Notes under the pieces: model-generated | Databases searched by the model: none | Told to the model about the DNA's origin: nothing | What the model saw: only the letters and a program-made list of their open reading frames with translations | From: Nitzschia sp. DOCU1 | Taxonomy: Eukaryota > Bacillariophyta > Bacillariophyceae > Bacillariales > Bacillariaceae | Assembly: GCA_951394045.1 (NCBI GenBank) | Contig: OX595995.1 | Coordinates: 806,001-870,000 of the forward strand | Reading direction: 5' to 3' | Length of the DNA stretch: 64,000 bases | Program-made: the position numbers and the translations under genes | In this document: positions 1 through 64,000 of the stretch, in pieces | How the letters are laid out: every line of letters begins with the position of its first letter | Numbering within the stretch: the stretch's first letter is position 1

Positions 1-2
1 CA

Positions 3-872
3 AGCGAGCGCCGACGTTTACAGCTAGAAACGGAGAGACTTTATGAGGCTCGATCCAGTGTTGTGAAAAGAAATGATTTGCCACGTCCTGTAGGAGTGAT
101 TCCAGAGACGTCGTTTGTCACGACAGACCCAGCGGAACGCCTGATTGACGAGGAACGATGGACTTTACTCCGTCATGATGCCCATGCATTCCCCGTTGAG
201 GCCCCTGCAAGTATCGGGGAAGCTGACAAAAAGAAGAAAAAGAAAAAGAAGGAAGCTTCGTCCGACGACCTGCCGCCCGAGACTTTGCTGGATCCCATCC
301 CCGAGCCTTACCTCAACGATGCCAAGGCAATGATTCAAGCGGAGATGGAATCGCTCATGAGCTCGCAATCTGAAACTCTGGTTGCGGGAGGTATGAGTGC
401 CGAGGAGAGTAAGGAGCTTTTGCTGACCGAGACCGCCAAGGCAACTCTAGCCGATAGAGCGTCAACTGTCTTTACACCGGATGGCTGGAAGCCAGCCAGC
501 GACATGGCAGAGATGAAGAGCCTGGAGTTAGAGTTTGACACGCTACAAGAAGCTACCGTAGCGTTGCGCAAGAAGAATGAAAAGACTGAATCCAAGTTGG
601 CAGTTTTGACGGGTGGGTTAGCGAAACGTGCCCAGACTGTGCACGGGGAGTTGTTGCAAATTTACGGAGAGCTACAAAACGCAAAGATTGAACAAGCAAT
701 CTACGCTCAATTACAATCACAGGAAGAACTCGGCGCCGTTCGTCGAATGGATCAACTTCGAGCTGGTATCTCGCGGCTTCAACAGGATGAGTCGAAACTT
801 TATGAAGTCTACAACGATTTGATTGCAGCCAAAAGTCGAGCCGTGGAGACTGGCCCGGAGAAAGTTCACTAG
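3..872 (+). CDS. CDC5: CDC5L/CEF1-like pre-mRNA splicing factor, C-terminal part (5' partial)
   Basis: The reading frame is open from base 3 to a TAG at 870-872 and has no start in the window, so the N-terminal Myb repeats lie upstream. The visible ~289 residues match the C-terminal half of CDC5L/Cef1, a core subunit of the NineTeen (Prp19) complex that acts in the nucleus during spliceosome activation. Matching blocks in order are the LPRP motif (about residue 6 from base 63), a segment with LIDEERWTLLRHDAHAFP that parallels the human LI-EM-MLHYDLLHHP block, an acidic/lysine linker with a run of eight lysines, a segment resembling the AQDVLVQEME block, and a terminal coiled coil with LTGGLAKRAQTVHGELLQIY. 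The identification is from memory of the human protein. It could only be confused with another coiled-coil nuclear protein, but several blocks agree in order. Confidence 0.78.
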   Translation, partial: SERRRLQLETERLYEARSSVVKRNDLPRPVGVIPETSFVTTDPAERLIDEERWTLLRHDAHAFPVEAPASIGEADKKKKKKKKEASSDDLPPETLLDPIPEPYLNDAKAMIQAEMESLMSSQSETLVAGGMSAEESKELLLTETAKATLADRASTVFTPDGWKPASDMAEMKSLELEFDTLQEATVALRKKNEKTESKLAVLTGGLAKRAQTVHGELLQIYGELQNAKIEQAIYAQLQSQEELGAVRRMDQLRAGISRLQQDESKLYEVYNDLIAAKSRAVETGPEKVH

Positions 873-1284
873 TGTATTTGAATAGATAAAATGGTCTGAA
901 AATGCGAAAGACTATCTATACATAGTGGCAACTGCCCCACGATATGGTGGGAGGCTTTAGGCGGTGTCCTGTACCTTTCAACAAGTAGGCCGCCGCGTAG
1001 AATCCATTGTAATGCCTGAATGATGGGAGAGGTCTCAAGCCTTTAAGTTAGGGGTGCACTTCTCGCCAGCACTGCAAGATTTCGGGCCGAGAGCCGCCAA
1101 CGGGATGGAAAGAAGCTTTCATCAGACCTCTGCGACAACGATCATTTGATTCAATACTATGACAAAGCACCCTGAAACAAAAATACAATCAGATTGTAGC
1201 ACCCCGGTCCCTAGAGTGGACAACGACACACGCAAGAAGACGTGTGAGTCCCTGCGCCCGCCGCCAGAGCAGCAATTGCGTAAA
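873..1284. other. Intergenic, convergent 3' ends
   Basis: This is the gap between the CDC5 stop and the F-box stop, which face each other. I see no convincing coding sequence, RNA gene or repeat. Short frames here lack domain character. Confidence 0.5.
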
Positions 1285-2172
1285 TCAGACCCCTGCAAAG
1301 CGAAACATGTCCATATGAATCTGCAATTGGTCGGGAAGCTCTTCTCCCCGTGGCACCCCGGCTGAAAAGAAAACCACATGGAAATTCCAAAGGATCCAGC
1401 CACCGATCGAAGTTCGTGCAATGTAGTGGGGCGGGAAGGTGCTAATTTGTAAATATTGCTTCGACGAACATCGTGGACTCGAAGCTCCAGCGGATATAAC
1501 TGCCTGTCTCAGCGCTTCTTCTTGACTGGACTCTAGTCCTTGTCGAAACTCGTCATGTTCATCCCATTCATCCTGATTGACCGTCTCGTCACCATCGTCG
1601 GTGGTCAACAGCCGGCAGTTCAGAAATGGATACATCCACAAGTACTTGAGCAGGTAGAGTCGACCCCGATGAAAGTAGGCGTCTGATCGTGTCCCAATTC
1701 CATTTGAGCTGCCACCCGCCCATGGTAAATAGTTGAAGTACCACTCCAATCCCTCCAATTCGTCTATTGTTATCTCTGTCCGGCGGAAATCGCCCTCCAC
1801 CCATTGGTATCGCTCCTTCCACGTCCAATTGTTCCACTGTTCGTCAATCCTGGAAGCACGAGAACCAGCCACCTCTTCATTTTGACTCAAGTCACTGTAG
1901 ATCGGCCAGGCTTGCCAGCGTCGATGACAGACTTCCCGCCAAAGATCGTTGGATGCCGAAAGATTCTTGAATCGGCGGCAAGTTTGCTGAAAGGCTACCA
2001 AATCCGTCGCTTCTGAATATGACAATATTGTTAAAATCAAATCATCCGGTAATTCATGTTCCAGGGGATTATTATTCGGTGCATCATCCATGAGTATTGT
2101 TGTCAAAGCAGGAAGAAGCATGTCAATGGGGCAGGCATCTCCATGGATGTTGAGATCCCATTGAAGATCCAT
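1285..2172 (-). CDS. F-box domain protein
   Basis: This is an intronless 295-residue protein starting at an ATG (2172-2170). An F-box lies at about residues 38-85: LPDDLILTILSY, then FQQTCRRFKNLSASNDLWREV, with the usual spacing of hydrophobic and Leu-Trp positions. F-box proteins bind SKP1 and recruit substrates to SCF ubiquitin ligases. The remaining ~210 residues are rich in Trp, Tyr and Asp and show no Kelch, WD40 or LRR pattern that I recognise, so the substrate is unknown. The gene is divergent from the LamG-like gene (418 bp between starts), which suggests a shared promoter region. The F-box assignment is fairly secure; the function beyond that is inference. Confidence 0.75.
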   Translation of the reverse strand: MDLQWDLNIHGDACPIDMLLPALTTILMDDAPNNNPLEHELPDDLILTILSYSEATDLVAFQQTCRRFKNLSASNDLWREVCHRRWQAWPIYSDLSQNEEVAGSRASRIDEQWNNWTWKERYQWVEGDFRRTEITIDELEGLEWYFNYLPWAGGSSNGIGTRSDAYFHRGRLYLLKYLWMYPFLNCRLLTTDDGDETVNQDEWDEHDEFRQGLESSQEEALRQAVISAGASSPRCSSKQYLQISTFPPHYIARTSIGGWILWNFHVVFFSAGVPRGEELPDQLQIHMDMFRFAGV

Positions 2173-2590
2173 GAACGGGGGAAGATCTCACTTTGGAGTC
2201 GTTGCGAGGAGTAAAAGAGGGGAGGGCATGATAGGGGGGAGGCATGCGAGTTCTCGCGAGAGCTATAACGGAATTTAACGACACAAATCCAAGATCGGGT
2301 CATTTTCTGCCGCCACATCTTGTTTTACCACCATGGGCTCTCTCAGACAAGTTGCCTAACGAGTTGACGGCTACATACTAATCCAACGAAGCACCTCCAT
2401 CCATTGAATTGAAAAATGTCTGTTTTGAGAGGTTCACGCTTTCATACTTGTGTCTCTGGAATTCTCGAAACGACCGAAACCGCCATGATGATTCACCCCA
2501 CGCCCGCTGGGTCCCCTTCTCAATCGAGCAAAAGTGTCATATTCCAGAAATCCCATCTTCTCATAAACGACAATAATAACAACAGCTACC
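2173..2590. other. Divergent intergenic region with possible hidden 5' exon
   Basis: This is a head-to-head promoter region between the F-box gene and the LamG-like gene. An ATG at 2416 opens an 85-residue frame that overlaps the LamG start in another phase. It might be a 5' exon or an upstream ORF, but I cannot support a splice from it. Confidence 0.3.
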
Positions 2591-4588
2591 ATGACGTTCC
2601 TTGGGCTACCAGAACCGGTCGTTCACTACCAATTTGGCTGCAACGACCATGGACTAGTCAGTGTTGTCGATAGTGGCCCTTTCCTGGAAACGCTGGTGGC
2701 ACACCACAAGAATCCGCCCATGTGTCATCTCTCTTCGAATGGCATGGTATCCGCAGCACCCTTGCAATCCAATTCCACGATTCAAGGCCTTCAGCAAGTC
2801 TCGGGAGACTCCAAAGGATTTGCCATTGAGATTTGGATGACGTTTCTCCCTCTGCTAGCAGAGACTGGAGCGGATCATTCGCGGCCGATACTGACTATTG
2901 GGAGTCCAACAAACAGTACAGTCGTCTCTAACGATGATGATGAGGACGATGACGACGACTGCGCCGGATTTGAAGTTGCCTTGGCGCAGCGCGGACAGCA
3001 ACTGGAGTTACGCTACGTTGATTACAAGGATACACAAGAACGCTGCCGCGTGTTGATTGTTCGGCAGCACGACCTGGAACCCCACGTTCTTCAGCAAGTC
3101 CTGGTACTGTGGTTCGACGGGGAAACTCATGTCTATTTGGATGGTCTTGCTATTTTACAGGGAGCACCAAACGACTTTGATATGACTCTATCTCGTTGGG
3201 ATCCCCTGTCGAGGCTTGAGCTGTTTGGAAGACCACATCTGGATCCACAAGGCAATGACACTTTCCAGGGAAGTCTCAATATGATATCCATTTACAATCA
3301 GGCTTTAAAAGAAGAAGACGTGGCAGAACTCTACCGTCAAGGCGAGGCAATGTTGAAATTGGCTCGTCGTCAGACCAACCCCCTCCGCATTGAAATGGTA
3401 GACGTGACCAGTGTCCATGTCTTGTCGCAAGGAAGCACGACCTCCATTACCATTGGCGATAGCTTTACCTTTGACGCTGCAGATACTACAGCTCCTGGTG
3501 ACTGGTCCTTGGGGGTGGAAATTTCAATGTTACCAAGGTTTGGCTCTCTATACTCTTCGGAGATTCTAACCGAAGAAACTCTCCTTGGCAACCAAAGTCG
3601 TCTTACCCTTGACAATCTGAACAGAACAACGACACTTTGGTACCATCCTGACCGCGAGGACTTTTTCAATGCACCGAGCTTCGCTTTCAATGGAACCAGC
3701 TTGGCTCCTCAGCGGGAGTCGTTCAGCTATCGTATTGTGGCTGTTGCTGGTGGAACTGATCTTGGGTCATCCAGTGTAGTTGCCGCATCCGAGGTGGTTG
3801 AGCAAGAAGTGATTGTAATTCATGTCAATCATCCTCCAGAGCTCAAAGCTCCCCAGCAGATCCGAGTTGACGAGGAACAACCAACTGGAGTAGGAGCCCG
3901 TCCTCGTGCTCATTTGGATGCCGTCCAAGTACTGGATGCCGCTGATTACAATATCGACCGGATTCGAGTCGATTTGTGGGCTCGTAATGGTACTTTGGTG
4001 ATTGATGAAGATTACTTGTCGCTGGCGGATTTTGCCTCGTGCCGTGCTGCGGAACGTCTAGCGTTGCTGGGAAGCGGTGCCGTATCTTGGAGCTGTCATG
4101 GCAACGGCGTGGCCAATCGCAATATGACCTTTGTCGCGATTCCGGATGACGTCTCTCAGATTCTGTCGCACGTCCAATATCACGGATTTCACTGGAATCA
4201 AGAGGATGAGGTGGTGATTCGCCTGTATGATGGGGTCGATGGTCCGTGTCTCTCACAAGAAGAGCACCGAAGGGTGCAATATCCCGATCAAAGGTCGAAA
4301 TATCACACTATTCACAACGAGGAATGCTTTGAAGTGGTTGCCAGGGTTCAAATTCCTGCCATATCGATGGAAGACAACTTTGATAGCTCGGGTGGATACT
4401 TGAAGGCCCTCTTTGACTTTGACGATTTCGGTGTAGCGGATGGTATCTTTTGGGGAGTTTTCTTGCTTCTACTTTTGGTCTGCTGCCTCTCCATTCGTAC
4501 TTGCATTCGATGCTTTGGTATGCGAGGCGCCAAGATCCATGTGGAAGCTGAACCTACCATTATATTGCGAGGGGAGGCTATAGTATAG
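2591..4588 (+). CDS. LamG-like and cadherin-like type I membrane protein
   Basis: This is a 665-residue frame starting at ATG 2591 in a good context (CTACCATGA); an in-frame stop at 2564 blocks extension. Residues ~75-255 look like a concanavalin A/LamG fold: GFAIEIWMTF, a central VLWFDGETHVYLDG strand pair, and a closing GSLNMISIYNQALKEEDVAELY, typical of LamG_3. Residues ~260-600 contain cadherin- or CSPG-like beta modules, with VNHPPEL before a second module and several Asn-X-Ser/Thr sites. A single hydrophobic segment near residues 617-638 (GIFWGVFLLLLLVCCLSI) is followed by a short basic tail. This predicts a large extracellular part and one anchor, perhaps in cell-surface adhesion. No signal peptide is visible at the chosen start, so the true N-terminus may be in an upstream exon. 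Confidence 0.7.
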   Translation: MTFLGLPEPVVHYQFGCNDHGLVSVVDSGPFLETLVAHHKNPPMCHLSSNGMVSAAPLQSNSTIQGLQQVSGDSKGFAIEIWMTFLPLLAETGADHSRPILTIGSPTNSTVVSNDDDEDDDDDCAGFEVALAQRGQQLELRYVDYKDTQERCRVLIVRQHDLEPHVLQQVLVLWFDGETHVYLDGLAILQGAPNDFDMTLSRWDPLSRLELFGRPHLDPQGNDTFQGSLNMISIYNQALKEEDVAELYRQGEAMLKLARRQTNPLRIEMVDVTSVHVLSQGSTTSITIGDSFTFDAADTTAPGDWSLGVEISMLPRFGSLYSSEILTEETLLGNQSRLTLDNLNRTTTLWYHPDREDFFNAPSFAFNGTSLAPQRESFSYRIVAVAGGTDLGSSSVVAASEVVEQEVIVIHVNHPPELKAPQQIRVDEEQPTGVGARPRAHLDAVQVLDAADYNIDRIRVDLWARNGTLVIDEDYLSLADFASCRAAERLALLGSGAVSWSCHGNGVANRNMTFVAIPDDVSQILSHVQYHGFHWNQEDEVVIRLYDGVDGPCLSQEEHRRVQYPDQRSKYHTIHNEECFEVVARVQIPAISMEDNFDSSGGYLKALFDFDDFGVADGIFWGVFLLLLLVCCLSIRTCIRCFGMRGAKIHVEAEPTIILRGEAIV

Positions 4589-4983
4589 AGCAGCACTTGC
4601 TTCGTCGTTCCTTATTCGTTATCCGATGAGAATTGGGGTGAGAGAAACTAGTTAGATGCTTTTCATTGCTTTTCATTCTATGAATGTGTGTTCCCGCGGC
4701 TGTATTATAAACTCTAGACACTACAAAGATGCCTTCCTCCAAACGCCCGCCTAAGAAGCATCTCGGATCTCATCCAGCCTCCCTTACTTTTCCGCAGCCA
4801 CTGGTTTTCAGTCGGACGAGTCCGCATTGGTATGAAAGCGGGGGAGATCTCCCCTCACCCCCTTGACCCTGATGACTGACCCCTGTTCAAATAAATGGGG
4901 TCAATCGACCGTCTGGCCCACGCTCCTTTGAAAAGTCGAGCTAGTCAAACGGCGCGTCGACGACCACGAAAAAAGATTTGAGA
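4589..4983. other. Intergenic
   Basis: This lies between the LamG-like gene and the tRNA methyltransferase gene, which run in the same direction. It is expected to hold the 3' UTR of one and the promoter of the other. I see no other feature. Confidence 0.4.
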
Positions 4984-7900
4984 ATGATCGAATCAATCAT
5001 CAATGCCATCATGAATGAGAGGAGGTTGCAACGCGATAGCAGGGAGATTGATAACTATTGTCGCCCTTTGGATTGCCAAGAAGAGGCGCTCCAGGTCTCC
5101 AAGAGAATGACACAGACACAAAAATTGCAGTCGATGGTGAGCACGTTGGTGTCGCACTGCCGACAAAGTCTTCATGGAAGTGGACTCTTGACGCTGCGTC
5201 AGCTCGTCCCGGTACATCAGACGCTATGTGAATGCATGCTCTTGCAAGAAAACTATGATGGCAATGCAATGGATCAAACTCCAGATTCTCTGGATTCTAT
5301 CCTGCGGCTTCGATGTGGCGATTCCCAAGATCGAGAACTCTGCCGGCAAATCTTGGAGGTTGGCGACGAAAACGACCAAGAAGCGACGATTGACGAGTCT
5401 TTCCGAGAAAAGGAACGTCTACTAGTGCTCCAATATTTGATGTTTCCGCTCTCGTTGGAAGATTCCCTGCGATGGGTGTTGATTCCCTTCATGGTGACAG
5501 AGACCTTTTCGGTGTCGGAAGACCTGGAACTAGCATTGTTGGATTGGATGGAGATAAAACCATGGACCCAGGAGGACACTTTGGTGGGGAGCGATATTTT
5601 GGATGCCTTGGTTGCTTCTTCCAATCCAACTGCTTGCCGGATATTGGTACGACTTTTAAGACGTCAGCCTCAAGATAGCCAGCTGATTAAGGCATTGTAT
5701 GACAAGTTGTGGCAGACCATCCTAGCCGTTATGGCATCACCACCCGTTTCGAGCAGCTTGCATCCCAGCACAACTTTTCAGAATCATCCCATTCTTTCGG
5801 TGTTATCCAAAGACTTGCTCCCTACACTAACGCAGGCTGTGGACGGCAGTGTCGCGATGGCTACCGAAGTTCATCAATCGCACATCCATGAGTTATGGAC
5901 TAAGATGTTTGCCAAGCTGTGGTTGAACCTATCAGATGCTGCTCCAACTACGCAGGTGCCATTATCCGACGAGGCCAAGAAACGAGCAGCCATGCTAGTT
6001 ATCACCACCGTCCTATGTCCCATTCTCCCCCATTTGGAACACCAAGATTTGCCTCTTATCAATACGAAAGCTACGGATACGACAACACCATCACCGTCGC
6101 TGGCGCATCCCGTTCAACAACCGGCTCTATGGGATTTGATATTTTCCTGTCTTTCCCAAGGCACTTCAGCTTTGGAAGAGGAAGGAATGGCGGCACTCTC
6201 ATCCATTTTACGGCGCAGAGGCCTGTTCTTGTTGAACACTATTGTGACAACCAACGAATGGAAGCAATACGTCATGTGCTATGAGACTCTAGAAATGGAA
6301 AATGAACGGCACCTAGTCGATCAGATTTGGGAATATGTCGGCGATCTCTTTGATAAGGTATCCGACGACAATGACGACGAATTGTTTGGGGTGCTGACCT
6401 GGAAGTGGATGAGTCAATTGATTGGATGCGTGCTCTCCGCTGGTCTCCCTGTTGTGAGGAAAATGGGAATGCATCGATTCCTCAAGGCCTGTGATCAAGG
6501 AAACAATGGCGGTGAAGATGCTTCTGCGAAATCCAAACCCTCAAAGCGCAAGGCCAAAAGCAAATTCGTGAAATCTTCAACGTCGGCTTTGGAGAAAATG
6601 CCGCCCGATTTTGTTCTTCGCATTCTGCTGCCTTCATGGAATTCTTTGGCTAAATCGGTTGGATTCACTATGCACTTGGAGTTGGAGAATCGACGGTTGG
6701 AACGAGAAGACATGGTTCCATTAATGGAACGTGTACTCCAATCCTACGTGGAGAAACTAGATGCAGCTCGTGCACAAGCCTTTTGGGGAGGACTTTGGGA
6801 CTGGTCGTTGCAACAACATTTCGGTATCAAAATTCTTGTTATGATCTTCCAGACGCTGTCGGAAAAGCTGGCCAATGCTTCCCCGCCTATAGAAATCCCT
6901 GTCGGCGACAAGGAAATCATGGCACTATTCCAGATGTTGGATTCCTTTTTTGCGGGAAACTCTGTCGTCGTAAATCAGCGACGAGAGATTTTGGAGTACG
7001 TTGCAGTAATGTTAGCTCATTCGAAGCCCATTCGTGACAATGGCAAGGCGATCAACCCGTGGAATCCTATCACGATGCTCCGTCTACTGTCGCTGTACAA
7101 GCAAGAATATTTCGCTCTTGATTCGGAGGATTGGAGCATCCAGAGTGAACCTACCTTGATGAATTTGAAGGCGTGGTTGAACCAGCTGGAACAAAATACC
7201 ACGGATATCAGCTCAACACTTGCAACGGCCTTTGTGGACGGGCAATTGGGGCTTTCTAGCAACCGTGCTTGGGATCCTGAATACGGGACGAATTCCAACG
7301 AGCGTCATATGGCCTGGGCGATTCTGCTGCTGGCGTCGCTGGCCACTGATGGCTCCATCCGCCTTAGTACGAGTCAATTGATCTGGCCAGCAATCAGCAA
7401 GGGGCTATCCAACACAGCTGGAGCCATCATGACGAGCAGCTATATCAAAGCCGACCATGTTGCGCGGGCGTTGCTTCTGCTGGAAAGTGGCTGTCTACTG
7501 AGACAACTCTCCGGGCTTGGCAACGGCGATCTCGTTGCCCTGGACAACAAGAACTCTCAGCAACTTATGCCGCCGCCACCCAATATTGAGAGCATGCTAT
7601 CAAGTGCCGTGGACTTTTGCCTCTTCCATATTCGGACACTGCTGTCCATAGAAGCAAATGAAGGAACCAGTGGCAGTATGCAAACAAGTATGACCTACGC
7701 TGCGTTGGTTTCCACTCTGCGAACCCTGCACCAATCGTACCCTTCGAGTCAAATCCTAGGGAATATGATGGGGGAGTTGATCAAGTCTAGCACCGAGGCA
7801 CTAGCCGATGGCGGCCTATACGATGGGCAACGAGTGATGCATGCCACGCTAGTGTATGCCACTCTTTCATCCGGGGCCGAACTGGGCAAAGATTTGTACA

Positions 7901-10481
7901 TTCCGGTCAGCCGCAGGCTTCTAGCTCTTGACCTGAAAGGTGATACACGAGATCGGTCCACCACATGGGAAAGCATGGCTAGATCGATAATCTTCTACGC
8001 GAAGTGGGCCAGTATCTCTCGAATCCTGCCGCTGGTTGGGAAGGCCATGGAGGATGCAACCGAGGCGTATCGGAAGGAGGCGAATGCATTTTTGCAGTGG
8101 ATTCTGTCTCAAGCCTTTGAAGCTGTCAGTGCTGCCGCACTCGACGCCGTTGTTCCTGTGTTTAACAGTATTCTCGAGGCCAGCAAGCTGTGGATTGCTA
8201 GCCAAAGTGGCAAACAGGCGGAAAGCTCTTTCTACGTGGATACGATGGAGCGTATTGTGACATCGCTAATCGATTTGATGGCAGACGCAAGCCTCAGCTT
8301 CGAAGGCGTGTACATGCTTAATCATATCTGCACACTAATTTTCCAACCCGACCTCATGCGAGAAGAATATGAACGATTCGAACAAGATCCGTGCACTAAG
8401 ACCCCCATCCGTGATGGCTTCCGACGGTTGCTCGAGTTGGCAGGCAACGAGCGTGCTCACATTAATCGATCCGTCCTATGCAAGATCACAGTTGGATGGC
8501 TTGGAGATCCAAACGACAAGTCAACTCTGGGGCTGAACGCCATTCCCTACCAAGATGACATCGTAGATCTTTTGGTTCACAAGGAGATTCGCAAGGATGA
8601 GGCTACCACGAACCAACATCGGATGCAGAAAATCGACGGTATGGAGATTCCTCGCGAAACGAATGAGCTGAGTTTGACTAGAGCTTTTGTGCTTGTGTTC
8701 TTTGAAAAGCTTCCGGATATAGACGATGGTTTGAGCCCTACGGTCCTCAAGGAGCTTCTAGAACCAGTCATCTTGGGTCTTCTGGTGAGGGCGGAACCGA
8801 TTAGGTCTACGAAACCATCCCTCATTATGAAGGGAACCCCAACATACTGTATCAAGATGCGCGCTTGGCAGGCGCTTTGCAATCTTTCCCGATTTGTCAC
8901 CTTGGATATTGCCAAACAAGTCTGCGATTCGACGTTTGACTGTATCCAAGAATCGATTCACAGCCAAGTACGATATTTTGTCGAGATCTTTGCAATCAGA
9001 TGTGGGACGATTCATCCCAATATCTTTGGTGGCGCTTTCCTCGAAGAAATTGTTAAGACGGATTTGACGTTGCAGCAGATCGCCTCTTTGGTGAGTGATG
9101 CGACCTTCGCAGAATTTCTTGTGTCTTCAATGGCTTCACTAATTGTGTTTTATTCTGTAGATGATAATGGGAGGGAACTGGATTGTGGGCGGCTACAAGA
9201 TTGATTACTTTAAGTCCAACCAGGGAGACAATGACTTCCGTCTTCGAAAAGTGTTGGCAGGTGCCATCCCGTGGTTGAGCAGCACCCAAGGCTTCAGCCG
9301 GGCAATTGCACAACTTCTGGTATATGCAGTTGTTCCCCTCGTCCTCGACGTCGGTGACCTAAAGCTGGGTTCGTTTGCGATCGATAATGACGGAGTGTTG
9401 CGGTTAATCTACAACTTTCTCGAGGAGAATCGTGAAATGGCTCGTCTGCGACGAAAGCAGATGAAGTTCTTCGATACTTATGAGGTCGACACGGTTTGTA
9501 CGCCAAAGGGAGTTCTCAGTATTCCCGTGGACGAGGGAGACGAAGCCGATCCGGCGCATTTGGTAGACGTGATGAAGCAGACTTTGGTAGATGTATATGA
9601 AGAGACCCATGGCTCGGAGGCGCCGGATTGGAAGCAGGTCGAAGCAATAATCCAGGCCCAACAAGTACTTCCAAGTCAAGACGGGGACGCAACTATCGTG
9701 GGGGAAACATCAATGAACTTCCAAAGAAAGATCATTCCGTTGGATGCATTGAATTTAGCAATGGAGAGTCAGCGTGAAATCAAACTTCGAAATGCCGCCG
9801 GCCAACGCAAACAGCAGTTGATTGTCTGTGCATCTCTCATCGACAAAGTACCCAATCTTGCCGGTTTGGCGCGGACGGCTGAAATCTTTGCGGCAGATCG
9901 TCTTGTAATTCCCGACAAGTCTGTTTGTAAGATGGATAATTTCCAGAGCATTTCCGTTGGGGCGGGGGATTGGATCGATATTGAGCAAGTGCGGCCAGAG
10001 GTAGGTTTTTCGCCATTTTGTTCCGTGATGGTTGCCCGCCGAATGATTATTTCGTCAATTTACCAAGATCTGTTCTGAGCACATTGTGACGAACAATGAC
10101 CCAATCAAATGACGGCTTGCAATACTTCTGTTCCACTTGGTGTTGATTGTTAAGATTTCTGGATGCTGACCCTTCTCATCATTGCGTTCGTTACAGGCAC
10201 TCCTCTCGTGGCTTTTGGATCAAAAGGCAAAGGGATACTTTATCTTTGGGCTAGAGCAGACGGCCTCAAGCGTTCCTCTGGACTCCATGATCTTTCCGGA
10301 CCGACCTACAATCCTCTTACTTGGGAAAGAGAAGGAAGGTATTCCGGTCGAACTTTTGCAGGCCGTTGACCAATGTGTGGAGATACCTCAGCTTGGCATC
10401 ATACGCTCATTGAATGTCCACGTATCGGGTGCAATCGCTATCTGGGAGCATACCAAGCAGCGTCAGCTACGAAATAAATAA
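4984..10481 (+). CDS. TRM3: TRM3/TARBP1-type tRNA (guanosine-2'-O)-methyltransferase, three exons
   Basis: Exons 4984-9090, 9161-10000 and 10197-10481 join in phase 0 across introns of 70 and 196 bp (gtgagt...tgtag and gtaggt...acag) to give about 1743 residues. TRM3 methylates the ribose of G18 in the D-loop of tRNAs, using S-adenosylmethionine. The first ~1500 residues form a long alpha-helical, HEAT-like region, as in yeast Trm3 and human TARBP1. The last ~157 residues are a SpoU/TrmH knotted domain with all three motifs: KVPNLAGLARTAEIF (motif 1), LLLGKEKEGIP (motif 2) and GIIRSLNVHVSGAIAIWE (motif 3, split from motif 1 by the second intron). Length and architecture fit the family. The track-style start at 4978 is TTG, so ATG 4984 is preferred. 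Confidence 0.88.
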
Positions 10482-10872
10482 GTTCAATCGCTACCGTAGT
10501 TGTCATCGCAGCTCCTTTCGACGACCAATGAAACAAACTAGGAGATGCATTGCTGACACAATTCCTGTCAACCCGCATTGATCGAAGCTTTCAGCGCTTT
10601 CATTTGCACCAAGCTATGCGTTGTAGTACATACTACCTAAGCGTTTGATGAATGATGGTGCACTAAGATCGTCCGTTTGGCGAATAATCTTCCTACTACT
10701 AGTAGCTAGAGCTACCGGTAGATAAGTGTTTTCCTAAGCGTCCTCGTTCAGGTTCCTGTGCTTCTTCTCCTCTAAGTGGGGCATTTTTATCAGAAGCCCA
10801 CTCAAGTCGTGTCAACATTATGTGAGAGCGCACCAAGAGCAAAACGGGCGGAGGAGCACGAATCAACTGGCG
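10482..10872. other. Intergenic with palindromic TAG/CTA tracts
   Basis: The region contains CTACTACTAGTAG at 10693-10705 and GCTACCGGTA at 10711-10720, members of a short palindromic family that recurs between genes in this window. No gene is seen. Confidence 0.4.
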
Positions 10873-13412
10873 ATGGAGATGGGAAAAAATGAGGCGCAAA
10901 GTGCGGCTCGGCCGGCTTGCCTAGTTTATGCCACGGAATGTTTCGTGGAAATTTCACGACACATTCCAATTATGCAAAATATGTCGCATGCATCATACAG
11001 CTCTGAGTATAATGAATGTAGGCGTATGCGTCTCGATTGCAACCGTTTGAATTCGCCACACTATTTGTCCCTGCTGCAAGACAGTTGCGCTGACACTGAA
11101 ACGAAGTCTGTTTCCACCCACCATCGCATCGAGGACGATGAAGTTGTGATCATCACACGACACTCAAGGACATTTAGCTATTATCCGAATCCATCCATCA
11201 ATCACATCATGTTTACAAATACCATGCCACAGTCACAGCCTCGGCGTACCCAGTCCAGCTCCAATCCACAGCTACAAGTAGGCAGGTCGTCTTCGACTCA
11301 TGATCGGGGGGCAAGTGCCAGAATGACGAAAGCCACTTCTTATCAATCGACGCCGCTTATCAATCGATCGAGGACGGCAAATATCGAGTCATCAGTTGGA
11401 AGACGGCGATCGTCCAGTCTCTCGCGGCGGCCTACTTATCACGTTCAGAGCACATCAAATCATTTCTATCATCACCCACAAACAAGCCCCCAGTACCTTC
11501 ATTCTTCTAGACCAGAGTCGGATGCCGGATCAGTTGCGTCTGCTCCCAGCCTCAAGTTTGATAAGGAGCTTCGAGAACCAACCAGCATCTCAGGTAGACC
11601 AGTGCACAAGGGAAAACATCTTCGGGACGAATCACCAGCAAGTCGCAGGTCCAGCATCACTCAAGAAACGCCGCAGAAACATGTGAAGATGGCTCGGAAA
11701 GTAATCGACGGTAAGATTGTGTTGGTGAGGGATGCAATGGGACATGGTGTATTGAAATCTCATGTCGCATCGGTCTTGCTTGTTATTGTTGAAGAGTTAC
11801 ACAAGGCGTCCGAATCAGGGTCCCACGAACGTAGAATTGTTGCCATTACAAATGCTTGTGCCGAATTTGACCACCCCGATGACGTTAAGCACAACGTAGA
11901 GCTACAAAATGGAGCAGCAAAAGTGTTGTCGAAGATTTTGAGTAATATCGAGGACGAAGATGAAATTCGGATGGTCTGCGCAGCTATAGAAATGGTCTTT
12001 CGAGCTCAGATGACTTATGTGCATGTGGCGTTCGATAAGTGTGGCTCAGTGATGGTACCCAACCTATTACGGATCATTGAACGGGCAGAAAGTGGAAATA
12101 TGAAACATGCTGGTACGATATTATAGCTTGGTTGTTGTGGTTATTTCGTCGGATATCTTCTCATTGTATTCATTCGACCGCAGACGTCAGCATCTTGAAT
12201 ATCAGCAAAACTCTACTTTACGTGTCTCGAGTTCCAGAGCTTCGGATGACTTTAGCACGAAACAGGGGAATGCAAGAAGCAATTAAGCGCGTTTCCTCAT
12301 CAATCCTGAACCCAGAATGTCGCGTAGTTCGCATCCGAATCGCAGCAAACCTCGTCAATTGCGATGAAAATAAGGTTTTCTTGCTGGAAAATCCAGGGTT
12401 CCTGGACGCCCTGCTGCGGGTCGCCCACTTGGATCTTTCAGATCTAGCGCGCGAATATGCTGGCGTAGCACTCATGGACCTTGCTTCAGCGCCTGCCAAC
12501 CAAGTACCGATGGCCAAGAACGAGAAACTGCTCGGAACTCTGGTCAAAATGGTTTTGGTGGAAAAGGTGGCGTCGGCTCGAGAGGCCGCAATCACTGCGA
12601 TTCAGAACCTCGCCTTTACCAAGGAGAACCGAACCAGGCTAGTAGTATATAAGGAAGGTATTGTCCTTGAAGCTCTTCGAAAGGCTCTCAGCGGAGACAA
12701 GAATGACAAATCACGGCGGCGTGCCGCTGGGGCAATTACCAATCTTGCCTGCGATGAGACAGCAGAAGTAATGGGCAACCACAAGGGGCTGCTGGACACA
12801 CTTGCTGTCGTATCCACCAAGGATGAAAACCAGGAGGTCCAAACTCGTGCTGCGATGGCGCTCACAAAACTGGCAGCGAGCATTACTATCAAAATGAGCA
12901 GCCACGAAAGCCTTCTTGACGCTCTTGTAGTCGCTTCATTGAGTCCGGCCGCCAACAGTGTCTCCGCCGTCTTGCGAGTCAAGGCTCGAGACCCCGAAAA
13001 CCGCGAACAAATGGCTCGACACCCGGGAATCCTTGATACTCTTGCGGACATCTGTATCAGTGCAGGGTCGGACGTCAAGGACAAGGACAATGCTATGAGA
13101 GCATTGATGCATTTGACCAACGAAAGCAACAATCGGAAGGTAATGTGCAACAAGAAGATCCTGGAGGCGATGGTGAAAGGAGCGTCACTGGAAGAGCCGC
13201 ATACTGAAGAAATCCGAGACTCGGCCATCCGCGCTATCGAGCGCCTTGCGACGGAATTCTCCAATCGGGCGTACATGGCGCGACACGACGGGCTAATCGT
13301 TGCAGTTGCAAAAGCCACGGAGCGTGAAGCCAAACTAGAAGAGGCCGGAACAAAGACTGAGCACGCCTTCCTGGCAAAGCCACTTTTGATGAGTCTACTA
13401 GTTGCCATGTAA
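10873..13412 (+). CDS. Armadillo-repeat protein, two exons
   Basis: Exons 10873-12112 and 12184-13412 join across a 71-bp intron in phase 1 (gtacga...cgcag), which restores the frame as ...KHADVSIL... and gives about 822 residues. The first ~260 residues are low-complexity, rich in Ser, Arg, His and Gln. From about residue 270 on there are repeated alpha-helical units of ~42 residues with armadillo character, for example EVQTRAAMALTKLA and EIRDSAIRAIERLATEF, with Asn/Arg turns such as ENRTRL and NREQMARH. Armadillo proteins are protein-binding scaffolds; no partner can be named. The first in-frame ATG (10873) is used, although later Met codons are possible starts. Proteins with a disordered N-terminus and ARM-like C-terminus are common in diatoms, but I cannot name the family. 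Confidence 0.72.
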
Positions 13413-14107
13413 ACCTTGAGGCACATTTCAGGTGATCATCTAGAGGTTCTCTCACTCCAACTGACGGGGACTAATAAGGTTGACAGAAACCAACGCTCCA
13501 ACTTATTGCGATACGAAAGCAAAACTCCCTTCCCTAGAGAGCACATGAAAAACGAACTATCGCTTTCCAAACGTGCTCATGGCTTATAAACTTCACAAAT
13601 CACAAATACAAAACAATAGATCACCTTATTCCAAATGCATAGTGACAGCTGCAATCCTGACCAAGCAAGATTCTCATGCATTATTAGCACTTCGGTGATC
13701 GGGTTGAACTACCGGTAGTAGACTGATGATCGACCCCGTCGTATCATGGCGAGAGCGGGATGATTCGGGGAAATTGTACAATTGTGGCTAGGGACCAAGA
13801 AAAAGTCTCCACGTGGAAGTAATCTGCGGGCTCCTCAGTCCGTTCGTCGACCAGGCAGCGAAGGATCTTTGTCGATTTGGCTATCGGCAGGCGACGCCGG
13901 TCATTGCTCTGCGCCATATCCAACGCGTAGCAAATACGCGCTGGAACTTGCTTACATTCGCCGATGTACTTTGTGTGGCATGTTGTGTTGGAAAGGTTGC
14001 ATTCAAATCCTCACCCAGTCGTTAAGATTGACAGTTTACTCATCGCCGATTATTGCATTTTATCCATCCCAGTGTTATTCTTGAGCAATTCATTCCGTAC
14101 ACGAACA
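13413..14107. other. Intergenic
   Basis: This 695-bp stretch lies between two genes on the same strand. It holds one palindromic ACTACCGGTAGTA at 13708-13720. Short overlapping frames (13782-14084 and neighbours) lack domains and run into the next gene's 5' region; I do not call them. Confidence 0.4.
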
Positions 14108-16915
14108 ATGGCAAGACTTCCAATAAAGGTTCCGAAGGGGAGGGGCGGTCGGGCCAGACTTCAAGCAAACGACGAGGAACTGCAAAGCCTCGCCTCCGAA
14201 GTGCTGGGCGGCGACCCCCAGCAGGCTTCGTCGGCTGCGTCCTCTACGAGTACAGTGTGGAAAGTGGTGTCGCTACTGTTGTTTGCCGCATTGATAATAG
14301 TGCTTTCCACCTCAATCGAATTCAAGGTCATTCAGGGCGGCGAACAAGATATGGATGGGCACATGGGGCACACTACTGTCAAACCAGGACACGAGATGAA
14401 GGATTATAGTGCAGAAGACAAGGGAGTTCCACCGACATTGGCCTTGCCGGATGACGGGAATCCACCAGTAGCGACAGAGGCGAATGAGAATTCTCCTGTC
14501 GAGACGAATCCTGAACCCGCTCCTGTTGAAATTCCTCCTCCTCCAGTGGAAGCCCCTGTTGTTCCTGAGACGCCACAAGCCGGTGAATCGCCCCGTATTA
14601 CCTATGTTCCTCGCGGACAACCCTTGAGTGACGCGGATCGTCAGGCCATGATTGACAAGTGGGGGAGCTGGACATTGGTGGACGATAAGCCGCGTCCTAC
14701 GACGGACATTTATGCCAAATACCCGTTTCGGGACATACCACGAGCAGAATTTCCCCCCAATGCCTGGCAAATCGACGAGGAGTACCTTGGAAAATTTCTG
14801 CCAGAGGCCATTGCGTTAGTTCAGCGGGCGCAGGATGGCATATTGGAAGAATATGGAAAAGTCGAAGGAACATGGGAGGAACGGGCCGAAATGTTTCGAT
14901 TGCACAAGTTTGAGGGCCAGCTCACGGGTGTGAATTGGGGAGAAAATGATTGTGGTGACAAGGGTGGATGGACCAGCCAACGAAGCTGGGAAGGATTGAA
15001 GCGACGTTTGTTGCATGCTATAATGACGGAAGATGCGTTTGTCTTTGCTATGGGCGGCCACTCGGCTGCAGCAGGACATGGGTAAGTACTTTTGTCATTT
15101 TGCAGGATGTCATGTGCCAGTACGGTACTTTCTCATTCTCATTTCACCCGCAGCAATAGTTTTCAACAGTCATACACGCTTCAAGTGCAGTGGATTCTTG
15201 AAGCTGTCTTTTCTCGTCTAGGAGTTCGACACCAAGCTCGCAATTTTGGAAATGGTGGTCTTGGAACCATTCAGCATGGTCTAGCGACTTCTGGAGTTTT
15301 TGGTCCTGATGTGGACTTTCTCATGTGGGACAGCTCAATGACGGAAAAAGAAGGTCAGGCGTTGGATGTATTTGCAAGGCAAGGCGCTCTCGGTGGCGCC
15401 AAAGTTCCTGTCGTATGGGGTATATTCAACGACATTTCGGCGTTTTTGCATGATCAAGCCGACATGGACGTGGGGGTCCAAGGGTCGGCAATGTATGGCA
15501 TTCCTCTACAAGAATCAGTGGAACAAATCGAGAAACTGCCTTGGGCCGCACAATACGTTTCCTGCTCGGGCGAGATGTGGGGAATCTGTCGGGAGAATGA
15601 GTATACTGGTGAGTGGAATGATGCGTGGAATCGTGGTCTGGCTGGTGTTGAGCACTGCTAACGCATGATTATTGGACGCAAGGCGTGTGCTGGGTGGACC
15701 GCGACGATTTCACTCCTCCCGCCGCACAACTCGGTATGGGCGGTAGAGCTAAGTGGCACCCAGGAAATCGCAAACATCAAGTCACGGGGCGCGTTCTCAC
15801 CTTTACAATCTTAAGCGCGCTAAAGGAAGCTTTAATCATGTGGAAGGAATCCAGCGGATATGTTTTGAGTGACGACGTTTGGCACGTTAAAGCGTACTAC
15901 GAGAATATTCGGTCAAAAATACAGGCGCTTCCAGATGATGCTGGGTGGTGCCACGCTTACGACGGCCTTGATCTTTCTTTTGTTTGCAAATATCCCATGC
16001 AAGTAAGTTATTTTCTCGCAAAGGAATCAGCAGCTTGTCTCAACGATTGGCTGACGACTCTAATTTTGTGTCCAGGCTCGAACGGAGTTCACTCCTCGGG
16101 CGTTTCCACCTTTGTCCAGCATTCGATCGATGATGCCACCAGAACAAGCCGCTGATATCGGCGAGTCAGAGAGACCTGTCTATAACCCACCCGACGTATT
16201 CAACCCTGCTTTGCATCCACCCCCCGGCGCGATTGACGTCTTGAACATTGTGGAGAATGGAGTCCCGTTTAAGTCGGTTTTGAATCCCGATTATACACAT
16301 TTCTATCCCAAGCCAAAGTTTGCCTCCCCTCCCAAAGTTCCGATCGGGAAAGGAATCCAATTGAATTCGCTGGCAGGAGATGAATATTGCGACGGGTCGG
16401 TGGACTCCTGGTGCAGTCGAAGCGCTTCCAGCAATTGTTTGCTGTATGCGCACAATGATAATAGGGCGGGCCTTTTGATCGATGGATATTCAGGATGGGT
16501 TGTTATGAATATACCCAATCTCAAGAACGGTTTCATCGCCATCAAGGTGGAAACATGGCATTGGCCAAACGAGAATGCGAAGACAGACGGATGGGAATCG
16601 ATCAACAATGAAGGACGACGGAATATGAGGTCGACGTTGGGTAATTCCACAGTTACGAGAAATTTGAAGCAACCTCCTCCTGAATTCTGCGAAGAGTTTC
16701 ATTTTGAGTATGTCATTGACGGACAAATCACTTCTCTCAATTTGGAAGAATATCAAACCCGTATAATGCAAGTCCAACGGGTCGTGCAAACGTTGACAAT
16801 CATGAAAGATCCCGACTACACGGGTGGCGTTGAGAAGGAAGTCGAAGTTGCCTTTCGCATCACGGGTTGCGCGAGAGTTATCAACTGGCAATTCAGTCAC
16901 ATCTACTACTCATGA
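14108..16915 (+). CDS. Type II membrane protein with SGNH-hydrolase-like luminal domain, four exons
   Basis: Exons 14108-15081, 15154-15608, 15683-16002 and 16076-16915 join with consensus sites (introns of 72, 74 and 73 bp; phases 2, 1 and 0) into about 862 residues. A short basic N-terminus is followed by one membrane segment at ~49-69 (STVWKVVSLLLFAALIIVLS), then a Pro/Glu-rich stalk, a pattern typical of Golgi or ER type II proteins. The core has GGHSAAAGHGN (Ser ~319), then NFGNGGLGT and DVDFLMWDSSMTE. These resemble blocks I-III of SGNH/GDSL-like esterases, with Ser, Gly and Asn placed for a catalytic centre and oxyanion hole. The C-terminal ~280 residues look like a separate beta-rich module. 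A glycan or lipid acyl-modifying role is only inference. I do not recognise a named family. Confidence 0.72.
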
Positions 16916-17458
16916 GCTGTCAATATGACGTTTTCGTTGCCATGGAGTCTATAGTCGGATACTCTATGCCAAGTGAGTCTCTAGTTTTCTAAAATAAGTA
17001 GTATCTCGCCATTTTTCACAATTGCATCTGCAAACTGCTCCTTTGGGGGGCATTGATCCTTTGGATCTCCTACGACACGCTTTGGTCAAGAGCTTGCATT
17101 CCTATCGTCGACTACGGTATCGTAGCGCGATTGCCGCGTGTGTACCGATCCAGCGCGATCAAGAATTCGGTTTAGTCAACGACCCGTCTGTTCATCCACC
17201 CGTTCGGCTTATGGATCTTGGATCTTTTCAGCTTCTGCTCTTTCCTTCTTCGCATGTGGTCATTCTTCTCCGCGAGGCACGACGACTCGACTCTACCCAT
17301 AGGATCTCGTTCGCAACCACTTGCTGCTGTTTGACATCTCTACATTCTACATTTACTCCATCAATCATAGCGAAATCAGCATGCACTGTACTCGAGTTTC
17401 CATCTCGTTCGTGACGAGCAAGTTCTTGCCGTCCTGGTCGAGCCATTATCGGCCCACC
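16916..17458. other. Intergenic upstream of ureG
   Basis: This is a 543-bp spacer. A 130-residue frame (17022-17414) lacks recognisable domains and overlaps the likely ureG promoter, so it is not called. Confidence 0.4.
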
Positions 17459-18325
17459 ATGACGGCATGCCGTCGGTCGCACTACACATATGCCAACCCA
17501 GGAACCTTTCATGGGTCGGGTGATGCCCACCATGATCATCATCGGCACAATTGGAAGCAAAGAGGATTCACAGTGGGGATTGGTGGGCCGGTCGGTAGTG
17601 GCAAAACGGCGCTTGTCTTGGCGTTGACGAAACGACTGGCATCCAAAGTACCACGTAAGTGTAGACAACAAACGAAAACATGGCGGCCGGCCGATTGCCC
17701 CGCACTCAGATCTGACGATATTTCTAACACAATTGCTTTCTTTTGATTCTTTTCCCATGTCGCAGTCGGCGTGGTGACCAATGATATTTTTACTCAAGAA
17801 GATGCCGAATTCTTGACCAGAAACAAAGCCTTGCCCGCCGAATTGATCCGTGCCGTCGAAACGGGTGGCTGCCCTCATGCGGCGATTCGAGAAGATGTCA
17901 GTGCCAATTTGACGGCTTGTGAAGATTTGACACTAGTACTTTTGAAAAAACAGCCGGAACCTGCAATGATATTGTGTGAATCCGGTGGGGATAATTTGGC
18001 GGCCAACTTTTCTCGAGAATTGGCGGATCTGACATTGTACGTCATTGATGTGGCGGGCGGAGACAAGGTTCCGCGAAAGGGTGGTCCTGGAATTACGCAA
18101 TCTGATTTGTTGATTATCAATAAGATTGATTTGGCCGAAGCGGTGGGAGCGGATCTAGGAGTTATGCGCCGGGATGCAGATTTGATGCGTCGATCCCCCT
18201 TGGATAAAAATGTCGTCGGACCGACCATTTTTGCTTCGGTACGACATGGAACAGCGTTGGATGACATTGAAGGTTTTATTCTAAATCAGTACGCGATGGC
18301 TACCAAGGAAGAATCTGCGACCTAA
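17459..18325 (+). CDS. ureG: Urease accessory GTPase UreG, two exons
   Basis: Exons 17459-17654 and 17766-18325 join in phase 1 across a 111-bp intron (gtaagt...cgcag) to give about 251 residues. UreG is the SIMIBI-class GTPase that helps deliver nickel to apo-urease together with UreD, UreF and UreE. A His-rich N-terminus (residues 18-30, [13 protein letters not shown]) resembles the metal-binding extension of plant UreG. The P-loop GPVGSGKT is at ~43-50, [15 protein letters not shown] follows the splice, then [13 protein letters not shown] (the conserved Cys-Pro-His metal site), ESGGDN and NKIDLAE (guanine specificity). The start is in the context CCACCATGA. The protein implies that the organism makes an active urease and can use urea nitrogen. 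No other urease genes are in the window. Confidence 0.95.
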
Positions 18326-18590
18326 CAGGCGCAGGCTTGAAACTTGGAGCTGGTCGTAGCAGGGCCGGGATGCGTTGAAGGTTTTGATTGTATTAATAGT
18401 TTGGAAAGAGAACACGAACCACGATGTAGAGGGAGTAACCCTTCTGCTGTATATAGTGCGAACATGTTACGGATAGACTTGTCGAGTTTGGGAACCATTC
18501 TACAGCTTCCATCGTCTCAAGCCTCCTCCTTCGACCAAATGTATACATCACCAATGTTACTATGTTACTGTCTATAAGATAGCGCTACTA

Positions 18591-19610
18591 CTAGCGAAAT
18601 ACTTGGACGCTACTTTCAAGCTGTGCCGAGTCCTGATACCAGGCTTCACTCTGCCATATTCGGCTGGTTCTTTGATTGATAGATTCCAGCAAGGACAGGG
18701 TTTCTGCCGTCATGTTGTTCTGGTCGAGCTGCTTTACACCATAGCGCTTGGCGGCCACATTCTTGGCCCTGAATTTCATGAGCGCCCCAGAGTCCCCCAG
18801 TACAATCCAACTCAACAAAGGAAGCGTGACTTGTGACAGCTGCTCGGTCGCTCCGACCCAACCGAAATACGTGTGAAGGACGTCCAAAGTCTTTCGTTCC
18901 AATTCATCGTCAAAGTTAATGTGCAAAGAACTATTGCCTTCTCCACCATGAGCGAGCATCCGTAATTGATGTTCGGGTTTGGAGACTTGACGCAGATTTT
19001 CTTCCGTCGCTTCGTAGAGGACATGGTCAAACGGTGGAGTGCCCGGTGGAGCATGAAAAAAGTTAAAGTGCGAAATGGCATGAGAGACTGGCTCTCGCAA
19101 GAGCGTGAAGATAAAGAGGGGAACACCCGTAGACTTGGAAGCATTTTTCCATCGTTCAAAGTGCGGTTCCATGTCAAATATGGATTGCCAACCCCCATGA
19201 TGCTCCACAAACAAGACGGGTCGAGGAGGCTCGATGGTGTTGTTGTGTAAATACCACTCGATCTTCTCGCTAATCAGCAAGAAATTCTCCAGAAAAGGCT
19301 TGGGTCTTATGAACTTGACAGACTGCTTGCCTTGTCGTTTGATGGCGTTGCGGACCGTGATACCTCCGGTCTTTTGCATGTGATAAAAGAAGACAACACC
19401 GCCCGTCGGATTCATGGTCGGGACGGACGCAGGAATTCTCAATGTTGGCAGCACTTGCGTTGCCGTACCATGCGGGTTGACAAAAAATGGGAGACTGGAT
19501 TCAAGCACTAGCGATCCGGCTAGGTAGATGTCCAACGTTGACTTTAAAATGATCACAAAGAGAAGCACGGAAATCGCCGACAGTCGCGATCGGGACAGCG
19601 ATTGCGACAT
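18591..19610 (-). CDS. Golgi-type carbohydrate sulfotransferase (Sulfotransfer_2-like)
   Basis: This is an intronless 339-residue protein. A hydrophobic segment at residues ~11-36 near a short basic N-terminus suggests a type II Golgi anchor. The 5'-phosphosulfate-binding loop is visible at ~74-90 (FFYHMQKTGGITVRNAI, with KTGG in place), and the 3'-phosphate-binding motif is FTLLREPVSHAISHFNF, with the Arg and Ser expected for PAPS binding. This layout is that of membrane-bound carbohydrate sulfotransferases related to heparan sulfate 2-O-sulfotransferase. A plausible role is sulfating cell-wall or secreted polysaccharide, but the acceptor cannot be read from the sequence. It converges on ureG (265 bp between stops). 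Confidence 0.8.
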   Translation of the reverse strand: MSQSLSRSRLSAISVLLFVIILKSTLDIYLAGSLVLESSLPFFVNPHGTATQVLPTLRIPASVPTMNPTGGVVFFYHMQKTGGITVRNAIKRQGKQSVKFIRPKPFLENFLLISEKIEWYLHNNTIEPPRPVLFVEHHGGWQSIFDMEPHFERWKNASKSTGVPLFIFTLLREPVSHAISHFNFFHAPPGTPPFDHVLYEATEENLRQVSKPEHQLRMLAHGGEGNSSLHINFDDELERKTLDVLHTYFGWVGATEQLSQVTLPLLSWIVLGDSGALMKFRAKNVAAKRYGVKQLDQNNMTAETLSLLESINQRTSRIWQSEAWYQDSAQLESSVQVFR

Positions 19611-20191
19611 TTTGACACTTGTTCTATCATGTATCGGGGGGATTCACACTCTTGCTACAGTACGACAGTCCTCCCACATTACCACTCAGATAGCTACCAG
19701 TCAGGTCCATGGACGCAATTGTCTCCCCTTCCATCATTACTGTGGCACTTCGTGGTGGTTTAGCGCCCCATTGTCGAAATTGGCTGGAATCGCTCGTCGT
19801 CTCTCGTGTGTGACGTCATTGATCGACTTCTTCGATTTTTCTTTGGACCAATACGAACACAACTAGGGATTTATTGGATGCAAAACTTGAAACTTCACTC
19901 CACTTTCCGTTGAAGATATCCGACATACAAATAATAAGTATACATTCATGAAGAATCATTTGATCGGGCGGGAAGTGGCATGAAAATCCAATCACACGGT
20001 CTTGGATCGGTCTTGGTGCGACAGAAAAAGGATCCCGCTTCTTGCCCCATCGTATTCCTCATTCATCTCACGACGAAAGTGTTGGCAGTCCACAAACAGA
20101 TTTTGTAGTTGGAACATTATACATTTCATCGTCTGCCATCAGCACGACGACTGTTGCTCCTCTGGCACTTTTTCACATTGCGGTTCCGAAC
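19611..20191. other. Divergent intergenic region
   Basis: This 581-bp region separates the sulfotransferase start from the ATG of the LRR-CHAT-STAND gene. The frame of the latter extends upstream to a TTG at 20042 but without an ATG, so the extra 50 codons are treated as 5' UTR. No other feature is seen. Confidence 0.4.
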
Positions 20192-23100
20192 ATGAACATT
20201 CTCAACAATGGCATCGTCATGGCTCCAGGAAAGCAATTGGATCAGTATGCGCGCGCAAGGGGACTGTGTCGACTATGTGGCCAGACCCAAACACATCGCA
20301 AGTCCGCTCGGTTTCTGAAACGATTGCGCCATGAATGGCAACCAGTAACGTTGGTAGATGAGGAGAGTGGTCAATACCTTGTTTACAAAGGGTACTGCAT
20401 CCAACCCACCTGTTATTCCTTGGAGGAAGCCAAGATCAAACTTGGTGAAAAGCCCGATAGAAGACGGTCGGATGAGGTCTCCCAAGCATCCATACGAATA
20501 TCTTCTCGACTTCCTTGTCACCCGTCCTCGCCGATGAAGATGAAATCCCGACTGAACAGCAGCATGGCCTCGGAAATGTCAGCTACGGTCTCCAACACTT
20601 CGGCCTCCTACTTGTCTGACGAAGAAGATGCCCGTGGTTTGAAGCATCTTGTCTCCAGCACAACCACAAATTCGCGCGCACACTTTGATGTTCCCATGTC
20701 ACTTGATGCTTCTGGACGAGAAAAGCTAATCCCTACTATGCCATTGCAAGAGCAGTTGGTGGCCTTTCTTCAGGATTCAAAGCATTCAACTTTAGATTTC
20801 TCTGGTATCGATCTCTCAGACGAGAGTATCGCAACTATTCATGATGCTTTAAACGACCACCGGCAATCGAAAGGAAAGTTGCGGCCACAGGACTTGATTG
20901 CCGATCGATGCAGACTGAATGATAGTCGATTGATCAGGTTGGTGGAAGTTTTGTTGACAAATGACGTTATTGTATCCAAATTGACGTTACGTTCCAACTT
21001 TGTGGAGAGCGCACAAGGCCTCATTCCCCTTCTTCACTCCAGCAGTCGACTTCAAGAACTGAATTTGTCCAAGAACCGACTGGGTGATGAGGGAGTTCGA
21101 ACCGTAATGTCGGCGTTGGCCGGCAATCCGCTAGCTGGACTTTTGAAATTGGATCTCTCGAGCAATCAGGTTTGGACCCTCTCGGATTCCTTTGCAACCT
21201 TCCTCGCTACCAATCAGACTTTGGCCATGCTGCAGCTTGAAAATAACTTTCTACGCGACGCTGGTGTGGCAACGGTCGCTCGATCAATCAGCAACAATAA
21301 GCAAAGTGCTTTACACACTCTGTGCATAAGCAATAACGCATTTGGCTACTTTGGGGCGAGAGCTCTTGCCGATATGCTTATCAAGAATACGTCGATTCGA
21401 GCAATCAGAATCGGGACTAACGAGATTGGCGACAAGGGCGCCGAAGCGCTGCTGGATGCTCTTTGTAAAAGCAACCAGTCACTCCAGGAAATTTCGGGTC
21501 TTTACGCCAACCGGATTGAATCCAAAAAACTGTTGACATTGATAGAGACATGCCTACAAGAGCGCAACGGCAAAGAAGAGTCGATCTCTAATGCATTTTT
21601 GCAAGTGCAGTCGGAAAGAATCAACCATGATTCCTTTACCGATATCACCTTTTGTGCCGAGGCAGACAATCTGGAAGTTTCTTCTTCTCCGCTGGGATTG
21701 ATGGATGAGTGCATAGAAGGCAAGGACGTTGTGACAACTGTAGGATCTAACATTGAGAACGTCTGCTCAGTTTCTATTTCTTCGGAGAGCAGCGATGCTG
21801 ACGACGACGACGACGACGGTGGTGGCAGTGATTCTGCTATAGAATCTATGGAGATTTCACTGCACGAAACTGAGAAACAAGCCCATGGACGCGACTGTCC
21901 ATCGCCACTCTATAATCCGGCAGTCGTGGCCCCAGACGTATCGATTCGCTCATCAGGCTTTCGGACTGCTTTGGAGGCCCTAGACTTAACATCCCCGAGT
22001 CAACACCGGCGCCTTGTCAAAGGATCAGAACAGGGGTTCCGTGACTTGACGACTATTTGTCTCAGTGCAAGTGGACTGGAACAAGATGGGTTTGAAACAG
22101 TCGCTTTGCCCGCTAGTATCAGAAAGATTGACGTGGTCGATGATACTGCATCGGAGTTTGAAGCTACCGACTGTGGAGTTGAAGTTTCGTTCAATGAGGA
22201 TCGGTTCAGCAGCAGCAGAACCGATTCTGCCACAACAGCATTAGAGGATACGATGCCTTCTACTCGATGTGAGCTTGAATGGGAAATAGAAGCTTGCAAA
22301 GTTGCTCTATTCGATCGCCGCCAGAAGAGCGAGAAGAAACGAGTGAAAAAGAGGCTTGCAAAGTTGATGTCGCTTCGCTCTTCCATGCCAACAAAGCCAG
22401 AACTCCAGCAGAAGCTTGCGGAAATTGATTTGGCCTTGATGGCCTTGACCGGAAATCATGAGACTGCTCAGAGACAAGAGCTGTTATCAGAGCGAAGTCA
22501 TCACCGACAGCTCTTGGACGAAGAGATCCGAGCTGAAGGAAACCGCAAGTCAGAACAAACTATGTCTGCCGACTCGATGGACGTCCCAGGGACTGGCTAC
22601 ATGCCCAAAGCCAATATCTACGAATGTGACGAACCTTCCTACTGTCTGACTTTGTTTCAAGCCGCGCCATTGTCATTTGTCGACCAAAAGTCTGGTATAC
22701 GCCACAATTTCCCTTTGTTGGATTTCGACTACGAATCACAAGTCCTGAAGCAATCGTTGAAAGATGCAGAAAGAGTCGGGATCAGGATAGAACTTGAGCA
22801 TGAGATCGCAACAACAGATCGACTTAGTGCATTCTTTGCTCAGGGTGGGAGGCGTCTTCTTCACCTATCTTGCCATGGCCATCCGAATTGGCTTGCTCTG
22901 GAAAATGGTTTTGGCGATATGCAACCGCTGTTTGTCGAGGACTTGCGAGGCTTTATCGCCGCCGGAGGCACCAGCCTTGATTTTGTCTTCATCTCGGCAT
23001 GTCACTCCTTGCCCGCAGGTCGGGCTTTTCTTCAGGCCGGCGTTCGCCATGTGGTTTGTGCAAAACAGGATTCCAAGTTTCGGGACGAAGCTTGTGCCGA

Positions 23101-24545
23101 GTTTGCTCGATGTTTCTACCGAGCATTGGCTTGCAAGAAAACTTTGAAGCAAGCCTTTAATATGGCTAAAGAGGCTGTGCGGTATGTTTTGACTCCTGCT
23201 GCTGAGGTCTTGTAACACAATTGTCTCACGTTTGCATTGTGCCATCCGCAGTGTCTCCCCTCTCGTCAAGAATGCCAAGGTCGAATCAGACAAATTCATG
23301 CTACTACCTGAACATCCCCATGACGATTCTTTTCACGACGTCCACGTCTCGTTTGCCGACAGTCGCCCTCGACCCGCAGTCCGTGCTGCTTCTCCAACTC
23401 CACGAGCTGCCAAGCGTGTCCCCTCCACTTTCGTCGGAAGGGAAGCGGAAATGTATCGAATCTTGGAGGCTCTTCGGCGGACCGATTTGGTCCAAGTTTG
23501 TGGCGAAAATGGTACCGGCAAGAGCACTTTGGTGGCGGCCGTTGTGGAGTACATCTTGCAGAGACAATCTTTCATGATCGATGACGTGGTATGGCTGAAC
23601 AATCACCATGATTCGTGCAAAGACAACAAGACAGCCGGTTTGTTCCAGAAATGTATAGATACTTTCCGGGATGCAAATGGTCCAGTCAAACAATCGCCTG
23701 CATACAAGGAGATTCGTGTTCAGCTTCAACAAGAGATGGAAGGAAAACAGGTGTTGTTGTTGCTTGATGCCCGCGGTTTGTTGGCTTATCATCGTACTGT
23801 CCACGATTTGGAAGCTTTCCTCCAGGGCCTTGTGCAGACTCTGCCCGTGAAGATTATTCTCACTGGAAATACGCCACTCAATGCCAAGATTCCATCAAGG
23901 ATCATCGGTATTGGACCCCTTGACCCAGAGTCGTCTTCGCTTTTGTTTTCAAACCTTGTACATTCAGGCCGTTTCTCGCCCCGAGAGCTTGCAAAGACTT
24001 TGGCACCCAAAAAGTGCACAACCAATGCGCCTTATCCATTACGGCGGAATGCAGTCATTTTCGAAAGAATCGGGCGTGGTGTGCCATCGGACATTGTACA
24101 AATCGCGGCCCAGATCTCCGAGAAAGAGTTGCTCGAGCTCGTTCGCATTGCGAAAAGGCCATGTCCACAAATATCCACTCGCGTTGAACTCGAGGATGAA
24201 ATCAAGAAGTTACTAGCAGAAGAATCCTCGGCCCTTCGTCGGAAGCACTTTTTGCGTGCCAGAGATCTCCGAGACTCCATCGATGAGCTCCAGGGAATCC
24301 GGCAGTATTTACGGACAACCGAGGACTTGACAATTGAATGTTCTGCATTACGGGATCAACTAGAAATGGCAACCAAGACCAGAAAATACGACCTTGCAGA
24401 CAAAATTCAGAAAAGACTTGAAACATTGGACGGGCAGATCCTACAAGAGAATATGGCTCAGGAAAGGATGAAGGAAGACCTCTTTGACAAAGCTAGTGCT
24501 CGAGCCAAGGAACTCAGGAGCAAGAGAAGAGCTAGCCAGAAATAG
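20192..24545 (+). CDS. LRR-CHAT protease-STAND ATPase fusion protein, two exons
   Basis: Exons 20192-23181 and 23252-24545 join in phase 2 across a 70-bp intron (gtatgt...ccgcag) to give about 1427 residues. In order: a Cys-rich element near residues 28-75 (CRLCGQTQTH and later CIQPTC, zinc-binding-like); a disordered part; ribonuclease-inhibitor-type leucine-rich repeats at ~205-455 (LQELNLSKNRLGDEGV, LLKLDLSSNQ); an acidic linker; a basic coiled coil; then a CHAT (caspase-like) domain at ~820-995 with HLSCHGHPNW (His895) and FISACHSLPAG (Cys937), the expected catalytic dyad. After the intron come FVGRE and a P-loop, GENGTGKST (Lys1087), a Walker B-like VLLLLDARG, and a GIGPLDPESSSLLF segment like NB-ARC/STAND ATPases. 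The C-terminus is a coiled coil with UVR-like KYDLADKIQKRLE. All parts of an NLR-style sensor-switch-protease are in one protein. Domain calls are strong; the biological role is inference. Confidence 0.85.
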
Positions 24546-24837
24546 TATAGACAACTGTCTGTGTACGCAATGTCCAATTTTGTGCCCCATTCTCCCGTTC
24601 TTGTAAAGACGCTCCTTTTGAAACGGTAGTAGTGCACGCATCTGACATGAAAAACCAAATATGTCACAAACACTCTCTGCTCATAGTAGACTAGTAGTTA
24701 ACGCTCATTGGGTCACAGCAATCGAAATGGCAAGGCGCGCCCACCCCCTCGATTGGCTTCCAGTAGTAGTAACAACAACAGTGAAAGGGTCGTCCCAAAA
24801 CCAATCTTTAGCGCGAGATCAGTGGACTCTTGGAGGT
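24546..24837. other. Intergenic, convergent 3' ends
   Basis: This is a 292-bp gap between the stops of the LRR-CHAT-STAND gene and the DUF6824 gene. It includes a TAGTAGACTAGTAGTTA tract near 24684-24700. No gene is seen. Confidence 0.35.
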
Positions 24838-26034
24838 TCAAGGAGGAGGAGGAGGAGGAGGACGGGTGTTATTCTGTTGTGCTGCTTGCCACAGCGTACC
24901 GAGCGCTTGAAGAAGCACTTGATTGCGGTCAGATGGATTGAAGGCTTGTTGAGAAGGTGCCGGTGTTGGACCCAAAGCAGGAGCAGGAGGCGCTCCTCCC
25001 CCACTTTGTTGGAAGAAGCCGGAGTAGAGTCCTGGAGGTAGTAGAGGAGGAGACCCTAACTCTGGAAAGTTTGGTGGGAAAGACGTCATTAGATTTTGAA
25101 CGTTCGAAGGAGGAGGTGCTAATTGAGAGTGGTGAGGCAGTTCCGAATTGAGGAGACCAGCAGCAGCTCTGAATGCTGCTGCCGCCTGAGTCGGTGGATC
25201 GTTAGTTGGTGCTGGTGAGGAGGCCGCCACCCCTGAAGCGTGTTGCTGTGTCGTCTGTTGTTGTTGTTGTTGCATTTGCTGTTGATGCGTTGCCGCAGCA
25301 GTCATTCTTGCTAACAAGGTGGTAGTGGCCGCCGCATGCGATAAATGCATTAGTATCTCCCTCGAGAGAGCCTCGATACGTGGTAGCGTGAGCGCCAAAG
25401 ACATTTGAGGAGGTGGTTGTGCTGCGACGTTGTTGGCCTCCTGATGGAACGAAGCATGCTGCTGCTGCGGCAGCTCAGCACCACCGGAAACCACCCCCTC
25501 GTGGACTACATGTAGTGGAGCCAAGCCCCCAACTGAAGCAGCTACCCTCGCCTTTTTCTTACTTCTTCCTTTACTCCTCAGAGCGTGCCAAACCTTTTCT
25601 GCTGCCGACGCTCGGTCTACCTCTTCCCATCCATCCCCATCTTCGACACGCCGCAGGAACCTCGTCCCGTCCTTAAGAACTTCATCTAGCACGGTATCTA
25701 CAAATGGCCGCTTTTGATCCCGTGGTCTTGCATTGTATTGATCCTTGAATTTTGAGACTATCTTGAGCATTCTACGATTACCAGAGAAGTTCTGGTACGG
25801 CTTACCCCGCCCAAGCAGTACATCGTGCAGATGGGGCCCCGGGCCAACAACAATCTGTGATTCGCTTGCAGCATCCTCGGCGTCATCCGGCTCAGGAGGA
25901 GGACCCAGCGAGGCCTGACTTGTTGCGGCAGCAGAGTCATGATTGCCGTCAAAGGTGATTTCATGGTCTTCCCCACCAGAATCATCACTGCTGCTACTTG
26001 ACAGTTGCTCGTCCCCGGACAACGATGCGCTCAT
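24838..26034 (-). CDS. DUF6824-like diatom protein with Gln/Pro-rich C-terminus
   Basis: This is a 398-residue protein from ATG 26034; an in-frame ATG at 26085 would add 17 residues. The N-terminus is Ser/Asp/Glu-rich. Residues ~67-150 carry a domain beginning HDVLLGRGKPYQNFSGNRRM, with later KRPFVDTVLDEVLKDGTRFL and AAEKVWHALRS. This pattern (D-V-L-GRG, a GN-RF/RM turn and a final K-x-x-x-ALR) is typical of the DUF6824 family that is widespread in diatoms and often carries disordered flanks, suggesting a nuclear regulatory role. The rest is Gln-, Ala- and Pro-rich and ends in a polyproline run. A possible nuclear-localising KGRSKKKAR follows the domain. Function is unknown; the family call is from memory. 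Confidence 0.72.
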   Translation of the reverse strand: MSASLSGDEQLSSSSSDDSGGEDHEITFDGNHDSAAATSQASLGPPPEPDDAEDAASESQIVVGPGPHLHDVLLGRGKPYQNFSGNRRMLKIVSKFKDQYNARPRDQKRPFVDTVLDEVLKDGTRFLRRVEDGDGWEEVDRASAAEKVWHALRSKGRSKKKARVAASVGGLAPLHVVHEGVVSGGAELPQQQHASFHQEANNVAAQPPPQMSLALTLPRIEALSREILMHLSHAAATTTLLARMTAAATHQQQMQQQQQQTTQQHASGVAASSPAPTNDPPTQAAAAFRAAAGLLNSELPHHSQLAPPPSNVQNLMTSFPPNFPELGSPPLLPPGLYSGFFQQSGGGAPPAPALGPTPAPSQQAFNPSDRNQVLLQALGTLWQAAQQNNTRPPPPPPP

Positions 26035-26868
26035 GTTTTCGAGCACCAATCCCGTTTTGACCCTGCTTAGCAATAAACGCAACAATCTACTGGGCGCAGC
26101 TGCTTCCAGTGCTGCCCGATATTACACGACCAAGCTTCTCCCCTTTAATCTATTCAGGGTAATCTTGCTATTGCTGCCCTTTCATTGGGATGCAGGTTGC
26201 TCTTTTGTTTGAGTTCACGGGATGCCTAAGAAGTAAAAGGCTGCAAAATCGTTCGTATCCCGTATGTGGTGGTGGTAGTACTGGCCGTGTACTGTAGGAC
26301 TGGAAAAACATCGAAGTAAAAGAAGGCGTCCTGCGACACGAACTGCTTGCCTCGCGCGCGTCTTGCGTCTCTATGGTCACGTGTCCTTATGTCGCCCACA
26401 CCACTCCACCCTCACCCCGATCGATGCCTGCGCTGATCTCCCCCCAAAAGGGTCGGCGGAGAGAGGGATGCGATACGCAAAACAGCACCACCTATTATCG
26501 CTCTCTCATTCATTGATAGCCGAGACGTGCCTTTTCCCCTCCTACCTTTGGGGAAAAGCCAATTGGACCCTATTCAACGACGAATCATCAAAGAAACAAG
26601 CTCACGTTTGCGCCTGCTTTGCTCACTACATCGGCAGAAGGAAAGGTGGTTGAGCATGCGTTTGCCATAACGGATTCAAGGTGAATTTCAGCGATACACA
26701 CCAGGCCCCTCTGCATTGTCCGAGTTGTTACTGTTTACATTGGAAGGGCAATTTAGCTACTCGTACTAGTAGTAGTCGGTGCAATGATGGTGTCTGTTCG
26801 TGTGGCCACGTCTCCATGATGATGCTGATGACTTTAATGAAGATCCGTCCTCCTGCTCAGCATCCAGC
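26035..26868. other. Divergent intergenic region
   Basis: This is an 834-bp head-to-head region between the DUF6824 and NTAN1-like genes. It contains TACTAGTAGTAG at 26764-26776. A 96-residue frame at 26363-26653 has no domain character. Confidence 0.4.
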
Positions 26869-28824
26869 ATGGCCAGCACCACAACGGTCATTGTTACTCC
26901 TAACTTGGCGCTACACGCCAAAAAGCGCATTCACGATGACTCCCCTTTGCCTACCATTGTCGATCCAAAGAAGACGTGTCTCGACGACGATCATGGCGAG
27001 AGCAGCAACATCAACATCAACATGAATAAAAAAGCACGGGACGAGCAAAATCTCCAATGGATGCATGCCTTTCAACGGGGTCAACTCACTGTTTTGGATG
27101 CCATTACGCAATCAGGCTCCATTGATGGAATTTTACATCTTTTGGAATTTCTTTTTGAAACGAATCGTGTCGAGACGTTTTGTTTGGATATACTGTTGGA
27201 CTTTGGGGAGTACTTCCCCGAAGCTGCTCAAAGTCAACTCTACTTGTTTGCACAATATGGCTGTTGGCAGCAACTTTTACTGCTAATGGAACGAGCAGCA
27301 GGATCCCAACAACAGCGCAATGATAAAGTGGCAGACAAGATTGGTATTGCGATTCTTGTGATTCTAAAGGATCAGTGGGCCGCGGATCTAGAGGCTTTAT
27401 CATTCATACAAAACGACAACAACGACGATGGAACTACCACTAGTACGCTCAGTGACCTTGCCCTTTGGCTACCACGGGAAGGTAGCCGGTGGGATCTGAA
27501 ACTAGACTTTACACGACGATTCTCTCGACTTGTTGTGGTCAATCCCAGAATGAAAATACTACAAATTGCCAAGGAACGATACAGGAAGCAATTGACGGCA
27601 CTACGAAAGTCAGTCATGGCACAACGACACCATCAGTTGTCGTCGTCGCCGACATGTGATAACAACCATGAAATGCTGCACGTGGTTTCGGTTGGCTCAC
27701 TGCGAAGCGAATGCAGTCACCCAAACTCTCCTGCTCGTCGCAAACGAGATACGAAACCAAGCTTTCAGCATTCGTCATGTTTCCCAGCTTTCCTGTCCTT
27801 TGCTCCCAATGATATTCAGAACGAGGCAAGTGAAAATTTTGAGCTACCAACAGAAGGTCGAGTGGATCAGTTCCTATACCTTCAACGGAACTTTCGACTG
27901 GCCAGCGAGTCATTTCTGCTAAAGCCTATCCGATCCTTTGACCGTCACTCTGCCGAACGGATACTCTATATCCATCAAGGTGAGGTGGGCTATGCCGTCC
28001 CCTCGCAGTGCGATGTGATTTTGAGTGACAAGGCTACTACTTGTCACATTCTATCGATGCAAAGTACTTGTTCGTCGTCGACGATCTCAGGGGTACCGAC
28101 ATTGACAAGCTTGGTTCACATTGATGGCTCCTTTTATCATCAGTGCATGGAGGAGATGATTGAGGCCCACGTGCGCCACCACATGGAAAGCCTACGACTA
28201 TCCCACCAAACCTCCAAAATTCATCTGCTGATAGACGTCGTCGGCGGGTTCGATGACGATCGGGGAGCGTCAGCCGAGATTTCAACTTGGCTTCTACATA
28301 CATTATCCTATCTGGCAGAAGCATTTCGTGACGTGTTGACCATGAGCATTCGGACTTGTGCGATAAGCTTGTTGAACGATGACGGGTATTGCAACCCCAT
28401 TGGACGTGGAATGGGTATCGACTTGAGAACTGGTGAAGCGTTTTTGGCCAAGGCGGACTCAGCAGTCGTTGGTCCGGCACTGCAGCTGCGGTCCGCCCGA
28501 ATTTGGGCTGGAGAAGGCGATGGGCGGCTCGCCGTCGTTCACTCGGCTAGTACCAGCAGCAATGATGAGTTTGTAATTCATCCCTTTGAGTTTGGAGTTT
28601 TTGCCCGACTCCACGAATTCCTCCGACTACCGGACCAAAAGATGATTCGGCGAACATCCACCTCACCGGATGCAGAAAAACCCGATTTTTGTGCTTCGGT
28701 TCGAAACACACTCCGCTTCATGAAAAATGTGGAATGTCAACGTGTATTCGGTCCGAACCTTGATCAGTCTTTGGTCTATCGACGCGTAGGATCGTCGAAT
28801 GTATGGAAGAGGACTTCGTCGTAG
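26869..28824 (+). CDS. NTAN1: Protein N-terminal asparagine amidohydrolase (NTAN1-like) with long N-terminal extension
   Basis: This is an intronless 651-residue protein from ATG 26869. The C-terminal ~310 residues align in order with human NTAN1, which deamidates N-terminal Asn and so feeds proteins to the Arg/N-degron pathway. Shared blocks are ERILYIHQGEVGYAVPSQCD, SDKATTCHIL (catalytic Cys ~392), LVHIDGS, DVVGGFDDDRG, STSPDAEKPDFCASVRNTLR and LVYRRVGSSNVWKRTSS. Human NTAN1 is ~310 residues, so the first ~335 residues are extra. That part contains WLPREGSRWDLKLDFTRRF followed by KERYRKQLTALRKS, which recalls DUF2828 family proteins, although this second match is weak. The two halves are linked by a Ser/His-rich stretch. 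The whole could be a natural fusion; the amidase assignment is firm. Confidence 0.85.
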   Translation: MASTTTVIVTPNLALHAKKRIHDDSPLPTIVDPKKTCLDDDHGESSNININMNKKARDEQNLQWMHAFQRGQLTVLDAITQSGSIDGILHLLEFLFETNRVETFCLDILLDFGEYFPEAAQSQLYLFAQYGCWQQLLLLMERAAGSQQQRNDKVADKIGIAILVILKDQWAADLEALSFIQNDNNDDGTTTSTLSDLALWLPREGSRWDLKLDFTRRFSRLVVVNPRMKILQIAKERYRKQLTALRKSVMAQRHHQLSSSPTCDNNHEMLHVVSVGSLRSECSHPNSPARRKRDTKPSFQHSSCFPAFLSFAPNDIQNEASENFELPTEGRVDQFLYLQRNFRLASESFLLKPIRSFDRHSAERILYIHQGEVGYAVPSQCDVILSDKATTCHILSMQSTCSSSTISGVPTLTSLVHIDGSFYHQCMEEMIEAHVRHHMESLRLSHQTSKIHLLIDVVGGFDDDRGASAEISTWLLHTLSYLAEAFRDVLTMSIRTCAISLLNDDGYCNPIGRGMGIDLRTGEAFLAKADSAVVGPALQLRSARIWAGEGDGRLAVVHSASTSSNDEFVIHPFEFGVFARLHEFLRLPDQKMIRRTSTSPDAEKPDFCASVRNTLRFMKNVECQRVFGPNLDQSLVYRRVGSSNVWKRTSS

Positions 28825-28926
28825 CTTTAATGAGTGCGTATTTTGTACCCTACCATACCGTACATCCAAGGACTAATTGCATAGCCATTTACCACTGCGG
28901 TCAGGGGGTGGGATTTAGTGGAGCTG

Positions 28927-29286
28927 CTACTTGCCGTCCCGCACGTGTACGAGTGCCATGAGGGCCACAATAATCAAAATGACCATGATAAGATTGGTCA
29001 CAAACAGGCATCGGTTGACTCCATGCTCAAAATGGCTGTCGGCATACAAGTAGAATGATGAGATCCAAGACGACCCCTCGTTTCGGACTCGTCGTTTCCG
29101 GACTGGCTGCTGATTTCTTGTTGATCTCGTCCTGTCACTATTCGGACATATCGCCTCTCCATCTTCCATTGCGTTAAGGTCTCGTTCGGAGGAAGTGCGA
29201 GCACTATCATCCTTGCATTTGCAATCGACGCCGTGCTGGTGGTCGGTGATGGCATTGCCCACAGCGAAAGATCGATGATGAATCAT
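28927..29286 (-). CDS. Small predicted tail-anchored membrane protein
   Basis: This is a 119-residue frame from ATG 29286, convergent with the NTAN1-like gene (102 bp apart). The first ~90 residues are polar with a basic cluster (RKRRVRNEG). The last ~30 form one hydrophobic segment, LFVTNLIMVILIIVALMALV, followed by HVRDGK, the pattern of a C-tail-anchored protein. I do not recognise a family. It could be a chance frame, though the terminal membrane anchor supports a real gene. Confidence 0.45.
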   Translation of the reverse strand: MIHHRSFAVGNAITDHQHGVDCKCKDDSARTSSERDLNAMEDGEAICPNSDRTRSTRNQQPVRKRRVRNEGSSWISSFYLYADSHFEHGVNRCLFVTNLIMVILIIVALMALVHVRDGK

Positions 29287-30351
29287 TGGTATGTCAGATC
29301 CTGAGCAACACCACGGAATGTAAACGAGTGCCGAGGCTGATGAGAGATTCGAGATGCCACACGAACGGAAAGGCTGGTGCCATTATTGTTTGGCATGGAA
29401 ATGCTATCGTACCATCATGGGGTTCATCGGTTTTCAATTGATCGAAGCCTACCAAAGCAATCTTGGATGGTTTCGCTCGGATGCAGAAATATACTGCAGG
29501 GGTTTAGGAACTTGGTCCTGCCAGTCGTTAAATGCAAGGGTGATAGGGCATATATGCCTTGACTTATCATCTTTATTTTTCATTAATAGCCAACTTAACG
29601 AAAACTTCTTTCAGTACGGTATGTGGACGGACTCGTATGTTTTTGAGACAGTAGATTGAGATCTTAGTAGGTCGTGATGCTAATGACGCCTACATACCCG
29701 AAATTGGAAGAGAGCAGCAAGGAGTCATCGATCTTTTTTTAAAGTACTACTACTAGTAGAGGTCAAAGTACTAAAATTGTTGAATCTACTTTGCTTTCTT
29801 TGGGCTCTGTCGCTCTTTTCATTTTGGGGTTCTACTACAGGGTGATTTACCCTGCTCCAGCTCTATCCTAGGAAGACTTTGAAATACCGATGGTACTCGC
29901 GCAATTTACCCAAGGGGCTTCTGCAGAACAATCTCGTGACGTGGCATTCGATGGCTCTCTGCCGCGAGAGGGACGAGTCATCGTGCTTTTGTGCATCGTA
30001 AGGTACGGGGCCACCGCCATCGATTGACGACGATGGCCACCGGTATCTTGGATCGACTTTAAGGTCCATCGGAGGTGTGGGGTGTTCCTTATCCCGAAAA
30101 GAAAGTAGTCGAAAGAGTCAATAATAAGCCCCTTGCGAATTGGTCGACTCACGCGCATGTTCCACGCGGACTACGCCAGCTGCGTTTCGAATGATTTCCC
30201 GCCGCACACACAGGAATGTGGGCGAAGACTGGCATCACTTTTTCGTCATCGGTTTCAATCGGGAGAATACACTTTGGGCGCCGTGTGTCAATCATCATCG
30301 ACTTTCTCCGACAAAGGTCATTTCCGTGCCTGTCCCTCCCCCTTCATCACC
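29287..30351. other. Intergenic, ~1 kb without a supported gene
   Basis: Short frames on both strands (for example 29354-29659 + and 29868-30158 -) lack domains. The stretch holds a GTACTACTACTAGTAG tract at 29744-29759, a member of the recurrent palindromic family. Confidence 0.4.
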
Positions 30352-30969
30352 ATGAGGATCCTTTCAGTTCTGGCTCTGTTTATCTCTGTGCTCTCTGTGT
30401 GTTGGGGCTGGTCGTCACCGTCAACCTCCCGGGGCGCCTCCTCTCGACGAAATTGGTTGGGGCAAACGGCTATCGCCGGAGCAGCTATAGTGTCGTCTTT
30501 GGCGCCGTCACCGGCACAGGCTGCGGGAAAGAAGACGCAGCCGCAGGACAAACGAATCGGTATTAGCAATGATGAATTAACGGAGATCATTATTCGCGAT
30601 ATCCAAGTGAATCAATTCATGGTCCGCGCGGACTTGACGCGTTCCATCTACGACGAATCCGCCACGTTTACCGACGAGATTGATACGTATCAACTGGATC
30701 CATGGATCCAGGGCACCAAACGACTCTTTGTAGCGGACAAGTCAGATGTGGCCCTTGTACCCGATACTCTGAAAGTGACGGATCTAGAAGCTACCTTTCT
30801 CTTTACCGAGAACTTGACCTTCAATATCCCCTTCTTGCGACCCCAAGTGTATCTTTCGGGACAAGTGATAATGAAACGCGATCCAAAGACGGGGCTGATT
30901 ACATCATATCGAGAGAAATGGGATCAAAGTGTCGACACGGTCTTGAAGAGTGCCAGATTTGGAGGATAA
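30352..30969 (+). CDS. Predicted thylakoid-lumen protein with tripartite targeting, NTF2/SnoaL-like
   Basis: The protein has 205 residues from ATG 30352; the frame is open further upstream but starts there in a good context (CACCATGAG). The N-terminus has three parts: an ER-type signal peptide (residues ~1-19), a short Ser/Arg-rich transit region, and a twin-arginine lumen signal with Arg32-Arg33 (SRRNWLG), a hydrophobic stretch and APSPAQA as a signal-peptidase site. This is the expected path across diatom plastid membranes into the thylakoid lumen by the Tat route. The mature ~148 residues (from AGKKTQ) include FMVRADLTRSIYDESATFTD and end YREKWDQSVDTVLKSARF, compatible with an NTF2/SnoaL-like (DUF2358-type) fold. 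Function is unknown. Confidence 0.72.
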   Translation: MRILSVLALFISVLSVCWGWSSPSTSRGASSRRNWLGQTAIAGAAIVSSLAPSPAQAAGKKTQPQDKRIGISNDELTEIIIRDIQVNQFMVRADLTRSIYDESATFTDEIDTYQLDPWIQGTKRLFVADKSDVALVPDTLKVTDLEATFLFTENLTFNIPFLRPQVYLSGQVIMKRDPKTGLITSYREKWDQSVDTVLKSARFGG

Positions 30970-31263
30970 TAGAGAATGGTCAAGCATTACAGTTTGGGGT
31001 GGACGAGATGAGTCTGAACTGTTTGCTGGATGGCGGTAGCTGGTACGTGGGAGCATTTCATAGCATTAGATCCTGGTGGGAGTCGAAAGAGGAAAGAAGG
31101 CCTAACAAGCCCATATCCCTAGCTAGAGATCAAACTGAAACTAGTCAAGCTTTATATGCTGCTAAAAACGAGTACCGGTAATAGTAGGTAAGCTTTTTTC
31201 GGCGGTAGTCGTAGTAGCTAACCTTTTTTTCAATGATTTACTAGTACCACTTACAGTTGAGTG

Positions 31264-32964
31264 TTAAAATCCACATTCTTTAATGGGTGGCATGTATTCC
31301 TGGGATGTGCCCGATCGTGTATTGCATTGATAATTCAATCCCAACGACACAATATAATGAAACCAATTGGTTGGCAAATACAAGACATCCCCGGCCTGTA
31401 AGACAACTTCATTCGAGTAGGCTTGAGCAAATTCGGGATACTCCTCCAAATACTCGAGTGGACGACTCCAATCGACAGCTGAATGTCGTGCCGATGGATG
31501 TCCTTTAGGGTACAATGCCAAATTGGAACAATGTTTGGGATGACTGAGTATATATCGCCGTTCTCCACCCAATACAACAATGGCATTCCGACTTGTATCA
31601 AAATGATTGGCAATGGTGACACCTTTCATTCCAAATCGACAGTGAATCCCGCGTTGTTGCGAAGGTTCCACCAAATACAACAAGTTTGGGCGGGGTTGAA
31701 AAAATGTAAGTTCATCAAAGAGCCATTCACTCGATCCAGCATCACAATCTCCAGTAGGACCCGTTTCACCACATCCAATCAATCGAAAGTACCAATGAGC
31801 TTGATCACTTTCTATAGTAGTAGTATTGGCCCGTACCAAGAATTCAGGAAAGGTCATTCGAATCATGGATGTGGGTGCTTGCCAGTCTTTTTGGGGTGGC
31901 GTATTGTGCGTAATTTTTCGTTGTTGTTTGGTGGCATCTCCCGGTACCCAATACATGAAATGATTGGTTTTGGAAAGTTCGGCCCGATGATGGATTTGTG
32001 TGCCCATGAGCTCACTTAGATAGTGAGGAGTATTCCATCGTTCGACTGCCTGAGCCACGTCGGGATCACCCGTGACGACAAAGGGAAGTTCTGCCTGACG
32101 ATACACCAAGGCTTTGACGTAATCTTTGCGATAATCAAAGACGCAAATTCCTTGAAAGAGATTGTGAGGAATGGTGGTATTGTCCGGATTCCAAGCTTGT
32201 AAAATATCCAAAGTTTTCCATTCGTGAGGATATCCTGGCGGTGGCACGTCTGGACAATTGTAAATATCATACGGGACATCGAAAGTAGAAAAGCGATGAT
32301 AGTTTCGAATCGAGGCGAGGGATTGTAAGGATCGATCGGGATCGTAGGGAAATTGAGCATCATAGGCTTTTCGCAACGTGGCGTAAGCGGCCGACCGATC
32401 TCCAATGTGCGACATGGAATGTGGAATCGTATAAATGGGGTGAGGAGGAAGATCTGGAAACTCTTGTTGTGATTGTCGTTGTCGTGATGGCTTGGGTGGT
32501 CGTTGTTGTCCTTGTCGCATAGGGTCGCCATGACGAACATCACCTGTTGTGGTTGTGGTGATGGAATACCCCGAAGATCGCCACAGGTAAAACACCAGGA
32601 TGAGACAAACCACAATCAATACAGCGACAATGCCCACCAAGGCCATGAGACAATGCAAATCGTCATTGCTATTTTGTCGTGTGACTCGTCGTCGTCGTTT
32701 CCGCATGGGAACATTCGTTGCAGCGGCAATGCCACCGTTGCCATTCACTGCGCTGGTATGACTGTGAGGATGATCGCCATTGCTACTGGTACTTGTAGCA
32801 CTACTACTAGTAGTAGCAGCTGCAGCTGCAGAAATACTAGTAGTAGCTGCAGCTGTAGTAGCGGTGGGTATGGGGCGGCGGTGGTGCATGTTGTATGATA
32901 TTGGACTGTTCAAAGAGTGAAATGAATAGCGGCATCCAATGTGAACGCAACGAGATGTTCGCAT
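31264..32964 (-). CDS. Membrane-anchored JmjC/cupin_8-type oxygenase
   Basis: The protein has 566 residues from ATG 32964; ATG 32889 would give 541. A Ser/Thr/Ala-rich, basic N-terminus precedes one membrane segment (LMALVGIVAVLIVVCLILVF), predicting a type II protein with the catalytic part in the secretory lumen. The C-terminal ~200 residues resemble cupin_8/JmjC Fe(II)/2-oxoglutarate oxygenases: NHFDTSRNAIVVLGGERRYI supplies a His-x-Asp pair (His454, Asp456), and LPTNWFHYIVSL supplies the distal His (His536), with the family's GDVLYLP turn between them. Such enzymes hydroxylate proteins; the target here is unknown. The N-terminal low-complexity segment is coded by repeated AGT/AGC triplets. 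The fold call is from motif spacing. Confidence 0.72.
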   Translation of the reverse strand: MRTSRCVHIGCRYSFHSLNSPISYNMHHRRPIPTATTAAATTSISAAAAATTSSSATSTSSNGDHPHSHTSAVNGNGGIAAATNVPMRKRRRRVTRQNSNDDLHCLMALVGIVAVLIVVCLILVFYLWRSSGYSITTTTTGDVRHGDPMRQGQQRPPKPSRQRQSQQEFPDLPPHPIYTIPHSMSHIGDRSAAYATLRKAYDAQFPYDPDRSLQSLASIRNYHRFSTFDVPYDIYNCPDVPPPGYPHEWKTLDILQAWNPDNTTIPHNLFQGICVFDYRKDYVKALVYRQAELPFVVTGDPDVAQAVERWNTPHYLSELMGTQIHHRAELSKTNHFMYWVPGDATKQQRKITHNTPPQKDWQAPTSMIRMTFPEFLVRANTTTIESDQAHWYFRLIGCGETGPTGDCDAGSSEWLFDELTFFQPRPNLLYLVEPSQQRGIHCRFGMKGVTIANHFDTSRNAIVVLGGERRYILSHPKHCSNLALYPKGHPSARHSAVDWSRPLEYLEEYPEFAQAYSNEVVLQAGDVLYLPTNWFHYIVSLGLNYQCNTRSGTSQEYMPPIKECGF

Positions 32965-33235
32965 CGGCCGTGTCTAGCTAGCGTACCTGGTACCGCCGCG
33001 CAGTTTTGCGTTCAAAGGTAGATTGGTTGACTCCATGGACTCTATGGAGTTTACCGATAGGTATTAATACATATCATACATATGTATGTATATATATTGA
33101 TTGCTTTGCGCGCAATATTTTCTTCGCCTCTCGGAGGGAAAATGGCGAATGCTTCTTTGCCAGCTGCTACAGACAGTACCCAAGATCCAAATTCCAGCAA
33201 CCCAAAAGGTGTGTCTATCACAAGAAGCAGCAACC
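32965..33235. other. Divergent intergenic region
   Basis: This is a 271-bp head-to-head gap between the JmjC gene and the lipoyl-TPR gene. It includes an AT-rich ATACATATGTATGTATATATA tract near 33070-33092, which may belong to a promoter. A short alternate-frame ATG at 33142 opens a 50-codon frame ending at the Ser tract; it may be an upstream ORF. Confidence 0.35.
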
Positions 33236-35309
33236 ATGATGTTGTCGTCAGTAAAGACAACACTAGCAGCAGCAGCAGCAGCAGCAGCTACTAGTAGTAG
33301 TAGTCGTCATCATGAGTCTTGTCGGTTGTGGCAACGAACCTTCTTTTCGGCGTGGACTCGGACTCGTTCCGTGAATGCCAAGGTTCATCTCCAAGCCAAC
33401 AATAACGACTGGACTCACGGCACGGTCCGTCATCTCTTGTCCGTGGGTACTCGAGTTGAACGAGGCAATGTCATTGCATTGATTCGACCTCTTGAGGGCG
33501 ATGATATTGCCATTGAAGCACCTACGAGTGGTCGCATTGCCGAATGGTACATTTCACCCTCCAGCGAAATCCAAGTAGGAGATGCCATGGTGGAAATTGT
33601 TCATGACGACGAACAAGCATGGAAAGACCACTTGACAAATAACAACAATAGCAACAATAACAAGACGTTGGAATTTCTTCAACAAAATTACACGCAACGT
33701 GAGGATATTACTCGACTGGAACAATTGATTGAAACGATGCGTCCACCACCACAACAGCAACCAGCAGCAGCTGCAGCACAGTCGGCCGCGTCTACCATGA
33801 TTCCTCTCTTTCAACGGCTTTTGGAATTGCAAATTCTACACGAATACGATTTAGTGGCCCAAGCTCAGACGCACACGGACTGGGGAGTCTGTTTATTCAA
33901 TCGCGTGGGAGATTTGCCCGGTGCTCTCGAGCAATTCCACAAGGCACTCCAATTACGCCAAGAGTTTTACGGCAGCAAAAGTCATCCACACATTGCTGCA
34001 TCTCACATTCATTTGGGGGCTATTTACAAACAAGCAGGACAATTGCCACAAGCTTTGGAGCATATGCAAACAGCCTTGCAATTACAAATCCAAGATTTTG
34101 GTACGACGGTCAATGATCGAATTGCAGTAGGATACAGCAATATCGGCACATTACACTTTCAAATCGGTAACATGGAACAAGCCAAGGAAATGTATTTGAA
34201 TGCATTGCAGATTTATGAATCCTTGACAACGACGAATAATAATAACGACGAGACAACGACGACCAAAGTATCGAGATCCGACGTGGCAAGGCACACATCA
34301 CAATTTGGGCATTGTGCTCAAGCATTTGCGAGACTACGATCAAGCCGGTCAGCATTTGCAACGTGCATTGGAAATTCGATTACAAGTATTGGCGGATACT
34401 TCACCAGATAATGGCAACAACAAGACAGTAGCGGCAGCCATGGACGATGCGGCAACGAGTCACTTTGCCGTAGGACAATGGTACTCGGAGCAACATCAAC
34501 AACGACGCATGAGCCAGGCTTTGGACAAGGCCCTACATCACTTTCAGTCGGCCCTCAAGATACAACAAGCCTTGTATGGGAAAGATACTCCCATCATCGC
34601 TGCCAACTACAACACTGTAGGAGGCGTCTATTATCAAAAGGGAGATTATAATTCGGCTCTTTTGGAATATCGCAAAGCACTCAACGTGTTGCGACAAAAT
34701 AACAACGACAAATCGGACTACCAACAGCAACAGCAACAGCAGCAGCATCGTGATGATGTCTTGGCGGCCACGCTTCATAATGTCGGATTGGCCTTGTATC
34801 AACTGGGGGAATTCCATGAAAGTTTGAAACAACATCAGCAAGGACGGCAAGTGTTGGAAAAATTATACGGTAAGGATCATTTCAGTTTGGCGACTACTAT
34901 CAAAAGTATCGGTAACGTCCATGCCAGTTTGAAACAATGGGATGACGCAATGACAGAATACCGCACGGCCCAACAAATCTTGGTGCAACATTTGGGATCT
35001 GACCATTTTGAGGTGGCGAGTTCCTTTAACGACATGGGGCTCGTATACAGTCAACTACCAGGAAAATCAGACGAGGCATTGGAAGCCTATCAGGCAGCAG
35101 CCCGGATTTTTGGTAGCTCGCTAGGAAGTCACCATCCAAACACGGGGTCGTGCCATTTCAATGTCGGATTGGTTTGGAAATCCAAGGGGAATACCCAACA
35201 AGCCAAGCAAGCATTCCAAAATGCCCTGGACATATGGCAAGCGAGTTTGGGTGCAGAGCATCCTAATACTGCCATGGCAGCCGAGCGTGTACAAGAATGT
35301 AGTAAGTAG
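33236..35309 (+). CDS. Lipoyl-like domain plus kinesin-light-chain-type TPR protein, with an apparent +1 frame break
   Basis: The frame from ATG 33236 and the frame ending at 35309 belong to one protein. The N-terminus (MMLSSVKTTL, a run of Ala, then basic WQRTFFSAWTRTR) looks like a mitochondrial targeting peptide. It is followed by a biotinyl/lipoyl-like beta domain (GTVRHLLSVGTRVERGNVIA ... IEAPTSGRIAEWY ... VQVGDA-like VGDAMVEI) and then many ~42-residue TPRs of the kinesin-light-chain type (LGAIYKQAGQLPQALEHMQT). The lipoyl Lys position is not conserved as DKA or similar; Ser-Gly-Arg is seen. Between about 34284 and 34300 the reading shifts by +1 (VAR to THHNLGIV), where one extra base after AGG would restore a perfect TPR. 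No intron fits in the gap. It could be a sequencing error, a frameshifted allele or recoding. Confidence 0.68.
33265..33288. repeat. AGC trinucleotide run coding the polyalanine of the targeting peptide
   Basis: AGC/GCA repeated about eight times, then TAG/AGT units. In the TPR gene frame it reads as Ala codons (GCA); in the +2 frame it reads as serines. Slippage-prone. Confidence 0.8.
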
Positions 35310-35514
35310 TAGGAAATGTTCGCTACCAGTGTCGTGTAGAACGGAGAGTTCAAAGCGCAAGTTGCATCCTCCAAGAAAACCGTGGGGGGTCAGAGGTCTA
35401 TCCTTGTCCTACATCAATTCTACGAGAGTTGGAAAGAGCTTTCCCGTTCGAGCACTTCGTTCGGCATTTTAACATGAACTGCTTGTGCTAGAATTTATAC
35501 ATATACTGACAGTA

Positions 35515-38500
35515 TCAATCCATTATTTCGGTTTCGTGGCTCGGCGGTCCCATGGCGATCTCCGTCGATTCGTATCGAGAAAAATTTGCCTCCCGAAGCG
35601 TTTCAGACAAGTCCTCACGAACAGCTTCGACGTTTCTTTGAAGAAACTTGGATGCCTTGGTTTGGAAATAGTTGCATGCCTTGGACAGGCGTTCAATTTC
35701 AGATACACGAATATCGTCCATTCGTTTCCATTCTTCAAGTTCACGGAGTAGCTTGGTAAATTCCAAACTCAAATTCTCGTTTTGGTTGCCTTGTTTATTT
35801 TTTGCGATCGCTGATTCATACCAGGATGCCAATTTCTTCAACTCACGCATACGTTCCTGCTCTTTGGCCAAAGCAGATTTCACGTCAATCAGTTCGGTAG
35901 CAAGATTTTGCTTGTCGGACTCGACCAACTTGAGCTCCTCCTTGAGGACGTTATACATGGAATCCATCTCTTCACGAGCACTTGCCGATTCTTTCCATTT
36001 CTGATCAAGCGTCCAGACCTGCTCTTCTAGATCCTTAACCTTGGCAACAACTGTCTCGAGCTCCTTCTTGGATTGATCAAGCTGTTCGGTCAAGTCCTGA
36101 GAATTAGCCTCCCGAAGCGTTTCAGACAAGTCGTCACGAAGTGCTTCCACGTTTCTTTGAAGAAACTTGGATGCCTTGGTTTGGAAATAGTTGCATGCTG
36201 TGGACAGGCGTTCAATTTCAGATATACGAATATCGTCCACTCGTTCCCATTCCTCACGTTCACGGAGCAACTTGGTCAACTTGACCGGATCGGTAGTACC
36301 ACAAACACCTCGTACGTTCTCGAGCTCCAACGTCGATTCCTCGTTCAGAGCAGTGGCCTCCTTGAGACGTTCCTGCTCTTTGACCAAGTCGGATTTCACG
36401 TCAATCAGTTCGGTAGCAAGTTTTTGCTTGTCGGACTCGACCAACTTGAGCTCCTCCTTGAGGACGTTGTACATGGAATTCATCTCTTTACGAGCACCCG
36501 CCGATTCTTTCAATTGCTGATCAAGCGTCCAGACCTGCTCTTCTAGATCCTTAACCTTGGCAACAACTGTCTCGAGCTCCTTCTTGGATTGATCAAGCTG
36601 TTCGGTCAAGTCCTGAGAATTAGCCTCCCGAAGCGTTTCAGACAAGTCGTCACGAAGTGCTTCCACGTTTCTATGAAGAAACTTGGATGCCTTGGTTTGG
36701 AAATAGTTGCATGCCTTGGACAGGCGTTCAATTTCAGATACACGAATGTCGTCCATTCGTTTCAATTCCTCACGTTCACGGAGCAACTTGGTCAACTTGA
36801 CCGGATCGGTAGTACCACAAACACCTCGTACTTTCTCGAGCTTCAATGCCAATTCCTCGTTCAGGGCAGTGGCCTCCTTGAGATGCTTACGAGTGGTCTG
36901 GATCGTTTCCTGAGAAGCCTTATCCATCTCAGAAAATCGGGACTCGGCCGAAAGTTGCCGCTCGTGCGACTCGACCAGTTTGTTCGAAACAATCGCAAGC
37001 GTATGGCGTAAATCGTTGGTTTGCCTCTCCAAGAACGACTTCGTTTCTTGAAGTCTAGAAAGTTCCTGGGTAAGCCCAATCATTTCTGTGTCATCATTAC
37101 TGGAGGCTCGACCTAGACCACTATTGAGTCTGCTGGTTGATTTTGTCGACGGTAGAAGTTCGCGTGGCTGGAGATCTTCGGGGCCGAGCTGAGATAACGC
37201 TGAAAGCTGTTTTTTCAAATCCATGTTCGACTTCACTACTTTCTTCAAATTGGCACTCGTTTCGTCGAGAAGTGCCAACGCCCGTCTCTCTCCGGCTTCG
37301 GCTACCAGTTTCCATTCATGCGTCTGGCGCTGCCTCTTTTCTATCTCCTCTAGCCGAGTCTGTAGGGTGGCGACTTCTTCGGCCAAATTCTTGCTCAATG
37401 AACGGGCGTCCATGAGCTGTTGAGTTTTGGTAGCAAGGGCACGGTGAAACTCTTCCTTGTGCTGCGACAGAGCCATACGGGCATCGTGAAGCAGCTTTTC
37501 CTGTTGGTCAAGACGTTGTTGGAGATCGACTTCCCGCGTTGACAAAACCTTGGCTTTGGCAGCGACGGAAGAAAGATTGTTTTCTGCTGCCTCGATTTTA
37601 TCCATGCAAAGCCTCACCTGTTCCTGATAAACTCCTGATTTTTGGACGAGAAAGCGTCCGTAGACGCAGGAACGTTGCGAAGCCTCGGCAAACCCAATGA
37701 TCAAATTCAAAACTGCGCTGGTCGTACTTCTGAGCTCAGGTGGAGCATTGGGCAGATAATTTTTGAAGAACTCCAGATCTTCAGCTGAAGCCTTTCCCCA
37801 CACTTCATTGGCAATCTGATCCCGTATCAAATCAAGTTTGTTGGGCAAGATTAATTCATGGGCTGGTGATTCCGAGGGATCGGCAGCAATGCAATCGATT
37901 TCGTGTCTTAAAGCGCCGTCATCTTCGAGCTGCTGGAGGTGAGATTCAATTGCCATCTTTGACGCCTGAAAGTGACTAATCACATTGTTGAAGAATTGTG
38001 TTTGGCTTGACACATGCTCGCTAAGTTCGTGAGCCGCCATGTTGGCCTGCCTTTCTAGCTCGTTCAGCTGAGCGCAGGCCCAGTCAACTCTCCGCATACC
38101 GTCCTGGATGATTTCCATTTTCTCAGCCTCGAGATCCGCAATGTGAAGTTCAAGCTCTCTAAATTGCGCCAACGCACTCTCGATACGTTCCTGCTGCTTT
38201 ACACAGAGGGATTGCGAGCTAAGAAGTTCGCTCTCCTTTCGGTCGCGCGCCTGGCGAAGTGACGAATTTTCAGTGATCAGCTCTGAAAGCTTCTTCTTCT
38301 GCGCCTCTGTCGACTTGCGAGATTCATCACGCAGTGCATCGTTTTCTGTGGCCAATTTAGCCATACGAGCACTGGTTTCTTCGGTCTCCTTTTCCGTCGT
38401 AGCTAAGCGCTCCGTCAAAGAATCCCTTTCTCCCAGAAGGACGTACACTTCGCTCCGCAACGCTTTCTCAATCTCAGCGGCCTTGGAGCGAGCTTCACTT

Positions 38501-40665
38501 AGTTCAACGGCCTTGGAATTGATGGCCTTTTCTAGGTAGGCAATTCTCCGTTCACTTTCGAGATTATCTTGCTCGAGGTCGGCATAGCGCTGCTCTAGGC
38601 CCTCAAATTTACTCTGAAGCGCCCGGAATTCTTCGCGTGGGATCAACTCTTCCTTTTGTCTTTCGAGTGCTGCGAGCTGTCCCTGAACCATGGACAATTG
38701 TTCCAATCGCTCCAAGGATAGTTTCTCGATGGCTGACTTTTCGTCGACAATTGCAGAACACTGTTGCTCCAACGCAGTAAAACGCGCTCGCAGCTCCCGA
38801 GATTCTTCGGCCTCCTCTTCGGCATGCGACAGACGCCATTGTAGCTTTGACAATTGTTCCGTTTGCTCTTGCGACAAGACCTCCAATTTGGATTTTTCGA
38901 CTGCAAGGTTGGCGCATCGTTGTTCCAGCTCCTCACACTGGGCTTGCAGCTTTTGAGATTCTTCAGTACCCTGCTCTAATTCCGAAAGTCGTGTCTGTAG
39001 GAGCAACAACTGCACCTGTTGCTCCTGAGACAAAGTTTCAAGTCTTGACTTTGCATCAGCGAGATCGCTGCATCTCTTCTCAAGGGTGTCACACTGCGTT
39101 TGAAGCTCGCGTAAGTCTTCCGTCTCACGCTCGAGTTGCGACAAACGAGAGGTGAGCGATGTCAGTTGCTTTAGACGCTCCTCCGCCAATGTCGCGAGTT
39201 TGTGTTTTTCCTCGGCAAAGTCGTCGCACTGTTGCTGTAGGGCATCCGAAATTCCTTGGAGCTTCGTACATTCTACCATCAAAACGGACTCTCCGTCTCT
39301 CTCTAGACTTCCTTGGGCAGAATCGCCCGCTTCTGATGGCTGCTTGGGCATTGAACCAAGGGGAAAATGGCCTGCATTTTCCATTGTTATCGTCCTGGGC
39401 CTGTCAGAAGACACATTGTTAGTGTTCTCGTCGGGCTCTGTGTTCAGGCTTGAGCGACTACCTCTGTTGAATGAGTCAGCCAGTCCTTGCTGGGAGTCCG
39501 AGAGAGCCCGATCCAGGGACCGAACCTTTTCCAGACGAGCCCTTTGACGAGCCGACATTTTCTCCTTCTCTTCAAACAATCGTCGTTGGATACGCTCCGA
39601 GTGCTCGCGTTCCATTTCTTGCCTATCTTGTTGCTTCTCCAATTTTTCGATGCTTTCAATGATCGTCAGTTTGAGATCGTTAGTAGGAATGGGCGTTTGC
39701 GCCAGGCTGGCATCCAGATAGGACTGGAGGAGCTTTGCTTTTTCCTCAGCACACTCGGCATCGCGCTGTGCTTTGCGGGCGGACATGCTTATTTCGGAGA
39801 GCTGCTCTGTCAGAGCCATTTCCCGTGCCTCTTTCTTCATAAGTTCAGCCTCGGCACGTTGTATCCTCTCCTGTAACGTTGCCAATGCAGCGGAACTAGG
39901 AATGATACCCCCACCCTTCGTTGATGTTTGGCCTGAAATAGAGCCATCCTGCAGCATAAAGGACGACTGATCAAGAGAGGTATTGGTTGCGGTAGTGGCA
40001 GTAGTATCGGCAGTATCAGTCGACTCATCTCCATTTGCATGAGTAGGCGACAGTTTGTCCCTCTTTTCTGGCTCGACCTTCTCTATTTCTTCAAGGAAGT
40101 GGAGTCGACTCTCCTGTTCTCGAACTTGAACTTCTAATGCAGCATTGATCCGCTTCAATAGACTCTTCTGCTGGTCCCAAGCATGCTGTTTTCGCTGCTG
40201 CTGTTCCATCAAAAGTTTCTTTTCATTCTCGAGCTCTTCGATGCGGTGAAGGAGATGCATGTTAGCATTCTCATTCAACAGATTTATTTGCTCCTGAGGA
40301 AGAGCGACCGGCCCACTCTCCACGGAAGAATGAGATCTAAAGGCTTCGTCCGTCTCCTTATGGACATTATTGTTCGCGCGGGGCGTGTCGATGTCAAGAT
40401 GTTGCCTTTGGGCCGTGCCATCAGGCAGCGGCGAAGATTGATCGAAATCAACGGCATTATATGAGTCTTCGTCCTCTGTACACAGACGGGACCTGGACAT
40501 ATTTGCCGCTTGACTTCTACTGTGGCGTTGTCCAGCAGCGGCAGAAGATTCCAAGGAACGTGGAGTGGGATCAAGAGGAGTCGACGCAGGACATGCCAGC
40601 ACTCCAGCGGCACTATCGACGTCGTCGAAATCTCCTATATTGCGAGGTGACATTATTACCTCCAA
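35515..40665 (-). CDS. Giant coiled-coil protein (1716 residues) with internal tandem repeats
   Basis: This is one uninterrupted 1716-residue frame from ATG 40665. After a Ser/Asp-rich N-terminus of ~150 residues, nearly the whole length is heptad-type coiled coil, with Glu, Lys, Gln and Leu dominant. Two repeat families are obvious: a ~52-residue unit (C-x-x-LE-x-RC-x-x-L-A-x-x-K-S-x-LE-x-LSQEQ) in at least four copies near 38640-39285, and a ~172-residue unit in about 2.5 copies near 35588-36882, whose copies are almost identical in DNA. Between them lies a part with Met- and Cys-containing helices (for example MEIIQDGMRRVDWACAQLNE). Proteins of this kind serve as centrosomal, Golgi-tether or cytoskeletal rods; I recognise no golgin, myosin or SMC signature. 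The function is open. Confidence 0.8.
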   Translation of the reverse strand: MEVIMSPRNIGDFDDVDSAAGVLACPASTPLDPTPRSLESSAAAGQRHSRSQAANMSRSRLCTEDEDSYNAVDFDQSSPLPDGTAQRQHLDIDTPRANNNVHKETDEAFRSHSSVESGPVALPQEQINLLNENANMHLLHRIEELENEKKLLMEQQQRKQHAWDQQKSLLKRINAALEVQVREQESRLHFLEEIEKVEPEKRDKLSPTHANGDESTDTADTTATTATNTSLDQSSFMLQDGSISGQTSTKGGGIIPSSAALATLQERIQRAEAELMKKEAREMALTEQLSEISMSARKAQRDAECAEEKAKLLQSYLDASLAQTPIPTNDLKLTIIESIEKLEKQQDRQEMEREHSERIQRRLFEEKEKMSARQRARLEKVRSLDRALSDSQQGLADSFNRGSRSSLNTEPDENTNNVSSDRPRTITMENAGHFPLGSMPKQPSEAGDSAQGSLERDGESVLMVECTKLQGISDALQQQCDDFAEEKHKLATLAEERLKQLTSLTSRLSQLERETEDLRELQTQCDTLEKRCSDLADAKSRLETLSQEQQVQLLLLQTRLSELEQGTEESQKLQAQCEELEQRCANLAVEKSKLEVLSQEQTEQLSKLQWRLSHAEEEAEESRELRARFTALEQQCSAIVDEKSAIEKLSLERLEQLSMVQGQLAALERQKEELIPREEFRALQSKFEGLEQRYADLEQDNLESERRIAYLEKAINSKAVELSEARSKAAEIEKALRSEVYVLLGERDSLTERLATTEKETEETSARMAKLATENDALRDESRKSTEAQKKKLSELITENSSLRQARDRKESELLSSQSLCVKQQERIESALAQFRELELHIADLEAEKMEIIQDGMRRVDWACAQLNELERQANMAAHELSEHVSSQTQFFNNVISHFQASKMAIESHLQQLEDDGALRHEIDCIAADPSESPAHELILPNKLDLIRDQIANEVWGKASAEDLEFFKNYLPNAPPELRSTTSAVLNLIIGFAEASQRSCVYGRFLVQKSGVYQEQVRLCMDKIEAAENNLSSVAAKAKVLSTREVDLQQRLDQQEKLLHDARMALSQHKEEFHRALATKTQQLMDARSLSKNLAEEVATLQTRLEEIEKRQRQTHEWKLVAEAGERRALALLDETSANLKKVVKSNMDLKKQLSALSQLGPEDLQPRELLPSTKSTSRLNSGLGRASSNDDTEMIGLTQELSRLQETKSFLERQTNDLRHTLAIVSNKLVESHERQLSAESRFSEMDKASQETIQTTRKHLKEATALNEELALKLEKVRGVCGTTDPVKLTKLLREREELKRMDDIRVSEIERLSKACNYFQTKASKFLHRNVEALRDDLSETLREANSQDLTEQLDQSKKELETVVAKVKDLEEQVWTLDQQLKESAGARKEMNSMYNVLKEELKLVESDKQKLATELIDVKSDLVKEQERLKEATALNEESTLELENVRGVCGTTDPVKLTKLLREREEWERVDDIRISEIERLSTACNYFQTKASKFLQRNVEALRDDLSETLREANSQDLTEQLDQSKKELETVVAKVKDLEEQVWTLDQKWKESASAREEMDSMYNVLKEELKLVESDKQNLATELIDVKSALAKEQERMRELKKLASWYESAIAKNKQGNQNENLSLEFTKLLRELEEWKRMDDIRVSEIERLSKACNYFQTKASKFLQRNVEAVREDLSETLREANFSRYESTEIAMGPPSHETEIMD
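35588..36106. repeat. Tandem coding repeat unit A (519 bp) in the coiled-coil gene
   Basis: Begins GCCTCCCGAAGCGTTTC and is repeated downstream at 36107 and 36623. The proximal part is less similar, and the segment for the ATNEENLSLEF-like stretch differs from units B and C. Confidence 0.8.
36107..36622. repeat. Tandem coding repeat unit B (516 bp, 172 codons) in the coiled-coil gene
   Basis: Same start as units A and C. Near-identical to A and C over long stretches. Length is a multiple of three, so the frame is preserved. Confidence 0.85.
36623..36882. repeat. Tandem coding repeat unit C (partial, about 260 bp) in the coiled-coil gene
   Basis: Repeats the first half of unit B to GGCCTCCTTGAG and then diverges into a unique sequence. 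Confidence 0.75.
38640..39285. repeat. Tandem ~52-residue coding repeats in the coiled-coil gene
   Basis: At least four diverged copies of a ~156-bp unit; each codes for a CEELEQRC or CDTLEKRC heptad block followed by LSQEQ and LSELE-like segments. They are older and more diverged than the 172-codon units. Confidence 0.75.
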
Positions 40666-41484
40666 AGAATTAAAAGACGCTCGTCATGTGTAGAGTTGCT
40701 GCTTTGCCATTGAACCGTGAACTCAAGAGAGATTGAATTGTTTGTATGGAAAGAGAGAGTCACTGACATGAAGTTCTCCCCCTTTCGCCGAATTTAACTA
40801 TCCGTACGATTTTCTGCTTGGAAGCAATTTTGGACTCGGAACGAAGCGATGGTGACAGGCTTCCTTGCTTGAAGTGCGCGTGGCGCGCGCATAGGCGTAT
40901 CCGCGAGCTCTTGTGGCTCAAAAAAATAGTCTCTGGATGGTCAAAGAAGTCAACCAGCTGTCAGCTAGCGTATGAGATCAATTCGATCGAATCATCAATC
41001 ATCGACGAATTTGTAACGACTCCGCGGGCCTTCCCGACTTCTAGGATGGTCTCTTCAGACCTACTAGGAGATAGGTCGGGCGCGTTAAATAAAGAAGTAG
41101 GTCGTAAGGGGATAATCATCACAGCTTCTCAAAGCTCATGAGATGATCATCCCGAGGTCATAATTTAGAATTTTCAATGAACAAGAACACATCTCAACGA
41201 GTTTCACCTACTAGAAAACTACTTTACTAGGCACGATAACTAGACTCAGAGCCCGACCATTTGTTCACAGCGGACGTCCAAATAGTGTCTATGCTTCCTT
41301 GCAACAACGTGTCATTCGATACTTCTCCCAAATATAACGTGAACTCGCTAGTACCGCGGCGCACGGCCTTGCCGCGTTTGTTGAATTCTAGTAGCTGGTT
41401 CACTACTGTAGCCCTTAATTGCCAGTCGCTTTCTATCATTATATTCTTAGTATACACATTGAATACAGGGTGGGTGGAACTCTG
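40666..41484. other. Intergenic
   Basis: This is an 819-bp gap. A 76-residue frame on the minus strand (41227-41457) and one on the plus strand (40818-41141) have no recognisable domains. The AGTAG/CTACTAG tracts are weak here. Confidence 0.4.
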
Positions 41485-44335
41485 CTAAAGCGACGTTTTC
41501 ACAGGGATAACATTCGCATCGTCTCTCTCTAGCGCATCGAGCCGGCTCCTCGCAGCGCTTAGTCGACCAGAGGTCGGCTGCTTCTCTTCCATCTTTTCTG
41601 TTTCGGAGGCCTGTTTTAGCATTTCGGTTGGAAGCATCACTTCAGCGCGACGTGGTCGAGGGACTCGATCGCCGCTCTCCAGTCGATGTGCTGTCACTTC
41701 CAGAAGCTTTGTGGCAAAACGACTGCCCGTTCGCATTAGAGCCATTCGTCGATTCCAGACCCTACGACCCAGAATTGTTGCCAATTCGAGAATTTCGTCT
41801 CGTTTCAAATCGGAAAGATCTACCGCTTGCTCCGAAGCTGATATTTGATTACTCATAAGCGCCACAAGCTTTCGTGTTGTTTCCACAGTCTTTTCGTCGA
41901 GTTCGTTCGAGTTGACTAGAGGCGAGGACTCGAAAAGGCCAAGGGGATCGACGAGGGATCCCAATAATGTTCGGCCCGACGGTAACGTGCCTGATCGTTC
42001 CCGGGCTTGCGTCCACAGGGACCGAGAGGTAGCTGAAACAATCTTGGCGAGTTGTTCCAGTAGAATATCTTGCAACGGTGTCTCCTCCTCAGTAAGGATA
42101 ATATTCAAAACTTGATCCGCAGCTTCTTCAAGCTTTTGTGTCCGAGATAGCCCTTCTTTGCCAAGTAAAGCTCCGGATGCCGACGTCGTAAAGCTTCCGA
42201 AGCCAGTTACCAGCTGTTCCACTCGGTCATAGTCAACAATTCTAGTCTCGATTTTGTTTTTGTTAGGTCCGAAGATGAATGTCGACAACGCCGGACCCAT
42301 AGTGGATTGGTCCGTAAGGAGACGATTACTGACATACGGCAAACATTCATTGATGATGCTGTACTTTGGATTGTTTGACAATCCTATACCCTCTAGCACC
42401 GAAAACGACTTCGCAATATATGCAAAGTATGGTGGAATTTGAAACAAATTCCCTTTTTTCGCCGTCAGATCTTGTAGATTGTTGATCACTTGATTCACGT
42501 TGATCGCGGCTGCGCCTCCACCAGCGGTCCACTGGCTGTAGATGTCGGCCAACAATTCTACAACGCCGCTGTCTTCAATTGCGTCCGCCTTATTTGGTGG
42601 AATGAATCCAAGCAACAATAAGTCGCGAGGAATTTCTTCGTAGTCCGCCGATGTCAAGTGTGCCATGTGTTCGATCAAGGTGAGCTGCAATTCAGATGGA
42701 AGACGTGTTACCATCCCCCAATCGAGAATGCACAGTTTTCCTTCTGGGGTTCGCAGCAAGTTACCGGGGTGGGGATCACAGTGTAACAAACCAAGCTCAA
42801 GCTAAAGCGAGAGGGAAGAGTGAGTTTTGTGAAGGCAAGATACTTCAGCCGCCCTTGATTTTGTTGAGTCCTTACCAGCATTGTCAGATACGTATTCATG
42901 CAGATACTACAAAGTATCGTGATGTCTTCGCTGCTGCTCTTATCCAGACGTTCCCCGTCAATCCACTCCGTCACCAAAACTTTAGGAGTGGTAAGCTCAT
43001 CGACAATTTCTGGCGCCAATACGACATCTTTCAGTGGCGTCTCTTGAATGCGCTGCATGAAGTACCTTCCGTTTTCGGCTTCTTGGATATAATCAAGCTC
43101 GTCGACGAACCCGCTACCCCAAGCGTCGACAGTACCGACCGTGTCAGTGTTGAGTTCAAAAGTTCGCTTTGCTATGGGTGCAAACTCTCGCAACAAGTGC
43201 ATGTCAAGGGCAATTTGATTCATGATGTTCGGCCGCTGGACTTTGACAGCCACCTCACGTCCGTCCTTCATTTTTGCCTTGTAGACTTGACCCAACGACG
43301 CGGCCGCCACCGGTTCCGCACTAATACTGCTCAATACCGAGGTAACTGATTGTCCCCATTCTTCCTCCAAGATTTCCGTGGCCGTGCGACTGTCAAAGGG
43401 AGGTACCTTATCCTGCAACGACGCCAAGCCGCGCACATATCCCGGACTTAACAGATCCGTACGAATCGAAAGCGATTGACCAATTTTTATGAAAGTGGGG
43501 CCAAGTTCCGTCAATAGCTGAGCCAGTTCCATTCCGCGCTGTTCCTCCTTTTCCGCCGACTTGCCGCTGCGAACAAATTACGCGAGAACAAAAGTAAGGA
43601 CAACGGATCAATGAACAAAAAATACTGGATTGTCATATCGCAATACATAGTGCTTCCACACCGCTAACAACGAACATACCTGACGTAATCTTGCAATACT
43701 GCTAGACCGAATCCCAATGATTTCACGGCGATCTGCAGTGCTCTCGCCGTCACTTCGACAAACCGACCGTCGAAATACGCTTGCGCCGCCACAGGATCGT
43801 ATCGTAGCTGTGGGTAGGGTTTGGAAGGAGGCGGGGCCTCTCCCCACGTGAGTACACTGTTGACCACAAAATAAGTCAAAAGAGTTGTGATGCCGATCGC
43901 CTCGGGAGTATTCAAAGTGATGGCCGAAAGTTGACCAAGCGTCTGTTTGAAAATGGCTTCTACCTCGGGGTTCTGTACCAAAAGCCACTTGTCGATCTCC
44001 TGCGAGAAAGTCGTTACATATTTCATCACTTCTTGTTGCACAGCTGTTTCCCCATCCAAGACGGTCTGCATATCCCTGAGAAACGTCCTCAAAAGCTGCC
44101 GACTCTCGTCATTGATGGCGATGTTAACCTTGTCCAAATTCCCCACAACACTCTTAAGGCCATTGTCCACTACAGCAAATGCTTGCTTCAGGGTATTTGT
44201 CACATCACTCTGGTCCAATCGCAATGCTGTCCCTTGCCGTGCTGCTGGCGAGGCAAGTGAATGCACTTTGGCCGGAACAAAAGCATTCGTTTCTGCGCCG
44301 GCCAGAACCAATAACGCAATCTGTAGAATCTTCAT
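41485..44335 (-). CDS. Plastid-targeted ABC1/ADCK (UbiB-type) kinase, three exons
   Basis: Exons, reading on the minus strand, are 44335-43680, 43566-42876 and 42801-41485; the introns (113 and 74 bp) have GT-AG ends and phases 2 and 0, giving about 887 residues. Starting at ATG 44335, the N-terminus is a signal peptide ending NAFVP, a diatom ASAFAP-like site for complex-plastid import. Kinase signatures: GPTFIKIGQ (KxGQ, ~246-249), the Ala-rich loop AAASLGQVYK (~306-315), VAVKVQRP with Lys~327, HCDPHPGNLL (~456-465, catalytic Asp458) and ILDWGMV (Asp476, metal-binding). ABC1K proteins in plastoglobules and mitochondria regulate prenyl-lipid and quinone metabolism. The long N-terminal part before the kinase (~230 residues) is unlike the classical short members and has helical character. 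The family assignment is strong; the lipid target is unknown. Confidence 0.9.
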
Positions 44336-44747
44336 ACTTGCGTCGATTATTTGGGAAGGACGCCAATCGATATTGTCCCGAACAAAGGTAAAATAAGATT
44401 GTAGGAACTGTCGATGTTGTGATGTTTCCGACGATTTGTTCAACTTCGACTCTGCACCACGTTGCCGTCTCCGAAGTTAGTAGTCAGCGGAGACCAGCTT
44501 ACATCATCGATAAGCAAACCTCCGACATGCGGTGCAAAGGCAGCTGTGATGACGATGCTCGGAGCAAGGTGGTGGGAAAGAAAGGGCGAACGAGACCAAA
44601 GCTCGTTTTCCCGCCACGTGTACCCAAGGAATGAAGTCAGTCGCGGCACAGGGCGCAGTCACGCATGCTATCTCCGACGTGTTTGATGCACTTGGAGGAT
44701 TGATATTTTCAGTTATTATATACCCGCATGACAGCCTGCAAATATAA
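44336..44747. other. Intergenic, promoter side of ABC1K and tRNA-Gly cluster
   Basis: A 412-bp gap. Short frames are overlapping shadows. The AT-rich AGTTATTATATACCC just before the first tRNA (44711-44725) may be an upstream element of the pol III unit. Confidence 0.35.
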
Positions 44748-44818
44748 GCACCAATGGTTTAGTGGTAAAATCCAACGTTGCCATCGTTGGGCCCCGAGTT
44801 CGATTCTCGGTTGGTGCA
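44748..44818 (+). tRNA. trnG-GCC: tRNA-Gly (anticodon GCC), copy 1
   Basis: This is a 71-nt cloverleaf. The acceptor GCACCAA pairs with TTGGTGC (discriminator A), the D arm contains TGGTTTAGTGGTA, the anticodon stem CAACG/CGTTG encloses TTGCCAT (anticodon GCC), and the T arm is CCGAG-TTCGATT-CTCGG. No intron is present, and no encoded CCA. Internal A and B boxes are intact. Confidence 0.95.
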
Positions 44819-44825
44819 GCCTTTC

Positions 44826-44831
44826 TTTTTT
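44826..44831 (+). terminator. Pol III T-run terminator after tRNA copy 1
   Basis: Six consecutive T residues, 8 nt past the tRNA 3' end, the usual pol III stop signal. Confidence 0.7.
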
Positions 44832-44852
44832 CTAGTGTAGAGCAACCAGCAA

Positions 44853-44923
44853 GCACCAATGGTTTAGTGGTAAAATCCAACGTTGCCATCGTTGGGCCCC
44901 GAGTTCGATTCTCGGTTGGTGCA
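44853..44923 (+). tRNA. trnG-GCC: tRNA-Gly (anticodon GCC), copy 2
   Basis: A 71-nt sequence identical to copy 1 by eye, including the T arm and discriminator, 34 nt downstream. This tandem copy supports a recent duplication. Confidence 0.95.
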
Positions 44924-44937
44924 TCCTCTGCCTGCTC

Positions 44938-44942
44938 TTTTT
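44938..44942 (+). terminator. Pol III T-run terminator after tRNA copy 2
   Basis: Five consecutive T residues 14 nt past the tRNA end, just before the third gene. Confidence 0.6.
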
Positions 44943-44944
44943 CT

Positions 44945-45015
44945 GCACCAATGGTTTAGTGGTAAAATCGAACGTTCCCATCGTTCGGCCCCGAGTTCGA
45001 TTCTCGGTTGGTGCA
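44945..45015 (+). tRNA. trnG-CCC: tRNA-Gly (anticodon CCC), variant copy 3
   Basis: A 71-nt sequence that differs from copies 1 and 2 at only three positions: the anticodon first base G to C (loop TTCCCAT, anticodon CCC) and the top of the anticodon stem, where the C27-G43 pair becomes G27-C43 so that pairing is kept. Acceptor, D and T arms are unchanged. The gene should read GGG codons. Confidence 0.93.
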
Positions 45016-45022
45016 TCCTTTC

Positions 45023-45027
45023 TTTTT
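45023..45027 (+). terminator. Pol III T-run terminator after tRNA copy 3
   Basis: Five consecutive T residues 8 nt past the tRNA 3' end. Confidence 0.6.
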
Positions 45028-45495
45028 CGTAATTAGGATACCTTAGGTCCTGCGCTCTGGTGTTCATTTCGTTCTATTAGACGTATTTGTTATGACGACA
45101 AGGTGAATAGGTAATATTGCCCCCAGCATCTTCTACTACTTAGAACAAAGAGATCGATCCTCTTCGATCGCCAAGGTAAGTGGAGAGTGCGCACTCCTCG
45201 ATGCTTTAACCATATTACTACTAGCAGTAGGTGTTACATGGTTCCCTTTGCAAGTTTGTTGAATTTTTATGCCGCAAATCCAACATCCTTCCGTGACTGA
45301 CATGCAATTTTTCCGCTCAACTACCAGTAGTACTTGTTGTCAAGTTTAAATGAAATAATCGCCCGTTATTAGTTTACAATCTCGAAATAGTGGCGGGCTC
45401 GTAGAGAGAATGGTAGAATGAATCATAATTCTCCAATGCTTTGTGACCATTATATTGAAACCACCCAGACTGAGCGGCTCGTCCGTCCATCAACT
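45028..45495. other. Intergenic
   Basis: A gap of about 470 bp between the tRNA cluster and the carrier 3' end. It holds TATTACTACTAGCAGTAG (45213-45230) and CTACCAGTAGTAC (45321-45333). No gene is seen. Confidence 0.4.
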
Positions 45496-46641
45496 TTAAA
45501 ACAGTCCAAACTTGGTCACTTGATCGCTCACGAATTCATAGGTCATAAAGGTGATGGCCTGGCCTGGCATAATTCGAAGCAAACGGGGCGTGATTCCCTT
45601 CCACAAAGCCAAAACACCTTCTTCCTTGGCCACGACGACGCAGGCCTGAACCAGCCCTGTGTACTTGGGTGTTTTGCCTTCGTGCACAACCTGCTTTTGC
45701 AAACGAGTCTTGACCACATCCAGTGGATTGTTTACAATAGGACCCATACCACCGCTAAGTCCTCCAATCAAGAGCGATTGCCACGACGCCAGCTCCGTCG
45801 TTTGTTGGCGTTGCATGACTTCCTTCTTGATCATATTATAAGCGGTGAAGTTGACAGCTTGATTGCATCCTTGTCGTAGCATCGTCGGCACAACACCCTT
45901 GTAGAGGGCTCCAAAGCCTTCCTCGCGCACAATGGTGACCGCCGTCTGGATGACGTTTCGGTACTTGCGATGCTGCATTTGCGCCGGATCGGCCATGGAA
46001 TGATACTGCGACTGCATTCGGATCTTGCACACTTCTGCAGGCGTGACGACGAGGATCGCCTCGGTTAGTCCAGACGCCAAGCCAGCAGTAAAAGTGGCAG
46101 TGGTGGACTTTCCTAGAGGAGTGTGGGCAGCGAGGATTTCCTTGTACTGTTCAAAACTTAGGAATCGAATGGCCATTTTAGGAATGATTCCCATATAGAC
46201 AGCCGTTAGGCCTTTGTACAAGGCGAAGAATCCTTCACGTTGCACAATACGCTTGGCAGTCCCGATGGGGCCCATCGACGCTTGAACAGTCCCACGACTG
46301 GTCGGTTTGACGACGACTTTGGCGTGACCGGCAGCGAGGTCTGCCGCACCTTTGCCGATGAAACCGGGTTCGTGCACATGAGCTTTGGTCAAAACAGCCC
46401 CTCCCGCCCCCGAAAGGCTCGGCTCAGGCCTTGCAAATGGCTCCTGCAAGCTATGCTTGATACGGAGGGCTGGCTCGACGAGAGAATTTCTAATCTTTGT
46501 GGTGTCGACCGTGTTTTTTCGCAATTGCATCCTCGTCTTGATCGTGTCCAAAGGGTGACACACAGAGGACTCGACGAGCCCCGCACATCCTCCTGCGACG
46601 AGGTGCATCAGCGGGCTTTTGCTATCTCCTTTCTTGGACAT
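45496..46641 (-). CDS. SFC1: Mitochondrial succinate/fumarate-type carrier (SFC1/ACR1-like)
   Basis: The protein has 381 residues from ATG 46641; a GTG-led extension to 46827 is dismissed. It is a mitochondrial carrier family protein with three repeats and three signature motifs: HPLDTIKTR, TPAEVCKIR and NPLDVVKTR. Blocks such as LYKGLTAVYMGIIPKMAIRF, GLTEAILVVTPAEV, QGCNQAVNFTAYN and LRIMPGQAITFMTYEFV closely parallel yeast Sfc1, which exchanges cytosolic succinate for mitochondrial fumarate to support gluconeogenesis. Between the first signature and GTAKRIVQREGF there is an extra segment of ~80 residues that yeast Sfc1 largely lacks. Substrate preference cannot be proven by eye; citrate or other dicarboxylate carriers are alternatives. 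Confidence 0.85.
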   Translation of the reverse strand: MSKKGDSKSPLMHLVAGGCAGLVESSVCHPLDTIKTRMQLRKNTVDTTKIRNSLVEPALRIKHSLQEPFARPEPSLSGAGGAVLTKAHVHEPGFIGKGAADLAAGHAKVVVKPTSRGTVQASMGPIGTAKRIVQREGFFALYKGLTAVYMGIIPKMAIRFLSFEQYKEILAAHTPLGKSTTATFTAGLASGLTEAILVVTPAEVCKIRMQSQYHSMADPAQMQHRKYRNVIQTAVTIVREEGFGALYKGVVPTMLRQGCNQAVNFTAYNMIKKEVMQRQQTTELASWQSLLIGGLSGGMGPIVNNPLDVVKTRLQKQVVHEGKTPKYTGLVQACVVVAKEEGVLALWKGITPRLLRIMPGQAITFMTYEFVSDQVTKFGLF

Positions 46642-48099
46642 GGTCGAAATGGAATCGTTTCCCAATTGGTTTTGTTGATGTTGTCGGTCGACGCAAGAAA
46701 ATTGTGTCGAGACTGCGAACGCCAATCTCGTCGTTGGATGGGGGGAAGGAAGTTCATGATGTCGGTGTGAGAAAGCAAAATGTGAAGGGACGACGAACGA
46801 CGGTGTCAAAGAAGCGACGGCCGTCACAAATGTGACACGATATTAGCCAATCATAATACTCGAAATAGCCACGCCGGTTCGCGCGTCGTAGCTCGGCATC
46901 ATCGACGTTGCAAGTTGTGGTCGAAGGTTTCGAGTGAATCTTCGTTCACCGCCGCGCTACTACATACCACCAACAACAAGCTGATATCTCGTATCATAAG
47001 AGCAACGACGACAGCAACAATGAGCGGGTAGAGTAAAGTAGCGGGAAGAAGTATGCAGCATGATCTAACGAGTAGAGTGAGTAGTCTTCTAATATCTAAA
47101 GTTACTGTTGATGCTTTGGTTGGAAGACGACGACTACGAAGTCCCCCCCCCCCCCAGGCGTCGCCTGCAACCACCCCGCACCAAGAATCAATCTCTCCAA
47201 AACATATCATACTCATGAATAGTACCGCACTGCATCACAGAAACTTGTGCAGAAGTAGTAGTGGTAAATCAGGGGGTTTATTACCAGAGGGCAATTGATC
47301 AAATTGTGATGGAACGGAAATAAGTTACTTCGATAGTAATTGAACGGATGAACGTTGCAGCATAATTTTGTAGCAAAAGATCGTTCACCGTCATCCAACG
47401 AAACTACCGGTTCGTGAAGTATTCTTTAACAGTCCACAATATCCATAGTCATGGTCATAGTATGATACAAACTGGTTAGTTCTTCGCCCTGCGCGACTCC
47501 GATAAAATAATAACACGCCACTTCATTGTATCTGTATGCCATCTGCATAGATTGTTTTCGGCCAATAACTTTCGGCAGAAAAGGATACAAAGAACCATTT
47601 TTCCCATAGACTCCGTGTCTTCGTTTCTGCCTTCGTCCATTCTCAAGACAGAAATGCGACCAAAGTATACATTAACGTATGATGCAATTAACCTAAGTGC
47701 AGCCGGGGGAATATTGCCTCAATTTTTTAAGACGGCCAAAATTTGGCGCTCGTCACAAATTGGGACGACGTCGCCCGTCGTTGAGGAAAATGCAGCAACG
47801 GACCCGTCATTTCCTCTCGCCCTTGCTCTGCCATTTGTTCGCCGCTTTGTTGAGCATTTGTTAGATATTGATTCGGCGAGTTGAGCATACCCCACGGATT
47901 CCTTGTGTTGAATCAGTGAATGTGTTCAGAGCAGCGAGTCTTTCTTCGAAAAACGAAGCTGCCAGTTCCAAGTCTCCGACAGGTCTACAGAACCAATTGC
48001 ATTCCTTTTAGTGAAGCTAAGGATCATCAAACGACAACATTGCTGTTTGTAAGGCACATCCTAAAAGTCCTTTTCGCCTATTAGTAACCGGGGCCAACA
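46642..48099. other. Intergenic, ~1.46 kb without a supported gene
   Basis: A run of 13 C lies at 47143-47155. Short frames (46899-47216 -, 47552-47884 +) have no domain evidence. The region is AT-rich near 47280-47520. Confidence 0.45.
47143..47155. repeat. 13-base poly-C homopolymer
   Basis: An uninterrupted run of C in the intergenic stretch. It is slippage-prone and a likely point of sequencing error. Confidence 0.85.
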
Positions 48100-49680
48100 A
48101 TGGTCTTTCGAAGACTTCTATCACATTCCCTTTGCAGCAGTGGGCTGGTAAGTTGGCAATGGCCGTATTGACTTATCGCGGACTCCCCTTGTACTTACTC
48201 CCTTCGGTTTGCACAGTGTACCACCGCTGTTGAATCCCTAGAGGAACTTGCTCCATACGATTTGGATACCATCGCGTGTCCCGCCCCCACTGGTCTATAC
48301 AGTCCTTCATTGCTAACCAATGGGGCTTTTTACGACGAACAGTTGTGCTGTCCCGAAGAGGAACGAAATGCATCTGGACGCTCGGGGCGGTCTAAACTCT
48401 CGAAGGCAAGAAAGATTAAGTCAAAAGAGTATTCACGAGGTAATTCGTGGAGCAAACTTGTAAGCGACAAGCAAGAAGGCATTGACGGTCGAAGGAAACG
48501 ACAACCCATACCCGGCATGGACTTCATCAAACGGAAGGCAGGGGCGGCACGGTGTAGCATTCTGCGAAGTACGAAGCAGGCGAGTCTACAGTCACTCGCC
48601 CACTCCACAACAGTGAAAGTAGCCTCGGCCATCTTTAGGTTGCTGGGTCAAAGATCGAACGGGAAGGGCGACTCTGATACCGAGGATGTGCCTAAGACTG
48701 CCAGTGGAAGCAATGATGATGAAATCTATCTACCGGTGGGTGAAAGGGATACTCAAGTTCAAGCTGCAGAGGATGCCAGTAGATCAGGAAGCCAGGCAGA
48801 TCGAAATGGCTACAACGATGAAGAAGACGAGGTTCCCTTTCTGCACTGCCAACCGCCGATTAGTTCAAACGAACAGAACAAGCAAGGTGAAGGAGCCCCG
48901 ACTCGTGCCGAAGCAGATACGGAAACAAAGCACGAAGCCAACAGTAGGTTCTTCCTCAATCCTCCAGTGTTCGAAGTTACTCATCGAAAACGAAGAAGCT
49001 ATAGCGACTCTTCTGCAGGCGACCTTTCTACTTGCTTTTCCGATGTCTCAAGCCTCTCAGGGACGAACCAGCCTCCGCTCGAGTTCAGCTTGGAGACTGG
49101 GTTTGGAAATAATTCGTTAGAGTTTCTCGCCTTGAGCGAAAGCATACTACGAAGCATCGAACGGGTCGAGAAAAGGGCATCAGCGGAAACAACCAAATGC
49201 CTCGTTCTTCTTATGAATCCCTCAAGGAAAATCTTTGAGATCATCGAGACTCCGTACAACAGCGAGAGTACAACAGTTGGGGAGATACTGGATAGGATCC
49301 CTAGTTTGGCTACGGATAAGCGCATTGGCAAAATGAAATTCGCTGGCCTTTCACACGAGGGTGTCTTTGTCAGTGCTCCCATGGTTCCCGTCGAGATTAT
49401 CATCAAGGCCCAAACGTTGGGGAAGCCACTATTCGCAGTTCCCCATGGATATTCTTCCGAACAGATCAACAATTTGGGGAACTCGCTGCTGCAGACACCA
49501 CAAGTCGCTCAACTGTTGAAGGAACAGCTAGCAAAAGTTGAGCTGGCAAATGCCAAACAGCAGCCTCAAGTCTTACAGCATCCAGACATGACTACCAGGA
49601 GTGCTGCTCCTGTCCCCAGAGTCGTGATACCAATCGCCTTCACGAATGTGCAAGGCCGTCAAATCAAAAGCATCGACTAG
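48100..49680 (+). CDS. Orphan protein, possible diatom-specific family, two exons
   Basis: The 472-codon frame (from TTG 48262) lacks an ATG near its 5' end but is open upstream to an acceptor (tttgcacag, 48208-48216). A 16-codon first exon at 48100-48147 with ATG and a perfect gtaagt donor joins it in phase 0 through a 69-bp intron, giving about 503 residues. The N-terminal ~300 residues are Ser/Arg/Glu-rich, with a basic patch. The C-terminal ~150 residues hold KCLVLLMNPSRKIFEIIET, EILDRIPSLATDKRIGKM and FAVPHGYSSEQINNLGN, a compact alpha/beta module that I believe recurs in lineage-specific diatom proteins, but I cannot name it. The gene's last ~40 bp are duplicated downstream. Exon 1 is inference. 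Confidence 0.62.
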
Positions 49681-49734
49681 CGATATTTCCTTGTATTCTA
49701 CAACACAACAATATACATCCTCCGGTACCGCCTG
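49641..49734. repeat. Direct repeat copy 1 (3' end of the orphan gene and 3' UTR)
   Basis: Starts CACGAATGTGCAAGGCCGTC and ends about TCCGGTACCGCCTG; overlaps the final codons and stop. Period 94 bp to copy 2. Confidence 0.8.
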
Positions 49735-49830
49735 CACGAATGTACAAGGCCGTTAAATCAAAAGCATCGACTAGCGATGCTTCTTTGTCTACATCAAAAC
49801 ATTATTCTTAAAGTATACATCCTCCGGTAC
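49735..49830. repeat. Direct repeat copy 2 in the 3' flank
   Basis: Repeats copy 1 with a few changes: CACGAATGTACAAGGCCGTT, then the GCATCGACTAGCGAT block and CATCCTCCGGTAC. The copy has no open frame extension because the base change (CAA to TAA) introduces a stop. Confidence 0.8.
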
Positions 49831-51530
49831 TAGTGCCAGCATTTTTCTCAAGAATCTATCTATAAATAGGACCTCATGATCGCTTCATCGGAGATACAAC
49901 TACCGTAAGTATTGCACGCTTTCGGAGAAGGCAGTGTCCCCCTGTTGCCGCTAAGACGCATCTCCGCGCGGTCGTTGACGTCGGAACTTCCATAATAGTA
50001 CCGGTAGTAGAATGACGCTAGGATCGATCGTCCGGGCCCGTCGAGCGAATGACAGGCAAGGGATGTCAACAATATTGCAACTGCTAGATTCGAGAAGGTC
50101 TCCAAAACACTGACACCACCACCAGTACCACCAAGCGGCGGAAGCAGCGCATTGGCACTGATACATCATTCTGATAACAAGACCTTCAAGGAATTCAAAG
50201 AAGGAAGCGGAAGCAGGAGCGAGATTCTGTTGCCTTCATTCTCTACCGGTACTATAATCCCAAATAGATTGATGTAGCCTTTCAAAATGATACACGTTCT
50301 CGATCAAGGATCCGAAAAAATGAGGAGAATCGGAACCTACAAAGTATCCAGGAGGGGATCCGCCGCGCTTGCTGTTGCGAGCCGCCCGCCGAGCTGGGGG
50401 CAATTGTCGATGCGACAAAAGATGAAATTTGCGGCGATACGATTGGAAGAAATGATTGTGCCTCGTGGAAGCACAACTTCGTCGGCTTCCTTCTTAGACC
50501 CTGTGAGGAAGGTCGCGAAGAAATTCCAGCCACAAAACCTTGGCTTGATCGAAAGAATTCGGAGATACAAGAACATGACTCACTCAGGTGCATGGGCTTC
50601 TCAAATCGTTGCGTTGCATTTGGCCCCACGTTTGCACCCCACAATTCTTAGATCCAACACAATTGGCTCATAATTTCCCATCGAGGTAATTTTCACTCGG
50701 CCTGTTTTCAATTTTGAGTATAACACCTCACGATCAACATGACAATGACCACTAACTCTCACGACACCAAACCGATCAACGAAAGTGCTGACCTCCTCTC
50801 GTTGAGCCGTCGTCTTCGCAGAACGAAACGTCGACTCTTTTTGCAATATCTTGAAAATGCCGCGGAGGAAGACTCGAACAACAAGTGCCTCGATGTGAAA
50901 CTGTATGGTGCAAAGACATCCGCCATGGCGCACTCGCGAGATAGTACGCGCAATGTTGCGAGACTCCTCCGAGATGCGTCGGACCTTCACCATTCGACTA
51001 CCAGAAGGGCCCGCAAGTGAACGATTGCGGGACGCGACGAATCACCAGATCGTCCCACACACGAATCCCTGAAACCTCCCTTCGACGAAAGAGCAAGTGC
51101 GGGTTTCAGGCAGCACCAGCAGAAACAGTCATCGTTGCAAAAAGTGCATTCTGATACGGAGCTGTTGAAATCCCGCAGAGGCAACGCACTATCATGGTGT
51201 GCAGAATAAGCGGCTGATCTGCATTTCGATTTTCGTTATCCACGATATCAAGAGTCCGGACCCGGGAAATCATAGAGACATTGTGTCTCATCTAGTTCAA
51301 CTTTCTTTGGAATGCCCTGTGCACGTATTAAAGACTACGAAAACTAAACATAAAATGTATCCACAAGAAAGCACTAGCTTTGCTCTTCCACTTTCAAGCC
51401 CATACACTCTAGCTACAGTAGTTTCTCGCAAATCTCAAGCCATCTATAGTCGTCGAAGTGCGCTGTATGCGAGGACCGGAAACAAACGCAATAGCACCTG
51501 GATCCACTGCGAACGAGATCGGCCTCTACG
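49831..51530. other. Intergenic, ~1.7 kb with only weak small frames
   Basis: Contains a TAGTACCGGTAGTAG tract near 49996-50010 and CTACCGGTACTA near 50243-50254, members of the palindromic family. Frames at 50287-50673 (+), 50601-50993 (-) and 51199-51735 (+, antisense to the UBA-like gene) overlap each other and show no domains. Confidence 0.45.
50739..51020 (+). CDS. Small basic hypothetical protein
   Basis: A 93-residue frame from ATG 50739, with basic helical stretches (LSRRLRRTKRRLFLQYLENA, STTRRARK). It overlaps an antisense frame. No family is recognised. It may be a real short gene or a chance frame; I list it at low confidence because the region has no better candidate. Confidence 0.22.
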   Translation: MTMTTNSHDTKPINESADLLSLSRRLRRTKRRLFLQYLENAAEEDSNNKCLDVKLYGAKTSAMAHSRDSTRNVARLLRDASDLHHSTTRRARK

Positions 51531-52202
51531 CTATCCAGTGAACCAGGGTTCGTCATCAACAGGCTTAGGATTTGGGCGTGGTAGCCATTCAGCATCTGGT
51601 TTGCCCCCGGAGAAATACTCGTCCCTCTTACGCTTTCGTTCCACTTCGTTGAGTTTTTCTCGGAAACTATCCAGTTCCAATTTTGCAGCTGCGGACGATT
51701 CCACCTTTTCAGCTGGAGATCGATTGTCATTCTGATTAAGAAGCATTCTTCGCGCTGTGGAGATCCTCGTCCAAGCCTCAGTAATGTCTCCCTTACACGC
51801 CTCTAACGCCCACGCTGCATCGTCTGGATGACAGTCTGTCTTGGATACCAAATTCTGAACGATGCGATCCGAGGCTTCGAAATAACATCCGATGCCTGAT
51901 TCTAGCGATCTTGAGAGCCTAGGAAGAAGGTTTCTCTTTTCTCTCCCATCCATGTCGAAATCGAAAAGTCGTTTGGCGGTGGGTGGAATGGATTCGTCAT
52001 CATGACCACTTTCATCGGATGGCTGGCCTTGGGGTGACGGGAGTGGCGACAGCGGCTTATCATAAAGCCCCATACCCATGACGAATGGGACCCGATGAAG
52101 ATTCCGTCCTTGGAACGAAGGTACCACAAGACTATGTCCGGGCAACACCAACCCCAACAAAAAGATCTTCAACCCATACTTTCGGGTCGATGAGGGTTTC
52201 AT
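51531..52202 (-). CDS. Secretory or plastid-directed protein with UBA-like domain
   Basis: The protein has 223 residues from ATG 52202. The N-terminus (YGLKIFLLGLVLPGHSLVVP) is a signal peptide; SLVVPSFQ could be a weak plastid-targeting junction. A low-complexity linker follows (SPLPSPQGQPSDESGHDDES), then REKRNLLPRLSRSLESGIGC and a helical block, VQNLVSKTDCHPDDAAWALE plus GDITEAWTRI, which has the three-helix spacing of a UBA-type domain. The C-terminus (KRKRDEYFSGGKPDAEWLPR...) is basic and then acidic. UBA domains bind ubiquitin or, in EF-Ts and NAC, other partners; one behind a signal peptide is unusual. The topology and the UBA call are inferences, not family identification. Confidence 0.55.
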   Translation of the reverse strand: MKPSSTRKYGLKIFLLGLVLPGHSLVVPSFQGRNLHRVPFVMGMGLYDKPLSPLPSPQGQPSDESGHDDESIPPTAKRLFDFDMDGREKRNLLPRLSRSLESGIGCYFEASDRIVQNLVSKTDCHPDDAAWALEACKGDITEAWTRISTARRMLLNQNDNRSPAEKVESSAAAKLELDSFREKLNEVERKRKRDEYFSGGKPDAEWLPRPNPKPVDDEPWFTG

Positions 52203-52681
52203 TCTTCTTCAGGATGAATGCATTCAGCCAAGACGACTGGACTTCACAATCGTACTTGTGCAATTTGATATTCAGCCAGTGGCTTGATTTGGTCAATTCA
52301 GGTCAGCGTTGGGTGCTAGTGGGGTTTGTTCATCGATAGAAGTTGCTGTGCCATCGTCATGGTCAAGAGATGTTCGGTGGGCGTTGCTATAGTGAAAGAA
52401 AACCAACAATGCGTCGATCGATGCTGACGTTGCAAAACGACCTATTCGACCGATGTCGATTCTTGCCCATCGTCGGGGACGAGCAACGAGGGGGATGCCT
52501 ACCCGACACCCTGATGGCTACCCTAACGAAGCTATGAAAAATTGGAAGAAGGAGAGCCTGTTTTGTTCTTAATAATCTACAATAGGTGATAGTTGTTGCT
52601 TGCGCTTGCAGGAAGGCACCCTACAAAAGATGGGTGCTGCCGACCGCATGCCCGTTTCCCCTGTCAATCGGTCACAGATAT
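52203..52681. other. Intergenic
   Basis: A gap of about 480 bp between the UBA-like gene start and the CobW stop (both on the minus strand). Small frames on the plus strand (52085-52339, 52343-52537) lack domains. Confidence 0.4.
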
Positions 52682-53828
52682 TTATTCTTTCTTTTCTTCC
52701 TTGTAGAGACATTCCATAAGACTCTTTGTCAGCTCTTCTCGGTTCAATCCCTTTCCAATAAACACAAACTTGTTGATCTTCTCTTCGCCATCCTTGAATG
52801 GTTCCTTGGCAGGGCCAAAATTTATCTGCTCGTGGACACCCTGAAAGACGAATTTGGTATTTCCTTGCCCGTGAAACGCCAAGAGTCCCTTGGAACGGTA
52901 AATATCTGCCGCGCGTTCACGAAGCAAATCCATCATGAAAATGTTGAACCATTGCGCATGCAATTCTCCTTTGAACTTGATACCGACACTCTGCACCAGT
53001 TCCAAATTGTGCTTCGAATCGCCCTCCATGTTTTCGAAAAATTCTGGGTCTACCGACAAGATGGATTCCATATTGAACGAATTCAATCCCAAGATCTTCT
53101 CCAGTGGCGCCCGACTGCGCTCTGTTTCAATGGTGACGGCGAACTTGTTAATCTTGGCCAATCGTTCCTTCAAGGCCTTCTTTTCTTCTTCCGAGACGAG
53201 ATCAATTTTGTTCAACAAAATTTTATCCGCAAAAGCAACTTGTTGATAAGCCTCATTTATGGCACCGTCCGGCTTCTTTTCGTCCAAGTGCAATTGAATA
53301 TGCTTGGCGTCGGCAAGGCAGACAATCGAGTCAATGTAATAGTTTTCACTCATCTTGGAGTTCGTTTGAACCGTGTACACAATCGGGGCGGGATCTGCCA
53401 AACCAGTAGTCTCCAACAGAATAGCGTCAAAGTCCTTTCGGCGCTTGGCTAGTTGTCCCAGCGTTCGAACGAGGTCACCTCGAACGGAACAGCACACGCA
53501 GCCATTGTCCATCGTAATCAAGTCCTCCGGGGAGTCCAACGATTCCGCCACTAACGTCCATAGTAGATATATTTTAAATAGGGCAACAGAGAAACGAGTA
53601 GGAGGAATGAGCGTCGACACGACACCACGACTACCCCCTTGCTTTTCAACCGTCAAATGACGTACCGAGTCCATCGTCAATGGCCACTTCGCCGAATTCA
53701 TTTTCAAGGACGCAAATCTTCCACTTGTTTTGCTCCTTCAAAATATAATTCACCAACGTGGTCTTTCCAGCTCCTAGAAAGCCAGTGATCACCGTGATCG
53801 GGGTCAAGTCACTCTTGTCAGTAGCCAT
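52682..53828 (-). CDS. CobW/COG0523-family metal chaperone GTPase, two exons
   Basis: On the minus strand, exons 53828-53666 and 53550-52682 join in phase 1 across a 115-bp intron (gtacgt...gttag) to give about 343 residues. The G1 loop is GFLGAGKTTL (~16-25), followed by ENEFGEVAIDDGL and the metal-binding GCVCCS (CxCC, residues 72-75). Switch and base motifs follow: LLETTGLADPAP and LLNKIDLV. The C-terminal CobW_C domain has ADIYRSKGLLAFHGQG and KFVFIGKGLNREEL. COG0523 GTPases insert zinc or cobalt into client enzymes and respond to metal limitation. Which metal is served here cannot be read. It lies head-to-head with the SdhB gene 557 bp away. Confidence 0.9.
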
Positions 53829-54385
53829 GGTGAGAAGCTTGATTCAAGGGATAGATGCAAAATGCGAAAACCGGATAGTCCTTTGACGGGTTGTCTCGTC
53901 CAAACATCAAGTGGATTGAGCTGTCGTGGGTTTCCAGGTCATCGGACTGTTGTCGTCGATCGTGTTCTCCTCCTCTCTCCCTCCAACGATTTTCGACGAA
54001 GAAGCTTTCCGGTTCTTCGCGCTCTTCGCGCGAACGGTCATTGCCGCCCGCCATTTTCAGGTCGACCAAGTCGAACACCAACGATCTCTTGTCGGACGAC
54101 CACACGATCACTCGAACGGCAACGGACGGAGAATGCCATCTTCCAACGATCCAATCATTCTTGGCCAAGGGAATGCGAACGCTGGACTGCCGGCGCCCCA
54201 GCGCGGAGAAGAAAAAGATCGAGATGCATCGACGATTCGGCGGCCATGGCGGCGTTGACGATCATCGTCGACTGACTCTGAGAATGACCCATCTGCCAAT
54301 TCGCAATACAAGAGTTAAAGCAGTGTAGTTTCACTTCGAGGCCGAGTATCGTGACTCTGTTATCCCAACGAATACATAGATTGCC
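53829..54385. other. Divergent intergenic region between CobW and SdhB genes
   Basis: A 557-bp region; frames on both strands here are shadows (53818-54168 -, 53862-54275 +) and start inside the promoter. I see no domain in them. Confidence 0.4.
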
Positions 54386-55346
54386 ATGTTGTCTTCACAA
54401 GTCAGCCGACAAGGCGTCAAGCAAATGGTGAGTCGACAAGAAGGAAAGACGGGGCGCGTGATCGGAGCATGAGGAACCCTTTTCATATTGAGTCACCCCA
54501 GCCCGTCTATCCAAAAAGCTCACTGTTCGTTCAACATTATGTGTTATTTCATAATAGGTTGCTTCCCAGGCCGCTCGCTCCTTCGGCACTGAAGCCTCGC
54601 TCAAGGCTGCTGGCCACATCAAGATTACGAACAAGCCAGAAAAGATCAAGTATTTCAAAATCTACCGATGGGATCCTGAACAATCCCAACGCCCTTATTT
54701 GAGCACTTATCCTGTAGATCTTAACGATTGCGGACCCATGATCCTCGATGCTCTTCTCAAGATCAAGAACGAACAGGATCCGACCCTTACCTTTCGCCGA
54801 TCGTGCCGCGAAGGAATTTGTGGATCATGTGCCATGAACATTAACGGCACCAATACTTTGGCCTGTCTGGATTATATTGACGGTGACACGGCCAAGGCGA
54901 CCAAGATTTACCCGCTTCCTCACATGTACGTGGTCAAGGATCTAGTGCCCGATATGGGTAACTTTTACGAACAATACCGCAGCATCGAACCCTGGTTGCA
55001 GCCCAAGGAGGAAAAGAAGCCGGGCCAAGCCGAGTTTTTGCAGTCGCGGGAGGATCGAAACAAGCTAGATGGTATGTATGAATGCATCTTGTGCGCTTGC
55101 TGCTCGACTGCTTGTCCAAGTTACTGGTGGAGTGCGGACAAGTACTTGGGACCTGCCGTGCTGATGCAAGCGTACAGGTGGATTGAGGATAGTCGTGATG
55201 GTTCGACCAAGAAGCGTTTGGCGGAATTGGATGATGCGTTCAAGCTCTATCGATGCCACACGATCATGAACTGTACCAAGGTCTGCCCCAAGCACTTGAA
55301 TCCTGGTAAAGCAATTGCTCAGATCAAGAAGAAGCTGGCCCACTAG
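54386..55346 (+). CDS. SDHB: Succinate dehydrogenase iron-sulfur subunit SdhB, two exons
   Basis: Exons 54386-54427 (14 codons, the start of a mitochondrial targeting peptide) and 54558-55346 join in phase 0 across a 130-bp intron (gtgagt...aatag), giving about 276 residues. Complex II subunit B carries electrons from FAD to ubiquinone. The N-terminal domain binds [2Fe-2S] with [21 protein letters not shown]; the C-terminal domain supplies [4Fe-4S] and [3Fe-4S] ligands with [16 protein letters not shown] and [20 protein letters not shown]. All expected cysteines are present. The presequence is Ser/Arg/Ala-rich ([14 protein letters not shown] then [14 protein letters not shown]). The length equals the usual 240-280. 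The small first exon is confirmed by a good donor and the in-frame continuation. Confidence 0.96.
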
Positions 55347-55609
55347 ATGGAGTGCTGGTACTCGACACACGACGACGTAAGGAAGGTACGAAATGATCTT
55401 AAAGATTGAAAAAGTAAACGATATGATTCCATAGAAATGATTGAATTTGAAATGCCATGTAGAAAGTAAAGTATGATGGGCAACGAAGCCCGGGATTGTA
55501 AATTGCTTCTTTTCTGGGAAAGTAAATGTGCCGTGGCACAAGCGTAGTTTTCCTCCTTCTGTATCTTGAGCAATCAGTGTGAATTTAAAGGGGCTCTCAG
55601 ATACTAGTA

Positions 55610-56029
55610 CTACGGTCCAAACACATCAGCAAGGGGATCCGGAAATCCTCGATCCACAACATCGCCATCATCGAAGGATTCAAGCTCGCGGGCTACAAAC
55701 GAGTCATCGGCATCTTCAAGGTACTGAAAAGTGCCGACTTCGTAATGATAATCGTCGTCTGGTCCTCCCGTTCCAATCACCTCGTCAAGGAAAATATCTT
55801 CTAAGCGGTGCTCGTCATTGTGATCGCGTTCCGACTTGCGCCAAGGATACGGGAGTCGGGAGCCTTTGCCCGCAGTAGCGCCAAGGACTCCCCGTTGCCG
55901 CCCATTGAGCGAGCAAACAGAAAAACTCCAGGCATTCTGAAACACTTCCAACATGACGATCCAGCGAAGGAACGCGTAGAGAATCGCATCCGAATACCGG
56001 GTGGCTGCGATGGACAAAGTAGGGAACAT
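55610..56029 (-). CDS. Small acidic hypothetical protein
   Basis: A 139-residue frame from ATG 56029. The first ~40 residues are hydrophobic (AILYAFLRWIVMLEVFQNAW), possibly a membrane anchor or leader; the rest is strongly acidic (HYEVGTFQYLEDADDSFVARE). It converges on SdhB. No family is recognised; a multi-exon gene of which this is only a part is possible. Confidence 0.42.
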   Translation of the reverse strand: MFPTLSIAATRYSDAILYAFLRWIVMLEVFQNAWSFSVCSLNGRQRGVLGATAGKGSRLPYPWRKSERDHNDEHRLEDIFLDEVIGTGGPDDDYHYEVGTFQYLEDADDSFVARELESFDDGDVVDRGFPDPLADVFGP

Positions 56030-56879
56030 GATGCTTCTGTAGATTTCAATCTTTCCGTTTCCACAATGAGAGTCGATTGTTTATGACAAACCTGGATTGT
56101 GAACTTTTGCTTCTCTGTGACAATGATGGAGGTTGACTCTTTCTTCTCTACTCACGGCTTTACCTATACTCTTGTTTTGAGATGCGACGAGGAAAGAACA
56201 CTGCTGTGGAATAAAGATACCACCCTCCCTTCTTGTTCGTGACAACCGGCGTCATCCAGCCAAATTCGGTGAAAGCGTGATTGAGACTGATCCTGCACCG
56301 AACAGAGTGCGCGAGCCGACCTCCCTACGTATCGTACTCTAGGAATCGCCCGCCGGAATATGAATGGGAACTCTTCCACTGCTGGTGGTAAGTGCTCCTT
56401 TGCTGGCATTCCTTGGCGAAGAAGATTAGTAGTAAGGATGCATCCTGCAACACCGGGAGGAGACAAATAAAACGAAAATGCCACAATGACATCAACTTGT
56501 TGGAACTCGCTGGACAGTGAACAATGATGGAACACCACCATTTGTAGTAATCACCATCCTCCTAGTTCTAGGAACAAGATTCTTGCTAAATTTGGTGCAT
56601 TGATGTGAATTTATGAATCTAGAGATGAAAATCATGAATTCTTGAAGTTTTGAGCACTCGAACTGGAGCGACTGCCGGCATGATGTCCTAGTACGACACC
56701 AGCACTCCAACAAAGTGTGACAATCTCATGGTTGAAGGATGCAAGTTGGCTGAACAGATCGACTTTTTTCGCGCCTAGAAATGCCAGACCCAGGAAAAAG
56801 GGTCCCGGGGGGCTCAGTCCCAAGTCAGGAAGGTGAATTGCATGAATCATAGAACTTTACACGGTATGCGCTCATGGCG
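56030..56879. other. Intergenic
   Basis: About 850 bp. Frames at 56164-56541 (-) and 56632-56850 (-) have no domain evidence. The latter has a hydrophobic N-terminal half and could be an unrecognised small membrane protein. Confidence 0.35.
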
Positions 56880-57194
56880 TCACCACGCTCCAAAGTTGAT
56901 GGAGAATATATCTCGGACTGTCGGCGCCATTTCTCCCTCGGGAACCATGGACCCGAAACTTGATCGCCGTTCGTAATTGACCGATGGATTTAATGTCAGC
57001 ATTCGAGGTGCTGACTTTTGCGATTGTGGGGAATCTGGTACAGATCCACTGAGACTGGACGATGAAGCAGATTGGCGCATTCCGATCAATTCATGACACT
57101 CTGTGGACACCGATGTCTTGTCAAATCTAGTAGTGTCCGCCCCAAATATTCTATTTTGTTTCACAGCATTGAATAGCGCAGTGAAATGGCTCAT
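56880..57194 (-). CDS. Small Ser-rich hypothetical protein
   Basis: A 104-residue frame from ATG 57194 (a TTG-led extension to 57200 is not used). It contains a Ser-rich stretch (SASSSSLSGSVPDSPQSQ) and ends TVRDIFSINFGAW. No domain is recognised. It is a candidate only because of its length and composition. Confidence 0.35.
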   Translation of the reverse strand: MSHFTALFNAVKQNRIFGADTTRFDKTSVSTECHELIGMRQSASSSSLSGSVPDSPQSQKSAPRMLTLNPSVNYERRSSFGSMVPEGEMAPTVRDIFSINFGAW

Positions 57195-57883
57195 GGTCAA
57201 GACAGTTTATCCGGTAGATCCTGCTATAATATCGAACGAAAAAATGAAATTGGTTGGAAATGCGTGCGTTTCCTCTTTCTCTCGACAAGAATCATGCCAG
57301 GTATTTGCTTCTCCGATTTCGTTCGAAAGACTGCCCCAATTGATTTGGAGAGCCAACCCAAATGCAGCACTTTCAATGTTTAATAACAACGTGAGTCTTG
57401 CGGCAACATAATTGGCAGCGTCGTCATAAATAAGCCACCTCAGAATTTGAGCCACGCTTATCTCAATTTCGTTCGTAATATCCTGCGTACGTGGTGACTC
57501 GCAACTTGAATTGTGGTGTATTTTGGATTACGAGGAATAAGTGACATCGACCGGACCGGCGCGGTGATAATGGGATCAGCACGGACGAAGTACAGAACAA
57601 AACGATATGGCGAATCCATGACAGACGCCGTTCGCACAGCCTTTCATTTCGATTCACGATAGAGAGTGGATGCATGACGATGATCGACAGCACAAACGAG
57701 ATGGGACAAAGTTACTGTACGGCTTGGCGAAGACGACTATCATACGAACCCAGATCCACACAGACTCTGCACGGCTGCATCATAAAAAGCCTAGAACAGG
57801 TCGTTGGTTAGTTACAGACGACATCGATCAATCCTGGAACCCTTTTGTTTTTCTAGGAGAAGTTAGTATTTTCTGAAAGATCC
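57195..57883. other. Intergenic
   Basis: A 689-bp gap. Overlapping short frames on both strands (57103-57411 +, 57207-57455 -, 57670-57876 +) lack domain character. Confidence 0.4.
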
Positions 57884-58237
57884 ATGTCCTGGTGGGGAGG
57901 TGGAAGCAAACCAGAGGCGCCGAAGGATTTCTCGTCGGACGACGAAACAGCGTTCGCTGCATCTAGCAATATCATGTCATCGGCGGGAGGTGGCTCAGGA
58001 ATGCAGGAAATGCAACAAATGTCGATGATCATCCAGCAGCAACTCTTGGTGCAGCAAGTGATCAACGATCTCACAGACCGGGGGTACGAGAAATGTGTTA
58101 CTTCCAAGCCCTCCGATTCTCTCAGTGGTTCCCAGGTGGCATGCATCAAGGCGACTGTGAACAAATGGCTGGATACCAATGAGTTTATGACTGGACGATT
58201 AGCAAAGAAGTCCCAGCAAAGCCAAGGACTGCGCTAA
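57884..58237 (+). CDS. Small-Tim (Tim8/Tim13-like) protein with only the inner Cys pair
   Basis: A 117-residue protein from ATG 57884. Small Tims are intermembrane-space chaperones of the mitochondria. Residues ~50-110 match the Tim8/Tim13 fold: IIQQQLLVQQVINDLTDRGY, then EKCVTSKPSDSLSGSQVACI and NKWLDTNEFMTGRL. In Tim13 the twin CX3C motif has four cysteines. Here only Cys71 and Cys87 remain, 15 residues apart; the outer pair is replaced by Gly67 and Thr91. A long Gly/Ser/Met-rich N-terminus (~48 residues) is added. The fold call rests on the alignment of the helical segments. Confidence 0.72.
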   Translation: MSWWGGGSKPEAPKDFSSDDETAFAASSNIMSSAGGGSGMQEMQQMSMIIQQQLLVQQVINDLTDRGYEKCVTSKPSDSLSGSQVACIKATVNKWLDTNEFMTGRLAKKSQQSQGLR

Positions 58238-58410
58238 ACTAGCATTTACAGAATTTCACAGACTTCATCACTGCAATCGGGCATGCGGTAGTACCTTGCC
58301 GGTCTGCTGATAGGACGTGCTTTCTAGATTCAGGTGATCCGAACTAGGAATATGCATCTATGTTGAGTTTGAATTATAAATTCTGCATTATTATTAACAA
58401 CTAATTCTTC

Positions 58411-60318
58411 TTATCGGCCTAGCTTGTAGTCTACGAAACGACTGGAATTAAAAAGCACTTCCTCTGATTCAGCATCCAGAGTCTTATTTGTCGACAGCGA
58501 CGCCAGGGCAGCCTGGAACGCAGGCAATATTTGCTGGCTGCCAAAGACTTGCGGATAAAAGTCATCCTGCCCCCAAAGATCCATAATGGCATTCAGCGCT
58601 TCAATCTTGGCAAGCGATTCGCCTTGCTTTAACAACCGGACGAGCTCCCCGGCACCCTCGGCGACTGCGGATGTGGAACGTTGTGTCCCATCGTGCATGG
58701 GGCTGTTGAGGTAGATGGCAAGCAGGCATACCCCATCTCGCTGGCATTCTCCCGTGGACGAATGCAACAGTTGTTGAATAATAGAGGTAACTTGATCTGA
58801 AATAGCAAGTCCCTGTTGCGCCAAGACTACTAAAATGCTGCTGATACCCTTCAGATTTGCATATGGTCGCAGAACCTGCCAAGCAGACTCAAAGTTGGCA
58901 TTTTCCAACACGTGGCTGAGGGTGCAGTTGGCAAGGCATGCAGCACTCTTTGAAATTGTCTCTTGCAAATCATCTGACAGTGCTTCGTGTTCCTTTGGAA
59001 CTTCGTTACGGCTAGATTGGTAGACGCAAAGCGACTGCAGCAACTTGACCAGGGATTCTGCCATTCGAGCGGACACGAGAGCATTGTGCGTCTCAAAGTC
59101 GTGACCCCGACCGTCTTGGTCCATCGCATCTTCGTCCTTAATGAAGCAACTCAGCAAGTTTGTTGTTACTTCCAAAGTAACCTGAAGCGGCAGTATGACG
59201 CCACTCCATGCCACGAGTGCATCGTCCATGGCCTGCTCGCCGTCCTTCGTGTCTTCTTCCGTAATGACAGCCTTGGATCCCCTGTCGACTTCCTTTTGGC
59301 GGCGGGCGATTATTCTGGCCGGTTCATTCCGGTCTTGGATTTTCCGAACAATTTCACCTTCAAGCTCTTCATCTTCCTGTTGTGTCTTTCTCAAAGCCAC
59401 CGCATTTGCATACTCCTGTTCCAGTGAAGCAAGTCGATCGGGTTGTAACACCAGGTTGGTGGATAGGCAAGGAAGCACATATTGCGACAACAAGGAGGAA
59501 AGCCAGGGGGCCGGTACCATTTGATACATTGTCACTAGAGACCCACAAATGTGCAATTTGGCCAAGTTGGGAAGTTTCGTCAACAATTCCGACCACGCCG
59601 TGTTGGTATTGCCGACCGTCGCATCTTCCTGCGCCGCATGAATTCGTTCTGCCAGCTCTGGATTTTCGTCCAACGAAGAGTGCAACGTTCGCGCGGCATA
59701 GACTGCTGCCTCTTCCACCCATTCATTGAATCGAATATCGGTCGTAAGTTCAAAGGTCGTCACGACGTGTAACAGCCCCATAATTGTTGACAGATAGGAA
59801 TCGACAGAGGACGTCATGATAGCCTCCAAAGCCCGTTCATTAATCTCCACCAGTTTGCACAGGGCTCTAGCGCAGGGTGCAGCCAGAGCATACCACACTT
59901 TCAATTTGTCATTGGCTTTGGTTTGAATCGCTTTGAGGCACTGGTCCAGTCGTGCAATCAACACAGGCGTCCAACTGGCCGTAGTGACTGCCTGGTGTTC
60001 AATAGCAGCATTCGCAGCGCTGGACAAATATTGCGCCAAACACTCAGCAGCCGCACTCGCACACTCCAAATTAGCGTCCATCACTTGCTCTCGCACCGCT
60101 TGCAAGACGGCTACACTGACTCTCTTGTTATTGGAAGAGCTGTGCAAGACGGTCGCTTGAAGAGCAATCAGCGCATTTTGACGCATCTTTGGATCTGGAT
60201 GGCGGAGTTGGTGAATCGCCGACGAAGGATTTACGGGTTCGCGGGCGTCTTCGGATGAATCATTGGTGGGGTTTGGTTTGCGCTTTTGGCGCTGTTTCTT
60301 TCGTCCTTGCTTTCCCAT
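58411..60318 (-). CDS. SYO1: SYO1/HEATR3-like symportin (5S RNP import adaptor)
   Basis: A 635-residue intronless protein from ATG 60318. The start MGKQGRKKQRQKRKPNP is a basic nuclear-type tail like the N-termini of Syo1 and HEATR3, followed by AIHQLRHPDPKMRQNALIAL, the first of a long series of HEAT/ARM repeats, an acidic linker (ITEEDTKDGEQAMDD), and a C-terminal helical block ending SSRFVDYKLGR. Yeast Syo1 imports the RPL5-RPL11 pair and 5S RNP for 60S assembly with the help of Kap104. Length and repeats fit HEATR3 (about 680). The family call is by architecture and remembered N-terminal similarity, not by invariant catalytic residues. Confidence 0.75.
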   Translation of the reverse strand: MGKQGRKKQRQKRKPNPTNDSSEDAREPVNPSSAIHQLRHPDPKMRQNALIALQATVLHSSSNNKRVSVAVLQAVREQVMDANLECASAAAECLAQYLSSAANAAIEHQAVTTASWTPVLIARLDQCLKAIQTKANDKLKVWYALAAPCARALCKLVEINERALEAIMTSSVDSYLSTIMGLLHVVTTFELTTDIRFNEWVEEAAVYAARTLHSSLDENPELAERIHAAQEDATVGNTNTAWSELLTKLPNLAKLHICGSLVTMYQMVPAPWLSSLLSQYVLPCLSTNLVLQPDRLASLEQEYANAVALRKTQQEDEELEGEIVRKIQDRNEPARIIARRQKEVDRGSKAVITEEDTKDGEQAMDDALVAWSGVILPLQVTLEVTTNLLSCFIKDEDAMDQDGRGHDFETHNALVSARMAESLVKLLQSLCVYQSSRNEVPKEHEALSDDLQETISKSAACLANCTLSHVLENANFESAWQVLRPYANLKGISSILVVLAQQGLAISDQVTSIIQQLLHSSTGECQRDGVCLLAIYLNSPMHDGTQRSTSAVAEGAGELVRLLKQGESLAKIEALNAIMDLWGQDDFYPQVFGSQQILPAFQAALASLSTNKTLDAESEEVLFNSSRFVDYKLGR

Positions 60319-60671
60319 GGTGAGCTATCTTGTGAGGATATCAACAGCGACAACAAAGAAAAATGATAAGGACGGCGAGAACGCTCGTAGGGATTGGCGG
60401 CAGGAGTTTTGGTGGACGTCAAAGCTTGATGTTGCGTCGTACGTTTTAGATTCCAGATTCCCATATCCGATTTCTCCGACTGGAAGCCAAATTCGCGTGT
60501 CGGAGCGAAGTCTGCCAACCAACCCCTCACCATGATGCCCAAAGAGATATGCACGCTTGGTTTGTCGAGAACCTTCCTCTTTCTCCTCATCATTGCACTT
60601 TTCGACACCACTAGATTTATATTCTGTTAGGAGAGGCTAGCTACGACAGCCCGCCAACAAGACGTAACATC
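60319..60671. other. Divergent intergenic region
   Basis: A 353-bp head-to-head gap between the SYO1-like gene and the TGK-repeat plastid gene. Frames here (60325-60522 -) are shadows. No specific site is recognised. Confidence 0.35.
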
Positions 60672-61484
60672 ATGGTCCGATTGCTGGCATTGGTGGTGCT
60701 TTCTTTGATATTTCCATCAGCCTGGGGATTCTTCTCTAAAGTCGGTGCACTTGCAAGGCCGTCGCCGTCTCCATCCATCACTGTCACAAAATATCACAAT
60801 ATCACTAGTCGTGAAATTCGGAAGCTTGAACGAGAGAGCCCATTGGCTGCTCTTGACAGCGACGACGACTCAGCGAAAGGTCAGGCCACGGAAACTACGA
60901 CCCTTGCTTCCTACGTGAAACGAGTTCTGAAATGGATCGGAAACATTCTCTATTCCATCAAGGCTAGTTGTGCAGTTGTTGCCATTCAATTGGTACTAAG
61001 TCTCAAGATGGAGGGCATGGTACTGCAGCGGTTACCGGTTAATCTTCTCTTGTTTCTACTCGAAGTGAGCATCCACCGACCGGCAGTGTTGCAATCCGTC
61101 GCTCGCGAGCTAGGAGAGAGAATATCGACCGAAATTTGCAAATTCACGGGAAAAGAAAAGTACCAAGTTGGTGATATCACGAAAACGATTGTAGCTCAGT
61201 ACACGGGCAAGGAAGAGTATCAATTTGGAGATTTGGCGCGAGCGACGCTTTCGAAGTTCTCTTGGATGCGGCGGCAACAGCGAAAGCAATTGTCAAGACG
61301 AAACGAAGATCTTCGAGAAATAATCTCTCAATCTGTTCAACGAAAACATGTCGACGACAAGAAGAAGAAAAGTCCAGCGGAAGAAATGGAGTCGCTGTTG
61401 TTCAAAATAACCGGGAAAAAAGATTATGAGTTCGGCGACGTGACTCGGGCGGTTTTGAAGAAACTGAACTCCAAAGACCGATGA
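60672..61484 (+). CDS. Plastid-targeted protein with repeated TGK-x-x-YxxGD motif
   Basis: The protein has 270 residues from ATG 60672. The N-terminus (MVRLLALVVLSLIFPSAWGF) is a signal peptide with the Ala-Trp-Gly-Phe site of diatom plastid import. A membrane-like hydrophobic stretch is at ~95-115 and another at ~122-135. Three copies of a short motif follow: FTGKEKYQVGD (~158), YTGKEEYQFGD (~177) and ITGKKDYEFGD (~246), with ITK, LARA or VTRA after each. I believe this TGKxxYxFGD unit recurs in other diatom proteins but cannot name the family. Function is unknown. Confidence 0.72.
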   Translation: MVRLLALVVLSLIFPSAWGFFSKVGALARPSPSPSITVTKYHNITSREIRKLERESPLAALDSDDDSAKGQATETTTLASYVKRVLKWIGNILYSIKASCAVVAIQLVLSLKMEGMVLQRLPVNLLLFLLEVSIHRPAVLQSVARELGERISTEICKFTGKEKYQVGDITKTIVAQYTGKEEYQFGDLARATLSKFSWMRRQQRKQLSRRNEDLREIISQSVQRKHVDDKKKKSPAEEMESLLFKITGKKDYEFGDVTRAVLKKLNSKDR

Positions 61485-62240
61485 GTCAGTGCTTAGTAGC
61501 AAGCATGGATTGGTGGCTATTGGTGTGGCATGTGCCGATCTTACCGACAGAATCATGACACGGTCAGAGCGGGAGGCTTGGAGCATGCTTCGGCTGTCGA
61601 AGTCCCTAAAGGAACCTTGTATCAATTGCTACCGGTCGATGCCGAGGAGCCAACGATGATTCAATGTCAGCGAAACATTTATCAAGAGGATTACAACTGC
61701 GCTCATGATTTCCGCCCAAGTGCCACCGGATGGCGAGGCTAACGTTGCAATGGCCGATGGAAGTAGTCCGGATGCGTGCACGCAATAAAATGCACAGATT
61801 TGCGGCCGCGTTGAATTTTTCCCTGTGCTTTGTTCCAAGGGCGGCTGTATCGCCCTAGTCGTTGTCTTCTCCTTTGAAGGAAAGTGTGCCGTCCGGTCCG
61901 GAAATAGCGACTTTGGCCACAACAACAACGACGACGACGTCGTCACCAACTACAAAGTCGTTGCAACCTACTGTTGATTACGGAAGACTCTCGCAACCCA
62001 TCAAATTTGCTGGTTGGAGTGATTCTAGTGCGACACCCAATACAACCCCTATCCTTCCCTAGACCTTCACACGTTATTTGTACGGAGTATTTGATGACAG
62101 ATACCGATTTCAATGACGGGGTTCGAGCGGCGCCACACTGATCTATTGGCAAATAACAACCATGGCTCAAGTTGTTGCAGCAGACGCGCTTGCTAAGTGC
62201 TAGGTCAGATTCACTACTGTTACCATCCTGCTGACGTCGC

Positions 62241-62403
62241 CATCAACCCCGTCTCCTCTTCCATCTAGCTAGTAGAAAGAGAATATCGAACAGAACCAAC
62301 TGCTGCTGAACGTTCACGTAGGGAAGTTGTACCTTCTTTGATGGACGAAGGAGGACGAAGCCAGCTAGCTAGTGTCTACCTGTGTACAGAAGACTCTGGA
62401 GTA
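62241..62403. repeat. Noncoding direct repeat copy 1
   Basis: Begins CATCAACCCCGTCTCC and ends near GACTCTGGAGTA. Copy 2 starts 178 bp later. Confidence 0.75.
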
Positions 62404-62418
62404 TTGTTGGGCTCGTTT

Positions 62419-62604
62419 CATCAACCTCGTCCCCTGCCCCATCTGGCTAGTAGTAAAGAGAAAAATACTATTGAGCAGAACCATTTGCTGCTAAACGTCG
62501 AGCATTAGTGAGTTATCATACCACCTTGTTCGTTGATGGAAGGAGGACGAAGCTAGCTAGCTAGCTAGTTACTACCTGTGCACAGAATCCTCTGAACTAG
62601 AGTA
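62419..62604. repeat. Noncoding direct repeat copy 2
   Basis: Begins CATCAACCTCGTCCCC; shares GAGGACGAAGC, GCTAGCTAG, ACCTGTG and CAGAATCCTC with copy 1, but is diverged, with an expanded (CTAG)n at 62551-62568. Confidence 0.75.
62551..62568. repeat. (CTAG)n tetranucleotide run
   Basis: About four and a half tandem CTAG units inside copy 2 of the 178-bp repeat; copy 1 has only two. Confidence 0.8.
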
Positions 62605-63014
62605 GTCCGATTGAACAAACGTGACGGCGTTTCTGCCATCCACAAAATCTGAAGTGAATCTTGGATCAACTCGCATGGGAGGACCCAACGTCTTCCAAAA
62701 AAGCAAAATTGATGCCAGACGCAGGCACGAGTTTCGATAATCCCATAACTTACTCATGACGTATAAAAATCAATGCTAATTAATACGCCTGACCCGCCAG
62801 CACTTCTGTAAGTACCAAGTTGCGTTTAGGTGCGCGCAATGGCAGCCAGCGATCCACCTTTATTTTTGATGCGTTGGGAAGCTTTTTTCTGAATCCACCC
62901 CCAAGGGGACAGGTTGAATTGCTTGATGCTATCGAACGCCCAAGCTGAGATCGTTGTGACAGGTCCATATTGTTCTTTTCTCAATTCAAACGTAACACCA
63001 AATATACGGAGACC

Positions 63015-63659
63015 ATGACGACGCCGCCTATCTTCACCGCCATTGAATTCAACAGGGAGATTGATGACGATGTTCGATCCATGATTACACAACCGCTCCT
63101 CCGAGACGAGCTTCGAATGGGGGACGACGACGATTCGGCTTCGTCACCGCCTTCGGAGGTGACTCCAGTGTCCGAGGCAGTATTTGTTCTGCTGGGACTC
63201 GCGACTGGGTTTTTGATTCAAGTAATATCCCTTGGGGCATACGCGTTCATGCTCACTCAATATGGCGAGATGCCAGCGAATTCATCAGAAAGTGACTGGT
63301 TCGTTTACGGTATTCTGTCGGTTTTGACTCAAGTCGATCTTGTGATTTATGTCTTGATCTGGGTGGCCTTCACGTGCACAATGACTCGAAACGGAATGGC
63401 ATTCATTCGTCTCCAATACCATGCACCCGTCAAGAGACGATCAGTATTCGTCCTAGGGGTTTACTTCCTGGTTGGAATCGTGCTTGGGGCTTTTGTGGCA
63501 TGGACTATGATCGACATGTATCTGGGATTCCCAATTCCATTCCTTCCTATTGCAATCACAGTTGTGGTTGACTTGATCCTATGCTACCTAATGGTGTTTT
63601 GTTATGATCTTGGGCGGGAGGAAACTATTGAGGACGAAGAATCGACCGTGTGTTGCTAA
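63015..63659 (+). CDS. Orphan four-TM membrane protein
   Basis: The protein has 214 residues from ATG 63015; a TTG-led extension to 62970 is not used. After an acidic N-terminus (DDDDSASSPPSEVTPVSE) there are four hydrophobic segments: VFVLLGLATGFLIQVISLGA, VYGILSVLTQVDLVIYVLIW, VFVLGVYFLVGIVLGAFVAW and FLPIAITVVVDLILCYLMVF. Two polar loops hold basic residues (RLQYHAPVKRRS). The C-terminus (EETIEDEESTVCC) ends in two cysteines that could be lipidated. No family is recognised. Confidence 0.7.
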   Translation: MTTPPIFTAIEFNREIDDDVRSMITQPLLRDELRMGDDDDSASSPPSEVTPVSEAVFVLLGLATGFLIQVISLGAYAFMLTQYGEMPANSSESDWFVYGILSVLTQVDLVIYVLIWVAFTCTMTRNGMAFIRLQYHAPVKRRSVFVLGVYFLVGIVLGAFVAWTMIDMYLGFPIPFLPIAITVVVDLILCYLMVFCYDLGREETIEDEESTVCC

Positions 63660-64000
63660 GCAGTTTTGCGTGTTCACTTCAGTGTGTTGGTAGTATGGAA
63701 TCAACACTATAAACTTATTAGAGGGATGTCTCACATACCAATTGATTGCTATCTACCAAATTCTATGGAACACACCAGCGTTTGCTGTAGTGCGTGCCTG
63801 CTTGGCGTTAGAACAGCAAATCCGGCCGACAAAAAAGAAGTCAGCAATAATCATTACAAGTTCTTGCACGAAATACGATGGCTAGATTGGGCTGTAGTAT
63901 AAGAGAGTTACTACCGATTCAGAATTAAAGGACATAGTGCCGGCATCGTCAAGGTGGCTGCTAAATGGATAGCGCGCACTTTTCGGTGCTTAATAGTAGT
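63660..64000. other. Terminal intergenic sequence
   Basis: The last 341 bp. A 78-residue frame at 63666-63902 has no domain. It ends within unremarkable sequence. Confidence 0.35.

Follow-up and report, generated by a model that had tools for sequence, protein, structure and literature searches.

The fusion of leucine-rich repeats (LRR), a CHAT domain and a STAND ATPase in one diatom protein is confirmed, at the level of sequence, for a spliced gene in the window (the whole 64,000-nucleotide stretch of Nitzschia sp. DOCU1 DNA that was analysed). With moderate confidence, this gene is considered to encode an NLR-like switch contained in one protein, with an LRR sensor, STAND oligomerisation and CHAT cleavage. 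At least ten CHAT-STAND genes are present in the genome, and one branch of the wider family, which carries a macro domain, has repeatedly lost its predicted protease centre, as judged from aligned residues.

Gene structure and domain layout

The features of the gene are as follows:

20192..23181, + strand: exon 1, residues 1-996 plus the first two bases of codon 997 (translation, junction)
20216..20467, + strand: N-terminal four-Cys module, residues 9-92 (C26, C29, C69, C74)
20726..21586, + strand: LRR of the RNH1/NLR type, residues 179-465
22265..22561, + strand: helical linker, residues 692-790 (predicted helices, pLDDT mostly over 90)
22643..23312, + strand: CHAT domain, residues 818-1017, split by the intron (PF12770, family profile boundaries, 8tl0 match)
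22874..22876, + strand: predicted catalytic His895 in an SCHG motif (column aligned with GHG of 8tl0)
23000..23002, + strand: predicted catalytic Cys937 in an ISAC motif (column aligned with NAC of 8tl0)
23182..23251, + strand: intron of 70 bases, GT-AG (GT at 23182, AG at 23250-23251; gap-free junction)
23252..24545, + strand: exon 2, starting at the third base of codon 997 and ending with the TAG stop
23427..24116, + strand: STAND-type ATPase with GxP motif, residues 1056-1285
23502..23528, + strand: Walker A, GENGTGKST (motif alignment)
23751..23768, + strand: Walker B, VLLLLD (motif alignment)
24159..24542, + strand: C-terminal UVR-like helical hairpins, residues 1300-1427 (homologue-model helices, motif alignment)

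The spliced frame (20192-23181 joined to 23252-24545) translates into 1427 amino acids, in agreement with the initial annotation. Excision of 23182-23251 creates the junction AVRVSPLVK, which aligns without gaps to the homologues P0001 and P0002 and lies inside the CHAT domain. A metagenome ORF (P0020) terminates as ...AVRYVRT just beyond the matching position, which suggests that the intron is shared and was left unspliced there. The LRR-CHAT-STAND order, which the initial annotation proposed to look for elsewhere, recurs in uninterrupted frames of three genes of the same genome (L014, L015 and L017, measuring 1516, 1467 and 1462 codons between stops) and in P0021, a 1509-aa sequence recorded by its source as a complete MMETSP transcript ORF. 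P0045 (1481 aa) is labelled as a complete MMETSP ORF, i.e. a transcript, and both P0021 and P0045 have a macro domain according to a home-made profile. An artefact in which a false intron joins two adjacent genes could draw on the stop at 23215, which closes the exon 1 frame if there is no splicing, and on an ATG-started ORF of 415 aa that opens at 23298 in the second part, but it is scarcely credible beside the ungapped junction with homologues, the intron position within a domain, and the same order in single open frames of this genome and in MMETSP-labelled ORFs. The suggestion that the exons might belong to separate genes is contradicted by the same observations, and a wrong joining of two genes was ruled out.

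In the window protein, Pfam cut-offs were exceeded by LRR_6 (38.5 bits; cut-off 23.4), CHAT (PF12770, 36.1 bits; curated cut-off 24), AAA_16 (36.8; 32.6), nSTAND1 (33.3; 27.1) and NB-ARC (26.8; 23.5), and the ATPase combines its profile matches with Walker A and B motifs, as expected of STAND proteins. The predicted LRR structure overlays those of NOD2 and NLRP3. The LRR, CHAT domain and P-loop STAND ATPase first annotated here all stand, and only the supposed coiled coil is better described as helical hairpins, which we take to be UVR-like. The home-made macro profile did not match the window protein. The four-Cys module, which may bind zinc, keeps each of C26, C29, C69 and C74 in 46-48 of 48 module-bearing proteins. 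It is encoded at five places in the genome, one of them at the N-terminus of a 1451-codon ARM-like repeat protein (recognised by eye) without a CHAT match (L024:1860-6212, - strand), and so is common to other proteins.

The CHAT profile matches 8tl0 (E 8.2e-10), and His895 and Cys937 are both present, as first claimed, in HG and AC motifs. A caspase-like fold resembling that of SAVED-CHAT is predicted in the model of a homologue; fold-match lists of the window's exon-1 model were filled by the LRR, so the evidence for the CHAT fold rests on the homologue model. Profile matches, fold predictions and the residues kept by the closest relatives all support an apparently intact dyad in the window protein.

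Relatives, macro domains and loss of the dyad

The genome (52 Mb, 63 contigs) contains at least ten CHAT-STAND genes, nine found by CHAT profile and one (L017, which has no Pfam CHAT match) first found by tblastn; this number is a lower bound because only the best candidates were scored. Five of them bear LRR (the window gene, L014, L015, L016 and L017). The dyad is kept in seven of the ten (the window gene, L009-L013 and L016) and lost in L014, L015 and L017 (Y/F, H/V and V/R, respectively), all of which have a macro domain. These last three are neighbouring LRR-CHAT-STAND-macro genes clustered on C5 (G000) at about 3326000-3343000. STAND Pfam scores are below cut-off for L009, L010, L011, L012 and L013, and the STAND assignment of such paralogues rests on motif alignment, in which the Walker B Asp is not universal across the family. 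An NB-ARC search of the genome identified six places, including the window gene. A single in-frame stop lies beyond the STAND region of L011 (L011:4650-8627, + strand) and may reflect an assembly error, an intron or decay into a pseudogene; its close relative L010 lacks it.

Two protein searches yielded homologues P0001-P0078, among which the organisms named by the source are the diatoms Nitzschia sp. Nitz4, Nitzschia inconspicua, Seminavis robusta and Cylindrotheca closterium. Removal of two weak matches (P0030, P0031) and addition of nine ORFs of the same genome and the window protein gave 86 sequences, or 85 for the dyad count without P0074, which has no CHAT match. The N-terminal partners include the four-Cys module alone, with LRR, or with PDZ (P0041); LRR without the module (L016); kinase (P0022, P0027); and ankyrin plus kinase (P0005, P0067). 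P0071 has SH2 at its C-terminus. Wherever Pfam placed both domains, CHAT is N-terminal to STAND, including in the CHAT-AAA-TPR proteins P0075 and P0077. The family is mosaic: its N-terminal modules differ, some copies lie in tandem and an enzyme centre has been lost repeatedly, a pattern that we consider characteristic of receptor or conflict families.

The dyad, kept in the nearest relatives of the window protein, is not conserved throughout, which counts against the initial annotation by its own criterion of conservation: 31 of the 42 members that bear a macro domain by the home-made profile have lost it, with His replaced by Y, F, V, S, I or N and Cys by V, Y, F, H, R or A. Both residues are kept in all 42 readable sequences without a detected macro domain (P0066 was unreadable), although absence of the domain is not certain for each sequence, P0020, P0024 and some others being fragments. 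The Pfam macro cut-off was passed by 4 of 11 macro-bearing proteins scanned (P0003, L014, P0058 and P0060), and the source gives P0047, P0051 and P0054 the name of a macro-domain enzyme, O-acetyl-ADP-ribose deacetylase. On visual inspection the macro sequences seem partly degenerate, which leaves ADP-ribose binding only putative.

A quick maximum-likelihood tree of the region after CHAT was built from 76 of the 85 sequences (P0066 and P0075-P0078 were excluded; P0020, P0024, P0068 and P0070 were too short), with deep branches that are unsure owing to long branches and a short search. In this tree 40 macro-bearing sequences form one clade (SH-aLRT 100), with P0003 and P0060 outside, and the window protein groups with P0001 and P0002 (95) and with P0013 and P0014 (99), the latter two having no LRR match. 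The dyad state changed at least five times (fewest changes), or was lost 12 times if regain is disallowed and the root is placed on L009-L011. Since almost every loss lies within a single clade, common descent may explain the association of macro domain and dyad loss no less than function does.

The repeated loss makes it most likely that the proteins of the macro branch signal without proteolysis, and the retention of everything but that centre points to further outputs of a non-proteolytic kind in this branch. A broader reading, in which CHAT is a non-proteolytic interaction module in every member and structural constraints preserve the dyad in the window's branch, would fit the still recognisable CHAT domains of the 31 dyad-less proteins, but is improbable in view of the invariant dyad among readable sequences without a detected macro domain and the many different replacement residues in the macro branch, as expected once a catalytic constraint is lifted.

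Comparison with known receptors and proteases

Animal NLRs (NOD2, NLRP3) and plant NLRs likewise combine LRR with a STAND NTPase, but have the LRR at the opposite end: in the window protein, LRR (179-465) precedes STAND (1056-1285). CHAT (818-1017) also precedes STAND, and an effector in this position is usual in NLRs. Thus, the order was correctly called unlike that of plant NLRs with respect to the LRR, and not with respect to the effector, which has the same place in P0075 and P0077. A winged helix, usual in NLRs, is not apparent after the helical lid in the model of the homologue P0003. Animal and plant NLRs recruit a protease, whereas the window protein has CHAT built in. The Avs anti-phage STAND proteins (Avs4, 8dgf) have other sensor and effector domains. 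The probably bacterial P0075 and P0077 (CHAT-AAA_16-TPR) share the succession of CHAT and a STAND-like ATPase (E 1.3e-16 and 2.4e-12 to the family profile) but differ in their C-terminal TPR repeats and in having no Cys module or LRR match. The SAVED-CHAT protease of type III CRISPR (8tl0, an activated filament by its PDB entry title) shares the CHAT fold and the aligned dyad, and is driven, according to the available portion of its description (PMC11417357), by a SAVED domain, in place of which the window protein has STAND and LRR.

CHAT was initially regarded as an unusual effector for an NLR, but the accessible parts of two fungal reviews (PMC10197012, PMC12881547) already describe a CHAT protease in dozens of fungal NLRs or NLR-like proteins, CHAT control of gasdermins, and some CHAT NLRs encoded beside gasdermin genes. 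Like the window protein, the fungal proteins are receptor-like and carry both the STAND NTPase and the CHAT effector on a single chain; their sensor repeats, in the same parts of these reviews, are ANK, TPR and WD40, whereas the window protein has an N-terminal LRR, C-terminal UVR-like hairpins and no gasdermin link that was found. A CHAT protein of Aspergillus fumigatus is a candidate incompatibility gene (PMC11138114, accessible part).

Literature text searches, judged mainly on titles and abstract openings, found no earlier description of the family in diatoms. As far as the searched literature indicates, four things are apparently new: the existence of this family in diatoms, the pairing with an LRR, the N-terminal position of that LRR, and the association of the macro domain with a lost dyad. 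A contraction of genes annotated NLRC3 is reported for a diatom in the accessible part of PMC12803021.

Possible function and genomic surroundings

The proposed switch would begin with sensing of a partner molecule or ligand by the N-terminal LRR, to which the Cys module may contribute. The STAND module would then oligomerise under nucleotide control and gather CHAT domains, whose His895/Cys937 dyad would cut its own protein or others. The analysis establishes the anatomy of gene and protein and the conservation in close relatives; that the protein binds ATP, forms oligomers and cleaves proteins is inferred, as are its ligand, its substrate and any part in cell death. Counted against this switch are the N-terminal LRR, the lack of an apparent winged helix in the homologue model, the non-universal Walker B Asp, the sub-threshold STAND scores of several paralogues, the existence of CHAT proteins in other settings, and the absence of any gasdermin (PF04598) candidate in the genome, a weak test, since its control genomes were all prokaryotic and included no eukaryotic positive control.

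The gasdermin result, with the same reservation, also favours a CHAT-STAND protein that regulates growth, division or stress instead of immunity, with a role comparable to that of non-immune CHAT proteins. The TPR-CHAT protein TTC28/TPRBK is reported in cytokinesis (accessible part of PMC12314368), and the window's own type (LRR and Cys module, no macro) was found in one copy, with no large expansion. Such a regulator is nevertheless rather unlikely, given that the N-terminus varies among LRR, ankyrin-kinase, kinase and PDZ, that copies lie in tandem and that the enzyme centre has repeatedly been lost.

Taking the one-protein switch further, it is tentatively conceivable that diatoms possess NLR-like receptors with a built-in caspase-like protease, in which the dead-protease macro branch would supply sensors or ADP-ribose readers beside live-protease executors. 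By analogy with sensor-helper NLR networks, the window protein might, speculatively, be one of the executors. One branch may also have exchanged its output, a doubtful proposition so far, by losing the protease centre many times with a C-terminal macro domain in place; such a link would document, unusually, a natural change of effector within an NLR-like family. The family is a concrete candidate for diatom intracellular receptors that couple sensing to cell death, whose existence would bear on bloom collapse. It offers sensor, switch and protease in one protein, with natural live and dead versions, and loss of Cys937 should abolish the output.

Elsewhere in the window, no gasdermin was matched by Pfam in 20 of the 30 other ORFs of at least 200 aa, a search that could miss divergent gasdermins. 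An ORF of 1712 aa (35515-40653, - strand) has only sub-threshold Pfam matches. A large ORF downstream of the gene (26869-28824, + strand) has a C-terminal N-terminal-asparagine amidohydrolase domain (PF14736, 172.8 bits), and two adjacent TPR ORFs (33149-34411 and 34440-35309, + strand) are possibly one gene split by an intron.
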